Shown here piece by piece: positions 1-64,000 of a stretch of DNA of 64,000 bases (position 1 is its first letter; each line of letters opens with the position of its first letter). The stretch comes from Methanoregulaceae archaeon PtaB.Bin056 (GTDB taxonomy: Archaea; Halobacteriota; Methanomicrobia; Methanomicrobiales; Methanospirillaceae). The notes beneath the pieces are model-generated. The model was not told the DNA's origin. It ran no database searches and saw only the letters and a list, made by a program, of their open reading frames with translations. The position numbers and the translations under genes are program-made. Where the stretch lies: assembly GCA_002067095.1 (NCBI GenBank), contig MVQD01000106.1, positions 1-64,000 of the forward strand. The letters run 5' to 3'.

Positions 1-39
1 AAAAGAACCATTAAGTAGGAGACAGAATACTGTTTCACC

Positions 40-660
40 ATGTCGTCGCTCGACGAGCTGATCCAGAAAGCAAGGATGCTCCTCTCCGAGGGTCACAGCC
101 CCGGGCAGATCGCCGATGAACTCTCGCTCTCCATGGAGACCGTGACCTGGCTGCTCACCCAGCAGAAGGGAGCGGCCATCCCGAAGGATGTGCATATTGA
201 CTGGACCGCGGTCAGCGGCCAGGGCGCACTCATTGATGGGGTGGCAATGATGCTCCTGAAGCGTTATTATTCGGCCCTTGAAGAGGGTGAGAAGGAAGAG
301 GGATATTCCGAGCGCTTCCCCACCCTCGCAGTAGGAATCGCCATCTCAGGGATACCCCTTGCCACCCTTATCGCGGTTGAGGAGGATATCAAGCTCGCCA
401 TTTACCACCCCGCAAAGCACAGCACGCAGGACCCCCCGGTAGGCTCGATTAGCGGAAATTTCTCATCGGTAACCGGGGAGCGATGCATCATCGTCGACGA
501 CGTCATCACTTCAGGCAACACGATGCAGGACGTCGTGAAGTACCTGCGGCGGCACGGAGCAACTCCCGTTGCCATATGGGTGATATTTGACAAGCGCGGA
601 CTCCGGGACGTGGACGGCGTTCCCGTATACTCGCTCTTTAAAATATCCCGGATCGACTGA
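40..660 (+). CDS. gfcR: PRPP-binding HTH transcriptional regulator, GfcR/PyrE-like
   Basis: The 206-residue protein has two parts. Residues about 1-45 form a helix-turn-helix ([18 protein letters not shown]). The rest is a type I phosphoribosyltransferase fold with the PRPP loop [13 protein letters not shown] at about 147-159. This architecture is that of the archaeal PyrE-like regulators; in haloarchaea GfcR is a DNA-binding regulator of sugar catabolism rather than an orotate phosphoribosyltransferase. A true PyrE would lack the N-terminal HTH. The gene stands alone upstream of the thermosome gene, and a T-run (670-676) follows it. Regulation of central carbon or nucleotide genes by PRPP is inference; the domain order is seen directly. 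Confidence 0.82.
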
Positions 661-694
661 TCATCTCACTTTTTTTACACTCAAAAATAGGTTG

Positions 695-703
695 TTTTAT
701 ATA
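695..703 (+). promoter_or_regulatory. TATA box of the thermosome gene
   Basis: TTTTATATA lies about 41-49 bases before the thermosome start, in the AT-rich gap after the upstream gene. An archaeal start site about 25 bases downstream would leave a short leader containing the Shine-Dalgarno GGAGG at 732-736, 7 bases before the ATG at 744. Confidence 0.7.
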
Positions 704-743
704 GAAGTTTAATTCCATCTTTTACAGCATCGGAGGAATTGCT

Positions 744-2360
744 ATGCTTGGAGGACAACCTATCATCATTCTCAAGGAGAACGTGGAGCGCAACCGGGGC
801 CTCGAAGCCCAGCGCTCGAATATCGCGGCTGCGAAGGCCATTGCGAGCGCAGTCAGGACCACGCTCGGACCCCGCGGCATGGACAAGATGCTCGTGGAGG
901 GGACAGGCGACGTGACCATCACCAACGATGGTGCAACCATCCTCCAGGACATCTCGGTCGTGCACCCTGGAGCCAAGATGGTCATTGAAGTGGCCAGGGC
1001 ACAGGACGAGGAGGTAGGGGACGGCACCACGACGGCCGTGGTTCTGGTTGGCTCCCTCATGGAGAAAGCAGAGCAGCTGATCGAGAGAAAGATCCACCCC
1101 ACAGTGATCGCCGAGGGATACCGCATGGGCATGAAGAAATCGCTCGAGATCCTCGATGAACTCTCCCTGACCATCGATCCCTTCGACAGGGAGAAGTTGA
1201 TCAGGATCGCGGACACCGCCATGACCGGCAAATCGATCGAGTCGGTCAAGGACAAGCTGAACGGGATCGCTGTCGATGCGGTGATGGCAATTGCCGAGAA
1301 AGAGGGGAATAAGATCACCGCGGACGAGGACAACGTCCTGATCAAGAAGCAGGCAGGGGACACGATGGATGATGCCGAGCTTGTCCGCGGCGTGGTCATC
1401 GATAAGAAGCGGATCAGCGAGGACATGCCCCGCAAGGTGAAGGATGCAAAAATAGCGCTGGTTGCAAGCCCCATGGAGATCAAAAAGACCCAGGTCAAGG
1501 CAAAGATCCATATCAGCTCAAGCGAGATGGTCAGTGCATTCTCCGCTCAGGAGAGGGAGGCATTGAAGAGATTTGCCGACAAGGTCATCGAGAGTGGCGC
1601 AAACGTGTTGCTCTGCCAGAAAGGTCTTGCGGACGCAGTCGCTTTTTACCTTGCCAAGGGGGGAGTACTGGCTGTCGAGGATGTTCCCGAGAAGGACATG
1701 AAGTTCGCGGCAAGGGCGCTCAATGCCCAGATCGCCAACAAGGTTGACGAGTTGTCCCCTGACATGCTTGGTCGCGCCGAGCTCGTGGAGCAGCTGGAAG
1801 ACGGCGAGTTTGTCAAGATCTCGGGCTGCGAGAACCCAAAGACCGTTACCATTCTCCTTCGTGGGTCGTCCGAGTATCTCCTCGACGAGCTCGAAAGGGC
1901 GGTTGTGGACGGGACCCGCGTCGTAATGGACGCAATGGAGGACGGGAAACTGGTCGTCGGCGGGGGTTCGGTCGAGACAGAGATCCTGATGAAGGTCAGG
2001 GACTACGCCGCCAACGTCGGGGGCCGCGTGCAGCTCGCAATTGAAGCGTTTGCAAATGCGTTCGAGGTCATCCCTGTCACCCTTGCCGAGAACTCGGGTT
2101 ACAACCCGGTGGACAAGCTGGTGGACCTGAAGAACGCCCACGCCAAGGGAGAGAAGTATGCGGGCCTGAACGTATACAACGGCAAAATCATTGACATGCT
2201 GAAGGAGGGCGTGATCGAGCCCCAGCGCTCAAAGCGGCAGGCCATCCAGAGTGCGACCGAGGCCGCGATCCTCCTCCTCAGGGTGGATGATATGATGGTG
2301 ACCCGTGAGTCCAAGGGCCCGGAAGGTGCCCCTGGCGGCGGCATGCCCCCGATGGGCTGA
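744..2360 (+). CDS. thsA: Thermosome subunit (group II chaperonin)
   Basis: At 538 residues this is full length for an archaeal CCT/TRiC-type chaperonin subunit. It starts with the typical N-terminus (NRGLEAQRSNIAAAKAIA) and carries the ATP-binding motif GDGTTT near residue 92. It ends in the Gly/Met-rich tail GGGMPPMG that projects into the folding chamber in this family. It would form a double-ring ATP-dependent folding machine in the cytoplasm. A TATA box and a GGAGG Shine-Dalgarno fit the ATG at 744. The gene is monocistronic and is followed by T-rich tracts. Whether other paralogous subunits exist cannot be seen here. Confidence 0.97.
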   Translation: MLGGQPIIILKENVERNRGLEAQRSNIAAAKAIASAVRTTLGPRGMDKMLVEGTGDVTITNDGATILQDISVVHPGAKMVIEVARAQDEEVGDGTTTAVVLVGSLMEKAEQLIERKIHPTVIAEGYRMGMKKSLEILDELSLTIDPFDREKLIRIADTAMTGKSIESVKDKLNGIAVDAVMAIAEKEGNKITADEDNVLIKKQAGDTMDDAELVRGVVIDKKRISEDMPRKVKDAKIALVASPMEIKKTQVKAKIHISSSEMVSAFSAQEREALKRFADKVIESGANVLLCQKGLADAVAFYLAKGGVLAVEDVPEKDMKFAARALNAQIANKVDELSPDMLGRAELVEQLEDGEFVKISGCENPKTVTILLRGSSEYLLDELERAVVDGTRVVMDAMEDGKLVVGGGSVETEILMKVRDYAANVGGRVQLAIEAFANAFEVIPVTLAENSGYNPVDKLVDLKNAHAKGEKYAGLNVYNGKIIDMLKEGVIEPQRSKRQAIQSATEAAILLLRVDDMMVTRESKGPEGAPGGGMPPMG

Positions 2361-2733
2361 TATTCCATCCTTTTTTCCACATTTTTTCGGGGGGACATCC
2401 CCGGGCAGGCAATTTTTGCTGGTGATTGCCAGGTGGTATGTGCAGGATAAACCGACGGGATACATTTTTTCCAGGGCGTTTTGCCCACATACCAACGGGA
2501 ACGATCCACGCCCCCTGAATCACCGCGAAGGTTCCACCAATCGATTCCGAGGGAGGCACTTTGACCGCTTGTACTGACTTCAACGAGGTAATAATTAGTC
2601 CGGAACAATTAATCCGTATCGTGAGACGGAATTGGTTTTGTGACTGATTTTGTATGCGGATACCAGCATCGATCTATCCTCCGCACAGAAAATTTCAAGG
2701 ACGCAATTTTTTTATCTCCTCCCTCTTTCCGGG
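2361..2733. other. Intergenic region, no gene recognised
   Basis: These 373 bases follow the thermosome. T-rich tracts at about 2371-2388 look like archaeal transcription termination. Open frames here are short, have no start signals and resemble no protein family I know. No RNA gene is recognisable. The right half is relatively AT-rich and may hold the 3' end and termination region of the leftward ThiS/MoaD-like gene. Confidence 0.5.
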
Positions 2734-2943
2734 TCATCCTCTCGATCCGGTGGACACGATCTCCACTTCGTCCTCTCCGATCCGCGTGTCCTGGGGGAGG
2801 CTCTCTCCTTTGAAGAGAATGAGCACGGTATCAGGTATGATCCCGATGGAAAGGAGGGCGTCCTCGTAAGTCGCACCATCCACTCCCTCGTATTCGATAC
2901 ATTCTCCCCCTGGGATAAGGAGAAGGCGGCACTTCACTCCCAT
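2734..2943 (-). CDS. ThiS/MoaD-like beta-grasp small protein
   Basis: The 69-residue protein has the pattern of archaeal ubiquitin-like sulfur carriers: an N-terminal beta hairpin, a helix (YEDALLSIGI), the TVLILFKGESLPQDT strand-loop and the final EDEVEIVSTG strand. Such proteins carry sulfur for thiamine, molybdopterin or tRNA thiolation, or are conjugated like SAMPs, and normally end in Gly-Gly. This one ends in STGSRG, so the usual C-terminal activation site is altered. No E1-like or sulfurtransferase gene is adjacent. No clear ribosome binding site precedes the ATG. The fold assignment rests on pattern only. Confidence 0.68.
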   Translation of the reverse strand: MGVKCRLLLIPGGECIEYEGVDGATYEDALLSIGIIPDTVLILFKGESLPQDTRIGEDEVEIVSTGSRG

Positions 2944-2986
2944 TCGATAGGATTATACGAGAAAGAAGGCAAAATATCTACCCCGT

Positions 2987-3071
2987 GCCGAGGTAGTCTA
3001 GCCCGGAAAGGCGGTAGCCTCGAAAGCTACTGGCGCTCGCCGCCTCGGGAGTTCAAATCTCCCCCTCGGCG
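2987..3071 (+). tRNA. tRNA-Ser (CGA)
   Basis: The 85-base sequence folds as a class II tRNA. Acceptor strand GCCGAGG (2987-2993) pairs with CCTCGGC (3064-3070), with G as discriminator. The anticodon arm GTAGC-CTCGAAA-GCTAC gives anticodon CGA (codon UCG). There is a long variable arm (TGGCGCTCGCCGCC region), and the T arm is GGGAG-TTCAAAT-CTCCC. CCA is not encoded. A run of seven A's follows about 25 bases downstream. Confidence 0.95.
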
Positions 3072-3274
3072 TCAAAGTCACTCCAGTCTCTTGGATAAAA
3101 AAAGTTCACCGCCCCCCACGCTCCAATGAATAGGTGGTACGCACTCTCCCCGGCGTGAGTCCTGCACATGGGTGAGAAAGAGACAGGGAACCTGAGCGCT
3201 GCCGGGATCGGTTTTTTAGGATTGATGAGGAGTGATGGTGAATGCAGGGTGAGAGGATTTCCCTCTGTATGCTA

Positions 3275-3775
3275 TCATTCCATATTTTCCCCATGCCCGC
3301 TCAGGTACATCATCTTCCTGACCTCCCGCATGCAGGGGTTCATGGAAGCAAGGCAACTCCTCGCGGAATCGACAAACGCATCTGCCCCGGCCGAATCGAT
3401 TGCCCTTATCGGGAGCGGAACAGAGAGGACGTAACCAATGAACAGGTTGTCCAGCTCCCACAGGTCAAGGATCGGGACATAGCGTTCGTAAGACCCGGCT
3501 GCGGTCACACGGAAGAGGGTCGCTGGATGCAATCCTGCAATGAAGAATGATGGTTCGCCTGATATTTTCCGAAACCCAATCCCTCGGTCGTCAGGAAAGG
3601 GACAGACATGGCGCCATCCCAGAAGGATCTCCTCTGGAATTCCTTCGGGGAATGCATCGCATGCCGGGGAGCTCACATTGCGGTGGAGGTGGGCGCATAC
3701 CATGCAGAGGGGTGAGACTGCGCCCGCATCCGGGTTGTCAGTCATGACAGTTCGAGCAATGGTATACTTTACCAT
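3275..3775 (-). CDS. Uncharacterised Cys/His-cluster protein
   Basis: The product is 166 residues. Its N-terminal part holds a probable metal-binding cluster, CMVCAHLHR with a further Cys at residue 39 (C24, C27, H29, H31, C39), followed by the phrase CDAFPEGIPEEI and a conserved-looking GIGF segment near 75. I recall this CxxC...CxAFPxGIPxEI pattern from small hypothetical proteins of many genomes; no function is known to me. The start is uncertain: MTDNPDAG (ATG at 3745) would still keep the whole cluster, and neither start has a good ribosome binding site. It stands alone, downstream of the Cache lipoprotein gene on the same strand. Confidence 0.6.
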   Translation of the reverse strand: MVKYTIARTVMTDNPDAGAVSPLCMVCAHLHRNVSSPACDAFPEGIPEEILLGWRHVCPFPDDRGIGFRKISGEPSFFIAGLHPATLFRVTAAGSYERYVPILDLWELDNLFIGYVLSVPLPIRAIDSAGADAFVDSARSCLASMNPCMREVRKMMYLSGHGENME

Positions 3776-3823
3776 GGGTAAAAAGGTTGGCGTGGAGGAT
3801 CGCGTTCTCCATTCTGCTCTCCT

Positions 3824-4801
3824 TCAGGCCCGCAGCGTGACCTGCCCGGGCTCGATGTATTTCCCTGCACCGAGCATCCAGGTCCCGTCGACGTCAGTCA
3901 CGTAACTGATTTTCAGGTCCGTCCTGTTGGTAAATGGGTTCACAGAGTAGTAACCGACCATTCCCCCGCCGCTCTTTGCCACGCTTAGGAACTCCTGTAC
4001 GTGATGGTTGCCGACCGGGTCGGTCACGTTGAGCCGGTTTACGCCGACCTGCTCCGGTTGGTAGGGCCATGAGAGCACCGTCCCGTTGTAATCATAGGCG
4101 AAGACGTAGAGGTCTCCGCGTATGAATGGGCCGCTCTGGTTGTTGAATGCAGCAGTGGCCCTCTCGCGGCCCTGGTCAAGCCCATAGGCCCTTGCCTCTG
4201 CGACGAACTGGCGAAGTTCGTTGTCAATGAGGAGGTCCTCACGGGTATATATCCCCGCCCCTATCCAGTAGGTATCGTCGACAGGGCGCACATAGCTGAT
4301 CTTGAGCATGCTCTGCTTTTCGCCTGCAGGATACGGGTAACGGTAAAGGACATACCCTCCACCTCCCTTTGCCAGCTGGATCTCGATCTCAGTGTACGGT
4401 TTTCCGGCTGCGTCCTTCAGCGGGCGGAAATCGGTCCCGACCATGCCGGGCTGGAAGGGGAGGGCAAGTGCAACTCCCGAATAATCGAGGGCATACACGT
4501 ATACATCGCCATTGACGAAGGGGCCTGATGCATTGTGAAATGCAGCGATAGCGGCCTCTTTTCCATTCTCCTTTGCCCAGGACGCGGCGTTGTCCACGTA
4601 TTCCTTTATTTCGAGCGACGTTGCGGGATAGAGGTGAACGGAGGACCCTTGCCCGATCGTGGGAACCGGCGACATTTCTACCAAAGGAGTTGGGAAGGTG
4701 GTTGCCGGGGCAACGGGCGGGGATGTCTGCATGCACCCTGCTGCAAGAAAGAGGACAGCGAGGATCACCAGCATAAGAGAAGGATGAGGTCTCATGGACA
4801 C
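3824..4801 (-). CDS. Tandem Cache-domain lipoprotein
   Basis: The 325-residue protein begins with a signal peptide and a lipobox-like LAAGC (Cys23), then a Pro/Thr-rich linker to about residue 50. Two repeats follow (about 58-185 and 188-320). Each has the AIAAFHNASGPFVNGDVYVYALDYSG-type segment and a closing ISYV..VD.TW.IGAGIY motif of single-Cache ligand-binding domains. It has no transmembrane or kinase part, so it should act as an external binding protein anchored by lipid at the membrane. It lies downstream of a sensor kinase gene on the same strand, separated by 336 bases, which suggests but does not prove a shared signalling role. Confidence 0.8.
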   Translation of the reverse strand: MSMRPHPSLMLVILAVLFLAAGCMQTSPPVAPATTFPTPLVEMSPVPTIGQGSSVHLYPATSLEIKEYVDNAASWAKENGKEAAIAAFHNASGPFVNGDVYVYALDYSGVALALPFQPGMVGTDFRPLKDAAGKPYTEIEIQLAKGGGGYVLYRYPYPAGEKQSMLKISYVRPVDDTYWIGAGIYTREDLLIDNELRQFVAEARAYGLDQGRERATAAFNNQSGPFIRGDLYVFAYDYNGTVLSWPYQPEQVGVNRLNVTDPVGNHHVQEFLSVAKSGGGMVGYYSVNPFTNRTDLKISYVTDVDGTWMLGAGKYIEPGQVTLRA

Positions 4802-5137
4802 TCTGTAATCCCTGATTCCTATTAAACAAGTCTCTTGGCGTTTTTGGAGTGATAATGCCTTATTCCTGGTTCAATCAAATATTCTATCCTCTGTTCGGAT
4901 GGAGCCCCGGCTGTCATCTCTTCCTCTCGGGAGGACATTGGTTCTTGAGAGGAATTACTTCTGGAATTATTCCTGATCTCATGGATCCAGGGTTCCAAAT
5001 GCTGTATTCACCCTTGTGCGAGGGATTTTTCAAAGCATTGAGAACCCAGAATTTTCCCCTCGTCATTCTCATCAAGGCGGAATGAGGGAACATTCCCGAG
5101 GGCACACGAGATCCCTCCGATGCACAATCCGGGGTGG
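4802..5137. other. Intergenic region, no gene recognised
   Basis: The 336 bases separate the kinase stop from the lipoprotein start, both on the minus strand. The region is AT-richer than its flanks and should contain the promoter of the lipoprotein gene near 4820-4860. Short frames on both strands show no recognisable domain, and I see no RNA gene. Confidence 0.45.
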
Positions 5138-7393
5138 TCAGGACTCCTCACCAAGAGAGAAATAGAATGTCGCCCCATGCCCTGGTTCGCTCTCTGCCCA
5201 GATCTCTCCGCCATGCCGCCTGATGATGCGATCAACGATTGCAAGGCCGATACCCGACCCCTCGTATTCCTCCTGCGTGTGCAGTCGCTGGAATTCCATG
5301 AAGAGTTTGTTCGCATACTTCATATCAAAACCGGCACCGTTGTCCCGCACATAATACACGGTCTTTTCATCCCTGAAGAGAGATCCTATGTCGATCTGTG
5401 CATTTTCAGTTTTCCTTGTGAATTTCACTGCGTTGCCAATGAGGTTCGTGAACACCTGTCGGAGCATTGCGGGGTCGGCGTAGCACTCCGGCAACGAACC
5501 AATCCTTACATCGATCTTTCGGCCCGGCGCCTGGTTCAGAAATTCAGCCATGACTTCACGCACCATTGGTTCGGGAGATATCCATTCACGCTTCAGTTCC
5601 TGCCGGCCCATCCGGGAGAGTGCAAGGAGACCGTCGATGAGACTGTCCATCAGTTCCACGTTATGCCTGATCACATTGATGAAGTGCTGTTGCCTCTCAT
5701 CAAGGCAGGGACCTGCTGACTCGGAGAGGAGGTGGGAAAACCCGTCAATAGCCCGAAGCGGGCCGCGGAGATCATGCGAGACCGAATAGGTGAATGCCTC
5801 CATTTCCCGGGTCGCAAATTCGAGTTCGGAAGTCCGCTGGGCAACCCTGGCTTCCAGCTCGGCATTCATTTTTCTTATCTCTTCTTCGACCTTCTTTAGG
5901 TGGGTAATATCCACAATCGTTCCGCGTATTCCATTCACGATTCCCAGGTCTTTTCGTGCCGCAGAATAGACCATGATGGGAAATGTGCTGCCATCTTTGC
6001 GGATCCCTGAATATTCAGACCCTTGGGACTTCTTTCCTTCCAGGATCTCCCCGAATCGCGCTCTCGCCAGCAGATGATCTCCGGGTGCCAGGATGTCGAA
6101 TATATTGATCCCTCTCTCGAAATCTTGTAGGGAATACCCAAAGACCTCGAACGCGGTGGGGTTGGCAAATGTGATATTCCCGTTGAGATCGGTCTCAAAG
6201 ACCCCCTGGGGGAGGAGCTGGACGAGTTCCATGAAGCGCTCCTCGCTGGCATCGCACTGCCGGATCTGTGCTTTCAGACGGTCGACCATGAGCTGGATGC
6301 TGTCGGAAAGGTTCGAGAGCTCGAGACTGGGGGAAGGCCTGACCGAATGATCCAGGTCCCCTTCGGCAATCATGTTGACATCCTCAACGAGCTTCTCGAT
6401 GGGCCTTGAGAGTTTTCGCGAGACCGTGACCGCGATCAGCCCTCCTGAAAAAATGACGAGCAATGCGGCAAAGCCATGCAGGATTCCAATATTGTCTATC
6501 TCTCTATTGAGCATCGCGTCGTCAAAGGTGAGTTTTGCAAAGATGCTCATGTCAGCAGCATAATCCGGGTCACGAAGGTCGATGACCTGCCAGACCACTG
6601 TTTTTCCTGCATTTTCGTCTGTTATCACCTGGGTAGACCGGTTCTCCCAGAGGATGTAGTCGAGCATCTCTGATTCTTCGGGGGTGGGAACATAGCTGGT
6701 GTTGTACATCAGCCTCTTCTGTTTCTGGAACAAAAGGACTTCTTCCAGGTAGGGATTGAATGCCTTCACCTCCTCAACTACGTCGCTGTACTGGAGATCC
6801 ATCCTCTCCCCTGCAAATGATTCCGAACGAAGCGCAAGCTCAATGATGTAGCGGTGATCAGGTGAAGGCATATACCCGTATTTTGTGAGTGCCCCCGTAT
6901 ACCATTCCATCACGACCCTGTCGGGGTAATATCCCGAAGAATTCCATATATTGCGAAGATATTGACAGAAATCAGGATAAATAACCGAAAAATCGAGCCC
7001 AACCTCCAGTGGTGATGATGAATGCTCGATGACACAATGATCATTGATGAGATGAATATCCATTCCACCGATCCTGTCCTTGAGCGCAGGAAGGTCCATC
7101 AGAGAGGGGTCTCCTTTCGCATCGAGATATTCTGCCATGAAAATATCGAACCCATCCCGCATCTCCTGGTTGTAGGTATTGTCGTAGAGCTTCAGGCCGG
7201 TGTCAATCATCCTGAAGGAGTTATCCATGTGCGATTCCGTCATTGCCCGGAGTCGTTCTGCATTCTCTTTTGCATGACTGGCAGAGTTCGCGTGATTGAT
7301 CCAGATGCCGGCGAGGAGGACAATGACGATGATCAGGAAAATGATTCCCATGAGGAGGTATGAAAATGGCAGTTTCCTCTCAACAGGTCTCAA
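5138..7393 (-). CDS. Membrane sensor histidine kinase with PAS domain
   Basis: The 751-residue protein reads as a complete hybrid sensor. TM1 is at about 10-32, with an external Cache-like sensing region to about 300 and TM2 at about 303-325. A HAMP linker follows (SRPIEKLVEDVNMIAEGDLDH), then a PAS domain about 385-505 (GVFETDLNGNITFANPTAFE) and a coiled coil. The HisKA H-box is SHDLRGPL, and the HATPase has its N box (NLIGNAVKFT), G1 (DNGAGFD) and G2 (GSGIGLAI). It should autophosphorylate on the H-box histidine in response to an extracellular signal. No response regulator gene is visible nearby, as is common for archaeal kinases. The NTF2-like gene lies 60 bases upstream on the same strand. 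Confidence 0.93.
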   Translation of the reverse strand: MRPVERKLPFSYLLMGIIFLIIVIVLLAGIWINHANSASHAKENAERLRAMTESHMDNSFRMIDTGLKLYDNTYNQEMRDGFDIFMAEYLDAKGDPSLMDLPALKDRIGGMDIHLINDHCVIEHSSSPLEVGLDFSVIYPDFCQYLRNIWNSSGYYPDRVVMEWYTGALTKYGYMPSPDHRYIIELALRSESFAGERMDLQYSDVVEEVKAFNPYLEEVLLFQKQKRLMYNTSYVPTPEESEMLDYILWENRSTQVITDENAGKTVVWQVIDLRDPDYAADMSIFAKLTFDDAMLNREIDNIGILHGFAALLVIFSGGLIAVTVSRKLSRPIEKLVEDVNMIAEGDLDHSVRPSPSLELSNLSDSIQLMVDRLKAQIRQCDASEERFMELVQLLPQGVFETDLNGNITFANPTAFEVFGYSLQDFERGINIFDILAPGDHLLARARFGEILEGKKSQGSEYSGIRKDGSTFPIMVYSAARKDLGIVNGIRGTIVDITHLKKVEEEIRKMNAELEARVAQRTSELEFATREMEAFTYSVSHDLRGPLRAIDGFSHLLSESAGPCLDERQQHFINVIRHNVELMDSLIDGLLALSRMGRQELKREWISPEPMVREVMAEFLNQAPGRKIDVRIGSLPECYADPAMLRQVFTNLIGNAVKFTRKTENAQIDIGSLFRDEKTVYYVRDNGAGFDMKYANKLFMEFQRLHTQEEYEGSGIGLAIVDRIIRRHGGEIWAESEPGHGATFYFSLGEES

Positions 7394-7453
7394 TCGTCCC
7401 CCCTCCCTTTCAGCGAGATGTATGCAATGATATTATATAAACGGACTCTTCAG

Positions 7454-7897
7454 TCAATGGGATTTATGTTCCGGCAGGTACTTTCCAGGTATTCTCATCT
7501 CCCCAGTCTCGTCGTTCCAGATGATTGACACTATCATCCAGGCGGATCCCAACTTTATCAGTTGAATACTGTTGATCCCAAAGGAGGAGGGTTTTGGATC
7601 TTTCCGGTTGAAACGTGCTTCGTAGGTGCTGAACCGCTGGGCAATCCTGCCAAAATGCTCCGTGCGGGACCACACCTCTCTCTCTTCGAATTCCTCGAGG
7701 GCGCCCTGGCGAACCCGTTCCTCTACCACGTCGATGAATCTGTCAACGGAGAATATGAGGGGATCATCACCCTTGTTATTAATCAGCACTCCTTCCGGGA
7801 GGAAGATATGCCTGAGCATGTCGAGTCGTGGGCGGTCTCCCCGGTCAAAACTTATGGACTGGTATAATTGCGATATTACCCTGTCGATCTCATCCAT
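7454..7897 (-). CDS. NTF2/SnoaL-like protein
   Basis: The ATG at 7897 gives MDEIDRVISQLYQSISFDRG and 147 residues; an upstream ATG at 7966 would add 23 residues. The sequence has an N-terminal helix, the LRHIFLPEGVLINN segment, and a late pair of strands (SSFGINSIQLIKLGSAWMIVSIIWND). This is the layout of cone-shaped NTF2-like proteins that serve as ligand-binding or small enzymatic domains. The function is unknown. It lies 60 bases upstream of the sensor kinase on the same strand and may be co-transcribed. Neither start has a clear ribosome binding site. Confidence 0.6.
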   Translation of the reverse strand: MDEIDRVISQLYQSISFDRGDRPRLDMLRHIFLPEGVLINNKGDDPLIFSVDRFIDVVEERVRQGALEEFEEREVWSRTEHFGRIAQRFSTYEARFNRKDPKPSSFGINSIQLIKLGSAWMIVSIIWNDETGEMRIPGKYLPEHKSH

Positions 7898-8080
7898 GTC
7901 GAGAACTTGCCTGGATACCCGGAAATACTCTCCGCTATCACTGTGACCTTGCAGAATGCCCTGCAACGCGGGGTGCAGGATTTCAAAGGGGTCTCAACAG
8001 GCAGCGTCCTCGAAGAGAGGTAAAATTCCAGGATAACAAAGAAAGTACTCCTTCATTCCGCGCGAGCCTCTCAGAAAACT

Positions 8081-8088
8081 CTTATAAT
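8081..8088 (+). promoter_or_regulatory. TATA box of the small lipoprotein gene
   Basis: CTTATAAT is centred about 24 bases before the ATG at 8109. This places the transcription start at or next to the start codon, so the mRNA would be leaderless. That supports 8109 over the upstream GTG-frame start. Confidence 0.6.
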
Positions 8089-8108
8089 TGCGCGATGAAG
8101 CTCTACTC

Positions 8109-8600
8109 ATGAAGGCAATCATCTTTGTGGTGCTCTGTGCGTTTGCGGGACTCCTTGTCCTTGGCGCCGGCTGCACCCAGCCGTCCACAGGGCCGGCCAC
8201 GCAGGTCCAGACACCTGTTCCCACCACGGCACAGCCCACCGCCATTCCGACCGTTGCGACCCCGGTCGCGACGCCTACCCTCGGATACATCGAGGGCCCG
8301 ATGCCTGCGCAATACATGGTTGATGTCCAGGTCGACCGGAATACCGTCGCAATCACCCCGAGCATTATTGCGACCTACAGGGGTGGAAGAGGAACAAATT
8401 TCGTACACTCAATGGATGTCACGGTCACGCGATCCGATGGTCAGGTGATTACCGAGAGCATCGAGAAGCCTCAGGTGAACTCGAAAGTCGAGATCGAAGG
8501 GACCCGGGGGACCGACAGGGTAGAGGTGTTCATCAACCTGGTCAACGGCGAGCGGTACAGGATCTATGACCAGTCCCTGCCGTTCAGGACATATAACTGA
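8109..8600 (+). CDS. Small exported lipoprotein
   Basis: The 163-residue product has a hydrophobic signal sequence ending in a lipobox-like LGAGC (Cys22). A Pro/Thr-rich linker runs to about residue 58, followed by a beta-rich domain of about 105 residues (DVQVDRNTVAITPSIIATYRGG onward). I do not recognise a named family for the C-terminal domain. Short proteins of this build (lipobox, threonine-proline linker, one beta domain) recur in Methanomicrobiales. It should sit on the outer face of the membrane. The gene is transcribed alone, opposite to the signalling block. Confidence 0.72.
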   Translation: MKAIIFVVLCAFAGLLVLGAGCTQPSTGPATQVQTPVPTTAQPTAIPTVATPVATPTLGYIEGPMPAQYMVDVQVDRNTVAITPSIIATYRGGRGTNFVHSMDVTVTRSDGQVITESIEKPQVNSKVEIEGTRGTDRVEVFINLVNGERYRIYDQSLPFRTYN

Positions 8601-8792
8601 TTATCCTCATTTTTTTGTAAAAGATCCGGCCGCGGACCCATTTCACAGGAGATCGCACTTTTACCCGTGTATATTCTGGCGTTCACTTCGCATTCGGAGA
8701 ATATGCCGGGTTTACAGGAGAAAATTCAGTCTGGTCCCAGGGAGGGAGGATTCAAATGAACAGATCCAGGGGGAAAATGGACGCGCCCCTCA

Positions 8793-9218
8793 TCACCTGT
8801 GCTGCTTTTTTCCCTGCCCTTCGAAGGTCGCCACGAGCATATCGTCGCGAAAGACCCGCACAGTATAGCTTGAATACTGTGCGGTCTCCCCCGTGCATTC
8901 GGCAATTGCAGTGAGAATTCCCTTTGCAGGGGCGAGGTAGAATATTTGCGCGGAGAGCGCAACTTCATCCACACCCCCCAGGTTTGCCGCGATGCCGAAG
9001 GCCTGATCGGCGAGTGCGAATATGGCCCCCCCATGGGCAAACCCCCGCAGGTTCCGCTTCCCATCGGAATCCATCCTCACCCGTGCGTACCCGGGGCGCG
9101 CCTCGAGTATCTCCATTTCCAGCAGGCGGGCGAACTCTGACTGGTTGAAATTCCGGACCTTCTCATGCACATCTGCAGGAGAGAGGTGATTCGGGTCTGT
9201 AGGGTGAAGAGAAGACAT
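8793..9218 (-). CDS. PaaI-type hotdog thioesterase
   Basis: The 141-residue protein from the ATG at 9218 (MSSLHPTDPNH) is full length for the PaaI subfamily. It has the hallmark segment GFAHGGAIFALADQAFGIAAN, with the HGG turn before the central hotdog helix, and the late segment YSSYTVRVFRDDMLVATFEGQGKK. PaaI-type enzymes hydrolyse acyl- or aryl-CoA thioesters; the substrate here is unknown. An upstream frame extension to 9338 is Ser/Thr/Pro-rich, lacks conservation and is left out. It lies 46 bases after the GT2 gene on the same strand and could be transcribed with it. Confidence 0.85.
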   Translation of the reverse strand: MSSLHPTDPNHLSPADVHEKVRNFNQSEFARLLEMEILEARPGYARVRMDSDGKRNLRGFAHGGAIFALADQAFGIAANLGGVDEVALSAQIFYLAPAKGILTAIAECTGETAQYSSYTVRVFRDDMLVATFEGQGKKQHR

Positions 9219-9264
9219 TGCAAATCGGGTTCTCGTTTGGGGTTGCAAGGGCGTCAATGTGCCC

Positions 9265-9969
9265 CTATTTGTATTCCCTGCGGGTATACTGGTGCTTTTC
9301 GGAGGAACCCCCGTGTGCAACGATATAGAGCCATTCATAGAGGGACTTGAGCGTCCCGAACTGCTCGTACCTGCGCATGGAGAACCCTACCCTCATCCTG
9401 TTGTCAAACATCACCCTTCCCACCTTCTTCATCCGCCTGGCAATCTCCAGGTCGTCGCCTGCATCCACGAAGTGGTACATCCCGGCCCGGAAAAATGCCT
9501 CCTTCCGGAATGCCGTGTTGCATCCGAGCGTGTAATAGAGTGTATGGGTATAGTAGCCAAGCCTTGCAAAAGTGTTCGCAAAGGCAAGGGAAAGGTGGTT
9601 CTTGAGGGTCTTTTCGATGGGATCGACAGGCCCATAGAGCTGCACCGCGTCGGGATGCCGTCCAAAGTCATCGAGTATGACCTCGAGCCAGTTGCGCGGG
9701 ATGATGCAATCGGCATCCGTGGTCGCCAGAATGGGGCCTTGCGCCCTCATCGCGCCATCGTTTCGCGCCCCACCCACCTTCCTGCTGGTCTGGATGAAGA
9801 CCAGGTCAGCAAGGGACTCCGCAAGATCCCTCGTGGAATCGCTGGAGCCACCGTCCACGACAATGATCTCGTAGTCCTGCCTCGGAATGGTCTGGCGGTT
9901 CAATGATTCGAGGCACGAAACAATATTCGCAGACTCGTTAAACGAGGGGATTACCACTGAGATCTTCAT
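9265..9969 (-). CDS. Family 2 glycosyltransferase
   Basis: The product is 234 residues from ATG 9969. It has the GT-A start MKISVVIPSFNESANIVSCLESL, the nucleotide-binding VDGGSSDSTRD, the metal-binding DADC (TTDADCIIP) and a later D-rich acceptor region (FVDAGDDLEIARRM). It would transfer a sugar from a nucleotide-sugar or dolichyl donor in glycan or glycolipid assembly. No membrane helices are obvious except a weakly hydrophobic segment near residue 140. The start overlaps the stop of the upstream GT4 gene (ATGA), so translation is probably coupled. Confidence 0.9.
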   Translation of the reverse strand: MKISVVIPSFNESANIVSCLESLNRQTIPRQDYEIIVVDGGSSDSTRDLAESLADLVFIQTSRKVGGARNDGAMRAQGPILATTDADCIIPRNWLEVILDDFGRHPDAVQLYGPVDPIEKTLKNHLSLAFANTFARLGYYTHTLYYTLGCNTAFRKEAFFRAGMYHFVDAGDDLEIARRMKKVGRVMFDNRMRVGFSMRRYEQFGTLKSLYEWLYIVAHGGSSEKHQYTRREYK

Positions 9970-10940
9970 TCCACGAGCTCCCTGTACAGCCTGACATGCC
10001 GTGCGGCGATATCCTTTAAATCGAACTGCGACGTGAAATCCCTTGCGGCCGCCGCACAATGGTTCAGCGCAGTGCGGTCCTCAATCAGGGCGCGTGCGTC
10101 TTCGCGGTCCGAGAAATAAAGGATGTTCTTGCCGTAAATGTCATGGAATTCGGGGATATCCCTCGCAATCACAGGAAGACCGCAGGAGAGGGCTTCCAGG
10201 ATGACCAGGCCAAATGTCTCGGCAAAGGATGGCATGAAGAAGACGTCTGCCGCGCTGTAGGGCTTGATGATATCGTTCACGTTGCCCGGGAAGAGCACAT
10301 TCTCCCCGCATCGCAACTTCAGGTGCTTGATCTTCCCGTAGTCCTTCGAGAGTGCGCCGTACGGAAACCCTCCGATCCAGACGAATTTCTTGTCCGGAAA
10401 GATGCGGGAGAGCGCCAGGAAATCGTAGAGACCTTTCCTTGGGGTGAGCTGGGCCACCGTGAGCACGACCTCCTGTTCGTCGGGTATGCCGTAGTACTCC
10501 CTGAACGCTGCCCTCTTCTCTTCGTCCCTCCTGAAGAAGTCCCGGTTCACGCCGTTTGGGATCATCGTCACCGGCATCTCTGGGATCATGGCAGTGACCT
10601 CGTCGTGGCAGGGCCGGGAGATGGTGATGATATGATCGAACCTCCGGTAGATCTTTGGATACCTCTTGTTGATGGCGCGCGCGAGGGCAATATTTCCCAT
10701 GTTGATTCTGGGAGTGGAATGCGCGGTCAGGATCTTCTTCCCCCTGGACATCCGGCGATTGAGCCCTGCGATGGGGCCGAAGGTGTGGTAATGCACGATG
10801 TCTGCGTGGTTTGAAAAACTCTTCCATGAGACATCTATCCCCGGCTCGTTCTGGAGCTGGAGGTAAAGTGTCTTTGCAACCGTCGCACATCCGATAAATC
10901 GGAAGAAGAGCATGTCTTCCACGAAGAAATTGACCTTCAC
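9966..10940 (-). CDS. Family 4 glycosyltransferase (GT-B fold)
   Basis: The 324-residue protein has the two Rossmann halves of a GT-B enzyme. These show VHYHTFGP near residue 50, the AQLTPRKG donor-domain start near 165, and the EX7E donor site (FAETFGLVILEALSCGLPVIA) near 245. The start is placed at GTG 10940: this forms a GTGA overlap with the preceding oxidoreductase stop and has GAGG about 8 bases upstream. An in-frame GTG at 10958 is possible. It is the middle gene of a three-gene coupled cluster. Family members make glycolipids or polysaccharides; the exact sugar cannot be read from sequence. Confidence 0.9.
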   Translation of the reverse strand: MKVNFFVEDMLFFRFIGCATVAKTLYLQLQNEPGIDVSWKSFSNHADIVHYHTFGPIAGLNRRMSRGKKILTAHSTPRINMGNIALARAINKRYPKIYRRFDHIITISRPCHDEVTAMIPEMPVTMIPNGVNRDFFRRDEEKRAAFREYYGIPDEQEVVLTVAQLTPRKGLYDFLALSRIFPDKKFVWIGGFPYGALSKDYGKIKHLKLRCGENVLFPGNVNDIIKPYSAADVFFMPSFAETFGLVILEALSCGLPVIARDIPEFHDIYGKNILYFSDREDARALIEDRTALNHCAAAARDFTSQFDLKDIAARHVRLYRELVE

Positions 10941-12253
10941 GACCAGTTCCTCACGCACTCCATGGCCTGGCGTATGCAGCCGTCCATGTTCAGGTACTCA
11001 AACCTTGAGAACCTCCCGACAAGGGTGATCCCCTTCGCCTGGAAAAATTCCCGGATGATCCTGATATTCTCAGGGTATGCAAGGTCGTATACCACGTAGG
11101 CAAACTTCTGATGGTCCACCGCGGTATGGACCACCTGTTCCGGGGTGAGGAATCCCATCCGCTCGAGGGATTCAATCACGTGACTGACGAGATCGCTATC
11201 GGTCATGCGGGAGACTTCGTCGCCTTCGTTGTAGGTGATCTCGGCCAGGATGCCCGCATGACCCGCGGGGGCCACATGGCTGCTGAAATTGGAGGGAAAC
11301 GAGATCCGGTTCGCGAGGCTCTGTTCCCTGTCAGGGATGTAGAGCCATGAAATATCGGGGACCGTCCCCCTGATCCCCACCTGCACGCAGCAGACCGAGT
11401 TGTAGCGGAGGGCACGTATCGCCTCCTGCACCCTCACCGGGACATCATCGAGGCAGGGCATGAGGTGCGGGAGTGGGATGGTGCTGATCACCCTGTCTCC
11501 CCGGCTCGTCCGTTTCCCGTCACTGGCTTCCCAGGCGCCGTCCCTGAATGCAAGCGATCGGACAGGAAAACCAGTCACTATGCAGTCCTCGATTCCACTG
11601 GCAATGGATGCGACCAGGGCCTCTATCCCGCCTTCTGCCGGGTAGGTGAAGACCGACTGGTGGGTGTACCCCTCCGTCTCTATTCCTATGGCAGATCTTA
11701 TCACGTCTTCGACCGGGGGCCTCGGCACTCTCCCCTCGACCCAGTGTGCAGACATTGATGCCGGGGGATAGTTCCAGATCTTTTCGTTGTATGGAATCAT
11801 GTAGAGATCGGCGATCCCCTTCCCGAACGTGGCGTATATCCATTCTGCGAAATTGGCAGGAGGAGGGATCTCCCCCTTCTCGGACTTTACGTAGGTCTTG
11901 ATGAATTCATTGATGCAGAAGAAGAGATCGTCCTTTGGAAGGGAGGCGAGGCCGTTCTCGAACGGATATTTCACCAGGATGTCCCTGTACATGATCCTGG
12001 TGTTCCTCGTCCGCTTCTCCCGGTTTGAGGAAAGGACGTTCTGCATGAATTCGAGGACCTCTGTGTCTCTCGAGAAGATGATATGCGACCCGCCAGTATC
12101 GAACGTGAACCCGTTCTCTGTCCGGGAACGACAGAGCCCACCGATCCGCTCTTCAGCCTCGAGGACCGTCACCTGCTGTCCGCGCCTGCGGAGCAGGTGT
12201 GCGAGGGTGATGCCGGAAAGACCCCCTCCCAGGATGAGTGTGCGCACGAGCAT
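10937..12253 (-). CDS. FAD-dependent amine-oxidase-like oxidoreductase of a glycan cluster
   Basis: The 438-residue protein opens with the dinucleotide-binding LILGGGLSGITLAHLLRRRG and the adjacent ERIGGLCRSR and DTGGSHIIF motifs. It ends with a GRFSRFEYLNMDGCIRQA segment that closes the FAD site. This is the protoporphyrinogen oxidase/UDP-galactopyranose mutase superfamily. Its position, translationally coupled with two glycosyltransferases, favours a role on a nucleotide sugar or lipid-linked sugar rather than haem synthesis. UDP-galactopyranose mutase activity is possible but unproven. A TATA-like ATCATATAAT sits about 20-27 bases before the ATG, so the transcript may be leaderless. Confidence 0.85.
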   Translation of the reverse strand: MLVRTLILGGGLSGITLAHLLRRRGQQVTVLEAEERIGGLCRSRTENGFTFDTGGSHIIFSRDTEVLEFMQNVLSSNREKRTRNTRIMYRDILVKYPFENGLASLPKDDLFFCINEFIKTYVKSEKGEIPPPANFAEWIYATFGKGIADLYMIPYNEKIWNYPPASMSAHWVEGRVPRPPVEDVIRSAIGIETEGYTHQSVFTYPAEGGIEALVASIASGIEDCIVTGFPVRSLAFRDGAWEASDGKRTSRGDRVISTIPLPHLMPCLDDVPVRVQEAIRALRYNSVCCVQVGIRGTVPDISWLYIPDREQSLANRISFPSNFSSHVAPAGHAGILAEITYNEGDEVSRMTDSDLVSHVIESLERMGFLTPEQVVHTAVDHQKFAYVVYDLAYPENIRIIREFFQAKGITLVGRFSRFEYLNMDGCIRQAMECVRNWS

Positions 12254-12270
12254 AGTATTTTACCGGAGGG

Positions 12271-12280
12271 ATTATATGAT
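12271..12280 (-). promoter_or_regulatory. TATA box of the glycan cluster
   Basis: On the minus strand ATCATATAAT lies about 22 bases (centre) before the ATG at 12253. The spacing implies a leaderless transcript covering the oxidoreductase, GT4 and GT2 genes. Confidence 0.5.
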
Positions 12281-12355
12281 TGACCATCCACGGGTCTATT
12301 CTCCTGCCTCACATTAAAAAAATGGATGGGATTGCCGGATCAAAGAGTTGAACGC

Positions 12356-12808
12356 ATGACCCTTCACGAATACTCATATAAGAGGGATTTCACAAAGACG
12401 CCTGAACCTCCCGGAACCGTCGAAAGAGGGACGGGTGACCCTGTCTTCGTTGTCCAGGAACACCACTCACGCCACCGCCATTTCGACTTTCGCCTGGAAC
12501 ACGAAGGAGTGCTTGTCTCCTGGGCAGTGCCAAAAGGTGTTCCCGAGTTGCCGGGAAATAAGCACCTGGCGGTCCGGACCGAAGACCATCCGCTCGCGTA
12601 TGCGGATTTCGAGGGAAGCATTCCCGAGGGGGAGTATGGTGCGGGCGAAGTCGAGATATGGGACAAAGGAACCTTCAATCTCATGAACTGGGAAGAGGAC
12701 CGCATTGAGGTCGTACTGCAGGGAAACCGGCTCAGTGGAAGGTATATCCTGGTCAGGTTCAAACGTGCGGGAGAGAACGAATGGCTGTTATTCAAGGCAA
12801 AGGGGTAA
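12356..12808 (+). CDS. Stand-alone LigD-type DNA 3'-phosphoesterase
   Basis: The 150-residue protein matches the phosphoesterase (PE) domain of bacterial DNA ligase D. It has the N-terminal YKRDFTKTPEP, the metal and active-site block FVVQEHHSRHRHFDFRLE near residues 37-54, SWAVPKG, EDHPLAYADFEG and IPEGEYGAGEVEIWDKG. In LigD this domain trims 3' phosphate and ribonucleotide ends during nonhomologous end joining. Free-standing copies are known in bacteria and archaea. Here no Ku, ligase or primase domain is adjacent. ATG 12356 (MTLHEYSYKRD) is preferred over an upstream in-frame ATG at 12326 because family members start there. It is divergent from the glycan cluster. Confidence 0.92.
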   Translation: MTLHEYSYKRDFTKTPEPPGTVERGTGDPVFVVQEHHSRHRHFDFRLEHEGVLVSWAVPKGVPELPGNKHLAVRTEDHPLAYADFEGSIPEGEYGAGEVEIWDKGTFNLMNWEEDRIEVVLQGNRLSGRYILVRFKRAGENEWLLFKAKG

Positions 12809-12855
12809 ACGGCTGGTTCACTGCATGAATTGGGAAAATAAAAAAGAGATCTCTT

Positions 12856-13359
12856 TTATTTCGCGCTCTTCACCGTCTTTGTGCCGCGGAGTATGGCGAT
12901 CTTTCCTGTCCGGACCAGCTCCTTGACTCCGTACTGGCGCAACAGCTTCTCGAGGGCATCGATCTTTTCTGTGTCCCCCGTCACAGAGAGGACAACAGTC
13001 CTGCTGCCCACATCGATGATCTGTGCCCGGAAGATGCTTGCGATCTGCATGATCTCAGCCCGGCTGCTCCCTGGCTCGGCGGTGACCTTGATGAGCGCGA
13101 GTTCGCGCTCCACGCGGTCGTTTTCGGTGATGTCGGAGACCTTGATCACGTCGATGAGCTTGTTCAACTGCTTCATCACCTGCTCAATCTGGGCGTCGTC
13201 GCCGATGCAGACGATGGTGATCCTGCTCATGTCCGGCTCCTCGCAGGTGCCGACCGCGAGGCTCTCGATATTGAAGCCGCGCCGCGAGAAGAGCCCGGTG
13301 ACCCTGGAGAGGACACCCGGTTTATTCTCCACCAGCACGCTCAGGGTATGCGGCTTCAT
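12856..13359 (-). CDS. ilvN: Acetolactate synthase small (regulatory) subunit
   Basis: The 167-residue protein starts [34 protein letters not shown], the typical ACT domain that binds valine. The C-terminal ALS_ss domain follows ([31 protein letters not shown]). It activates and confers feedback control on the catalytic subunit. The ATG at 13359 overlaps the ilvB stop as ATGA, so the two subunits are coupled. Coding potential upstream of this start in the same frame is only the shadow of ilvB. Confidence 0.96.
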
Positions 13360-15032
13360 TCGCTGTAACCCCCGATCATCTCGTTGATGGCAGCTCCTGC
13401 CGGCACCATGGGGAAGACGTTCTCCTCGCGCTCGACCCGGAAGTCCAGGATGAACGGGCCATCGGTCTCGATCGCCGCCTGGAGGGCAGGTTTCACATCC
13501 TTTGAGTCCTCGACCCTCATACCATCGATCCCATACGCATTCGCGATCTTCACGAAGTCGACAGCCGGAAGTTCCGTGTAAGAGTACCGGCGATCGTAAA
13601 AGAGCTCCTGCCACTGCCGGACCATCCCGAGGAACCGGTTGTTCAGGATGGCAACCTTGACAGGGATCTGGTAGTGGGAGACTGTCCCAAGCTCCTGGAT
13701 GTTCATCTGGAAGCTCCCGTCGCCGGCAATATCGAAGACCACCTGATCGGGACGGGCAAAGTGGGCGCCCATCGCCGCGGGGAAGCCGTATCCCATTGTA
13801 CCGAGGCCCCCAGAGGTGATCCAGGTCCGGGGATGGCGGAAACAGTAATACTGGGCAGTCCACATCTGGTTCTGCCCCACCTCGCTGACGATGATGCCCT
13901 CACCCGCAAGGAGTTCCGAGAGCTGCTCGATCACGAACTGCGGACGCAGCACCCCGTCCCTTGGATATCTCATCGGGAATTTCTCCTTCCAGGTGCGGAT
14001 GCGGGAGAGCCACCGTTCGTATTCTTTCCTCTTCTGGATGCGCTCCCGCATTTCCTGGAGAACTGCTCTCGAATCCCCGACGATAGGCACGTCTACCCGC
14101 TTGTTCTTTCCAATCTCGGCGGGGTCGATGTCGACATGGATGATCCGGGCCTGGGACGCGAATGTGTCCAGCTTGCCTGTCACCCGGTCATCGAACCTTA
14201 CCCCGATGGCTATGAGGAGGTCGGACTCGGTGACCGCATAATTTGCATACCTGGTCCCATGCATGCCGAGCATCCCCAGGTTGAGGGGATGGTCGCACGG
14301 GATTGCCCCGATTCCCATCAGGGTGGTGGTCACCGGGATCCCCATCATCTCGGCAAGACTGACGAGTTCCGCCGAGGCGTTCGAGCTGATCACGCCACCT
14401 CCCACGTAGAGGAGGGGCCGCTCGGCCTCCATCATCATCTCGATTGCCTTGTCGATCTGCCTGGTGTGCCCCCTGTAGGTCGGCTGGTATCCCCGGAGGT
14501 TCACCTGCTCCGACTCGGGGTATTCGTATTCGATCTCCTTTGTGCTGACATCCTTCGGGAGGTCAATCAGGACAGGTCCCGGTCTTCCTGTGCGCGAGAT
14601 GTAGAACGCCTCCCTGATGACGTGCCCCAGTTCCTCGGTCCTCTTGACGAGATAGTTGTGCTTGGTGATGGGCAGCGTGATGCCGGTGATATCAGACTCC
14701 TGGAAGGCATCGTTTCCAAGGAGGCTTGTCGGGACCTGTCCGGTCAGCGCCACAATGGAAACTGAGTCCATGTAGGCAGTTGCGATCCCGGTCACCAGGT
14801 TGCATGCCCCCGGACCGGAGGTGGCCAGGCATACGCCAACCCTGCCGCTGGCGCGGGCGAACCCGTCAGCGGCATGGGCGGCTGCCTGTTCATGCCGTAC
14901 AAGGATGTGCCGCAATGACGAATTGTAGAGTTCATCATAAATCGGCAACACTACACCGCCGGGGTAGCCGAATATTGTCTCCACCCCTTCGCGTTGCAGC
15001 CCTTCAATGAGTATTTTGGCTCCGGTCTTCAT
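13356..15032 (-). CDS. ilvB: Acetolactate synthase large (catalytic) subunit
   Basis: The 558-residue ThDP enzyme has the catalytic Glu segment [17 protein letters not shown] near residue 47. The FAD/central domain contains [14 protein letters not shown], and the ThDP motif [14 protein letters not shown] lies near 435-450. It condenses pyruvate with pyruvate or 2-oxobutyrate in valine/leucine and isoleucine synthesis. GAGGGA lies about 7 bases before the ATG. The start overlaps the 3' end of cimA by 29 bases and the stop overlaps ilvN, so cimA-ilvB-ilvN form one operon. Confidence 0.97.
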
Positions 15033-16519
15033 TCTCTTCCCTCAGAAGTCTGTTCATGCCGGCGATCACCGCTTCGACGCTTGCCATGATGATGTCCGTG
15101 CGGGCGCCGCGAGACGTAATTATCTTTCCGTCCTTACTTAATCTTACCGTCACATCCACGAGCGCATCGGTTCCCCCGTGGATTGCGTCTACGTGGTACT
15201 CCTCGAGCCGTATGTCGGCAACGGCGGCAACCGATCTCCGGAGTGCTTCCATGGCTGCATCGACAGGCCCTGCACCCGTGGACGCCCCCGTCACCTCCTC
15301 GCCCCGCACGTCCATCGTAACCGAGGCGGTAGGAATGACATTGCTCCCGCTTACCACGGTGAACTGCTTCATCTTCAGTACCGGCCGGCACTCGATGGCC
15401 ATCACCGCTTCAGCTACCGCGATGAGATCTGTGTCGGTGATCCTCGTCCCCTTGTCCCCGAGGGCCTTTATCCTCTTCAGGATCTCTTTCAACTGGCTCT
15501 CATCCGGGTGATAGTGCATCTCTGCGAGTGCCGCCTCGACCGCGGCAGATCCCGAGTGCTTCCCGAGCATGATACGCCGTTTCCTTCCGACCCTCTCGGG
15601 CGGCACGGGCTCGTAGGTGCTCGGTTCGCGAAGGACACCGTGGGCATGGATACCGCTCTCGTGGGTGAATGCCATCTCCCCCACGATGGCCTTGTTGGTG
15701 GGGAGCGGGACCCCTGTCATCCTTGATACAAGCGATGAGAGATGGTATATCTCCCTCGTCTTGATCCCGGTGGGGTAATGGTAGAGGAGTTCAAGCGCCA
15801 TCACCAGCTCTTCAAGCGGCGTATTTCCCGCGCGCTCCCCCATGCCGTTCACCGTGACATGCGCACACTGTGCACCCGCACGGAGCGCAGCGACCGTGTT
15901 TGCCATGGCCATCCCCAGGTCATCATGGCAGTGGATGCTCAGGGGTGCGAGGCAGAGGTGCGGGATCACTTCTGCAACCCGCTCCGGGGTCAGCAGGCCC
16001 ACCGTGTCGCAGAAGCAGAGGCGTTCTGCGCCACGCTCGATGCCACCGGCGAAGATCTCCTGCACAAACGCCGGGTCGGCCCTTGAGGCGTCCTCACCCG
16101 AGAGCTCCACGATGAGCCCCCGCTCCCGTGCATAGGTTACCGCGGAGAACGCCATCTCGGAGATCTGCGCCCTGGTCTTCCGCATCTTCTTCTCGATGTG
16201 AAGGTCGCTCACCGGTATGACGAGGTGGACCGAATCAGCGCCATAATCAGCGGCAGAGTCGATGTCCTGGACTACCGCCCTGACATACGTACAGATTTCT
16301 GCGTTCAGGCCGGCATCGGAGATGAGCCTGAGGGCTTCGCGTTCTCCGTCTGAGGCTGCAACTGAGCCGACTTCCACCACGTGCACCCCGATATCCGAGA
16401 GCATCGTGGCGATCTCAAGTTTCTGACCAGGATTCAGCGAAACGCCGGGGGTCTGCTCCCCATCCCGGAGAGTGGTGTCGAAAAACCGGATGTTACCGGG
16501 GAATAAAACGATCTGTCAT
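15004..16519 (-). CDS. cimA: Citramalate/isopropylmalate synthase, 5' end frame-broken
   Basis: The protein is a DRE-TIM metallolyase with a C-terminal LeuA-type allosteric domain ([15 protein letters not shown] onward). Its position in front of ilvBN suggests (R)-citramalate synthase, which supplies 2-oxobutyrate for isoleucine; LeuA or homocitrate synthase cannot be excluded. The catalytic N-terminus [20 protein letters not shown] is present at 16430-16490, but that frame has no ATG, GTG or TTG before an upstream stop. The first in-frame ATG, at 16404, would delete the motif. An ATG at 16519 begins MTDRFIP one base out of frame. Removing one C from the CCCC run at 16499-16502 (minus strand) joins it to [13 protein letters not shown]. 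This is a frameshift, a sequencing error or an unusual start. Confidence 0.85.
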
Positions 16520-16584
16520 GGAAATCCCATCACGATCTGTAAATTTGTTCCCGCGGGTATAAAAAAAGTGGGTTGGAGACGCTC

Positions 16585-17289
16585 TTAGCTGGAGCCAGGA
16601 GCCGCACCCGAGGCTTCATAGACCCTGGTGATATAGCGGGCCTCGAAGATGATCATGAACGGGAGGAGGATAAGGGTGATGATCCAGCCGATGAAGGGGA
16701 TCGCATTGAAGAGGTTGATCACGAACCAGATGATTCCCGCCACGATGAAGAGGATGATCAATGCAAGGATGTAGCTGCCCCACCCGATCTTCCTGATAGT
16801 TTCGAGGATCGCCCCGAAGTTGAATGCCTCGCCGAATCTCTCGGTCCTCGCCATCCGGACAAACCCGATGGTGGAGAAGAGCGAGAGGATGATGGCTACG
16901 ATGAGGGCGATCAGGAGGCCGACCATGAATGCCGCCACGAGTGGCATGAGTACTTCCATGTTGTTTGTGAAGAACTCGGGATCACCGCTCATTGCTGCCT
17001 CCTGGATGGCCGCGAAGAACGCGTACCCTCCGAACACGAGGATGATGAGTATGACGGGAATCGCATAGATGATCGCGGCGACAAGGAGCTTCAGCCCATC
17101 GATGAAAAGCTTCCCCCACTGTGTCGGTTCGGGGGCTGGCGTCTTTCCCCTCCAGATCTCCATCGTGTATCCCATCATGAGTGGGAATATGATCGTGGAT
17201 ATGATCAGCAGTATCCAGCGTTTCCAGTGGCCAACGAGGCCGTCCTTTGCATAGCCCAGGGAGTCTCCGAGCATGTTGCCATAATCCAT
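16585..17289 (-). CDS. DUF4013 multi-pass membrane protein
   Basis: The 234-residue protein begins MDYGNMLGDSLGYAKDGLVGHWKRW, a short amphipathic N-terminus typical of DUF4013 proteins in methanogens. It has about six hydrophobic segments (about 25-42, 67-92, 113-140, 165-183, 186-205 and 208-222). GGTGA lies about 6 bases before ATG 17289, which is preferred over the in-frame GTG at 17301. The function is unknown. It lies 65 bases upstream of the cimA start on the same strand; a minus-strand TATA-like run near 16558-16567 probably gives cimA its own promoter. Confidence 0.8.
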   Translation of the reverse strand: MDYGNMLGDSLGYAKDGLVGHWKRWILLIISTIIFPLMMGYTMEIWRGKTPAPEPTQWGKLFIDGLKLLVAAIIYAIPVILIILVFGGYAFFAAIQEAAMSGDPEFFTNNMEVLMPLVAAFMVGLLIALIVAIILSLFSTIGFVRMARTERFGEAFNFGAILETIRKIGWGSYILALIILFIVAGIIWFVINLFNAIPFIGWIITLILLPFMIIFEARYITRVYEASGAAPGSS

Positions 17290-17369
17290 GTAAATCACCA
17301 CGTATTGCAGAGATATGTGCCATCAGCGGTAATTTAAAGCTATCTTCGAAAAAAAGTGTGCGACTCTTA

Positions 17370-18860
17370 TTAATGCCTGAAATGGCGGATTCCCGTGAAG
17401 ATCATCGCAACTCCCAGGCGGTTTGCGGCCTCGATAACTTCCTTATCCCGGATCGAGCCGCCTGGCTGCACCAGTGCGGTGGCGCCTGCCGCGGCGGCAA
17501 CTTCGAGCGTATCAGGGAACGGCAGGAATGCGTCGGAGGCCACCGCGGACCCCGCTAGGGAAAAGCGGGACTTCTCTATCGCGATCTTTGCCGCGTCGAC
17601 ACGGCTCATCTGGCCGGCGCCGATCCCGAGGGTCCTTGTCGCATCCGCAAAGACGATGGCATTGCTCCGTGTATGGGCACAGACCCTGCAGGCAAACTTC
17701 ATCGCCCGATTCTCGGCGGGGGTAGCGTCCCGGTCGGTGACCACTTCCCAGTGTTCCTGGAACGGCGGGGTATGCTGGACAAGGATGCCGCCGTCAATAC
17801 TCCTGATTTCCCAGTCCCGGGCAGGGGCAGGGAGATTTAACAGCCGGAGGTTTTCTTTCTTCCGGAAAATGTCGAGTGCATCGTGGGTGTACCGCGGCGC
17901 AGCCACGACCTCCACGAAAGTGGCCGCGATCTCTTTTGCAAGGACCCCGTCCACGTCCCGGTTGAGTGCCACGACCGACCCGTATGCGGAGATCGGGTCA
18001 GCCTCCCTGGCATGGAGGTAGGCTTCGGCAAGCGTCTTTCCGACTGCTACCCCGCAGGGATTGTTGTGCTTGACGATCACCGCAGCAGGCTCGGAGAACT
18101 CCCGGACGAGGCCTGCTGCAGCCGACAGGTCAAGGTAGTTGTTATAGGACATCTGCCTGCCCTGGAGTGGCTCGCTCCCCGCAATTCCGGCATTGCCGTA
18201 CACGGCGCCGGACTGGTGGGGGTTCTCGCCGTACCGAAGGGTCCTCCCGTTCCGGAACTGGACGGTATAGACCTCCGGGAATCCGGTTCCGGAGCTGTAA
18301 AGGTAGTTGCTGATTGCTGCATCATAGGCGGCGGTCCGGGCAAATGCCCGCTTTGCAAGCAGGAGACGTTGTTCTGCCGAAAACCCACCTGCCCTGAGCG
18401 CATCCCTGACCAGCGGGTAGTCCGAGGGGTCCGTGACCACCGCCACGTCCCTGTGGTTCTTGGCTGCTGCCCGTATCATCGCCGGGCCGCCTATATCGAT
18501 ATACTCGACGAGATCCTCCAGCGGGAGACCCTTTTTTGCCATCTCCTCGAAAGGATAGAGGTTTGCGACAAGAAGGTCGATGGGGAGAATTCCTTCCGCC
18601 TGCATCACCCCGTCGTCAATCCCCCGCCTCCCGAGGAGGCCGCCATGGATGCGGGGATGGAGCGTCTTGACCCTCCCATTCATCATCTCGGTCGAGCCCG
18701 TGTATGACGATACCTCGGTAAAGGGGATCGAAGCCTCCTTCAGGGCGGCCCCGGTTCCCCCCGAGCTCAGGAGTGCAACGTTATGGCGGTGCAGTTCTCC
18801 CGCAAGGTCCACGATCCCCTCCTTGTTCCACACCGAGAGCAGTGCCCACTTCATAGTCAT
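17370..18860 (-). CDS. purH: Bifunctional AICAR transformylase/IMP cyclohydrolase
   Basis: At 496 residues the protein contains both halves. The N-terminal MGS-fold IMP cyclohydrolase has LLSSGGTGAALKEA and NGRVKTLHPRIHGGLLGRR. The C-terminal formyltransferase has RYGENPHQSGAVYG, VKHNNPCG and the SDAFLPFPD region. It carries out the last two steps of purine synthesis. Many archaea instead use PurP and PurO, so a fused bacterial-type PurH is informative about lineage. A second ATG two codons in (MKWALLSVWNK) is an equally good start. It is divergent from the PAPS-reductase-like gene. Confidence 0.97.
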   Translation of the reverse strand: MTMKWALLSVWNKEGIVDLAGELHRHNVALLSSGGTGAALKEASIPFTEVSSYTGSTEMMNGRVKTLHPRIHGGLLGRRGIDDGVMQAEGILPIDLLVANLYPFEEMAKKGLPLEDLVEYIDIGGPAMIRAAAKNHRDVAVVTDPSDYPLVRDALRAGGFSAEQRLLLAKRAFARTAAYDAAISNYLYSSGTGFPEVYTVQFRNGRTLRYGENPHQSGAVYGNAGIAGSEPLQGRQMSYNNYLDLSAAAGLVREFSEPAAVIVKHNNPCGVAVGKTLAEAYLHAREADPISAYGSVVALNRDVDGVLAKEIAATFVEVVAAPRYTHDALDIFRKKENLRLLNLPAPARDWEIRSIDGGILVQHTPPFQEHWEVVTDRDATPAENRAMKFACRVCAHTRSNAIVFADATRTLGIGAGQMSRVDAAKIAIEKSRFSLAGSAVASDAFLPFPDTLEVAAAAGATALVQPGGSIRDKEVIEAANRLGVAMIFTGIRHFRH

Positions 18861-18981
18861 CTATGTGAGATCATGGGATATGAGCGTGATGCCGGCTCTC
18901 GTGCAGAAGGAGATGCTGGCGACCATGTCCCTGTCCTGCTGGTCAATCATTATCGCTTCGGGCAGGGTACCTATCTGCAGG

Positions 18982-20325
18982 ATGAGAGAACCCCCCGTAA
19001 AAAAGGTCCTTTACTGGTGCACCCGGTGCAACATCCCGCTGCTGGGCAGGATATGCGGGTGCGGCGCGGAAGGCTGTGCCATCCCGCTTCTTCGCCCCTA
19101 CGATGCCCGACCCGCGCTCAGGGCGGATCGCGACCTTTTGGTCAGGCTCTTGCGCGAGCGTCATGGGACCGGAAGGCTCCCTAGGGTCATCGTGCTCAAC
19201 AAGACCGGCGGGATGGATAGGAAGGACCTGGTGATTGCGAACGGAGGGAGGTTCGGGTGGCTCTCGTACGACCCGGTGTCAAAGAAATACGGGCTGGAAC
19301 TGACGTTCGAGTCGCTCCCGTTCGTGATGCCCACGGCAACAAGGAACGTACTCGAGCTTGGGGAGCTGCAGGGGGCCTGCAGAGATGTGGGCGAGGGGAG
19401 GCGGATAGGCGGCAAGCGATATCCTGCAGGGAGGAAAGTGCCGGACGGGGGGGTGATCCTCAGGTGGAACGGGAATGGTGGTGTTGGGATGGCCGCCGGG
19501 GGAATGGTGAAGGTAAAGGAAGTGGGCCGCGTCAATTCAGTGGAATACCCAGACCCTGACTGGGACACTGTAATAACACGTAACAGGCAGCATCTCAAGA
19601 ACCTCGAGCGGAACGCAATCCGCTTCATCAGGCAGCAGGCAGAAGGCCACCGGTGCGTAAACATCTCGTTCTCTGGGGGAAAGGACAGCACCGCAACGCT
19701 CGAGCTTGCGCGCAGGGCAGGGTACGGGGAGGCATTCTTTGTCGATACCGGGATGGAATTTCCCGAGACCGTTGAGTTCGTAAAAAGCCTCGGTATCAGG
19801 ACGATCCTACGGGGGAGGAACTTCTGGCGTGAGGCAGAACGGCGCGGCCCCCCGAGGAAGGACGACCGGTGGTGCTGCGAAGTGCTGAAACTGGCCCCGG
19901 TCAAAGAGTGGCTTTTAGGAAAGGGCGAATGCATCACGATCCAGGGAAACCGATGGTACGAATCGTTCGCCCGTGCAGGGCTTCCCGCCACCGCGAGAAA
20001 TCCATTCAACCCGTCGCAGATCAATATCTCGCCTATCAGGAACTGGAGGGCGCTCGAAGTCTTTCTCTACATATGGTGGCGAAACCTCCCCTGCAACCCC
20101 CTGTACGAGGAGGGGCTTGAGCGAGTCGGGTGCTGGATGTGCCCTGCAATGCTCGAGAGCGAGTTCTGCCATGTGCGAACTGTTCACCCTGACCTTCACC
20201 GGGCATGGTTGAAATTCCTCGGGGAATGGGGCCAGAGAAACGGCATTGACAGGGAGGCCATTTCCACCGGCGCGTGGCGGTGGAAGCACCTGCCCCCCAA
20301 GATGCGCGGGCGGGAAAGGGACTGA
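18982..20325 (+). CDS. PAPS-reductase-family protein with N-terminal zinc ribbon
   Basis: The 447-residue protein starts MREPPVKKVLYWCTRCNIPLLG. A short Cys cluster (C13, C16, C25, C27) forms a probable zinc ribbon. A middle region of about 60-200 follows, with a PUA-like look (VIVLNKTGGMDRKDLVIANGG). The adenine nucleotide alpha hydrolase domain carries the P-loop FSGGKDST near residue 232. Further cysteines (WCCEV; CWMC...C) could bind an iron-sulfur cluster. Methanogens lacking assimilatory sulfate reduction carry such homologues; the role may be in sulfur transfer or tRNA modification rather than PAPS reduction. The frame is open far upstream, opposite purH, but conservation begins here. 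Confidence 0.85.
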   Translation: MREPPVKKVLYWCTRCNIPLLGRICGCGAEGCAIPLLRPYDARPALRADRDLLVRLLRERHGTGRLPRVIVLNKTGGMDRKDLVIANGGRFGWLSYDPVSKKYGLELTFESLPFVMPTATRNVLELGELQGACRDVGEGRRIGGKRYPAGRKVPDGGVILRWNGNGGVGMAAGGMVKVKEVGRVNSVEYPDPDWDTVITRNRQHLKNLERNAIRFIRQQAEGHRCVNISFSGGKDSTATLELARRAGYGEAFFVDTGMEFPETVEFVKSLGIRTILRGRNFWREAERRGPPRKDDRWCCEVLKLAPVKEWLLGKGECITIQGNRWYESFARAGLPATARNPFNPSQINISPIRNWRALEVFLYIWWRNLPCNPLYEEGLERVGCWMCPAMLESEFCHVRTVHPDLHRAWLKFLGEWGQRNGIDREAISTGAWRWKHLPPKMRGRERD

Positions 20326-20428
20326 ACCTCTCTCATTCCAGAACCCGGAAAGAACAAACCCGATCTCATACCGTTTTTGATCGTATCACACTGGTAACAG
20401 GCTTGCACGGAGTAAAAAGATAAGTAAC

Positions 20429-20436
20429 TTTATATA
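20429..20436 (+). promoter_or_regulatory. TATA box of the grpE-dnaK-dnaJ operon
   Basis: TTTATATA sits about 33-40 bases before the grpE ATG at 20469, within an AT-rich 140-base gap. It would place transcription initiation near 20458-20462 and drive all three chaperone genes. Confidence 0.7.
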
Positions 20437-20468
20437 GAACTACAATGCAATAGATAAATGATATTGGT

Positions 20469-20996
20469 ATGGCTGAATCCCAAGAGGAGGAAAATTTTGA
20501 CTCTGATGCAAAAAAAGAGCAAGAATCTGGTGTTAATCTTGTCGAGCCTCCTTCCGGCCTGGAGGAGTTGCAGAAGAAATACGATGAGCTGAATGACAGG
20601 TTCATCCGCCTTGCAGCCGACTTTGAAAACTACAGGAAGAGGGTTGGCAGGGACATTGATACCAGGGTGAAATATGCCATCGAGGAGTTCGCCGTTGATC
20701 TCCTGGGAGTGGTAGATAATTTCAGCCGGGCACTCTCAGCAAACCCCGAGTCGGCACGCGAAGGCCTGGAGCAGATCCACAAGCAGTTCCAGGCAGTGCT
20801 TGAGCGCCACGGCATCGTGCCCATCGAGGCAAAAGGCAGGAAATTCGATCCAAATGAGCACGAGGCCATCGCCTGTGTGCAATCAGAGGATGAAGAGGGA
20901 ACAGTGATCGACGAGGTCTGCTGCGGGTTCCGCATGCATGACAAAGTCATAAGGTATGCGAAAGTGACAGTGTCGAAAGGAAAGGAGAGTGAGTGA
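20469..20996 (+). CDS. grpE: Nucleotide exchange factor GrpE
   Basis: The 175-residue protein has an acidic disordered N-terminus (AESQEEENFDSDAKKEQE), a long dimerising coiled coil (about 35-80: LEELQKKYDELNDRFIRLAADFENYRKR) and the C-terminal beta domain with GRKFDPNEHEAIACVQ and EVCCGFRMHDKVIRYAKVTVSKG. It releases ADP from DnaK. It is the first gene of the operon; dnaK follows after 3 bases. Confidence 0.97.
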   Translation: MAESQEEENFDSDAKKEQESGVNLVEPPSGLEELQKKYDELNDRFIRLAADFENYRKRVGRDIDTRVKYAIEEFAVDLLGVVDNFSRALSANPESAREGLEQIHKQFQAVLERHGIVPIEAKGRKFDPNEHEAIACVQSEDEEGTVIDEVCCGFRMHDKVIRYAKVTVSKGKESE

Positions 20997-20999
20997 ATA

Positions 21000-22853
21000 A
21001 TGGCAAAAGAAAAGATACTGGGAATAGATCTGGGGACTACGTTCTCGTGCATGGCAGTCATGGAAGCCGGCAAGCCAATCGTAATCCCCAATGCAGAAGG
21101 GCAGCGCACCACGCCTTCGGTAGTAGCGTTCACGAAGGACGGCGAGCGCCTGGTGGGGAGCCTCGCCAAGAGGCAGGCGGTTACCAATCCCACCCGGACC
21201 ATCCAGTCCATCAAGAGGAAGATGGGCTCTTCAGAGAAGGTAAAGATCGACGATAAGAGTTACACTCCCCAGGAGATATCAGCCATGATCCTTCAGAAGC
21301 TGAAGACCGATGCAGAGGCGTACCTTGGGGAGAAGATCACGAAGGCAGTGATAACGGTCCCCGCTTACTTCAACGACGCCCAGCGTCAGGCCACCAAGGA
21401 CGCCGGGCGCATCGCGGGCCTCGACGTGCTGCGGATCATCAACGAGCCCACTGCGAGCGCGCTTGCGTACGGGATCGACAAGGAGCAGGACGTCACTGTG
21501 CTTGTCTACGACCTGGGAGGCGGGACATTCGATGTCTCCATCCTCACGCTCGGAGATGGTGTATTCGAGGTGAAGGCGACTTCGGGGAACAACCACCTCG
21601 GCGGGGACGACTTTGACAACAGGATCGTGGACTACCTGGTAGAGGAGTTCCAGAAGAAGGAGGGTATCAACCTCCGCACGGACCCCATCGCGATGCAGCG
21701 ACTGAGAGATGCCGCCGAGAATGCAAAGATCGAGCTCTCCCAGAAGATGAAGACGAACATCAACCTGCCATACATCACCACCGGTCCTACCGGGCCAAAG
21801 TTCCTGGATATCGATCTCTCCAGGGCAAAGCTCGAGCAGCTGATCGGCGACCTCGTGGAGTCGACCGTGGGGCCGGTAAAGCAGGCGCTCAACGATGCAA
21901 AGCTCACTCCCGACCAGATAGACCACGTCCTCCTCGTGGGAGGGTCAACACGGGTTCCGCTCGTGCAGGAGACTGTCAGGAAAATACTCGGCAAAGAGCC
22001 TGACAAGGGAATCAATCCCGATGAGTGTGTCGGCCTTGGTGCAGCCATCCAGGGGGCTGTCCTCTCGGGGGAGACCAAGGACATCGTCCTTCTCGATGTC
22101 ACACCCCTCACGCTCGGGATAGAGACACTCGGGGGGATCGCGACGAAACTGATCGAGAGAAATACCACCATCCCTACCCGCAAGAGCCAGATATTCTCAA
22201 CCGCTGCGGATGGCCAGACAAGCGTGGAGATCCACGTGGTCCAGGGGGAGAGGGCGCTTGCGAAGGACAACTTCACCCTTGGGAAGTTCCAGCTGACCGG
22301 CATCCCCCCGGCCCCGAGGGGTATCCCGCAGATAGAGGTGACATTCGACATCGATGCCAACGGCATCATCCATGTGTCGGCAAAGGACCTTGGGACCGGC
22401 AACGAGCAGGCCATCACCATCAAGGGAGACAGGAAGCTCTCCGAGGAGGAGATCAAGAGGATGGTGGACGAGGCGAAGAAGTTCGAGGCCGAGGACTCCA
22501 AGAAGAAGGAAGAGATAGAGCTGCGCAACCTTGCCGACACCGCTATCTTCTCTGCCGAAAAGATGCTGAAGGAGCATGGGGATACCATCGAGCCTGCCGA
22601 CCGGGAGAAAGTGGAGTCAGGTGTCGCAGATCTCAGGAAGGCGCTCGAGGCTGACAAGAGCGACGATATCCGGGCAAAGATGGAGACGCTTACCGAGGCG
22701 GTCTACGCCATCACCACAAAGATTTACCAGAAAGCACAGGCCGAGAAACAGGCACAGCAGGCGGCAGGTGCCGCGGGAGGGGGAGCGGGCGGTTCTCCGG
22801 GCGCAGGCGATGAGAACGTCGTCGATGCCGATTTCAAGGTTAAAGACGAGTGA
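21000..22853 (+). CDS. dnaK: Chaperone DnaK (Hsp70)
   Basis: The 617-residue protein carries the full Hsp70 signature set: [14 protein letters not shown] at the N-terminus, [14 protein letters not shown], and [13 protein letters not shown]. The interdomain linker and substrate-binding domain begin at [20 protein letters not shown], and the lid ends in [11 protein letters not shown]. It lacks the extra loop region (about 24 residues) in the ATPase domain seen in Gram-negative DnaK, as expected for Gram-positive/archaeal-type DnaK. It works with GrpE and DnaJ encoded on either side. Archaeal dnaK genes were acquired from bacteria, which is established for the family. Confidence 0.98.
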
Positions 22854-22858
22854 GCCCG

Positions 22859-23989
22859 ATGGACGCGGGTGATTACTACGAGATCCTGGGCGTTCCCAGG
22901 AACGCGGAGGAGAAGGAGATAAAGAAGGCGTACCGCAACCTGGCCCGGAAGTATCACCCCGATGTCTGCAAGGAGCCTGGCGCAGAGGAGAAGTTCAAAA
23001 AGATCAACGAGGCGTACAGCGTGCTCTCCGACTCCCAGAAACGTGCGCAGTACGATCACATGGGCCACGAAACGTATACCAGCGCCTCGAAGGGTTCATA
23101 CAGCGGTACGGGAGGATTCCACGGCGGAGGCTTCAGCGCAGATTTCAGTGGATTCGGGGACATATTCGATTTTTTCGGGGGAGGCTTCTCGGGTTCGCGG
23201 CAGGCAGGGCCGCAGTCTGGCTCTGACCTCCTGATGAAGATGCAGATCACCCTCGAAGAGGCGGTCTTTGGGGCTGACCGTGAGATCGAGGTGAACCATA
23301 CCGAGGCGTGCAGCCACTGCAACGGGACCGGGAGCGAGAGCAAGAAACTTGTGAAGTGCCCGAGGTGCGGCGGTTCCGGCCAGATGAGGCAGATGAGCCA
23401 GACAATATTCGGGCAGTTCGTCCGGATGAGCACCTGCACCGAGTGCCGGGGCCGGGGACGGATCCCCGAGAAACGGTGCACCGAATGCCGTGGAACCGGG
23501 CATACCCAGGTGCACCGCAAGGTCACGGTTCACATCCCGGCAGGCATCGACAGCGGAATGCGCCTCCGGATGGAGGGGTACGGGGAAGCCGGGGATTACG
23601 GTGCACCAAACGGCGATCTCTTCATCGAGGTGTATGTCAGGCCGCACGAACGGTTCAGGCGGTCCGGCGACAACCTGGAGACTGACGTGGAGATAAGCCC
23701 TGCCCAGGCCGTGGTTGGATCAGTGGTCGACGTGGAGACGATCGAGAAGCGGGCCGTGGAACTGACCATCCCTGCGGGTATCCAGCACAACACTGCGCTG
23801 AAGATCCCGGGAGAAGGAGTCAGGCGCAGGGGGAAGCCCGGCGACCTCCTTGTCAGGGTCAGGGTGGTGATCCCAAGGCAGCCGAAGGCCGAGGTGCGCA
23901 GCCTTTACGAGAAGATCATGGAACTCGAAGGGCACCGGATGGCGGATTCGAAGAAGGGCTTCTTCTCGGGATTCATGGGAAAGAAATGA
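22859..23989 (+). CDS. dnaJ: Chaperone DnaJ (Hsp40)
   Basis: The 376-residue protein is a complete type I DnaJ. The J domain has the HPD tripeptide (KYHPDVCKE). A Gly/Phe-rich segment follows (about 78-125, [19 protein letters not shown]). Four zinc-finger repeats [24 protein letters not shown] and CTECRGTG come next, then the C-terminal substrate-binding domains. It stimulates DnaK ATPase and delivers clients. The ATG at 22859 ([10 protein letters not shown]) lies 5 bases after the dnaK stop; an in-frame GTG at 22850 inside dnaK is less likely. Confidence 0.97.
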
Positions 23990-24119
23990 ACAATCCCTCC
24001 GGTTTTTCCAGGCTCCGGTTATCCTCCCCTTATACAATTTCCTGAAAGGAGACCGGGGCTTTTACACCTGAGCGGCTTTACCATCCGGTTTTTTGTTTCC
24101 GGCCGTCCAACCATTGGGC

Positions 24120-25085
24120 GTGCACCTCCTCGTGGAGCTTGCCGGGGACCACCCGCACCTGCCATTTGCCGAGCTTGACCTCCTGGGGACGCTCATTGAG
24201 AGAGGTACCCAGGTAGCCGTGATCGACTGCAAGCGGAAGGAAGAGATACCGCGGCTGGCACTGGCCCATTCGGCAATGGAATTCCTGGGTTCATGCCCCG
24301 CCCGGAAGGAGGCATTCGAACGCATGCTGAAGGATCTCTCGCTCACGAGCCCCCGACCGTTTGCAGGGAGGGCAAAGAAGGTCCACGGAAACACAATGGA
24401 TGCGTCCGAGGGGGAACTCGAGAGGCTTATCGGGGCGCTCGTGCAGGGGAAAGTGGACCTGCAGGACCCGCAGGACGAATTCCGGGTAATCGTATCAGGG
24501 TCCAGGTGCTACCTTGGCCGCGTCCTGTGGAGGAGCGACCCGCAACGGTTCGCATGCCGGCGTCCCGGCGACAGGCCGTTCTTTCACCCCGGCGTCATGA
24601 TGCCCCGGATGGTACGCGCATTGCTGAACATCTCGTGCGTGAGGAGGAACGAAACGCTCCTTGACCCCTTCTGTGGCACCGGGGGGATGATCATGGAGGC
24701 GCTGCTACTCGGGATATCCGGTGTCGGAAGCGATATTGACCCTGAAATGACCCGGGGAAGCAGGATGAATGCACGGGATGGGGTGTTCCTCATTGCCGAC
24801 GGGAGGAGACTGCCATTCCATGACAGATCGTTCGATGCGGTGGTCACCGATCTCCCTTACGGGCAATCCGTCTCCATCAGGGCACGCAGCCTTGACTCGC
24901 TCTACCGCGATGCACTGGGGGAGATCACGCGCGTGCTCAGGCCCGGCCGCAGGGCAGTCCTCGTCACCCACCGGGACGTCCGGTCACTTGCAGCCACGTA
25001 CATGAGGGTGGAGGGCTGCTACTCCCAGCGTGTTCACAAGAGTCTCACCAGGCACATCCTTGTACTTGCCAGGGACGTGAATTGA
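24120..25085 (+). CDS. tRNA (guanine10-N2)-methyltransferase, archaeal Trm11-like
   Basis: The 321-residue protein starts at GTG 24120 (VHLLVELAGDHPHLPFAELDLL), the usual N-terminus of archaeal Trm-G10 proteins. The N-terminal half is a THUMP-type RNA-binding module (YLGRVLWRSDPQRFACRRPGDRPFFHPG). The C-terminal half is a SAM-dependent methyltransferase with DPFCGTGGMIMEALLLG and the catalytic TDLPYGQS motif, where most relatives have DPPY. It should methylate G10 of tRNAs in the cytoplasm. A TTG start 27 bases upstream is possible. Downstream, and separate, is the PP2C gene. Confidence 0.88.
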   Translation: MHLLVELAGDHPHLPFAELDLLGTLIERGTQVAVIDCKRKEEIPRLALAHSAMEFLGSCPARKEAFERMLKDLSLTSPRPFAGRAKKVHGNTMDASEGELERLIGALVQGKVDLQDPQDEFRVIVSGSRCYLGRVLWRSDPQRFACRRPGDRPFFHPGVMMPRMVRALLNISCVRRNETLLDPFCGTGGMIMEALLLGISGVGSDIDPEMTRGSRMNARDGVFLIADGRRLPFHDRSFDAVVTDLPYGQSVSIRARSLDSLYRDALGEITRVLRPGRRAVLVTHRDVRSLAATYMRVEGCYSQRVHKSLTRHILVLARDVN

Positions 25086-25155
25086 GGATGAAACCGGGAG
25101 GTTCACACCATTCAAATGCAATGAACGCGGAAAAAATGATGGAGTACTTTCCGGC

Positions 25156-25935
25156 ATGCATGGCGGAATGAAAGACGAGCGGGGGGAATGTGCGGGTGAG
25201 ATATGGGCATGCTCATATACCGACAAGGGAGTCCGCGACCTGAACGAGGACTCCTGTGGTGCATTCACCATCCCATACCCTGGGGGGAGACTCTTTTTGC
25301 TTGCCGTCGCGGACGGGCTGGGGGGCCACCCGGCCGGCGAGGTGGCAAGCGGCCTGGCAATCAGTGCCCTGCGGAGCGCTGTCTCATTGGCGGTGGAGCC
25401 ACTCTCCGTTATGGATCCTGTCTCCCTTCGGAAGGTCCTCGCATCCGGCTTTTCGCATGCCAACCGCGAGGTGATACGACATGCAGAAACCTCCCCCGGC
25501 TGTGCCGGTATGGGGACCACGATGGTAGCCGCCATCATGAACCAAGAGGGGGAAGGAGTCGTGGGGAACGTGGGGGACAGCCGGGCCTACCTCGTGGGGG
25601 ATGGGATAAGGAGGATCACAAAGGATCACTCGAGAGTGCAGGAGATGGTGGACCAGGGGCTCATATCATGGGAGGAGGCCGGGAGCCACCCCCTGCGCCA
25701 TATCGTGACCAGGATACTGGGAAGGCCAAAAGACACTCCTGATCTCTGTCCATTCCATCTCGGGGGTGATCTCCTCGTCCTCTGTTCGGACGGCCTTCTC
25801 GATGGTATCAGCGAGCAGGAGCTGCACTCGATTGCCCTGCGTCACCCCCTCCCTCACGTCTGCCGAATCCTCGTTGAGAACGCAAGAGGGCGGAGCCGCG
25901 ACAACATCACGGTGGTGGCGGCAGGCAGAAGATAA
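25156..25935 (+). CDS. PP2C-family protein serine/threonine phosphatase
   Basis: The 259-residue protein has the PPM metal-binding motifs in order: NEDSCGAF (RDLNED), ADGLGGHPAGEVAS, the MGTTMVAAIM strand, VGNVGDSRAYL, LCSDGLLDGI and the final RDNITVVAA. It is a soluble, Mn/Mg-dependent Ser/Thr phosphatase of the bacterial Stp1 type. No Hanks-type kinase or FHA protein is adjacent, so the target is unknown. A second Met four codons in is an alternative start. Confidence 0.94.
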   Translation: MHGGMKDERGECAGEIWACSYTDKGVRDLNEDSCGAFTIPYPGGRLFLLAVADGLGGHPAGEVASGLAISALRSAVSLAVEPLSVMDPVSLRKVLASGFSHANREVIRHAETSPGCAGMGTTMVAAIMNQEGEGVVGNVGDSRAYLVGDGIRRITKDHSRVQEMVDQGLISWEEAGSHPLRHIVTRILGRPKDTPDLCPFHLGGDLLVLCSDGLLDGISEQELHSIALRHPLPHVCRILVENARGRSRDNITVVAAGRR

Positions 25936-25983
25936 TCGAGAAGCTTCAAACCCCTTTTTTATGCAGGAAAAAGGAAAAAAGGG

Positions 25984-26700
25984 TTATTTTTTGGAGCCTG
26001 GGGCCGCGGTCACGACCTGGACGGCCTTCACTAAGCCTGGGAGCATCTCGGCAGGGAACCCCATCACCATCTCGCCATCTTCGATCCCTGAGAACTTGCG
26101 GGAGCCGTCGCAACCGAGTGAATAGTTGGCCCTGCCGGTGAGATAGGTCTGGGCGCAGGCATCTGCGCAAACCGACTGGATACCTGAAAATTCCGACGTG
26201 ATCCTGCCGCCCAGCGAAAAGAGCGTGGCCTGCGCCAGTTTCAGCATCACCCGTGCCGGTGCGATAATGACAATGATGTGGGGGCAGAACTCTGTCTTTT
26301 CGAGTGGCGCGTACAGTGTGGCGAATGTAGTCCCCGACTCCACGTGGGGAATACGGTCGATCGTCCTCTTGCAGGCGGCGTAACTCTCGAATTTACCGAG
26401 CTTGTAATAGAACTGGCCTGACTTCAGGGTCTCTGTTATGGGCCGTAGACCAAGGGCCCATGAGCCGCCCATGCATTCGTGGTTCTCGACGGTGGCGTAG
26501 AAGACTTTCCCTTCTCTTCGCGCAATGTTTACCATCTGGCAGTGCCGGATCGTCCTGTCAAGGTGCTCCATCCCATCAGGGATATCTTCTTTCCCGAGTG
26601 CCAGCCGTATCGCGACTGGAGAGAACGAGAGGTCAAGGGCTTTTTTCAGGGCCGCTGATGCCTCCTTGTAATCCATCTGTTTCATCATGGTCTCTTCCAT
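25984..26700 (-). CDS. DUF169 family protein
   Basis: The protein has about 238 residues and starts MEETMMKQMDYKEASAALKKALDL. The conserved SFSPVAIRL near residue 30 and the Cys-containing segments HCQMVNIARREGKVFYATVENHECMGG and SVCADACAQTYLTG identify DUF169, a family common in methanogens and other anaerobes. The conserved cysteines could bind a metal or FeS cluster; function is not established. ATG 26700 is preferred (AAGGATGTGAT just upstream); an in-frame ATG at 26727 adds nine residues. It is downstream of nadK on the same strand, 80 bases away. Confidence 0.85.
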   Translation of the reverse strand: MEETMMKQMDYKEASAALKKALDLSFSPVAIRLALGKEDIPDGMEHLDRTIRHCQMVNIARREGKVFYATVENHECMGGSWALGLRPITETLKSGQFYYKLGKFESYAACKRTIDRIPHVESGTTFATLYAPLEKTEFCPHIIVIIAPARVMLKLAQATLFSLGGRITSEFSGIQSVCADACAQTYLTGRANYSLGCDGSRKFSGIEDGEMVMGFPAEMLPGLVKAVQVVTAAPGSKK

Positions 26701-26781
26701 GCACACATCACATCCTTCTGATTTCAAATGGAATGCTCGGGTTCATCAGAGATAAAACTGCCTCAATGAGCATAAAATGCG

Positions 26782-27594
26782 CTAAAGGCGGCGTAACTTG
26801 TGATCGACTTTCCTGAAGAAGTTTTTCCGGGCATCGACAAAGAGCGCGGGCCTTGCTGCCCTCGTCACCATGATGCTCCCTTCAGTCCCAAGCTCTATTG
26901 ACTTCTGCCCGTCGATCACGAGTGTTGCGGGCTTTGCGCTCTCGAGGCGCACCTCCAGGCTCCGCTCATTGCTTATCAGGTGGGGGCGTGACGAGAGCAT
27001 GTAGGGCGCGAGTGGGACAAGAAGGAATCCCTCGATGCGGGGGTCCACGATGGGCCCTCCTGCACTCATGGCATAGGCGGTCGAACCGGTGGGGGTACTG
27101 ATCAGCAACCCGTCAGCCCTGAATCGCTCCGCTGCAATCCCGTCGACCACCACCACGAAACGGAGCATCTTGGCTGGCCGGCCGGTCACGATCAGGGCTT
27201 CGTTTAACGCCTGCCCGAGTACTTCCCCGTCCTTGGAGAGCGAGATACGCATGCGGGGTTCGATGGCAAACCCCGGTCGCAGCGACCTGATAAATTCCCT
27301 TGCCTCGCCAGGTTCAATGTCTGCCAGGAAGCCCACCTCTCCCCAGTTGATGCCGAGGACCGGGACCTGCTTTTCCATCTTCTGCACGGTGTGAAGGATG
27401 GTCCCGTCCCCTCCCACCACCACCGCAAGATCGGACGGGGTGTCCCACGACCAGAGCCCAGGCATCCCGAGCGCCTTAGCGGTTGCGGGCTCGTACGAGA
27501 CCTGGTGCCCGTCCTGTCCGAGCGCTTCCCCGAGGTCTTTGCTGAATGAAAGAGCCTTTGCGTCGTCTATCCGTGACACCAGCACGATCTTCAA
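26782..27594 (-). CDS. nadK: NAD kinase
   Basis: The 270-residue protein has the family signature [16 protein letters not shown] near residue 58, [13 protein letters not shown], the NE motif ([10 protein letters not shown]) and the substrate-binding [19 protein letters not shown]. It phosphorylates NAD to NADP using ATP or polyphosphate. It starts 10 bases after the stop of the inositol monophosphatase family gene; this pairing is repeatedly seen in archaea and the two proteins are sometimes fused. Confidence 0.96.
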
Positions 27595-27604
27595 TGTCTG
27601 CCTC

Positions 27605-28381
27605 CTACCTCAGATACTCGATCACCTTGTGGTGCAGGATCCCATTTGTCGCAACCATGCACCTGCCTATGGTCACCTCGTCGGGGAAATGGATGGGCAT
27701 CCCGTCGAGATCGCTGACCTTGCCTCCTGCTTCAGTGCAGATGAGCATTCCTGCAGCCGCGTCGGTGACCCTCAATGTGCCACGGATATCGATAAATCCA
27801 TCTATCCTTCCGCACCCGATATAGGCGAGTTCCAGTGCCGAAGCCCCGAGCAGGCGCCAGCGGCGGATCTTCTGCCCGATATGCATCACCCTGCGGGGAT
27901 CGAATTTTCGCCCGTATATACTCATGGCACTCTCGTCGAGATTGGATATCCTCGAGACTCCCACCGGCCGCCCGTCCAGCCATGCCCCCTTCCCCCGGAT
28001 GGCGGAGAATGTCTCCCCACTGGAAAGATCGTGCACGAACCCCTGGAGCACGCAACCTTCCTCTGCATATGCAATCGAGAGTGCATAAAACGGGATACCT
28101 GCCACCGCATTGTAAGTCCCGTCTATGGGGTCAAGAAAGATGGTCCCTGATTCCCCGGGGATCTCCACCTTTCCGGCCTCTTCGGAGATCAGGGTCCTGC
28201 AGAGGGGGTGATCCTGCAGGAACCGGAGCACGCAGTCCTCTGCGACCTGGTCGATCACCTTGGTGGGGGTGCGGTCCGCTCCCATCCGGACATTCCGGCC
28301 ACCTTCCTCGGTCCCCACCAGGTCGCGGATTGCGCCCCGCACATCGCGGGCAAGGAGTGTACATGCGTCTAAAAACTCCAT
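27605..28381 (-). CDS. suhB: Inositol monophosphatase/fructose-1,6-bisphosphatase
   Basis: The 258-residue protein has the Li-sensitive phosphatase motifs: ISEEAG (metal-binding Glu), [22 protein letters not shown], and the C-terminal [23 protein letters not shown]. Archaeal members such as MJ0109 hydrolyse both inositol-1-phosphate and fructose-1,6-bisphosphate. Either gluconeogenesis or inositol-lipid/osmolyte synthesis is a plausible role. It is first in a two-gene unit with nadK and is divergent from the aIF5A gene. Confidence 0.93.
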
Positions 28382-28408
28382 GGTGCTTGATCCGCCCGTT
28401 TCTGTAGG

Positions 28409-28430
28409 AGTATTTATCTGTAGATATAAA
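28409..28430. promoter_or_regulatory. Bidirectional promoter between suhB and aIF5A
   Basis: The 87-base gap contains two TATA-like elements. TAGATATAAA (28421-28430) suits rightward transcription of the aIF5A gene at 28469. The complement of TATTTATC (28411-28418) suits leftward transcription of suhB from 28381. Each lies about 30-45 bases from its start codon. Confidence 0.55.
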
Positions 28431-28468
28431 GATACATGTTACTGCGTTTTCACGCGGGCGTGAAATAA

Positions 28469-28852
28469 ATGAAGGAACAGACAGAGGTAGGAAAGCTCAA
28501 GGAAGGGCGATACATGGTCATCGATGACGAGCCCTGCAAGATCCTCGGGATATCGGTCTCGAAACCGGGCAAGCATGGGGCTGCAAAGGCCCGGATCGAT
28601 GCAGTGGGCCTCTTTGACGGGGTCAAGCGGTCCATAGTCCAGCCTGTCTCGGCAAAGACGTATGTGCCCGTGGTGGAGAGGAAGAGCGGGCAGGTCATCA
28701 CCATCAGCGGAAACACCGTCACCCTGATGGACATGAAGGAGTACCACAACTTCGAGATCCAAGTCCCCCCGGAGAAACTGGGCCAGATTGAGATGGGCAA
28801 AGAGATCCAGTACATGGAAGCCCTGGGAAAGAGGAAGCTCGAGCTGGACTGA
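28469..28852 (+). CDS. eif5A: Translation initiation factor aIF5A
   Basis: The 127-residue protein has the SH3-like N-terminal domain with the hypusine loop VSKPGKHGAAKARIDAVG; the Lys between Gly and His (about residue 35) is the modification site. The OB-fold C-terminal domain follows. It rescues ribosomes stalled at proline-rich sequences and needs deoxyhypusine synthase encoded elsewhere. Length and both domains are complete. Confidence 0.98.
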   Translation: MKEQTEVGKLKEGRYMVIDDEPCKILGISVSKPGKHGAAKARIDAVGLFDGVKRSIVQPVSAKTYVPVVERKSGQVITISGNTVTLMDMKEYHNFEIQVPPEKLGQIEMGKEIQYMEALGKRKLELD

Positions 28853-29005
28853 TCTTCCCTCTGTCCTTTCGTCATTCCTTTTCTTGACTCTTTCTCTCTA
28901 TAAACGCAGTAACCGGTGAAATACACGCGATGGCGTGCTCTTGTATCGGAAAGAATGCGCATTCCGGACCTTGCCAGGAGAGGCCGGAATAATCCCGGAG
29001 CAACG

Positions 29006-29749
29006 TCAGTATTTCCCGAGGTACCGCTCCGGGACCTTCACTTCCATCTTGTAGGAATATACCATGTGCGTATGCACGACGAAATAATATGACCTGGTGT
29101 AAGTCCCCTCGTAGAACTTCTCTACCCAGGGCCTGGGGTCACTCTCCTTCTCTTTCTCCCAGAGCGTGGCATCGAGACCACCCCGCGGTTCAATTCTCCG
29201 CACCAGGGAGTGATCGGCGGCATCTCTCACTTCAATCGAAAAGGACGGAAATACTTCAGAAGCAGTAAAACCTGCAATCCCTGCTGCCTTTGACTCTGTT
29301 TTTCCTTCGAAAGTCGTCTTCCACGGGTCCACCGTATAATGCAGCTCCCAGTATGGAAATGGCATGGAGATCGTCTGGGTGGTCCCGCCACCCCCGGCCT
29401 GTATCGAGGCGTAGGTGAGCAACTTCTCCGGAACCGGGGTATCATCAGGGAAGCGGGTGAAAGTGGGAGTGGTCATGGGGGTTCCCACCGCAACATAGCC
29501 AAGGCTCTGCGAAGAGCCACTCCACGTGGGGGTTGGTGTCGGTGTCTTTACCACCGTCAGTCTTGGAGTTGCCTGTGCCGGAGTCGCCTGGTGCCCGGGG
29601 GGAACGGGTGCATCATCGGGGGTGATTCCAGGGAGGGATGGCAGGCTGAGATCAGGGGGATTTCCCGTGAGAACCGGTTTGACGACAACTGCCATAACCA
29701 CGACCAGGCCGAGCAGGGCAAGGAGTATGGCCATGTCCCTCTTCTCCAT
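29006..29749 (-). CDS. Membrane-anchored exported protein, family unknown
   Basis: The 247-residue protein has one N-terminal transmembrane or signal-anchor helix (about 6-26: MAILLALLGLVVVMAVVV). A Pro/Thr-rich linker runs to about residue 105, followed by a beta-rich outer domain of about 140 residues (LTYASIQAGGGGTTQTISMPF to VPERYLGKY) with many aromatic residues. I do not recognise the family. The layout matches other exported Methanomicrobiales proteins with a stalk and one globular domain. It is probably monocistronic. Confidence 0.65.
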   Translation of the reverse strand: MEKRDMAILLALLGLVVVMAVVVKPVLTGNPPDLSLPSLPGITPDDAPVPPGHQATPAQATPRLTVVKTPTPTPTWSGSSQSLGYVAVGTPMTTPTFTRFPDDTPVPEKLLTYASIQAGGGGTTQTISMPFPYWELHYTVDPWKTTFEGKTESKAAGIAGFTASEVFPSFSIEVRDAADHSLVRRIEPRGGLDATLWEKEKESDPRPWVEKFYEGTYTRSYYFVVHTHMVYSYKMEVKVPERYLGKY

Positions 29750-29803
29750 ACCATTGTGTAGGCGGCCTGTTCTTATAAGAAATCCCCTGGCGGATCCTCC
29801 CGC

Positions 29804-30256
29804 TCACCTCGTGCATAACGCGGCTGTCTCGCCATACTGCAGCACATGTCCACGCATAGCCCCGATCAGGTCTCCCTTCGATGCACCGGGCACGAGATCA
29901 AGCATCCGGTCAAGCCCCCAGACCTTGAAGGTGTACCGGTGAGTGCTCCCTCGTGGGGGGCACGGGCCGGTATAGCCGATCCTGCCATGATCGTTCCTGC
30001 CCTGGACTGCCGGTACCGGGCTTGATACGATGCTCTCCCTGGGAAGGCCAGGGGGGATGACATCCACGGGCGGAAAGTTCCAGGCCAGCCATGGAGAGAA
30101 CGAGCAGCAGGACGGGATAAAGGGGTTCACAGCCATGACTGCAAGGGAGTTCGAGGAAATATTGCCGATGCGTATCAACGGCGAGGAGTCATCGCCGTCA
30201 CAGGTATGGGTAGGCGGAAACTCGAGGAAATCGAGTCTGACGATAAGTTTCTCCAT
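29804..30256 (-). CDS. PEBP-family (YbhB/YbcL-like) protein
   Basis: The 150-residue protein from ATG 30256 starts MEKLIVRLDFLEFPPTHTCDGDDSSPLIRIG, the family's ligand-pocket entry with a conserved CDGD..SP. It continues with SLAVMAVNP, WLAWNFPP, GYTGPCPPRGSTHRYTFKVWGLD and GHVL, all PEBP landmarks. Bacterial and archaeal YbhB/YbcL proteins are cytosolic with unclear function. The gene is divergent from RNase HI, 78 bases apart, and an upstream frame extension is only the complement of that gene. Confidence 0.88.
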   Translation of the reverse strand: MEKLIVRLDFLEFPPTHTCDGDDSSPLIRIGNISSNSLAVMAVNPFIPSCCSFSPWLAWNFPPVDVIPPGLPRESIVSSPVPAVQGRNDHGRIGYTGPCPPRGSTHRYTFKVWGLDRMLDLVPGASKGDLIGAMRGHVLQYGETAALCTR

Positions 30257-30334
30257 CTCTCTCGACCCAGATGTACATTCCCCAGGCTTCTTGAAGCTGA
30301 CGGACACGGTGATTGGCAGGTTATGAGGGATATG

Positions 30335-30742
30335 ATGCTCTATGGATATACAGACGGGGCATCCCGGGGAAATCCGGGGCTGGCCGCATGTGCGTGTGTC
30401 CTTGTCGATAAAAACGGAGAGATCGTGGCGAAAGTGGCCCGGGTGCTTGGTACGCGCACCAATAACGAGGCCGAGTACCAGGCAGTGATCGACGCGCTGA
30501 ATACGGCAGTCTCTCTCTCTGCCGGCCGCATCACAGTCTTTTCGGACAGCCAGCTGGTGATCAGGCAGCTTCGCGGGGAGTACCGGGTCAAAAAGCGGCA
30601 TCTCCTCGAATTACACGGGAAGGTGAAGGACCTGGAGCGGCACTTCCTTTCTGTGGAATATCGATCGGTCGGAAGGGGCGATCCCTGGATCAGGATGGCG
30701 GACAGGCTCTGCAACGAGGCGCTCGATTCGGCAAATACCTGA
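30335..30742 (+). CDS. rnhA: Ribonuclease HI family protein
   Basis: The 135-residue protein starts MLYGYTDGASRGNPGLAACACVLV. Catalytic acids are visible as Asp in YTDGASRGNPG, Glu in TNNEAEYQAV and Asp in VFSDSQLVIRQL. A final acidic residue is likely at DPWIRMADRLCNEAL. It cleaves RNA in RNA-DNA hybrids. Of three clustered ATGs (30323, 30332, 30335), the last has the best spacing to GAGGG at 30325-30329. The Mrp gene follows 92 bases later on the same strand. Confidence 0.92.
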   Translation: MLYGYTDGASRGNPGLAACACVLVDKNGEIVAKVARVLGTRTNNEAEYQAVIDALNTAVSLSAGRITVFSDSQLVIRQLRGEYRVKKRHLLELHGKVKDLERHFLSVEYRSVGRGDPWIRMADRLCNEALDSANT

Positions 30743-30834
30743 TATTCGTGCGGGGATTGCCACCATGATCACTATTTAATGCTCTTTCGGCGCAATAGTA
30801 AAGACTATCCAATCGCGTTATACCGAGGATACCC

Positions 30835-31725
30835 ATGACAGAAAAGGCCGGCACCACGCCAGAGGAATGCAACGGGGTATGTGAAGGGTGCCCCAGTGCA
30901 CAGCAGTGCGACAGCGACAAGAAAGATTCCAGGCCCAGGGGGCTCCCCCCAAAGGCTGAGATAGACGTTGACCACGTCATCCTGGTACTCTCCGGGAAGG
31001 GAGGGGTGGGGAAATCGACGGTTGCGGTCAACCTCTCTTTCGCGCTCTCGGCTCACGGGTACAATGTGGGTGTTCTGGACCTGGATATACACGGGCCCAA
31101 TATCCCGAAGATGCTCGGGCTCGAGGGTCACCACCTCACCACTCTCGGCAAGATGATCCAGCCTGTCAGGGTCACCGGGAATCTCGCCGTCGTCTCCATG
31201 GCATTTCTCCTGCCGGACAAGAGCACTCCTGTCATATGGCGCGGGCCCATGAAGATGAGCGCCATCGGACAGTTCCTGAGCGAGGTGGACTGGGGGCACC
31301 TCGATTTCCTCGTGGTTGATCTGCCCCCGGGAACCGGCGACGAGGCACTCTCGATCGTCCAGCTGGCCCCCAACGTGAGGGGCGCCGTGATCGTGACCAC
31401 CCCCCAGGAGGTCGCCACAATGGATGCATTGAAGGCGGCAAAGTTCGTGGAACAGCTCAAGATTCCCGTGCTTGGGATCGTGGAGAACATGAGCGGGATG
31501 ATCTGCCCGCACTGCAAGGGGGAGATCGACCTCTTTGGGAGGGGCGGGGGAGAGAAGATCGCCGGCGAACTCGGCGTTGCGTTCCTCGGCAGCATTCCCC
31601 TTGACCCCGACATGCGGAAGGCCGGTGACGAAGGAAAGCCCTTCATCATCCGGAGCAAGGACAGCCCCACCTGGAAGAGCGTTGACAAGGTGATGGAAGC
31701 GCTGGTCAGGGTGGTTGAAGAGTAG
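30835..31725 (+). CDS. mrp: Mrp/NBP35-family Fe-S cluster carrier ATPase
   Basis: The 296-residue P-loop ATPase has an N-terminal Cys-rich tail (CNGVCEGCPSAQQC, as in eukaryotic Nbp35), the deviant Walker A LSGKGGVGKSTVAVNL, Switch motifs (DLDIHGPNIPKML; VVDLPPGTGDEAL) and the cluster-binding CPHC near residue 225. It carries and transfers [4Fe-4S] clusters; homologues are essential in methanogens rich in FeS proteins. A TATA-like CTATTTAA (30772-30779) lies upstream. The stop codon directly abuts the ATG of the next gene. Confidence 0.96.
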   Translation: MTEKAGTTPEECNGVCEGCPSAQQCDSDKKDSRPRGLPPKAEIDVDHVILVLSGKGGVGKSTVAVNLSFALSAHGYNVGVLDLDIHGPNIPKMLGLEGHHLTTLGKMIQPVRVTGNLAVVSMAFLLPDKSTPVIWRGPMKMSAIGQFLSEVDWGHLDFLVVDLPPGTGDEALSIVQLAPNVRGAVIVTTPQEVATMDALKAAKFVEQLKIPVLGIVENMSGMICPHCKGEIDLFGRGGGEKIAGELGVAFLGSIPLDPDMRKAGDEGKPFIIRSKDSPTWKSVDKVMEALVRVVEE

Positions 31726-32034
31726 ATGACGCTGCTCGACGTGCTCACTGGCGAGGAGAAGCCCCTGGATATCTATGACGATATAGTGCCGGTGCTTGAG
31801 GACATTAACCTCTTTCCTGGGCGGGTTGAAGGCATATACCGGAAAGCGATGAAGTATGACGACGAATCGCTCGACCGCCTCCGTTTTGCGTTGTTAAGGC
31901 TCCAGATCCATGCCGACATCCACCGGAACGAGGATATGGAGCGCGCCCAGGCGATCAAGTACGCCTCGGTGGTGCTCGAGAAGGTAATCTTTGGATCCCT
32001 GATGATGGGGCACGAAGAACTCGAGCACGACTGA
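31726..32034 (+). CDS. Uncharacterised small acidic protein next to Mrp
   Basis: The 102-residue protein begins at the base after the mrp stop, so the two are surely co-transcribed and probably coupled. It is predicted mostly alpha-helical and acidic (MTLLDVLTGEEKPLDIYDDIVPVLEDINLFPG), with a C-terminal MMGHEELEHD. It has no cysteines. I do not know the family. Its tight linkage suggests a partner or adaptor of the Fe-S carrier. Confidence 0.72.
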   Translation: MTLLDVLTGEEKPLDIYDDIVPVLEDINLFPGRVEGIYRKAMKYDDESLDRLRFALLRLQIHADIHRNEDMERAQAIKYASVVLEKVIFGSLMMGHEELEHD

Positions 32035-32153
32035 ACCTTCTCTTTTTTCACGTGGCCTTTCACCCGCAATCATGTCAGGTCCCTCCTCACTTGCGGTGAA
32101 CAAAATATTATGCCGGCGGGTTACGAATCTGATCCGTATTCCGCGGTGAGAGG

Positions 32154-33677
32154 ATGGAGAAGTATGCATTCGTGGCCCGTGTCCCGGACACGCCCGGCTC
32201 CCTGCACAAGGCCGCCGAGATAATCTCCTGCTATAAGGGGAATATCAACAGGATACAGTTTGATCGAAGGATAGACCCTTACACGGTCTTTTTTGAGGTG
32301 ACCTCAACCCCGGAGGCAAGGCAGGCGATCAGCAAAGGGCTCCTTGAACTGGGATATCTCCAGACTGCCCTGAAACCGTTGAGTTTCCTGAAACTCTCTG
32401 TTCATATTCCCCATACTCCCGGCGCGCTCCTTGACTTTCTCCAGTGCACTACCGCAGTTCGGGCCAATATTGCCATGATTGATTTTGACGACCGGGGGAG
32501 CAACCCCGACCTCCTCACCGTCAGCCTGAACCTGGAGGAGAGCACGGCCGTTTCGTTACTTCTCGACCAGCTCAAGACCCGCTACCGGATGGAGGTGCGT
32601 GAATACGACACGAGCGGAAAGCACCTTGATGACACGGTATTTTACCTCAGGTTCGCGCAGTCGATCCGCGGCCTCGTCGGCGAGTCCGAGGACGGGTTCC
32701 TGTTGAGGCTTCTTGGAGATGTCAACCATATCGTGCAGGAACTGATGAACCGCGGACAGGACCCGAGGCTTGTCTTTGAGAGTATCCTTCTCACAGGCGA
32801 GACCCTCCGTGACACGAGGGGTCCTGCGTTCTACGCCGATGTGCAGGAGATACCCCTCGCCGATGACCTGCACCTCGTCTGCATCCAGCCACCGTGCGGA
32901 GGAAACGTGTTCCTGCTCGATACCCAGAGAGAATGCATGATGGTTGATACCGGCTATGGGATATACTCTCAGGACATTGCCCGGCTGATCAGGAGACTCC
33001 GGCCTGGTGCGATGGAGAGGCTGTCGTGCATGGTCATCACCCATGCAGATGCCGATCACTGCGGAGCGGGTGGCCATTATGACATCCCTGCCTTAATGCA
33101 CCCAGGCACGAGGGAGATTATCCGGGTCTCGAACAGGGCGTATGGTTCAAGGAGCCAGTCATCCATCCTCGAAGAAGTCTATACTACCCTGATCAACCTC
33201 TTTTCGCAGTTCTGTCCGCCGAAGAACGTGGTGCTCCTTGCGCCACCCAGCGAGTCGCGGAGAAACCATTTTTCCATCCTTGCAAAGATAGATGTGGGGA
33301 ATCACCAGTTCGAAGTGCTGGAAGGGATGGGCGGACACCTCCATGGGCAGATCTACCTTTACTCGCGAGATATCGGGGTGTTCTTCTCTGCCGATACCGT
33401 GATCAACTTCGATCACCTGACAGGGGAGAGGGCGCGTTACAATACCCTCGCGGTGAACCTGGTGACCTCGGTCAACGTGGACAGTGAGCGGGCGAAGGAG
33501 GAGAGAAAGGCGATTCTTGAGATGGTGAGGGAGACACCAGGCCCGTTTTACCGGGAGAGGGAAAAGTGCCTCGTTTGCGGGGGCCATGGTCCCGTCTCGG
33601 TTTTGGAAGATAGATCCCTCCTGCCCTTTGGCGAGGTGGTTCACATCCCCCCGGGGGGAGAGGGCTGCCCCCGCTGA
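32154..33677 (+). CDS. Double-ACT metallo-beta-lactamase fold fusion protein
   Basis: The 507-residue protein has two ACT-like domains, about 3-72 (VARVPDTPGSLHKAAEII) and 78-150 (LSVHIPHTPGALLDFL). A helical connector follows to about 235, then an MBL-fold domain. That domain has its strand pair (NVFLLDTQRECMMVDTG), the metal motif THADADHCGAG near residue 300, GGHLHGQIYLY, FFSADTV and a late CGGHG. The first metal motif is HxDxDH instead of the common HxHxDH. ACT domains usually bind amino acids, so a ligand-controlled hydrolase is a natural inference; the substrate is unknown. Its 3' end overlaps the convergent M20 gene by 37 bases. Confidence 0.85.
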   Translation: MEKYAFVARVPDTPGSLHKAAEIISCYKGNINRIQFDRRIDPYTVFFEVTSTPEARQAISKGLLELGYLQTALKPLSFLKLSVHIPHTPGALLDFLQCTTAVRANIAMIDFDDRGSNPDLLTVSLNLEESTAVSLLLDQLKTRYRMEVREYDTSGKHLDDTVFYLRFAQSIRGLVGESEDGFLLRLLGDVNHIVQELMNRGQDPRLVFESILLTGETLRDTRGPAFYADVQEIPLADDLHLVCIQPPCGGNVFLLDTQRECMMVDTGYGIYSQDIARLIRRLRPGAMERLSCMVITHADADHCGAGGHYDIPALMHPGTREIIRVSNRAYGSRSQSSILEEVYTTLINLFSQFCPPKNVVLLAPPSESRRNHFSILAKIDVGNHQFEVLEGMGGHLHGQIYLYSRDIGVFFSADTVINFDHLTGERARYNTLAVNLVTSVNVDSERAKEERKAILEMVRETPGPFYREREKCLVCGGHGPVSVLEDRSLLPFGEVVHIPPGGEGCPR

Positions 33678-34942
33678 TTACTGCCTGAATTAAGGGAAGC
33701 GAGAGCGGCAAGGGACATGGCCGTGACCCCGTTCCTGGTGCTCTCATTCGGGTCGAGGCAGAACCGGGGGCTGTGGAGGTACGCACCGTCCCTGGCACCG
33801 GTGCCGAGACGGAGATAACAGAGGGGGATCGGAGGGCGGACATCTCCAAACAGCCCGAAGTCCTCGCTTCCTGTCAGGGCAGCGATGCGGTGGACGCGGT
33901 CTGTGCCGAAGCATGGAATGAGCGCCGCGATCACCTTCGCGGTGAGCTCCGGGTCGTTCCGGAGGGGTGGCACCGACTCCTTCATGAGGGTGATGACAGG
34001 AAGGCGGTCTTCAGGTATCCCTGCACTCCTGGCGGCATGTTCACACACTCTCTCAATGGATGAGAGAATCATGTCACGGACTTCGGGATTGAAGAACCTG
34101 ATATTTGCCTGGAGATGCACCTCGTCGGGGATTGCGTTGTGCTTGGTGCCGCCGTGAATTGAAGCTACCGTGATCAGACCAAAGTCCCCGGCGGGCACCT
34201 CTCTTGTGATGATGGTCTGGAACTGGAGGATCAGCTGGGCCGAAAGGACAATGGGGTCGCGGCACTGGTCGGGGTGCGCCGCATGGCCGCCGATACCCCG
34301 CACGATGATGTCAAGGGATTCTGCACCGGCAGTAAACACTCCCTCCCGGTACCCGATATGTCCTGGGGGAAGGTCTGGGGACACATGGAGGGAGAGGGCG
34401 CAGTCGGGCCTTGGAAACCGGGTATAGAGGCCGTCTTGGATCATCCTCTCCGCCCCCGAGACCGTCTCTTCAGAGGGCTGTGCAACCAGGACCACGGTCC
34501 CGCTCCATTCCCCCCGGGTACGGGAGAGAAGGTGCGCAGTCCCAAGGAGCACCGTGCAGTGGAGGTCATGCCCGCAGGCATGCATGACGCCGACCTCCTT
34601 TCCATCCGGCGTGGTGCTCCTCTCCCTGCTGGCGTAGGGAAGGCCCGTCGCCTCTTCAAGCGGGAGTGCGTCCATGTCGGCACGGATCATCACCACCGGG
34701 CCATCCCCGTTCTCCAGCACTCCCACCACTCCATGCCCCCCGATCCCCCTCGCAACCCTGAACCCCGCGGACTCCATCTCCCTGGCAACGAGCCAGGATG
34801 TCCGGACCTCCTGTCCCGAGAGTTCCGGGTGGGCGTGAAGGTCCATGTACAACGAAACAAGGGAGGGAAGGTATTCTTCAAGGTATGTTGAGATGGACAG
34901 GAGGTGATCACAGGGTGACGGGGGGCACATACCGGGCGGCAT
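33641..34942 (-). CDS. M20-family amidohydrolase/peptidase
   Basis: The 433-residue protein has the metal-binding and catalytic motifs of M20D hydrolases (hippurate/N-acyl-amino-acid type): RADMDALPLEEATGLPYASR, HACGHDLHCTVLLGTAHLL, the Glu pair in QPSEETVSGAERM and the lid-domain GGHAAHPDQCRDPI. A C-terminal GSEDFGLF and HSPRF complete the site. It removes acyl groups from amino acids or cleaves small peptides. Its stop lies inside the end of the convergent MBL-fusion gene. The DNA methyltransferase gene lies directly upstream on the same strand with no spacing. Confidence 0.92.
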   Translation of the reverse strand: MPPGMCPPSPCDHLLSISTYLEEYLPSLVSLYMDLHAHPELSGQEVRTSWLVAREMESAGFRVARGIGGHGVVGVLENGDGPVVMIRADMDALPLEEATGLPYASRERSTTPDGKEVGVMHACGHDLHCTVLLGTAHLLSRTRGEWSGTVVLVAQPSEETVSGAERMIQDGLYTRFPRPDCALSLHVSPDLPPGHIGYREGVFTAGAESLDIIVRGIGGHAAHPDQCRDPIVLSAQLILQFQTIITREVPAGDFGLITVASIHGGTKHNAIPDEVHLQANIRFFNPEVRDMILSSIERVCEHAARSAGIPEDRLPVITLMKESVPPLRNDPELTAKVIAALIPCFGTDRVHRIAALTGSEDFGLFGDVRPPIPLCYLRLGTGARDGAYLHSPRFCLDPNESTRNGVTAMSLAALASLNSGSNQRGQPSPPGGM

Positions 34943-34943
34943 T

Positions 34944-35744
34944 TCATATCCTGCCTGATGCGTTCATTTCGCGGTAGCGGCGGACAGACATCTCCAGATA
35001 CTTCTCCTCAGTGTCGATACCCACGAATTGGCGACCCAGGGAGCAGGCGGCAAGTCCTGTCGTGGAACTCCCTGTGAAAGGGTCGAGCACCTTGTCGCCC
35101 TCCTTCGTGCAGGCTGTGACGATCCGGGTAAGGAGGGCAAGGGGTTTCTGGGTGGGATGAGACCCGTGTAACTTCTCCAGGGCCCTGGGGGTGGGAATAC
35201 TCCATACTGTGCGCATCTGCCTCCCTGCGCGCTTCAGGGCATCCTCTTTCCAGTTGCCGCATTTCATCTCCTGGTAATTGAACATGTGCTTCCCTTCCCG
35301 GGAACGTCTCGCCCAGAGGAGAGTCTCGTGGCTGGCCGTGAAGTAGCGGCAGCTCAGGTTCGGAGGTGCATTGGGCTTGAACCAGCAGATATCGTTCAGG
35401 ATCCAAAACCCCTCCCGCTGCAGTGCAAACCCGCAGGCATAGATGGAATGGTAAGTCCCGCTGATCCAGATGCTCCCATCCTCTCTCATCACCCTCCTGC
35501 AGGCACGGATCCATCCGGTGTGGAAGCGAAAATCCTCCTCGATGCCGTTGCTCGCGTCCCACGGTCCCTTGTCAACGGATGCCCGCTTTCCCGAATGGCA
35601 GGTGAATCCTCCGTTGGAGAGGTTGTAAGGCGGATCGGCAAAGACGAGCCCGAACTCTTCAGGTGGCATCTCTTCAAGTATCTCCCGGCAGTCACCAAGG
35701 TAAAGGGTGAAGTGACCGTCGCGATAGTAGGGCCTTATATCCAT
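34944..35744 (-). CDS. Orphan DNA adenine/cytosine-N4 methyltransferase (beta class)
   Basis: The 266-residue protein has the catalytic motif DPPY (FADPPYNLSNGGFTCHSGKRA) near residue 37. The SAM-binding FxGxG-like motif DPFTGSSTTGLAA comes late (near 222). This gives the motif IV-before-I order of beta-class N4/N6 methyltransferases. The SGKRASVDKGPWD stretch resembles the DpnA/HindIII-like subgroup. No restriction endonuclease is adjacent, so it is probably a solitary methyltransferase or acts in gene regulation. The target sequence cannot be read from the protein. Confidence 0.92.
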   Translation of the reverse strand: MDIRPYYRDGHFTLYLGDCREILEEMPPEEFGLVFADPPYNLSNGGFTCHSGKRASVDKGPWDASNGIEEDFRFHTGWIRACRRVMREDGSIWISGTYHSIYACGFALQREGFWILNDICWFKPNAPPNLSCRYFTASHETLLWARRSREGKHMFNYQEMKCGNWKEDALKRAGRQMRTVWSIPTPRALEKLHGSHPTQKPLALLTRIVTACTKEGDKVLDPFTGSSTTGLAACSLGRQFVGIDTEEKYLEMSVRRYREMNASGRI

Positions 35745-35850
35745 CGAATGTTCCCACGTCCGGGTTTATGCGGATCTCCGGCCGCTTACGCAGAGTATGA
35801 TACAATATGGCCGGCGTAATCCCGTGTGGGTAATAGTGTGTATTCTGACT

Positions 35851-35891
35851 GATATAAGCATAGCCGGTGGGGAAAACCTGGCGCCACCGGC
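35851..35891 (+). promoter_or_regulatory. Hexuloisomerase promoter with leader hairpin
   Basis: A TATA-like GATATAAG (35851-35858) is followed by a perfect 8-base-pair inverted repeat, GCCGGTGG (35863-35870) and CCACCGGC (35884-35891), with a 13-base loop. It lies around the expected transcription start of the gene at 35934. It may be an operator or leader structure; function is inference. Confidence 0.4.
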
Positions 35892-35933
35892 AACATCTAT
35901 CGTCTCATGGGACAACACTACACGTGAAACAGC

Positions 35934-36533
35934 ATGGCGGCACACAGGGTCCAGGACATGATGCGCCTTATGGCCAGGAGGATCGGGCGTATCGCCGAAT
36001 CCCTCTCTGACGACGAGGTGGAAAAATTTGTTGAGGAGATACTCCGTGCAAGCCGGATCTATGTCCTGGGAGCAGGCAGGTCGGGGCTTGTGGCAAAGGC
36101 ATTCGCCATGCGGCTCATGCACCTTGGGCTCTCGTCGTTTGTGGTCGGGGAGACCATCACCCCTGCAATGAGCCGGGACGACCTCATCGTCGTCTTCTCG
36201 GGGTCGGGCCGGACAAAGACTGTTGCAGACATCGCGGAGACCGCAAAGGAGATCGGGGGGAGGCTTGCGCTCATCACCTCGAACCGTGACTCGAGGATCG
36301 GGCGGATCGCAGATATCATCGTGATCATCGAGCATCACCGGGACGAGGTCAAGGATGATGGCGCCGAGTTCGAGATCCGGCAGATGATGGGGGAGCACAA
36401 GTCATTTGCTCCCCTCGGGACCCTCTTTGAGACTGCTGCCATGATCTTTGCCGACGCGGTCATCTCGCGGCTGATGGAGATCACGCAGATCGATGAGAAG
36501 GCTTTGAAGGATCGGCACGCGAACATTGAGTGA
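35934..36533 (+). CDS. hxlB: 6-phospho-3-hexuloisomerase
   Basis: The 199-residue SIS-domain protein shows YVLGAGRSGLVAKAFAMRLMHLG, the VGETITPAMSRDDLIVVFSGSG substrate region and LITSNRDSRIGRIADIIVII. It ends with the family's FETAAMIFADAVI helix. In archaea it interconverts 3-hexulose-6-phosphate and fructose-6-phosphate in the ribulose monophosphate route, used in reverse to make ribulose-5-phosphate. The usual partner hexulose-6-phosphate synthase is not adjacent. The aminotransferase gene follows 11 bases later. Confidence 0.95.
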   Translation: MAAHRVQDMMRLMARRIGRIAESLSDDEVEKFVEEILRASRIYVLGAGRSGLVAKAFAMRLMHLGLSSFVVGETITPAMSRDDLIVVFSGSGRTKTVADIAETAKEIGGRLALITSNRDSRIGRIADIIVIIEHHRDEVKDDGAEFEIRQMMGEHKSFAPLGTLFETAAMIFADAVISRLMEITQIDEKALKDRHANIE

Positions 36534-36544
36534 GGAAGGTTATC

Positions 36545-37654
36545 ATGGAGAAGGTACGATGTGCAGGGAGGTGCCTGGGGATCGAGATCTCGGGCATACG
36601 CAAGCTCTTCGAGGCTGCCGGGCCGGGATCGATCAACATGGGGCTCGGGCAGCCGGATTTCGACACCCCTGAGCATATCAAGGAAGGGGCGATCCGGGCA
36701 ATCCGGGAGGGAAAGACGGCATACACCTCGAACATGGGGATTCCCGAACTGCGCGAGGCGCTGTCGGGGAAGTTTCGAGACGAGAACGGGCTCGCGTACT
36801 CCCCTGACCAGATCCTCGTCACGGCGGGTGCGAGCGAAGCCCTTCACATCATCATGCACGCGCTTGTCGAGGAGGGCGACCGGGTGCTGTATGCAGATCC
36901 CGGGTTTGTCTCGTATGGAGCGCTCGCAGTGCTCGCCGGAGGGCGGCCTGCCGGAGTGCCCCTCGACCGCGCCCTCCGCATAGACGTGGAGGCTGCCAAG
37001 GAGATGATGGACGATGCACGCCTATTTGTCCTGAACTCCCCCGGGAACCCCACCGGTGCGGTAGAGACGAAGGAGAACATCCGTGCGATCGTGGAATACG
37101 GAAACGACCGGGGGGTGACCATCGTGAGCGACGAGGTGTACGAACACTTCATCTATGGCCCGACGCACTGGAGCGCCGCCCGTTTCGGGGAGGACGTGAT
37201 CACGGTGAACGCCGCCAGCAAGACCTATGCCATGACAGGCTGGAGGCTTGGATACCTCGCCGGTCCGAAGGAGTATGTCGAGCAGTGCCTGAAGGTGCAC
37301 CAGTACTGCCAGGCATGTGCGACATCCATCTCCCAGTATGCGGCGTTGACTGCATATACCGGGCCCCAGGACTGCGTGGAGGAGATGAGAAGGGAATACC
37401 AGGCCCGCAGGGATTACCTCTGTGGGGAACTTTCAAGGATGGGGTTCTCGTTCCCGGTCCCCGAGGGGGCATTCTACCTCTTTGCACCCCTCGGAAAGGG
37501 CCTCGTGGAACGCATCCTGAAGAAAGGAGTCATCATCGTCCCCGGGGAGGCCTTTGGGTGCAATGCGCCGGAATATGCCAGGATGAACTATGCCACCTCA
37601 CGCGAGAACCTGAAAGCGGCGGTGGAGAGGATAAGGGAAGCCATGGAGGGTTGA
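36545..37654 (+). CDS. Class I/II PLP-dependent aminotransferase
   Basis: The 369-residue protein has the AAT-I fold motifs: the N-terminal INMGLGQPDFDTPEHI, VTAGASEALHIIMHA, NSPGNPTGAVETKENI, SDEVYEHFIY and the PLP-lysine peptide NAASKTYAMTGWRLGYL. ATG 36545 has GAGGAAGG just upstream and is preferred over the in-frame GTG at 36530. Substrate class (aspartate, aromatic or alanine type) is not clear. It is co-directional and close-spaced with hxlB and the M42 peptidase gene, so the three may form one transcript. Confidence 0.93.
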   Translation: MEKVRCAGRCLGIEISGIRKLFEAAGPGSINMGLGQPDFDTPEHIKEGAIRAIREGKTAYTSNMGIPELREALSGKFRDENGLAYSPDQILVTAGASEALHIIMHALVEEGDRVLYADPGFVSYGALAVLAGGRPAGVPLDRALRIDVEAAKEMMDDARLFVLNSPGNPTGAVETKENIRAIVEYGNDRGVTIVSDEVYEHFIYGPTHWSAARFGEDVITVNAASKTYAMTGWRLGYLAGPKEYVEQCLKVHQYCQACATSISQYAALTAYTGPQDCVEEMRREYQARRDYLCGELSRMGFSFPVPEGAFYLFAPLGKGLVERILKKGVIIVPGEAFGCNAPEYARMNYATSRENLKAAVERIREAMEG

Positions 37655-37660
37655 ATCGTT

Positions 37661-38713
37661 ATGGTCAGGGATCTGCTTACCAGGTTGTCCAATGCCCACG
37701 GGATATCAGGAAGCGAGGGCAGCATCACAGGTATTGTCCGAAAAGAACTGAAAAATTACGTGGACGAGATCCGCGAGGACCGGATGGGGAATCTCATCGC
37801 GGAGAAGAAAGGGAACAACTTCAAGGTGATGCTTGCGGCGCATGCCGACGAGATAGGGCTGATGGTCAAGTCTGTCGACGAAAAGGGGTTCATCAGGTTC
37901 GTCGCGCTCGGCGGATGGTATGCACCGACTCTCTACAACCAGCGTGTGATCCTGCATGGCAGCAGGGGGCGGGTTTTCGGGGTGCTTGGCGGCAAACCTC
38001 CCCACAAGATGGACGAAGAGGAGCGCAAAAAAGGGGTGAAAGTCGACGAGATGTTCATAGATGTGGGCGCCTGCAGCAGGGAAGAGGTCGAGCAGATGGG
38101 AGTGGGAGTCGGCACTCCAATCTCGGTGGACAGGGAAGTTGCGCCTCTTGCGAACGGACGGCTTACGGGCAAGGCATTTGATAACCGCGTCGGCGTTGCC
38201 ATGCTCATAAAGACCATGCAGGAGGTGAAGTCCCCCTTCACCATCTACGCAGTGTTCACCGTGCAGGAGGAGGTGGGGCTGAAAGGCGCAAAGACCAGTG
38301 CCTACTCGCTCCAGCCCGACTGTGCGATTGCAACCGACGTGACCATCCCCGGCGACCACCCCGGGATCGACCAGAAGGATGTCCCGGTTGAGATGGGCAA
38401 GGGCCCTATCATCACCATCGTGGACGCGAGCGGCAGGGGCCTTATCGCAAGCCGGGCGATGGTGAGGTGGCTGTGCGATGCCGCAAAGGACCATGACATC
38501 CCGGTGCAGCTGGAGGTGGGGAGCGGGGGAACGACGGATGCCACTGCCATACACCTGGAGCGGGGTGGCATTCCCAGCACCACGCTCTCGATTGCAAGCA
38601 GGTATATCCATTCGCCCGTAGAGGTGGTTGATGTCAGGGACATCGAGGATGGTGTCCGTCTCCTCGTCCATGCACTTGAGAAGAAGCCGAAGTTTAAACT
38701 TCCGGCGACCTGA
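37661..38713 (+). CDS. M42-family metallo-aminopeptidase
   Basis: The 350-residue protein has the M42 dinuclear metal ligands and catalytic Glu: AAHADEIGLMV (His), GKAFDNRVGVAM (Asp), FTVQEEVGLKGA (catalytic Glu and ligand Glu), ATDVTIPGDHPG (Asp) and SRYIHSPVEVVDV (His). Such enzymes form large tetrahedral dodecamers (TET peptidases) that trim peptides left by the proteasome. An insertion (about 105-150) with RKKGVKVDEMFIDVGA is the usual PDZ-like dimerisation domain. Confidence 0.95.
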   Translation: MVRDLLTRLSNAHGISGSEGSITGIVRKELKNYVDEIREDRMGNLIAEKKGNNFKVMLAAHADEIGLMVKSVDEKGFIRFVALGGWYAPTLYNQRVILHGSRGRVFGVLGGKPPHKMDEEERKKGVKVDEMFIDVGACSREEVEQMGVGVGTPISVDREVAPLANGRLTGKAFDNRVGVAMLIKTMQEVKSPFTIYAVFTVQEEVGLKGAKTSAYSLQPDCAIATDVTIPGDHPGIDQKDVPVEMGKGPIITIVDASGRGLIASRAMVRWLCDAAKDHDIPVQLEVGSGGTTDATAIHLERGGIPSTTLSIASRYIHSPVEVVDVRDIEDGVRLLVHALEKKPKFKLPAT

Positions 38714-39184
38714 TTTCCCCGTGGATCTACTCGGGATCTCCCTTTTTTCCCATCTACCTCATATACGCGCGTAAGTATCGGCACCTCCGTTTTTCAGCCC
38801 GCATTTCTCCCGGTCCTGCCCTGCGGTGATCTCCCTGCTCTCTCGGGGGGCCATATTCATTCTCTCTTATAATTGGCGTTTATTTTGGAAAAGAATGAAT
38901 TTTAAAAGGTATAAAATCGCGACGAAATGGGAATGGATTGCCTGTGTGGACACCTTTCAGAGGTGCGATGTTTCAATACTGTTGATCATGGTCCCAATCG
39001 GAAATTCGCCATGAGTAGAGTTCAGGAGTCGCAAAATACGCCCGATTTTGGCTCTGATGAGGGAAAGTTTTAAATACATACATGAAGAGGATATGTTGAA
39101 TACATTTATTCGGGAAACGAAGTCTGATATCACCTTCGATTCCTGATTGGGGAATGTATACAACAATGCAACTGAGGTACCCGT
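38714..39184 (+). other. Long AT-rich leader/promoter region of the surface protein
   Basis: The 471-base gap has no convincing gene. A T-run just after the M42 stop (38744-38751) suits termination. Three TATA-like elements occur (CTTATAAT near 38864, GGTATAAAAT near 38899, GTTTTAAATAC near 39067-39077). The last is 108-118 bases from the ATG at 39185 and would give a leader of about 85 bases. Composition is clearly more AT-rich than flanking genes. Short frames in it lack family resemblance. Confidence 0.5.
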
Positions 39185-42100
39185 ATGAAATGCGAAAAAG
39201 GGCTGCAGATAGCGATACCTATGGTCCTGTGTCTCCTCCTCGTGCTTCCCGCAAGCGCCGCCCTTGGCGTGACCGGGATCAGCCCGTCTTCGGAGCGGAA
39301 CACCGGGACTGTATTCATCACAAACCTTTCGGGAACAGATTTTCCTGACCAGGGATCTCTCCAGGTCTCACTGAACAGGACCGGCTACGCGGAGATCGCC
39401 GGCCAGTTCGTCACAGTGGTCTCGCCAACAAGAGCCACCTGCGTCTTTGACCTCATGGATAAAGAAGCAGGCGACTGGAACGTGACGGTGACCAACACCA
39501 CCAGTGGTGAAAAGGTCATCTCGCCTGTGATCTTTACCGTTATGAACCTCCCGCCGGCAGTCTCTGCAATAGACCCGGATGACCGGGAGAATACCGCGCC
39601 GGTCTATATCCAGAACCTTTCGGGAACCCATTTCCGCGGACCTGCCACTGTCACCCTCTCCCTTGAGAGCGAGGAAATTGACGCCACGAACGTGACGGTT
39701 CAGTCGTCGACCATGATAACCTGCGACCTGGACATTACGGACGCGACTCCCGGAGACTGGAACGTGACAGTCACCAACTACGACGGGCAGTCCGATGTCC
39801 TCGAAGCCGGCTTCAGGATCAGGGACCCAAAGCCTTCTGTCACAGGCATTACCCCCATTGAAGGTACCAATGACATGGTCGCCATAGGGATCACAGACCT
39901 TTCCGGCACTGGCTTCATGCAGGGAGCGACAGTCAACCTGTCGAGGACCGGTGAGCAGGACATCCCCACCATTAACGGTGCCATCGTCCAGTCACCCACG
40001 AAAATCCTCTGCTTCTTTGACCTGAGCGGCGCCGCGGTCGGAAAATGGGACGTGGTCGTCACGAACCCCGACCTCTACCATCAGTCGGGGGTCCTCCAGG
40101 ACGGATTCACGATAAAATATCCCGATAAGCCGGATGTTACGGGAATAAATCCCCCCTCGGGAGTGAACAATGACTGGATCGACGCGAACGTGACAGGGAC
40201 CGGCTTTCACCCCGGTGCGACCGTGATCCTCTCTCAGGGGGCACAGAACATCACGGGAACCGATGTCCTGGTGGTCTCCGGCAGCGACATCGGTGTCAGG
40301 TTCAACCTCACCGGCAAACCGAACGGGTCCTGGGACCTGACGGTGATCAACAACGACGGCCAGGACGGAACAAAATCCGCTGCATTCAACATCACCAATC
40401 CCCCGCCCACTGTCACTTCGATTGACCCGGCAACGGGTTCGAATGCCGGGTGGGTCCCTATAAATAACCTGTCGGGGACCGGATTTTTCGGGACCCCGAC
40501 GATCACCTTCTCCAACAGCACGCACTCCTTCAATGCGGACAGCGTCACGAGGATAAGCGATTCTCGTCTCCAGGGGAACGTGAACCTCGCGGGGAAAGCA
40601 GCAGGCGACTACAACGTCACGGTGACAAATCCCGATGGGCTGTCGAGCGCACCCTTCAGCAAGTTCACCGTGGTGAACCCGGACCCCACGATCGTTTCAT
40701 TCGACCCTGAACAGGGTGAGACCACCGAATCGGGCAAGGTGGTCAACGTGACCGGCACAAATTTCCTCAATGGTGCGGGTGTCAACCTCACGAGGTCAGG
40801 CAAACCCACCATCATTGGAGAGGTCACGTTCGGGGGCCCGACCTCCCTTTCCAGTGTCTTTGACCTGACCGGGAGCGAGGCAGGTGCCTGGAACCTGGTC
40901 GTCACGAACCCTGATGGAAACTCGGTGCAGGCCACTGATCCATTCATCATCACCAACCCGCCACCGAACCCGACAAGTATTCTCCCAGCATCCGGTGAAA
41001 ATTCAAACCCGATCGCAGGGGCGACACTTCATGGAACGGGGTTCCTGCCCGATTCCGCAGTGAAACTGGTGAAAGGCTCAGGCATCATCCAGGCCACTAT
41101 CCTGAACGTCAACGTGACCACCCAGACGATCATGTGTGTCTTTGACCTTGATGGAGCCGCAGTCGGCCCATGGGACGTGGTGGTCACGAACACTGCCGAC
41201 AACCTGAGCGGTACTCTGCCTGGTGGGTTCTTCATCAGGTATCCTGCCCCGCCCAACCCGGTCTCGATCGACCCTGCCGTTGCACCGAACAATGCCCCCG
41301 TATCGATCACCAACCTGTCTGGTACCGGTTTCAAACCAGAAGCAACAGTAGTGCTGAACCGCAACGGGTCCAATATCACCGCAACTGATGTGACCGTGGT
41401 CAGCGAGCACTCGATTGCATGCACGTTCAACATCACCGGAGCGACCCCTGACCTGTGGGACGTCATCGTCATCAACGAGGATGGCCAGTCCGGCACCGGG
41501 GCAGATCTCTTCGAGGTAAGGTATCCTGCACCTGCCGTGATCAGCGTTAGTCCCAGCAAGGGCGACAATAACAGGGCAGCGCTCCCCGTGAGCATTACCG
41601 GGAGCGGATTCAGGCAGAACGCCATGGTAAGGCTGAACAGCACGTTCGCACCGGATATCGTTGCCACCAACGTGAGTGTGAGCAGCACCTCACAAATGAG
41701 CTGCACGCTGAACCTTTCCGGGAAGGCGGTAGGAGACTACTATGTCATCGTCACCAATGACGATGGACAGTCGAATACACCGTCATCGGGTGCACTGTTT
41801 GCGGTCGAGTATCCAAACCCCGGAATTCTCTCCATTACTCCCGAGAAGGGAGCAAATGACAATCCCGCCCTCTCCTGTTCGATATCGGGGAGCAATTTCC
41901 GTCCCGGAGCAGAGGTGAAGTTCGTAAGGAGCGGGTTTGGAGATATCCTCGCAACGGGAGAGGTGGTAATCGACGCCAATACCCTTAACTGCACGGTCAA
42001 CCTGGTAGGAAAGGCTGCAGGGGACTGGACCGTGGTCGTTACAAATGATGACAACAAACAGGGAGCCCTTCCCGGAGGTTTCAAAATACTGCCTCCACCC

Positions 42101-43363
42101 CCGGCACTTGACTTTACCGGCAGCCCCACCTATGGGACGGTGCCTCTGACAGTCCAGTTCACGGACCAGACCCCGAATTACGACGGGCCATGGGTATGGG
42201 ACTTTGGTGACGGGTCGGTGAGCGGGGTATACGAGAAGAACCCCATCCATACCTACAATGCGGTGGGAACCTACAATGTGACACTCACCGGGGTCTACGA
42301 TAATGACCTCATCACTGTCACGAAACCTGGCTATATCACAGTGGTGAGGGCACCGGTTGCGGATTTCACCGCAAGCCCGACTTCGGGCAATGCCCCGCTC
42401 CTTGTCAGGTTCACCGACAGATCTGACGGAAATCCAAACTTCTGGGTGTGGAGGTTTGGCGACGGGACAATATCGAATACCCAGAACCCGTTCCACCTGT
42501 ATACCGCCCCCGGAATTTATTCCGTGAGCCTCACTGTGAAGAACGAGGCGGGTTCCGACACTCTCACAAAGACGGATTATATTACAGTCAGAGCGCTTCC
42601 GGTCGCTGAATTCACTGCGAACAGGACATCCGGGGATGCCCCGATGGCAGTCCAGTTCACTGATCAGTCCACGGGCGTTCCAAGCAGCTGGGCATGGGTC
42701 TTCGGAGACGGCACTACGTCCACTGAACAAAGCCCTAACCACACCTACACGACGCCAGGGACCTACAACGTCCGCCTGACCGTGACCAACAGTGCAGGGA
42801 CCGACACTAAGACAAAGAACAGCTATATTAAGGTGAACGAGGGAATGCAGGCAGCATTTACCTACACTACCAGCAACCCCGGAAACCTCGCCCCCCTCAC
42901 GGTTGCATTCACGGACACCTCGAAGGGATCACCCTCCCAATGGATTTGGAACTTTGGTGATGGGTTCATCGCCATGGAGAGAAACCCAATCCACACCTAT
43001 ACCACGCCCGGGAACTACACTGCAACACTGACGGTGTCTGATTCAAAGCAGAGCTCCTCTGTTTCTCAGGTCATCGAGGTCAAACAGAGGCTCTTTGCAG
43101 ACTTCAGCGCACAGCCAACGACAGGTTCGGTTCCCCTTACCGTGAGACTCTCAGACCAGAGCATAGGCGAGCCGAACAGCTGGACATGGGTGATCACAAA
43201 AGATCCCTACAATGTCACCATCTTTGAACCCGGTAGCAGGACCCAGGTCTATACCTTCAATGAACCCGGCACCTACGATGTGCGGCTCACGGTAACTGAC
43301 AGCTACGGAAACATCGCGACAATCCTGAAGAGTGACATCATAGAGGCGCTCCCCTTCCCGTGA
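39185..43363 (+). CDS. Giant IPT/TIG- and PKD-repeat surface protein
   Basis: The 1392-residue protein has a signal peptide (about 1-26, hydrophobic core IPMVLCLLLVLPASAALG). Ten IPT/TIG-like immunoglobulin repeats of about 95 residues follow, each with a P.V.SI.P..G.N opening, NLSGTGF and a closing WDVVVTN.DGQ. Five PKD domains of about 84 residues come last (residues about 972-1392, WDFGDGS/FGDGT motifs); the fifth is degenerate (WTWVITKDP). NxS/T sequons are abundant. No C-terminal transmembrane helix or PGF-type anchor is visible; it ends IEALPFP, so it may be secreted or held by other surface proteins. It probably functions in adhesion or the cell envelope. No close neighbours share its strand. 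Confidence 0.93.
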   Translation: MKCEKGLQIAIPMVLCLLLVLPASAALGVTGISPSSERNTGTVFITNLSGTDFPDQGSLQVSLNRTGYAEIAGQFVTVVSPTRATCVFDLMDKEAGDWNVTVTNTTSGEKVISPVIFTVMNLPPAVSAIDPDDRENTAPVYIQNLSGTHFRGPATVTLSLESEEIDATNVTVQSSTMITCDLDITDATPGDWNVTVTNYDGQSDVLEAGFRIRDPKPSVTGITPIEGTNDMVAIGITDLSGTGFMQGATVNLSRTGEQDIPTINGAIVQSPTKILCFFDLSGAAVGKWDVVVTNPDLYHQSGVLQDGFTIKYPDKPDVTGINPPSGVNNDWIDANVTGTGFHPGATVILSQGAQNITGTDVLVVSGSDIGVRFNLTGKPNGSWDLTVINNDGQDGTKSAAFNITNPPPTVTSIDPATGSNAGWVPINNLSGTGFFGTPTITFSNSTHSFNADSVTRISDSRLQGNVNLAGKAAGDYNVTVTNPDGLSSAPFSKFTVVNPDPTIVSFDPEQGETTESGKVVNVTGTNFLNGAGVNLTRSGKPTIIGEVTFGGPTSLSSVFDLTGSEAGAWNLVVTNPDGNSVQATDPFIITNPPPNPTSILPASGENSNPIAGATLHGTGFLPDSAVKLVKGSGIIQATILNVNVTTQTIMCVFDLDGAAVGPWDVVVTNTADNLSGTLPGGFFIRYPAPPNPVSIDPAVAPNNAPVSITNLSGTGFKPEATVVLNRNGSNITATDVTVVSEHSIACTFNITGATPDLWDVIVINEDGQSGTGADLFEVRYPAPAVISVSPSKGDNNRAALPVSITGSGFRQNAMVRLNSTFAPDIVATNVSVSSTSQMSCTLNLSGKAVGDYYVIVTNDDGQSNTPSSGALFAVEYPNPGILSITPEKGANDNPALSCSISGSNFRPGAEVKFVRSGFGDILATGEVVIDANTLNCTVNLVGKAAGDWTVVVTNDDNKQGALPGGFKILPPPPALDFTGSPTYGTVPLTVQFTDQTPNYDGPWVWDFGDGSVSGVYEKNPIHTYNAVGTYNVTLTGVYDNDLITVTKPGYITVVRAPVADFTASPTSGNAPLLVRFTDRSDGNPNFWVWRFGDGTISNTQNPFHLYTAPGIYSVSLTVKNEAGSDTLTKTDYITVRALPVAEFTANRTSGDAPMAVQFTDQSTGVPSSWAWVFGDGTTSTEQSPNHTYTTPGTYNVRLTVTNSAGTDTKTKNSYIKVNEGMQAAFTYTTSNPGNLAPLTVAFTDTSKGSPSQWIWNFGDGFIAMERNPIHTYTTPGNYTATLTVSDSKQSSSVSQVIEVKQRLFADFSAQPTTGSVPLTVRLSDQSIGEPNSWTWVITKDPYNVTIFEPGSRTQVYTFNEPGTYDVRLTVTDSYGNIATILKSDIIEALPFP

Positions 43364-43365
43364 AA

Positions 43366-43410
43366 CGAAGGGGAATTCCCCCTCAGTTGCTTTTTTTTTG
43401 TTTTTTTCCT
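43366..43410 (+). terminator. Hairpin and T-tract terminator of the surface protein gene
   Basis: The palindrome GGGGAATTCCCC lies just after the stop codon and is followed within about 10 bases by a nine-T run and further T-runs. This is consistent with archaeal T-tract termination. Confidence 0.7.
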
Positions 43411-43620
43411 CGCCCGCATATCCACGCACCGGATCTACATCACTTCTTGGGATGAATTGTAAGGAGGGTGCACCCCTTGTGGTGATCCGTGAGCAACACA
43501 ACGCCGAAAACAATGCAGATTCATGGAGGGTGCGGTCTTGGGAAGTCCGGGGAATTTCCAAGCACGGGGTATATCCATATTGCCAGTGTGTCCCGGGGCT
43601 CACCTCATGGAGGTCCCATC

Positions 43621-45552
43621 TTATTCTGCTACCTTCCTCTTCAGCTCGTTGACCATGTCCCTCATCCGGATGGCCTCCTCGAAGTCAAGGCGCTCGGCCG
43701 CCTGGTGCATCCGCGCTTCGAGCTCAACAAGGAGGTTTGGGATCTCGGACTTCGGGATGTGCCGTGTGTCCCTGATGTCGACCTCCTTCTCGGGGACGGG
43801 TTTTTGTATGGTCTGTGGCGTGATGTGATGAACGGCGTTGTACTCGAGCTGGAGCGACCTCCTCCTCTCGGTCTCAGCGACAGCCTCGCGGATCGAGCCG
43901 GTGAGAGTGTCTGCGTAGAGCACCACGCGGGAGTTCGCGTTCCGGGCGGCCCTCCCGATGATCTGGATGAGGCTCCGGGCATCGCGCAGGAACCCCTCCT
44001 TGTCGGCGTCCAGTATCCCGATGAACCCTACCTCAGGGATGTCGAGGCCCTCCCGCAGCAGGTTGATCCCGACGAGGACATCGAACCTGCCCAGGCGGAG
44101 CTGGCGGATGATCTCGGTCCGTTCCAGCGTGTCAATCTCCGAGTGGAGATACCTGGTGCGGATGCCTTTTTCGGCAAGGTAGTCCGTGAACTCCTCTGCA
44201 AGCTTCTTGGTGAGCGTGGTGAGCAGCACCCGGTCTCCCCTGCCAACCGTCTCCCGTATCTCCCTGATGACGTCATTTGTCTGGCCGTCGGTCTTTCGTA
44301 TCATCACCACGGGGTCGACGAGGCCCGTGGGCCGGATGATCTGCTCTACGACCTGGGTCGAATGGGATAGCTCGTACTCGGCAGGAGTGGCCGAGACGAA
44401 GATCGCCTGGCGCATGTACTGTTCAAACTCTTTAAACATCAGCGGGCGGTTGTCGAATGCGCTCGGCAGCCGGAAGCCGTAATCGACGAGTGCCTTCTTC
44501 CTCGAGCGGTCGCCATGATACATCCCGTGGAGCTGGGGGATCGTCTGGTGGCTCTCGTCGATGAAGAGGAGGAAGTCCTCCGGGAAGTAGTCGAGCAGGC
44601 AGTACGGTTTCTCTCCGGGCTTCCTGAAGTCGAAGTGACGCGAGTAGTTCTCGATCCCCTTGCAGGACCCGGTCTCCTCGATCATCTCGAGGTCGTAGTT
44701 GGTCCTCTGCTCGAGTCGGTGGGCCTCGATCATCCCGAGCTCGGGCAGTCGCTGCTGCAGTTCCTCGCGGATCGAAGAAAGCGCCCGCCGCTGGACCTCC
44801 TGGGGGATTACGTAGTGCCTTGCTGGGTAGACATGAAAGTAACGGAGCTGCTCCTTCACTCTTCCGGAAGTCTTCTCAACCTCCGCGATCCGCTCGACCT
44901 CGTCACCGAAGAGCTCGACCCTGATGATGTCCTGGAAATACCCTGGGATCAGGTCGATGGTGTCGCCCTTCACCCGGAACCTTCCCGGCTGGAGCTCGAG
45001 GTCGTTCCTCTCGTACTGCCCTGTAACGAGGTTTTCTATAATCTGCTTCCTGGAGATCCTGTCCCCGACTTTCAGCTCAAAGCCCATCTCCCTGAAGTGC
45101 TCGGGGCGGCCCAGACCGTAGATGCATGAGACCGATGCGACGACGATCACGTCCCGCCGGGAGAGGAGGGACGCGGTGGCCGAGAGGCGCATCATCTCGA
45201 TCTTCGGGTTGATCTGCGCATCCTTCTCGATGTACTGGTCCTTCTGTGGGAGGTAGGACTCTGGCTGGTAGTAGTCATAGTAGGAGACGAAGTACTCGAC
45301 CCGGTTCTCGGGGAAGAACTCGCGGAACTCGTTCCAGAGCTGTGCCGCGAGTGTCTTGTTGTGCGCGATCACGAGCGTGGGGCGCTGCACCCGGGCGATG
45401 ACATTTGCCATCGTGAAGGTCTTCCCGGACCCCGTCACCCCGAGGAGTGTCTGGAACCGGTCTTTTTGCTCTATCCCTTCCACAAGCCTTTCGATCGCCT
45501 CCGGCTGTGACCCGCGGGGAGAAAAGTGCGCCGAGAGCGAGAACCCGGTCAC
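43621..45552 (-). CDS. uvrB: Excinuclease ABC subunit B
   Basis: The 643-residue helicase-like protein has Walker A LLGVTGSGKTFTMANVI, the beta-hairpin region FVSYYDYYQPESYLPQ that inserts into DNA, DESHQTIPQ, the helicase C domain (GINLLREGLDIPEVGFI, IGRAARN) and the C-terminal UVR coiled coil (LEARMHQAAERLDFEEAIRMRDM) that binds UvrC. It verifies lesions in nucleotide excision repair. Its ATG overlaps the uvrC stop by four bases. Last gene of the uvrA-uvrC-uvrB operon. Confidence 0.98.
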   Translation of the reverse strand: MTGFSLSAHFSPRGSQPEAIERLVEGIEQKDRFQTLLGVTGSGKTFTMANVIARVQRPTLVIAHNKTLAAQLWNEFREFFPENRVEYFVSYYDYYQPESYLPQKDQYIEKDAQINPKIEMMRLSATASLLSRRDVIVVASVSCIYGLGRPEHFREMGFELKVGDRISRKQIIENLVTGQYERNDLELQPGRFRVKGDTIDLIPGYFQDIIRVELFGDEVERIAEVEKTSGRVKEQLRYFHVYPARHYVIPQEVQRRALSSIREELQQRLPELGMIEAHRLEQRTNYDLEMIEETGSCKGIENYSRHFDFRKPGEKPYCLLDYFPEDFLLFIDESHQTIPQLHGMYHGDRSRKKALVDYGFRLPSAFDNRPLMFKEFEQYMRQAIFVSATPAEYELSHSTQVVEQIIRPTGLVDPVVMIRKTDGQTNDVIREIRETVGRGDRVLLTTLTKKLAEEFTDYLAEKGIRTRYLHSEIDTLERTEIIRQLRLGRFDVLVGINLLREGLDIPEVGFIGILDADKEGFLRDARSLIQIIGRAARNANSRVVLYADTLTGSIREAVAETERRRSLQLEYNAVHHITPQTIQKPVPEKEVDIRDTRHIPKSEIPNLLVELEARMHQAAERLDFEEAIRMRDMVNELKRKVAE

Positions 45553-47095
45553 CGGATCACCTTCTTCTTCCTGAGAAGCCTGTGATAGGTGACGGCAAAC
45601 CGGTGGGCCTCGTCGCGTATCTCCTGGAGGAAGAGGGAGGCCCTCTCCTGCTTTCTGACCGGCAGGGGGTGTGCGGAGCCCGGGACATAGATCTCCTCCT
45701 CCCTCTTGGCAAGTGCGATCACAGGGATCGCGAGCCCCATGGATTTCAGGGCGGAATGTGCAGCACTGAGCTGGGCCTTTCCTCCGTCTACCACGACGAG
45801 GTCGGGAAGCGGATCCCCTTCTTCCGAGAGACGCCTGTACCTGCGTGTCACCACCTCGCCGATTGCACGCGGGTCATCGATCCCCTCAACAGTTTTGATC
45901 CGGAACCGCCGGTAGTTCCGCTTGTCGGGGCGGGCGTCCCGGAACTGGACCATCGATCCAACCACCTCGGTCCCCGCGAGGTGCGAGATATCGAAACACT
46001 CGATCACCCGGGGCAGGTCGTCCATGGCAAGCTTCTCGCGGAGCTCTTCGAGCGTGATCTCGTCCCCGAAATGTGCGATCTCGATGTTTTTCCTGACAAG
46101 CGAGAGGAGGCGGCGCTTGGCACCTATCCGTGGCACGGTGACGGCCACCTTACGCCCCTTCTGGAGGGAGAGAAACTCGCAGACATCCGTGCCGACCTCG
46201 ACAGGGAGGATGAGTTCTCCCGGGGGGGCGTGCGCCGAGTAGTACTGGACAAGAAACTCCTCGAGGAACTCCTCGCCCTCGTCAAAGACAAACTCCTTCT
46301 TGTTGACAAGGGTGCCACGGTGGACATTGAAGAGCATCAGGTAGACGCGTCCCTCGTGGACCAGGAAATTGATGATGTCCTCGTCGGTCTCGGTCTTTCG
46401 TGCCATGTCCTGCCTGCAAGAGAGGTGTTCCAGGGCATGGACCTGGTCGCGGAGGAGGAGCGCCCTCTCGTACTCGTGCGTTCTCGATCTCTCTTCCATC
46501 TCTTCTTTCAGTGCCCGGATGATCTCCGGCGTGTTGCCCTTCAGGACAAGTGATGCCTGCCGGACCAGCGCGGCGTATTCGTCGATGCCGATCGCCCCCT
46601 TGCAGGGCGCACTGCAGGTCCCAAGCGACGCGCGGAGGCACCCACGGCGGGTGATGCTCTTGCAGCTCCGGAGGCGGAACGTCTTTTTCACGACCGCGAG
46701 CACGTGGTCACGCTCTGCCGCCGAGGTGAACGGCCCGAAGTAGGAGCCGTTCCCGGTCATTCTCCTGGCAATACAGATACGCGGGTAGTCCTCATCGGTC
46801 AGGTGGATGTAGGCGTACTGCTTGGCGTCCTTCAGGTCGATGTTGAAGCGGGGCTGGTGGGTCTTGATCAGGCTGTTCTCAAGGATGAGGGCCTCGACCT
46901 CGTTTGCCGTGACGATGTAGTCAATGTCTCTGACAAGCGTGACGAGGCGCCGGGTCTTCGCATCGAGCCCGCGCTTCTGGAAGTAGCTTGCGACCCTCTT
47001 CTTCAGGTCCTTTGCTTTGCCGACGTAGAGTATTGTTCCCTCGGAGTCCTTGAAGAGGTAGCAGCCGGGGGCGACAGGGAGAGAAGCCGCGAGAT

Positions 47096-47099
<4 letters not shown>
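45549..47099 (-). CDS. uvrC: Excinuclease ABC subunit C, short form
   Basis: The 516-residue protein has the GIY-YIG nuclease (PGCYLFKDSEGTILYVGKAKDLKKRV) that makes the 3' incision. It also has the Cys-rich segment (CLRASLGTCSAPC), the UVR domain near 195-230 and the RNase H-like nuclease with the catalytic Asp (ECFDISHLAGTEVVGSMV; VVDGGKAQLSAA) that makes the 5' incision. It ends at HRLLRKKKVIR. The tandem helix-hairpin-helix region of bacterial UvrC (about 610 residues) is missing. It overlaps uvrA and uvrB by four bases on either side. Confidence 0.97.
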
Positions 47100-49903
<2,804 letters not shown>

Positions 49904-49936
49904 TCGTTCTGTCGCGTGTATGATGTGGATGTGTAT

Positions 49937-49945
49937 CCATATAGG
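49937..49945 (-). promoter_or_regulatory. TATA box of the uvrACB operon
   Basis: On the minus strand CCTATATGG lies 34-42 bases before the uvrA ATG (49903). It is the only TATA-like site in the 50 bases upstream. Confidence 0.55.
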
Positions 49946-50092
49946 GGTGACTCTTGGGGTAGATTGAAGAGACCGCGTCCCTTTTCCCTGGTTACGGACT
50001 GGACCATTCTTATGCAGAATCATGAAATAAACCCCGCACAATCCTCCATCCAGTCCCCATCCCCGGAGAGCAATACGCGACCCTGACGTGAA

Positions 50093-50100
50093 TCTATATA
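50093..50100 (+). promoter_or_regulatory. TATA box of the pyrophosphatase gene
   Basis: TCTATATA (50093-50100) lies about 96-103 bases before the ATG at 50196, giving a leader of about 70 bases. It also makes the open frame that begins at 50088 upstream of the promoter, which argues for 50196 as the true start. Confidence 0.55.
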
Positions 50101-50195
50101 CCGGCCGCCGACTCGATTATATTGGACAATGGGATGAAACCCGCTATGTTGCGGGGATACCACGCAGCCTCCCCTCTCCTCTGGAGAAGACCATC

Positions 50196-51812
50196 ATGAA
50201 GAACGTCTACATCATCGGGCACAGGCAGCCTGATACGGACAGCGTCGCAAGCGTCATCGGGTATGCAGAGTTCCTGAACCTGCGCGAACCGGGCCGTTAC
50301 ATACCCGCAGTCTGTGGACCCCTGAATGCCGAGACCCGGTATGCGCTGGCAGAACTCCGGGTCGATCCCCCGCTCTTTGTCGAGAGCGTTGAGCCGTGCG
50401 TGGGTGACATTCCCGCATTCTACACCCAGCGTGCGCCGGCCGAGATGCCAACCATCGATGTTGCAGCCATGATGGACGAGCAAGAGGTCAGGAACATCCC
50501 GATCGTCGATAAGGAAGCGCGTCTTGTCGGGCTGGTCTCTGAGCACGGTCTTGCCAGGGCATACGTGACCCCCAAGCTCGGGGAACCGCTCACGATCGGG
50601 CCCATCACCGGAGAGACCCTTGCACGGATACTGGATGCACGCATCTGCAACCAGGGGCAATTGACAATCCACGGCAGGGTCTACATCGTCATCGACGCCC
50701 TCCATGTGGCCCTCTCGCGCCTGGCTTCAACCGATGTGGCGATCGTCGGGGACAACGAGCCAACCCAGCTGGCCCTCCTCTCTGCGGGGATTTCGGTGCT
50801 CGTGGTTGCAGAGGGTGCCCCGGTGGGGGAGAGGGTTCTTGAGGCCGCCAGGAAGAACGGAGCCGCAATCCTTTCCACTCCCCTTGACGCGTTCTCCGTC
50901 GGGAGGATGATGCACCTCTCGCTTCCGGCAGGAAAAGTCATGGCCACCGACGTTCCGGTGATCAGGCTTGACGACACCCTTGCGGTTGCCAAGAAGATGG
51001 TGACCGACTCCAAGTACCGGACAGCCTGCGTGGTGGACGGAAAAGGTGTCCTCCTCGGCATGATATCGCGCAATACGTTCCTTGACGACGTGCAGAAGCA
51101 GGTCATCCTCCTTGACCACAACGAGTACGCCCAGGCGGTCGAAGGTGTCGAGTCCGCAGAGATCATCGAAGTGATCGACCACCACCGCATCGGAGCTATC
51201 ACCACGCTCAAACCCGTCCGGTTCCAGAACGAGCCGCTCGGATCCACCTCGACGATCATCACGAGGAAGTTCATGGAGTCCGGCACCAACCCCTCGCCAG
51301 GGACGGCAGGGATGCTCCTGGCAGGGATCCTCTCCGATACCCTTGTCCTCAGGATGTCAACCACAGCACCCGAAGATATCGCGGCAGTTGCGTTTCTCGA
51401 GCAGGTCACCGGTCTGGACGCCGGGACGTTTGGGACCGACCTTATCCGGCACGGGATGGACCTCGAGGGCACACCCCTCCACCAGCTCCTCGCGCAGGAC
51501 GTCAAGCGGTACACACTCTTTGGAAAAGAGGTTGTCATCGCCCAGGTGATGACCGCATCGCGGACCTATGCGCAGGAGCATGGAACAAAGATACGGGCGG
51601 AACTGGAGAAGTTGAGGCGGGGACAATCAGTCGACCTGTACATGGTGCTCTTCACCGATATCATCGGGAACCACAGCGACCTGTTTGCGGCAGGGGATCA
51701 CGGGATCCTGAATGCCCTTGGGTACGAATCGCAGCCTGTCGCGCTCCCAGGTGTCATGTCAAGGAAGAAGGACTTCCTGCCGGTGTTCGGCGGCAGGCTG
51801 AGGGATCTATAA
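50196..51812 (+). CDS. ppaC: CBS/DRTGG-containing family II inorganic pyrophosphatase
   Basis: The 538-residue protein starts MKNVYIIGHRQPDTDSVASVIGYAEFL, the DHH-superfamily N-terminus with metal-binding His and Asp residues. Two CBS domains (about 60-115 and 250-300) flank a DRTGG-like domain (about 118-230). The catalytic second half has IEVIDHHRIGAITTL and the C-terminal DHHA2 domain ending SRKKDFLPVFGG. Family II enzymes hydrolyse pyrophosphate with Mn or Co, and the CBS insert confers AMP/ADP inhibition and diadenosine polyphosphate activation in relatives. It is divergent from uvrA. Confidence 0.95.
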   Translation: MKNVYIIGHRQPDTDSVASVIGYAEFLNLREPGRYIPAVCGPLNAETRYALAELRVDPPLFVESVEPCVGDIPAFYTQRAPAEMPTIDVAAMMDEQEVRNIPIVDKEARLVGLVSEHGLARAYVTPKLGEPLTIGPITGETLARILDARICNQGQLTIHGRVYIVIDALHVALSRLASTDVAIVGDNEPTQLALLSAGISVLVVAEGAPVGERVLEAARKNGAAILSTPLDAFSVGRMMHLSLPAGKVMATDVPVIRLDDTLAVAKKMVTDSKYRTACVVDGKGVLLGMISRNTFLDDVQKQVILLDHNEYAQAVEGVESAEIIEVIDHHRIGAITTLKPVRFQNEPLGSTSTIITRKFMESGTNPSPGTAGMLLAGILSDTLVLRMSTTAPEDIAAVAFLEQVTGLDAGTFGTDLIRHGMDLEGTPLHQLLAQDVKRYTLFGKEVVIAQVMTASRTYAQEHGTKIRAELEKLRRGQSVDLYMVLFTDIIGNHSDLFAAGDHGILNALGYESQPVALPGVMSRKKDFLPVFGGRLRDL

Positions 51813-51836
51813 CAAGGTTTCCCCTTGTTTTTCCAC

Positions 51837-52115
51837 TCAGTCAGCCTCTTCTTCATCATCGAGTATCTGGAGATCCCACTCCTCTTCGTCAAATGAGATG
51901 GTCCCGGCACCCTCGCATACGGGACAGGGGACCGTTTCAGGAACGCCGTTGCAGGCATCAGGAGGGGTATCCTGGTTTAAGGCTATCTCATCCTCCGTGG
52001 GGATATGGAAATATTTCTTCAGGGTGTGGGATTTCAGCGCCTCGCAGAGCCGGTGCTCCTCGTTTGGGACTGCGCCCGTCCCATTGCAGTGGCGGCAGCG
52101 TAGGAGGATGGTCAT
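51837..52115 (-). CDS. Small DnaJ-type zinc-finger protein
   Basis: The 92-residue protein contains exactly two CxxCxGxG motifs of the DnaJ/Hsp40 type: CRHCNGTG at residues 7-14 and CPVCEGAG near 64-71, separated by about 50 residues. The C-terminus is acidic (DEEEWDLQILDDEEEAD). It has no J domain. It could bind zinc like other small redox or protein-folding helper proteins; the function is unknown. A perfect palindrome GCAGGTACCTGC abuts the start codon. It is convergent with the pyrophosphatase gene, 24 bases apart. Confidence 0.75.
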   Translation of the reverse strand: MTILLRCRHCNGTGAVPNEEHRLCEALKSHTLKKYFHIPTEDEIALNQDTPPDACNGVPETVPCPVCEGAGTISFDEEEWDLQILDDEEEAD

Positions 52116-52304
52116 GCAGGTACCTGCCTGCTCCGTGTTCAGTTTTTTCTGCGCGGATAGGAAATACTATGCCTGGCAAAGTTAATGGTTCTCACCAGGC
52201 CATGGTTTATTCCCTCTTCTCTCTCACAATTCTTGCATGGATAAAATAAAGCCTGCCGAATCATGCCTGGTGGACTCTGAAGCCTGATTAAGACCAAAGG
52301 TGAA

Positions 52305-52313
52305 TTATTTAAG
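52305..52313 (+). promoter_or_regulatory. TATA box of tRNA-Arg
   Basis: TTATTTAAG lies 30-38 bases upstream of the mature tRNA 5' end, a normal position for an archaeal tRNA promoter. Confidence 0.6.
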
Positions 52314-52342
52314 CATACAGGCGAGATAGTTATAGCCAGGTT

Positions 52343-52414
52343 GTCCCGGTAGGGTAGTGGATATCCTAGAAGCCTGCGGAGCTTTTGACCCGGGTTCAAG
52401 TCCCGGCCGGGGCG
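52343..52414 (+). tRNA. tRNA-Arg (GCG)
   Basis: The 72-base sequence folds as a cloverleaf. Acceptor GTCCCGG (52343-52349) pairs with CCGGGGC (52407-52413), with G discriminator. The anticodon arm GAAGC-CTGCGGA-GCTTT gives anticodon GCG (codon CGC), and the T arm is CCGGG-TTCAAGT-CCCGG. CCA is not encoded. The transposase relic begins about 400 bases downstream. Confidence 0.93.
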
Positions 52415-52812
52415 TTGGAACGGAGGGTTCTATGCCCTCCTTTTCGTAATTCCTGTTAGAATAGACGCGCGCGCTTTACTCTAATGTGATAGTGATTGTC
52501 CAGTACTTATTGTTTTTTGTGAGTCCATCAAGGAGCGGGCGTTCACACAAGAGCGGAGGGTCCGGGCCTGCTCCGTCCCGGAGCGATGCGTCTGGTGGAT
52601 AGCGGAAGTGGAAAGATCGGATAAAAGGGTTCTCATTCGAATCCTCTCTGCTGAATCACTCACTCGCCAGGGCAGGACAATCGGGTGCCCTTGCAGGTGC
52701 TGGAGAAGTTCAATTTAATGCCACTGATCACCATGGGGGAGCTGCGCAGGGTTTTGGTCGGCTTAGATAGTCAAGGGGATTTTTTTTCGCTGCGTCAATT
52801 TTATCATACGGG
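52415..52812. other. Gene-poor, AT-rich region after tRNA-Arg
   Basis: About 400 bases with no supported gene. It is lower in GC than the flanks and includes part of a longer open frame from 52685 whose start has no family resemblance. I looked for a repeat of the tRNA 3' end that would mark an attachment site and did not find one by eye. This is plausibly debris of an insertion. Confidence 0.4.
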
Positions 52813-53062
52813 CCGCGCGGAACTCAGAAAGATCTCATGGAAGATCGAGGAATTTCATCGCGGTGTCAAGCAGTTTTATGGAATTGAACGCTGTCAGGCA
52901 AGAAAAAGACAGTCTCAATTCAGCCATATTCTCCTCTCAATACGCGCATTCCTGGTATTTGAAAGAGCACGTCTGACGAATGGTACAAGCTGGTATGAGT
53001 CGAAAATGAGAATACATCGTGCCGCTGTTGTGCAATTTATCGAGAATCCTTCCTTCTTTTAA
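52813..53062 (+). pseudogene. C-terminal fragment of an IS transposase (DDE, IS701/IS4-like)
   Basis: From about 52813 the frame ending at 53062 reads RAELRKISWKIEEFHRGVKQFYGIERCQARKRQSQFSHILLSIRAFLVFERARL and continues GTSWYESKMRIHRAAVVQFI. This is the C-terminal WxIEexHRGxKQxxGxERCQxR block of DDE transposases, containing the catalytic Glu (in KIEEFHRG). The N-terminal half with both catalytic Asp residues is absent, so it is a remnant. The in-frame start at 52685 adds no conserved sequence. Confidence 0.75.
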
Positions 53063-53068
53063 TCTTTT

Positions 53069-53140
53069 ATGATTGTTCATGAAGGGGAGGCTCTCAATTA
53101 TTCAACTGCGTAACTCCTATACGGATTGAATAACAATCAT
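53069..53140. repeat. Imperfect inverted repeat at the end of the transposase relic
   Basis: ATGATTGTT (53069-53077) and TTATTCAA (53098-53105) together form the reverse complement of the contiguous TTGAATAACAATCAT (53126-53140), apart from a 20-base insertion between the two left arms and a one-base overlap. It begins seven bases after the transposase stop, where an insertion-sequence terminal repeat or a terminator would be expected. Confidence 0.35.
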
Positions 53141-53288
53141 GCCTTGTGCTGCGATATGCAGGGAAACTCGATTATTATCATGGACAGGGATCATGGTTGT
53201 ATCCGGGTGAACTGGACCAGACCGGATTCGCGAAGTGAAGAGAGTTCACCGGTATCTGTCGGAATCATACATTCAGGGGGAATCTGAA

Positions 53289-55151
53289 ATGACCCAAAGG
53301 TATCTCTCCCATATCTCTATTCTCATGCTCGTTATTCTGCTCTCGCTAATTATTTCATCAGCATATGCCGACGACCCCGGTAACACCACGACCAGTGCGA
53401 CATGCGTTGATTCCTCAAATATTTCATTCCCCTGCATGTGTGAAAATGCCTCAACACTCCTGACCAGGACTCCCGATGATAATGACGTGCAGAAAGGCCC
53501 TGCTGCCTTTGTGACTGACAACGAGAACGTTACCGGGGGAGTCGAGACCTTGCTGACTCGGGAAGCTTACGATAATATCACCAACGTTTCCCGGAATTAT
53601 TACGAATGCTGGGAGAGGAGCAGGGTGGAACTTGGGTTGCCGAACCTCCTCAACGGGCAATGGTACTATACCTACGAAAATATGACTGCTGCGATGAACG
53701 CAGATCCCAAGTTTGCCAAGGAAGGGGACATCAACACGAGAAAGCTTGAGATTGCAGCGTTCCTTGCAAATGTCGCCCAGGAAACAGGATCAAAAACCGC
53801 CGGCGACCCGTATGGCGGTCCGGGCTGTCAAATCCAGGAAGGCTGGGGTAGTGCCGCCATGAGGTTCAGCAAAGACTTCGGCGAGCCTCCGGTTGAAGGC
53901 GGGGCGGGGTTCTGTGGCAGGGGTCCCCTCCAGCTGACCTACCTTGTGAACTACAGGACCTTCGGTAATGAAACTGGCAAGGGAGATCTCTATTACTACA
54001 ACCCCGACCTCCTGACTATTGAACCGTTGACAGGAATCGGAGCATCACTCTGGTTCTGGAACCATGCTGAGAAAGGCCAGGGCTGGCCCGATACGATTCC
54101 GTTCAAACCTTCGGCGCACGATGTCGTTGTCGGGAAATGGCAGCCGACAGATTTGGATATCGCATGCGGACGATGCTCTGCGAACTTCGGAATCATCATT
54201 AATATAATCAACGGCGGAGTTGAATGCGGCCATACTGATGCAAGGGCGACGCAACGGGTGTCCTACCTGATCGCCATCGCCCGTGAGATGGGAGTGACCA
54301 TTCCCCCTGGGTTTGCCGTTGACTGCGCCGGGCAAAAGAACTTCGCTATATGCCAATCGTATAAACCGCCCAGTGATTCGCCGTCTGAGCAACACGGAGA
54401 CGGTCCGGAAATGTTAATCGCCTCTGCATCGCCGGCTGATCAGACCGTTACCTTCACGTTTGAAGAAAATTTGACTACATATCCGCTCTCAATCCAGTCG
54501 GTCTCCTTCGTCCCGAACCAGCCGGTCTCCGAGACCCAGTGCATCATCGACGATGAAAAGCCGTTGGCCGGGTTCGCCTACAGCGGAGGGCCGGCGGCCT
54601 ACAAGATTATCGAGTTGAACTGGGTCAACCCTTCAGCTATTAAATACGGGACAATCCGTTTCAGCGTGCTCGGGTCATGGCTCCGCGAGAACAAGATCAA
54701 TCCTGCTGATATCGTCATGGTGCGGCAGAATGATTACGCCTGGTCGAAGCTCCCGACTACGTTTGACCACCAGGCCGGAGATGTCTATTATTATTATGCA
54801 ATAACCCCCGGTTTCTCATACTTTGCAGTGACCGGAAAAAAGACTGTACCTGTCACGAATACAGTCACGGAGGTGAGCCCGGCACCTGTTGAGGAGTCCC
54901 GGCAGGACGCTGCGATTGAATCCAACATCCTGATGACAACGATTCCGACCACACTAGCATCGGCATATATTGCCCCTGAAAAGACCGGAACCCCGGTACC
55001 GGCAGCACCGGAACCTGGAATTGCTGAGGGCACCCCGGTGGTGTATTGGGCTGTCCTGTCCGGAGTAATTGTCCTTGTTGCAGCGGTGGCCATACTGGGC
55101 AGGCGCTGGTGGCTGCGCAGGCAGAACCCGAAGCTCTTCGGGAAGGAATAA
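53289..55151 (+). CDS. Membrane-anchored GH19 chitinase-like glycosidase
   Basis: The 620-residue surface protein has a signal peptide (about 8-26). A complete GH19 domain (about 90-346) follows, with [76 protein letters not shown] and [16 protein letters not shown], in the same order as plant and bacterial GH19 chitinases. Glu165 (QETG) and Glu184 (IQEGWG) fit the two catalytic glutamates. A PGF-pre-PGF domain (about 375-515, archaeal surface type) is next, then a Pro/Thr stalk, a transmembrane helix (about 586-605) and a basic tail. GGGGG precedes ATG 53289. GH19 enzymes cut chitin and, in phage lysins, peptidoglycan. The domain may be acquired; the anchor is archaeal. Confidence 0.9.
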
Positions 55152-55339
55152 CATTAATATATATTTATGGCCTTTGTCAAGGAATTACCTTTTTTCCCAG
55201 GACACGCCCGCATGGTTGATCAAAAAGCCCTGGATGATCGCCTGAAAATCGGGGAAAATGTCTTCTCCCTTTGCCCCTACCAGAAATTACTAATATTCCT
55301 TTCATGTGACTTCTGCCATATCAGAGTGGTGACCCAACA

Positions 55340-57298
55340 GTGACCGAAGAACAGAAACCCGTATTGATCAGGGAGAAGATTGAGGTATGCGAGCTCGACC
55401 GCGTCCGCCTCGCCCTGATGAACCCCCAGCTGATCGAACAGAAGAAGGAGGAACGTACATTCGATGAATCGGCAAAACCGTACCTCGAACTGACGATGAA
55501 AGACGGAATTGAGACGGTCTGGGACCGCTACGAGATGCAGCAGCCTCCCTGCAAGTACTGCGCATCGGGGCTTTCCTGTAGCCGGTGTGCCATGGGGCCA
55601 TGCCGGATCATTCCTCCCAACCGCATCCGGGGGGTGTGCGGGGCGGATGCGGACCTCATCGTTGCCCGCAACCTCCTTGATACCCTTGCCACCGGGGCCG
55701 CAGCGCACTCGGACCATGGACGGGAGATCGTGCTTACTCTCTATGGGATCGGGAAGGGGACCGTGAAGGACTATGTCATCTCGGACCGGGAGAAGTTGGT
55801 GAGGATTGCCAGTGAGTTCGGGGTGGATACAAAGGGGAGGGATGAACAACAGATCGCAGCCGATCTGGGGCGCGCGATGCTGGAGGAGTTCGGGACAGTG
55901 AAGGACTCTCTCCAGTTCGCTGCAAGGGCTCCATCCTCTACCCGGGGGATATGGGCGAACCTGGGCATCAGCCCGCGAGGCATCGACCGCGAAGTGGTGG
56001 ACGCCATGCACCGAGTACAGATGGGAGTCGGGGCCGATTACCAGAACATTCTCCTGCATGGCCTCAGAACAGCCCTGTCAGACGGGTGGGGCGGCTCCAT
56101 GATGGCCACAGAGATCTCTGATGTGCTCTTCGGCACCCCCGCCCCGAACGAATCCCTCGTCAACCTCGGGGTCGTCAAAAAGGACCACGTGAACATCTCG
56201 CTCCACGGCCACAACCCCATGCTCTCCGAGATGGTGGTGAAGGCGGCAAAAGACCCGGAGGTACTCTCGCTGGTACAGGGAGCAGGAGCAAAGGGGATCA
56301 ACCTGGTCGGGCTTTGCTGCACGGGGAACGAACTCCTGATGCGAAAAGGTATCCCGAATGCCGGCAACCACTTCAACCAGGAGCTGCTGATCGCAACCGG
56401 CGCGCTCGAGGCAATGGTGGTAGACTACCAGTGTATCTTCCCCTCGCTCCCCAGGACGGCAAGCTGCTACCACACTTTCATCATCTCAACGAGTCCGAAA
56501 TCAAAGATCCCAGGGTCATACTACTTTGAGTTCGAACCGGAGACCGCATACGTCACCGCGAAAGCCATCGTGAAGATGGCCGTTGGAAACTTCCGGAACC
56601 GAAACCCTGACCGGGTCTTCATCCCTGTGAAACCCATAAAAGTAACCACAGGCTTCTCGGTCGAGGCCATCAGGGCCGCGCTCGGGGGCACGTTCAAGCC
56701 GCTGATCGACCAGATCGCAAACGGCAACATCAGGGGAGCGGTGGGAATCGTGGGATGCAACAACCCGAAAGTAAAGCACGACTACGGCCATGTTACGCTC
56801 GGCAAGGAGCTGATCAAGCGGGATATCCTCTGTGTCGAGACGGGCTGTGCGGCAATCGCGTCCGGGAAGGCGGGGCTGCTCCAGGCGTCTGCCGCCGCTC
56901 TCGCCGGTTCAGGGCTCAAGGCGGTCTGCGAGTCGCTTGGAATACCCCCTGTCCTGCACATGGGCTCCTGCGTGGACTGTTCACGCATCCTTCACCTCGC
57001 AGCAGAGCTTGGGAACGCCCTGAATGTCGGAATCCACAAGCTCCCCCTCGCGGGTGCCGCACCCGAATGGTACTCCCAGAAGGCTGTCTCGATTGGTTCC
57101 TACTTCGTCGCGTCGGGGGTTTTCACAGTGCTTGGCGTCATGCCCAAGATCTCCGGGAGCCCCCCTGTGGTCTCCCTCCTTACTGAGGGGCTGAAAGGGG
57201 CAGTGAACGCGTCGTTCGCAGTCGAGCCAGACCCCCTGAAAGCCGCGGATCTCATTGCAGATCACATAGAGCGGAAGCGGACCGAACTGGGGATCTGA
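55340..57298 (+). CDS. cooS: Anaerobic carbon monoxide dehydrogenase, monofunctional
   Basis: The 652-residue protein has the N-terminal B/D cluster region with CKYC, CSRCAMGPCRI and CGADADLIVARN. Later come the C-cluster ligand segments LHGHNPMLSEMV, GLCCTGNELL, VGCNNPKV, CVETGCAAIASG and MGSCVDCSR. It oxidises CO to CO2, or reduces CO2, at a [NiFe4S] centre. It starts at GTG 55340 with GGTGA upstream. cooC follows 20 bases downstream. No acetyl-CoA synthase, CooF-type ferredoxin or energy-converting hydrogenase gene is adjacent, so the electron partner is not known. Confidence 0.96.
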   Translation: MTEEQKPVLIREKIEVCELDRVRLALMNPQLIEQKKEERTFDESAKPYLELTMKDGIETVWDRYEMQQPPCKYCASGLSCSRCAMGPCRIIPPNRIRGVCGADADLIVARNLLDTLATGAAAHSDHGREIVLTLYGIGKGTVKDYVISDREKLVRIASEFGVDTKGRDEQQIAADLGRAMLEEFGTVKDSLQFAARAPSSTRGIWANLGISPRGIDREVVDAMHRVQMGVGADYQNILLHGLRTALSDGWGGSMMATEISDVLFGTPAPNESLVNLGVVKKDHVNISLHGHNPMLSEMVVKAAKDPEVLSLVQGAGAKGINLVGLCCTGNELLMRKGIPNAGNHFNQELLIATGALEAMVVDYQCIFPSLPRTASCYHTFIISTSPKSKIPGSYYFEFEPETAYVTAKAIVKMAVGNFRNRNPDRVFIPVKPIKVTTGFSVEAIRAALGGTFKPLIDQIANGNIRGAVGIVGCNNPKVKHDYGHVTLGKELIKRDILCVETGCAAIASGKAGLLQASAAALAGSGLKAVCESLGIPPVLHMGSCVDCSRILHLAAELGNALNVGIHKLPLAGAAPEWYSQKAVSIGSYFVASGVFTVLGVMPKISGSPPVVSLLTEGLKGAVNASFAVEPDPLKAADLIADHIERKRTELGI

Positions 57299-57318
57299 AC
57301 ACATCCACTGGCGGCTTC

Positions 57319-58104
57319 ATGGGCAGAAGAAAGATACGGATAGTCATCGCAGGGAAGGGCGGGGTGGGCAAGACCACGCTCACCGCTCTCCTGGCATGTG
57401 TCCTTTCCCGGCAGAACATACGCGTCCTCGCAGTCGACGGCGACCCCCAGGCAAACCTTGCCGCGACACTTGGGATACCCCTCTCCCAACCGATCACCCC
57501 CATATCAGAGCAGAAGGCCTACATCCAGGAGAAGATTGGGGGAGTCCCCGGGCGCGGGGGTTTCATGGTCCTCAACCCCGACGTTGCGGATGTTGCCGAC
57601 CGGTTCTCCATTCCTGCCGCAGAGGGCATCCGCCTGTTGGTGATGGGAGGAGTGCAGAATGCGGGCACCGGCTGCCTGTGCCCCGAATATACGCTCATCT
57701 CCACCGTCCTTGCGAATACCGCAAGCTTACCCGAAGACGCCATCCTCCTCGATACTCCCGCAGGACTTGAGCACTTCGGGCGGGCAGTCGCACAGGGATT
57801 CGATTGTGCGCTCATCGTCACGGACGAGTCCTACAACGCCAGGGCGGTTGCGCGGGACCTCTCACGCCTCGCCCGGCAGTGCGGCATCCGGCAGGTACTA
57901 CTTGTCGTGAACAGGGTCTCCCAGGGATCTGAGAACCCGGTCGCTATTGGGGAGATGGCAGGACTCTTCCAGAAGATATGGGTGCTGCCGCATGACCCCT
58001 GCATAGTCAGGAACGAGCCTTCGGTGATCCCGGTAGTCCGGGATCATTGCCCAATAGTCAGGAATATCGAGGGTCTTTCAGGATATATCCTGGCACATGA
58101 CTGA
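57319..58104 (+). CDS. cooC: CooC-type nickel-insertion ATPase
   Basis: The 261-residue protein is a deviant Walker A ATPase (VIAGKGGVGKTTLTALL). It has the CooC hallmarks DGDPQANLAATLG and the Cys-X-Cys (GTGCLCPEYTLIS) that binds metal at the dimer interface, plus LLDTPAGLEHFGRAV. It uses ATP to mature the CODH C-cluster. Its position right after cooS fits the role. Confidence 0.95.
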   Translation: MGRRKIRIVIAGKGGVGKTTLTALLACVLSRQNIRVLAVDGDPQANLAATLGIPLSQPITPISEQKAYIQEKIGGVPGRGGFMVLNPDVADVADRFSIPAAEGIRLLVMGGVQNAGTGCLCPEYTLISTVLANTASLPEDAILLDTPAGLEHFGRAVAQGFDCALIVTDESYNARAVARDLSRLARQCGIRQVLLVVNRVSQGSENPVAIGEMAGLFQKIWVLPHDPCIVRNEPSVIPVVRDHCPIVRNIEGLSGYILAHD

Positions 58105-58119
58105 CCAGGCAGGGGGTGG

Positions 58120-59046
58120 TCAGTGGAGAGGAAACCCCCTGTGCAGGCCATACGTTCTCGCTGCCGATACGGCCTCGCGATATTCGGAGCCGGTAATCCT
58201 CCTCATGAGGGAGCCTTGATGGGGGTGGCGGGCATTTCCCAAAATCTGCCCGCAGGGGTGGTACTGGTCCATGATATTCACATACGTATCCCTCGAGATG
58301 TCCCGGGCAATGAACCGCAACACCTCGTCGCTGCCCGCAAGGTGATCCGGGAGAACGAGGTGGCGGACCAGGAGTCCCTTCACTGCGATCCCGTCCTCGA
58401 CTACAAGGTCGCCTACCTGGCGATGCATCTCGCAAATTGCCTCCTCCATCACCCCTGCGTATCCGGGCGCATCCGAGAGCGCGAATCCAACTTCGTCGCT
58501 TCCGTATTTTGCATCGGGCATGTAGATGTCGAACACTCCGTCCAGCAGCTTCAGTGTTTCAACAGAGTCGTACGTTCCAGTGTTATAGACGAGCGGGATG
58601 TCCAACCCCCTCCCGGCTGCAATAAGCACCGCTTCAAGGACCTGCGGCACAAAGTGGGTCGGGGAGACGAAGTTTATGTTGTGGCACCCCCGCTCGCAAA
58701 GTTCCATCATCATCGCTGCCAGTTCCCCGGATCTGACCTCTATCCCGCGGTACTCCTGGCTTATCTCATAGTTCTGGCAGAAGACGCACCGCATGTTGCA
58801 CCCGGTCAAAAAGATTGTCCCGGAACCGTGCCTTCCCACGAGCGGGGGCTCCTCTCCGAAATGGGGCCCATAAGAGGAGACGACAGCGAGGCGACCGCTC
58901 CTGCAGTACCCTACTTCCCCGCTGATCCGGTCGATACCGCATTCGCGGGGACAGACTCTGCAGGGCGAGAGCAGGGAAACGGCGGCATCCACCCTCTGTT
59001 CGAGCTCGCCGGTCTCCAGGAGTCGCAGATACGAGGGCCTGTGCAT
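58120..59046 (-). CDS. PflA-like radical SAM protein
   Basis: The 308-residue protein has the radical SAM cysteine motif CNMRCVFCQNYEIS near residue 85 and a second Cys cluster in front (CRVCPRECGI, plus CRSG). It has NTGTYDS and YMPDAKYGSDEVG later. This resembles the archaeal family annotated as pyruvate-formate-lyase-activating-like radical SAM proteins; the target glycyl enzyme is not visible here and the family's function is unsettled. It is convergent with cooC and unrelated in direction. Confidence 0.9.
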   Translation of the reverse strand: MHRPSYLRLLETGELEQRVDAAVSLLSPCRVCPRECGIDRISGEVGYCRSGRLAVVSSYGPHFGEEPPLVGRHGSGTIFLTGCNMRCVFCQNYEISQEYRGIEVRSGELAAMMMELCERGCHNINFVSPTHFVPQVLEAVLIAAGRGLDIPLVYNTGTYDSVETLKLLDGVFDIYMPDAKYGSDEVGFALSDAPGYAGVMEEAICEMHRQVGDLVVEDGIAVKGLLVRHLVLPDHLAGSDEVLRFIARDISRDTYVNIMDQYHPCGQILGNARHPHQGSLMRRITGSEYREAVSAARTYGLHRGFPLH

Positions 59047-59236
59047 AGGGGATCCCCACCTGTCACCAATTGGCGTGTGTACCCAGTTCGTGTTCCTCTC
59101 AATATATCAGCCATTCGCTGCGGTATCAGCCTACGCCGCAGGAATTTGCCAAAAAGAATATGGGGAGAGAGGCACATTGGAGTTATAACGGCTATTCCAA
59201 GCTGTATTGCGAAATAGAAGAGAGGTGAATCTGACA

Positions 59237-59641
59237 ATGGTGAAACTCACTGCCGAGATGAAAGAGACCTTTTCCAAGGTGAATCTCTTTCCCGTAGCAA
59301 CTGCATCCAGGAACGGTGTCCCGAATGTTACCCCCATCGCATTCGTGACCTTGATGGACGATGAGACGCTCTGGCTCGCAGATAATTTCATGAATAAGAC
59401 CCTTGCGAATGTGAAAGAGAACCCACATGCAGCAATTTTCGTATATGACTCATACCTCAAGAAATGCTTCCAGATCAAGGGATCGATCGAAGTGAAGGTA
59501 TCGGGCCCGGATTATGAGAAGATGAGGAAGATGGTCCACGAGAAAAAGCCAGGTCTCCCTGCAAAATCTCTCCTGGTGATGAAGGTCACCGAGGTCTTTG
59601 AATGTAATCCCGGACCAAACGCCGGGAAGAAACTGATTTGA
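59237..59641 (+). CDS. Pyridoxamine 5'-phosphate oxidase-like FMN-binding protein
   Basis: The 134-residue protein has the split-barrel start KVNLFPVATASRNGVPNVTPIAFVTLMDDETLWLAD and a C-terminal MKVTEVFECNPGPNAGKKLI. Small proteins of this family bind FMN, F420 or haem; the actual substrate is unknown. GAGGTGA lies about 8 bases before ATG 59237, which is preferred over an in-frame start at 59207. Confidence 0.88.
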   Translation: MVKLTAEMKETFSKVNLFPVATASRNGVPNVTPIAFVTLMDDETLWLADNFMNKTLANVKENPHAAIFVYDSYLKKCFQIKGSIEVKVSGPDYEKMRKMVHEKKPGLPAKSLLVMKVTEVFECNPGPNAGKKLI

Positions 59642-59650
59642 AAAAAGGGA

Positions 59651-60844
59651 TTATTCTTTCTTTTTTCGTCCCTGCTCCACGAGCCGTGCCTGGATACCGT
59701 AGTATGCCGAGACCCCGATGGCGTGGCACTGGTCGATGGTGGTGGTATCGAACGAGACAAGGTCGCCGGAGTAAATTCCCTCCTGGGATGTGCGTCCCAG
59801 CACCCTGCAGCACCCCTTGTAGAGCATGACGTCCACCCTCCCTGACATTCGGTCCTGTGACCTGGCAATGAAGGCGTTCAGGTCGTGGAAGAGCGGTTCG
59901 TGCACGAGCCCCATGTACGCGAGCTCCGACCACTTGTCGTCCACCATCCGCTTGAACGCGAGCTCCTGGCGGGTGAGGGTGAGGTGCTCCAGGTCTGCAT
60001 GCGCCGCAAGGAGCACAGTCGCTGCGGGGTGCTCGTAGATCTCCCGTGCCTTCAGGCCAAGGATGCGGTCTTCTATCATGTTGTTCCGGCCGATGCCGTG
60101 CTTCCCCGCAATCCCGTTCAGTTCCTTTATCAGGTCGTACCCGGCATACTCAACGCCGTTCAGGCGGTGGGGAACACCCTTGATGAAATCGATGGTTATG
60201 ATCTCGGGGTTGTCGGGGGCCTTCTCGGGGGCGACACTCCAGGCGTAGATCTCCTCGGGCGGGTGGTAGGATGGGTCCTCGAGCCTCCCACCCTCGATGC
60301 TCCTGCTCCATATGTTCTCGTCCACGCTCCAGGGCCGGTCTTTTGCGACCGGGACGGGAATATTGTGCTCTTTTGCATACTCTATCTCCCATTCCCGGGT
60401 CAGGTTCAGCTCGCGGATAGGGGCAATGACCTCGAGGCCGGCCATGCGGAAGACAAAATCGAACCGAAGCTGGTCGTTCCCCTTGCCGGTACAGCCGTGG
60501 GCGACCGCAGAAGAACCCTCCATTGCGGCGATCTTTGCAACCTCCGCGGCAATAAGGGGCCGTGCGAGCGCGGTGCCCATGGGATACCCCTCATAGGAGC
60601 CATTCGCCCGGATCGCGGGAAAGATATACTCGTTCACGAACTTCTCGCGGGCATCTATGGTGTAGTGGGTATCCGCAAGTCTCTGCCCCTTCTCAGTGGC
60701 CGTCCGGATCTCCTCATCCCGCTGTCCGACGTCCACTGCCACGGTGATCACCCTGTCGTACCCGTACCGCTCCTTCAACAGGGGGATGCAGATAGAGGTG
60801 TCGAGTCCCCCTGAATATGCCATTACAATGGTTCCTTTTCCCAT
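59651..60844 (-). CDS. argG: Argininosuccinate synthase
   Basis: The 397-residue protein has the PP-loop [16 protein letters not shown] near residue 12, [13 protein letters not shown], the [16 protein letters not shown] citrulline/aspartate region and [20 protein letters not shown]. It couples citrulline and aspartate in arginine synthesis. AGGAGTGA lies about 6 bases before ATG 60844. A short inverted repeat AGGTA-A-TACCT (60878-60888) and a TATA-like element further upstream could form its control region. Confidence 0.97.
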
Positions 60845-61016
60845 TCGCTCACTCCTGCGTGAGAGTGCCGCCCTCACAGGTAATACCTATTCATTGCCCC
60901 TGCCGATGTAATAAGAGTATTCCGGGGGAGCGTCATCTTCCCGGGCTATATGCAGCGGGGATCGTTTACACCCGGGCCGCGGGAAAAAGAGAAGGAGGTT
61001 TTAGACGGCGGAATCG

Positions 61017-64000
61017 TTACATTGCACCAAGGTAATGGGAGAGTGGCTCGATCGTGATCCGCTCCTTCTTGATGGCTTCGATTGCCATCGCCGCTGCCCG
61101 GGCAGCCTGGATAGTGGTGATATACGGGACTCCGTAATCGACGGCAACCCGCATGATCTGGTAATGGTCCTGTCGCGACTGCTTGTCGGTGGGGGTGTTG
61201 ATGATCATCCGTATCTCCCCCCTCCTCAAAAGATCGATGACGTTCGGTGAGCCTTCCTGGACCTTTCGCACCAGTTGTGCAGGGATGCCCGCTTCTGTGA
61301 GGTAATCGACGGTCCCTCCGGTCCCATAGAGGGAGAGGCCAATCTCTTTGAGTTTCTTTGCGATCTGGACCACCTCGTCCTTCTGTTCTTTCGAGATGGA
61401 GATGAAGATGTTCCCCTCGACAGGGATGGTGTTGTCCGCAGAGATACTGGCCTTGTAATACGCCCGCCCGAAGTCATAGTCGATGCCCATCACCTCGCCG
61501 GTGCTCTTCATCTCGGGTCCGAGCACGGTGTCCACGCCGGGGAGCTTGTTGAAGGGGAGGAGCACCTCCTTGACCGCCACGTGTGAGTATGCCTTCTCGC
61601 GGTATCCAAGGTCCTTCAATTTCTTCCCAATCATTGTCTTCGCGGCAATCTTTGCGAGCGGGATGCCGGTCGCCTTCGAGACGAAGGGAACAGTCCGGCT
61701 TGCCCGGGGGTTTGCCTCGAGGACGTACACTACATCGTCCTTGACTGCGAACTGGATGTTCACGAGTCCCACCACGCCGAGGCCGAGTGCAATCTTCCGC
61801 GTGTAGTCCTTGACCCGCCCGAGGATGGATTGGGAGAGTGACTGGGTGGGGATGACACATGCCGAGTCACCGCTGTGCACCCCTGCCTGCTCGATATGCT
61901 CCATTATCCCGCCGATCAGCACCTCTTCCCCGTCGCATACGGCGTCGACGTCCAGCTCGATCGCATTCTGCAGGAACGAGTCGATCAGCACCGGGTGATG
62001 CCTGCTGACCCGCACCGCCTCCTTCATGTAGCCCTCAAGTTCTATCTCGTCGTGGACGATCTCCATGGCACGGCCGCCGAGGACATACGAGGGCCGGACG
62101 AGGATGGGGTACCCGATTGCCGCAGCCTTCATCCTCGCCTCCTCGAGCGAGTAGGCGGAGCTGTTCGGCGGGCTGGGTATCCCGAGCTGCCCGAGGAGGA
62201 GACTGAACCGGTCGCGATCTTCAGCAATGTCCATGGAATCAGGCGAGGTCCCAAGGATTCGGGTGGGAAGGTTGAGCCTCTTTAACTCCTCGTTGAGCGG
62301 GACTGCAAGGTTTACCGCGTTCTGTCCCCCGAACTGTACCATCACTCCCATGTAATGGTCTTTTTTTAAGATGTGCACGACATCCTCGAGGAGCATGGGC
62401 TCAAAGAAGAGGCGGTCAGATGTGTCGAAATCGGTGGAGACCGTCTCGGGATTGTTATTGACGATATGCACCTCCACGTGCTCCTCGCGAAGCGCCTTGA
62501 CGGCATGGACAGTGCAGTAGTCAAACTCTATACCCTGCCCGATGCGGATGGGCCCGGACCCGAGGATGAGCACCTTCCCCTCATCTGTCCGGGGTATCTC
62601 GCACTCGGTATCCCAGGTCGAATAAAAATAGGGAGTCCTGGCAGGGAACTCTGCGGCACAGGTGTCCACAATCTTGTAGGTCGGATCGCCCGCCATCGTC
62701 CCCACCTCTTCCGCCGTGTACCCCGATTCCCGGGCAATCTCGGCATCGGTGAACCCGAACTTTTTTGCAAGGCGGATGACCTCACTCGTCGGGGCATCCC
62801 TGATCCTCTTCTCCATCTCGACAATGTTTTGGATCTTTTCAAGGAAGAAGGGAGATATATGGGTGAGTTCTGCGATCTCCCGGATGGAGAACCCGGCACG
62901 GACCGCATCAAAGAGCGTGGTGAACCGCTCGTCCGTCGGGCGGGAGAGGATCATGCGGATCTCGTTTGGGTTCGTGTGTACCTCCATGTCAGTGTCGATG
63001 GACCGCAGTGCCTTCTTGAACGCCTCCTCGACCGTCCGCCCTATCGCCATCACTTCCCCGGTACTCTTCATGGCGGTGGTAAGGGTTCGGTCGGCATTCT
63101 TGAACTTGTCGAACGGCCAGCGGGGCACCTTCACGACGATATAGTCAATCGCCGGTTCAAAAGAGGCGGGGGTGCACCCGGTGACGCTGTTCGTGATCTC
63201 GTCGAGCCGAAGGCCAATGGCGATCTTTGCAGCCACCCGGGCAATGGGGTACCCCGTGGCCTTGGAGGCGAGTGCCGACGAGCGTGAGACCCTCGGGTTG
63301 ACCTCGATCACCCGGTATTCCCCGTCCATGTAGGCAAACTGGATGTTACAGCCCCCCTGGACATCGAGGGCACGGATGATCTTTATGGCTGCAGTGCGGA
63401 GGGTCTGGAACTCGTCGTCGCGGAGCGTGAGGATCGGGGCGACCACTACGCTCTCGCCGGTGTGAATGCCCATCGGGTCCACGTTCTCCATTCCGCAGAC
63501 GATGATGCAGGTGTCGCCTGCGTCACGCATCACCTCGAACTCGATCTCTTTCCACCCTACTACCGATTCTTCGACGAGCACCTGGTGTATGCGGGACCTT
63601 GACAGCCCGATCTCGATGATGCGGACAAGTTCTTCACGTGTATGGGCAATCCCGCCGCCTGATCCACCAAGGGTGTACGCGGGCCGGATGATGGCGGGGA
63701 GGCCGACCATGCGGAGCGCCTCCTCGACCTGGTCCATGCGGTTGAGGATCATGCTTCTTGGGACCGGTTCCCCGATCTTCTCCATCAGGGCGCGGAACTT
63801 CTCTCGGTCCTCTCCCTGGTAGATGGCCTCAAGGGGAGTACCGAGTATCTCCACGCCTTTCAGCGCACCCCGCTCGGCGAGTTCTGCGGTCATGTTCAGC
63901 CCGGTCTGGCCTCCCATCCCCGAGAGTATCCCGTCGGGCCTCTCCTTCTCGATGATCTTCTCGATGATCTCTGCCCTGATGGGCTCGATGTAGATCTCAT
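61017..64000 (-). CDS. carB: Carbamoyl phosphate synthase large subunit (N-terminus outside window)
   Basis: The gene runs off the right edge; the first 70 or so residues are missing. The visible part begins with EIYIEPIRAEIIEK and contains SGMGGQTGLN. The first ATP-grasp domain has GGSGGGIAHT and EVNPRVSRSSALASKATG, and the oligomerisation domain follows. The second half has ILGSGPIRIGQGIEFDYC, RPSYVLGGRAMEIV and EANPRASRTVPFVSKATG. The C-terminal MGS-like regulatory domain has LYGTGGTVDYLTEAG. It makes carbamoyl phosphate for arginine and pyrimidines. The small subunit gene carA is probably just outside. argG lies downstream on the same strand. Confidence 0.97.
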   Translation of the reverse strand, partial: EIYIEPIRAEIIEKIIEKERPDGILSGMGGQTGLNMTAELAERGALKGVEILGTPLEAIYQGEDREKFRALMEKIGEPVPRSMILNRMDQVEEALRMVGLPAIIRPAYTLGGSGGGIAHTREELVRIIEIGLSRSRIHQVLVEESVVGWKEIEFEVMRDAGDTCIIVCGMENVDPMGIHTGESVVVAPILTLRDDEFQTLRTAAIKIIRALDVQGGCNIQFAYMDGEYRVIEVNPRVSRSSALASKATGYPIARVAAKIAIGLRLDEITNSVTGCTPASFEPAIDYIVVKVPRWPFDKFKNADRTLTTAMKSTGEVMAIGRTVEEAFKKALRSIDTDMEVHTNPNEIRMILSRPTDERFTTLFDAVRAGFSIREIAELTHISPFFLEKIQNIVEMEKRIRDAPTSEVIRLAKKFGFTDAEIARESGYTAEEVGTMAGDPTYKIVDTCAAEFPARTPYFYSTWDTECEIPRTDEGKVLILGSGPIRIGQGIEFDYCTVHAVKALREEHVEVHIVNNNPETVSTDFDTSDRLFFEPMLLEDVVHILKKDHYMGVMVQFGGQNAVNLAVPLNEELKRLNLPTRILGTSPDSMDIAEDRDRFSLLLGQLGIPSPPNSSAYSLEEARMKAAAIGYPILVRPSYVLGGRAMEIVHDEIELEGYMKEAVRVSRHHPVLIDSFLQNAIELDVDAVCDGEEVLIGGIMEHIEQAGVHSGDSACVIPTQSLSQSILGRVKDYTRKIALGLGVVGLVNIQFAVKDDVVYVLEANPRASRTVPFVSKATGIPLAKIAAKTMIGKKLKDLGYREKAYSHVAVKEVLLPFNKLPGVDTVLGPEMKSTGEVMGIDYDFGRAYYKASISADNTIPVEGNIFISISKEQKDEVVQIAKKLKEIGLSLYGTGGTVDYLTEAGIPAQLVRKVQEGSPNVIDLLRRGEIRMIINTPTDKQSRQDHYQIMRVAVDYGVPYITTIQAARAAAMAIEAIKKERITIEPLSHYLGAM

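Follow-up and report, generated by a model that had tools for sequence, protein, structure and literature searches.

The window analysed here is a stretch of 64,000 nucleotides from contig MVQD01000106.1 of Methanoregulaceae archaeon PtaB.Bin056. It contains, between two genes that are syntenic in congeneric genomes, a gene for a GH19 protein of 620 residues. The features of this locus are, with the strand in brackets:

50088..51812 (+): left flank, manganese-dependent inorganic diphosphatase (DHH-CBS), syntenic in congeners
52342..52415 (+): tRNA-Arg (GCG), found by ARAGORN; the insert starts at its 3′ end
52416..55193 (no strand): insert of about 2.8 kb, delimited by blastn of syntenic loci and absent from congeners G144, G150 and G155
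52528..52694 (+): decayed fragment sharing 69% identity with a portion of a long open reading frame of congeners G150 and G153
52685..53062 (+): C-terminal remnant of an IS701-family transposase (NF049921, 3.9e-21, profile positions 238-317 of 318)
53289..55151 (+): gene of the GH19 protein, 620 amino acids, ATG start, stop at 55151
53289..53369 (+): Sec-type signal peptide, residues 1-27, from hydropathy and inspection of the translation
53538..54356 (+): GH19 catalytic domain, residues 84-356, from Pfam PF00182, PDB phmmer and VIA-align
53781..53783 (+): codon of the catalytic acid E165 (rye E67), from alignment to rye chitinase; invariant in 55 GH19 sequences
53838..53840 (+): codon of the catalytic base E184 (rye E89), from the same alignment; likewise invariant in the 55 sequences
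54432..54836 (+): PGF-pre-PGF domain, residues 382-516 (TIGR04213, 4.9e-18)
55032..55094 (+): C-terminal transmembrane helix, about residues 582-602, from hydropathy; kept in relatives
55095..55148 (+): basic tail, about residues 603-620, with [14 protein letters not shown], common to surface proteins of related archaea
55340..57298 (+): right flank, CooS-type CO dehydrogenase, syntenic in congeners

The protein combines a GH19 domain with the parts expected of a surface protein. Translation most probably begins at the ATG; an in-frame GTG at 53235, which would give 638 residues, is graded less likely. Hydropathy peaks at about residues 3-29, where inspection suggests a putative signal peptide cleavage between A and D of S-A-Y-A/D-D, and again at about residues 578-607, corresponding to the C-terminal helix, behind which the basic tail reads [17 protein letters not shown]. 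The Pfam search returned Glyco_hydro_19 (PF00182) for residues 123-336 with 138.3 bits against a cut-off of 25.5 (E 4.6e-40), which places the protein inside GH19, and detected no other domain in the 620 residues; the single NCBIfam domain is PGF_pre_PGF (TIGR04213, 65.6 bits, cut-off 28). Nine N-glycosylation sequons are present. A preliminary description of this DNA had reported a whole GH19 domain at residues 90-346 together with a signal peptide, a PGF-pre-PGF domain, a membrane helix and a basic tail. All of these elements were recovered, with coordinates and motifs as described, and only the limits of the GH19 domain had to be moved, since alignment to plant enzymes widens it to about residues 84-356.

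The active site was compared with that of rye seed chitinase and within an alignment of 55 rows (the GH19 protein and 54 viral GH19 proteins). E165 and E184, previously proposed as the catalytic pair, align with rye E67 and E89, so that both glutamates are kept, and T217 aligns with the water-placing residue of the rye enzyme. Identity to rye chitinase extends over 88 of 215 aligned residues (about 41%), the published GH19 core carries the listed residue at 25 of 26 positions (the exception, rye Y96, is F193), and the residues of subsites -2, -1 and +1 are intact or conservatively changed. Rye C85, C204 and C236 correspond to C180, C313 and C346, and a pairing of C107 with C180 is plausible from the sequence. 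The surroundings of the catalytic machinery are less well preserved. In the chitinase (CHIT) signature, composed of C97, C105, F/L/W151, G190, G192 and F/Y/L222, G192 is the one residue of six that is kept, the others being S194 (for C97), V202 (for C105), I (151), A (190) and I (222). The replacement of rye C97 and C105 leaves the protein devoid of the loop-3 disulfide, and the distal aromatics W72, W82 and Y123 of rye chitinase have given way to S, G and V, respectively. T217 and L242 are residues commoner in endolysins. With regard to the endolysin (ELYS) signature residues (I33, R109, G118, L/Y173), G118 is matched by G205, at a position that is glycine in rye as well, and R109 falls on D196 by ungapped spacing. 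An intact catalytic apparatus thus lies in surroundings that have lost most chitinase-specific residues, which is why any substrate is assigned here only tentatively.

Sequence, tree and fold comparisons nevertheless suggest that the GH19 domain is nearer to chitinases than to phage endolysins, and thereby disfavour the likeness to GH19 phage endolysins that had been put forward. In the PDB, phmmer gave plant class I/II chitinases and reconstructed ancestral GH19s as best matches (1e-34 to 1e-33), followed at a distance by Streptomyces ChiC (5e-15) and a phage endolysin (1.6e-5). A tree of 25 rows, including seven reference chitinases and 17 viral GH19s, separates these two groups by a branch with 99/98 support, and the GH19 protein lies on the side of the chitinases. 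The branch leading to it is long (1.36), and a grouping with the viral side stays conceivable (60/87). The core residues favour chitinase over endolysin with log-odds of 3-7, and loop 5, [14 protein letters not shown], is similar to that of loopful chitinases. An AlphaFold2 model based on the 55-row alignment, which consists mostly of endolysins, reached pLDDT 70.6 and pTM 0.74 with loops of low confidence (a single-sequence model gave pLDDT 30). This model shows the GH19 lysozyme-type fold and aligns in VIA-align with plant GH19 chitinases at Z 21-22 (22.0 to 3cql, 21.7 to 4j0l), whereas endolysins scored Z 12-16 although the alignment behind the model was viral.

GH19 occurs in plants, bacteria, phages, and some other eukaryotes. 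A profile model that finds the gene in its own genome detected no GH19 in any of the other 231 genomes of the order, the other 392 genomes of a phylum sample, or 238 genomes of another class, these sets overlapping with one another. A pattern scan of genome contigs with single-protein patterns matched the anchor module alone. GH19 had earlier been described as rarely reported from archaea, and an established family of archaeal homologues was not encountered among the genomes searched. In its text, the paper describing the GH19 Engineering Database, which comprises 22,461 sequences, makes no mention of archaea (PMC8547705), and the characterised enzymes in a review of archaeal chitinases all come from GH18.

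The second half of the protein has relatives of a different kind. Residues 367-619 correspond to the C-terminal portion of large surface proteins from a genus (g11) of the same archaeal family, with identities of 41-44% in the genome search and 39-41% in tblastn, helix and tail included. Relatives of this module occur in 116 of 232 genomes of the order and in none of 12 congeners. From the g11 matches and the absence from congeners, the anchor is archaeal and, by this evidence, not derived from the host genus. The GH19 protein shares the stalk, the C-terminal helix and the tail RRWWxRRQNPxLF with the PGF-pre-PGF surface proteins of g11. It differs from them by its GH19 domain, which had no counterpart in the related genomes searched, and by the lack of a detectable PGF-CTERM sorting signal: no PGF-CTERM model matched at E values up to 1, and the C-terminus consists simply of a membrane helix followed by the basic tail. 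Together, the PGF-pre-PGF match, the helix and the tail support the surface anchoring that had been proposed. The tail RRWWxRRQNPxLF (55095-55148 in the window) is also conserved in unrelated surface proteins from several genera of the order (loci L002, L227, L228 and L230), which suggests a common membrane-retention or sorting signal. The closest tail found for the GH19 protein is an orphan frame of about 71 codons in a genome of a further genus (G219, genus g16; L229:873-1052, minus strand), 70% identical to residues 561-620 and possibly the stump of a related gene. Elsewhere in the window, positions 39185-43360 encode a surface protein of 1392 amino acids with five PKD domains and a choice-of-anchor Z domain.

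Comparison with congeneric genomes defines the insert. In G144, G150 and G155 the site is empty, the order being inorganic diphosphatase, a small gene, tRNA-Arg and CO dehydrogenase, and tRNA-Arg occupies the equivalent place in congener loci L004, L006 and L014. Homology in blastn ends at 52415, the last base of the tRNA, and restarts at 55194 in L006 (G155) or at 55263-55271 in L014 and L004. The GC content of the insert is 0.45-0.56 as compared with about 0.60 in the flanks, and the GC3 of the GH19 gene is 0.62 versus about 0.75 in its neighbours. The long frame in G150 and G153 that is homologous to the decayed fragment has at least 1,023 codons and belongs to no Pfam or PHROGs family. No att-type direct repeats flanking the insert were found. 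Lateral gain, at which the preliminary description had hinted from the adjoining tRNA and transposase fragment (both of which were located as stated), is now much more strongly supported by the empty site in three congeners, the low GC, the mobile remnants and the absence of GH19 elsewhere in the order, and a single recent acquisition at the tRNA gene would be the simplest reading. Two other origins were considered and rejected. Assembly contamination does not fit the position of the gene, which lies within a contig of 301 kb and is flanked left and right by sequence syntenic with congeners, and a phage origin finds no match among phage records at E 1e-5 and no loopful or close relative in 2.9 million viral contigs, which yielded endolysins and a few distant matches; within the insert, no phage gene was recognised beside the IS remnant and the decayed fragment. 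Two further observations concern neighbouring sequences. The CO dehydrogenase, intact in other congeners, is broken in G150 (L014:1501-2122), where residues 1-174 and 605-652 are left, with stops. At 58219-59214, the window contains an open reading frame of 332 codons that has no Pfam or NCBIfam match and, with a GC3 of 0.60, the lowest value of the long frames in the window.

The host genome is 95.65% complete. By its relatives we infer that the host belongs to a Methanomicrobiales-type order, and the earlier designation as a methanogen thus holds with respect to kinship. It is not borne out by gene content, as methyl-coenzyme M reductase alpha (mcrA, PF02745) was not found in the assembly, whereas control methanogens matched; a motif search covering 1.79 of 2.24 Mb did not find it either. 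The simplest reason for this absence is an assembly gap.

Among known systems, the GH19 protein has most in common with the plant class I/II (loopful) chitinases from rye (4j0l/4dwx) and barley (2baa), with which it shares the fold, the catalytic pair, the 25 core residues, the sequence of loop 5, and the cysteines equivalent to rye C85, C204 and C236. Apart from the missing disulfide and distal-subsite aromatics, it departs from these enzymes in having a longer loop before the KPS motif, an archaeal stalk, and a membrane anchor. Bacterial loopful chitinases (CHIT 6-12 of the GH19 Engineering Database; proteobacterial L062 and L063) belong to the same GH19 branch. L062 and L063 have the WQP and IINGGVECG stretches in common with the GH19 protein; their C-termini appear PKD-like and chitin-binding-like on inspection, and their tblastn identity to it is just 29-32%. 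Phage endolysins (SPN1S, 4ok7; PaGH19Lys, 9eoi) share the catalytic core and the threonine at the water-placing position. The fold comparison with them gave Z 13-16, as against 21-22 with the plant chitinases. In contrast to them, the GH19 protein has mostly chitinase-like residues at the discriminating core positions and gave no match to a peptidoglycan-binding domain. A further parallel is offered by archaeal peptidoglycan hydrolases, which kill bacteria and of which those counted carry a wall-binding domain (Strock et al. 2025, PMC12352652). These, too, are laterally gained, patchily distributed extracellular hydrolases in archaea, but the GH19 protein belongs to the chitinase branch and is devoid of a cell-wall-binding Pfam domain; GH19 is not mentioned in the main text of that study.

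Family, conserved active site, anchor, insert and relatives having been established by computation, what we infer for export, activity, substrate and benefit is the following. The protein would be exported by Sec with removal of the signal peptide, exposing the GH19 domain outside the cell on the PGF-pre-PGF stalk, while the C-terminal helix would hold it in the membrane with the short basic tail inside. E165 as acid and E184 as base, with T217 placing the water, would then cut extracellular GlcNAc polymers at their β-1,4 bonds with inversion, the established GH19 mechanism. Chitin or chito-oligosaccharide from fungal or arthropod debris could be cut in this way at the cell surface, and the products might feed fermenting neighbours close by; to our knowledge, the typical methanogens of the order do not ferment sugars. 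The gene itself may have arisen when a GH19 domain of the chitinase branch was joined to a surface anchor from a related archaeal genus, and it probably entered the genome at the tRNA-Arg site along with mobile DNA. The reading of the protein as a laterally acquired, surface-tethered GH19 endo-hydrolase with chitin or chito-oligosaccharide as its likeliest substrate has, in our estimate, about an even chance of being correct. Chitin-type GlcNAc polymers are somewhat favoured over peptidoglycan. Since no chitin-binding module was found in the protein by Pfam and no GH18 chitinase in the host, a nutritional role in chitin use is speculative. The change of five of six signature residues, the loss of the distal aromatics, the conceivable viral grouping (60/87) and the long branch all speak against a chitinase.

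The same losses, together with endolysin-like T217 and L242, are what a muramidase might display, and the tethered domain could serve as a contact-dependent weapon that cuts the MurNAc-GlcNAc backbone of touching bacteria. GH19 does include muramidases (PMC12329726; for Trichomonas GH19s, PMC12612818), and the archaeal peptidoglycan hydrolases are as patchy and laterally gained as the present gene (PMC12352652). Such a function, the main rival to the chitin reading, appears unlikely, if worth considering, in view of the tree, the fold ranking and the core residues, which favour the chitinase branch, and of the missing cell-wall-binding domain, which the latter study required; moreover, being tethered to the membrane, the enzyme could reach a bacterial wall only at close range and where that wall is exposed. 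A more specific version is held to be somewhat less likely still. In it, a chitinase-branch GH19 was retuned to peptidoglycan, with loss of the loop-3 disulfide and the distal aromatics, was joined to a membrane stalk of archaeal type and spread with mobile DNA that inserts at tRNA genes; if true, archaea would possess a kind of weapon distinct from the modular wall-binding enzymes known to date. The altered signature residues and aromatics could also indicate that the fold was kept for binding, the protein acting as a non-catalytic GlcNAc-binding adhesin or lectin. Plant chitinase-like proteins with a GH19 fold are non-enzymatic (PMC8547705), and the stalk and anchor are found on other large surface proteins. 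Yet both catalytic glutamates, T217 and the intact or conservatively changed residues of subsites -2, -1 and +1 would be unexpected if activity were dispensable, and a lectin role is therefore improbable. Placement at the cell surface and the nine sequons are compatible with an envelope enzyme for the host's own surface glycans, but a recent insert in one genome of the order is hardly where a housekeeping envelope function would be sought, and we regard this as very improbable.

In the predicted surface-tethered hydrolase of chitin-type polymers, a familiar enzyme family would thus appear in an unusual host and with its domains in a new arrangement; the history of its insertion is clear, and its activity is predicted. 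With the empty site preserved in sister species, the locus documents cleanly the recent acquisition of a putative cell-wall-polymer hydrolase by an archaeon, and it raises the question of whether chitin, or else the bacteria living around them, is a target of archaea from methanogen lineages. The GH19 gene may therefore show how archaea act on the cell-wall sugars of fungi, animals or bacteria.
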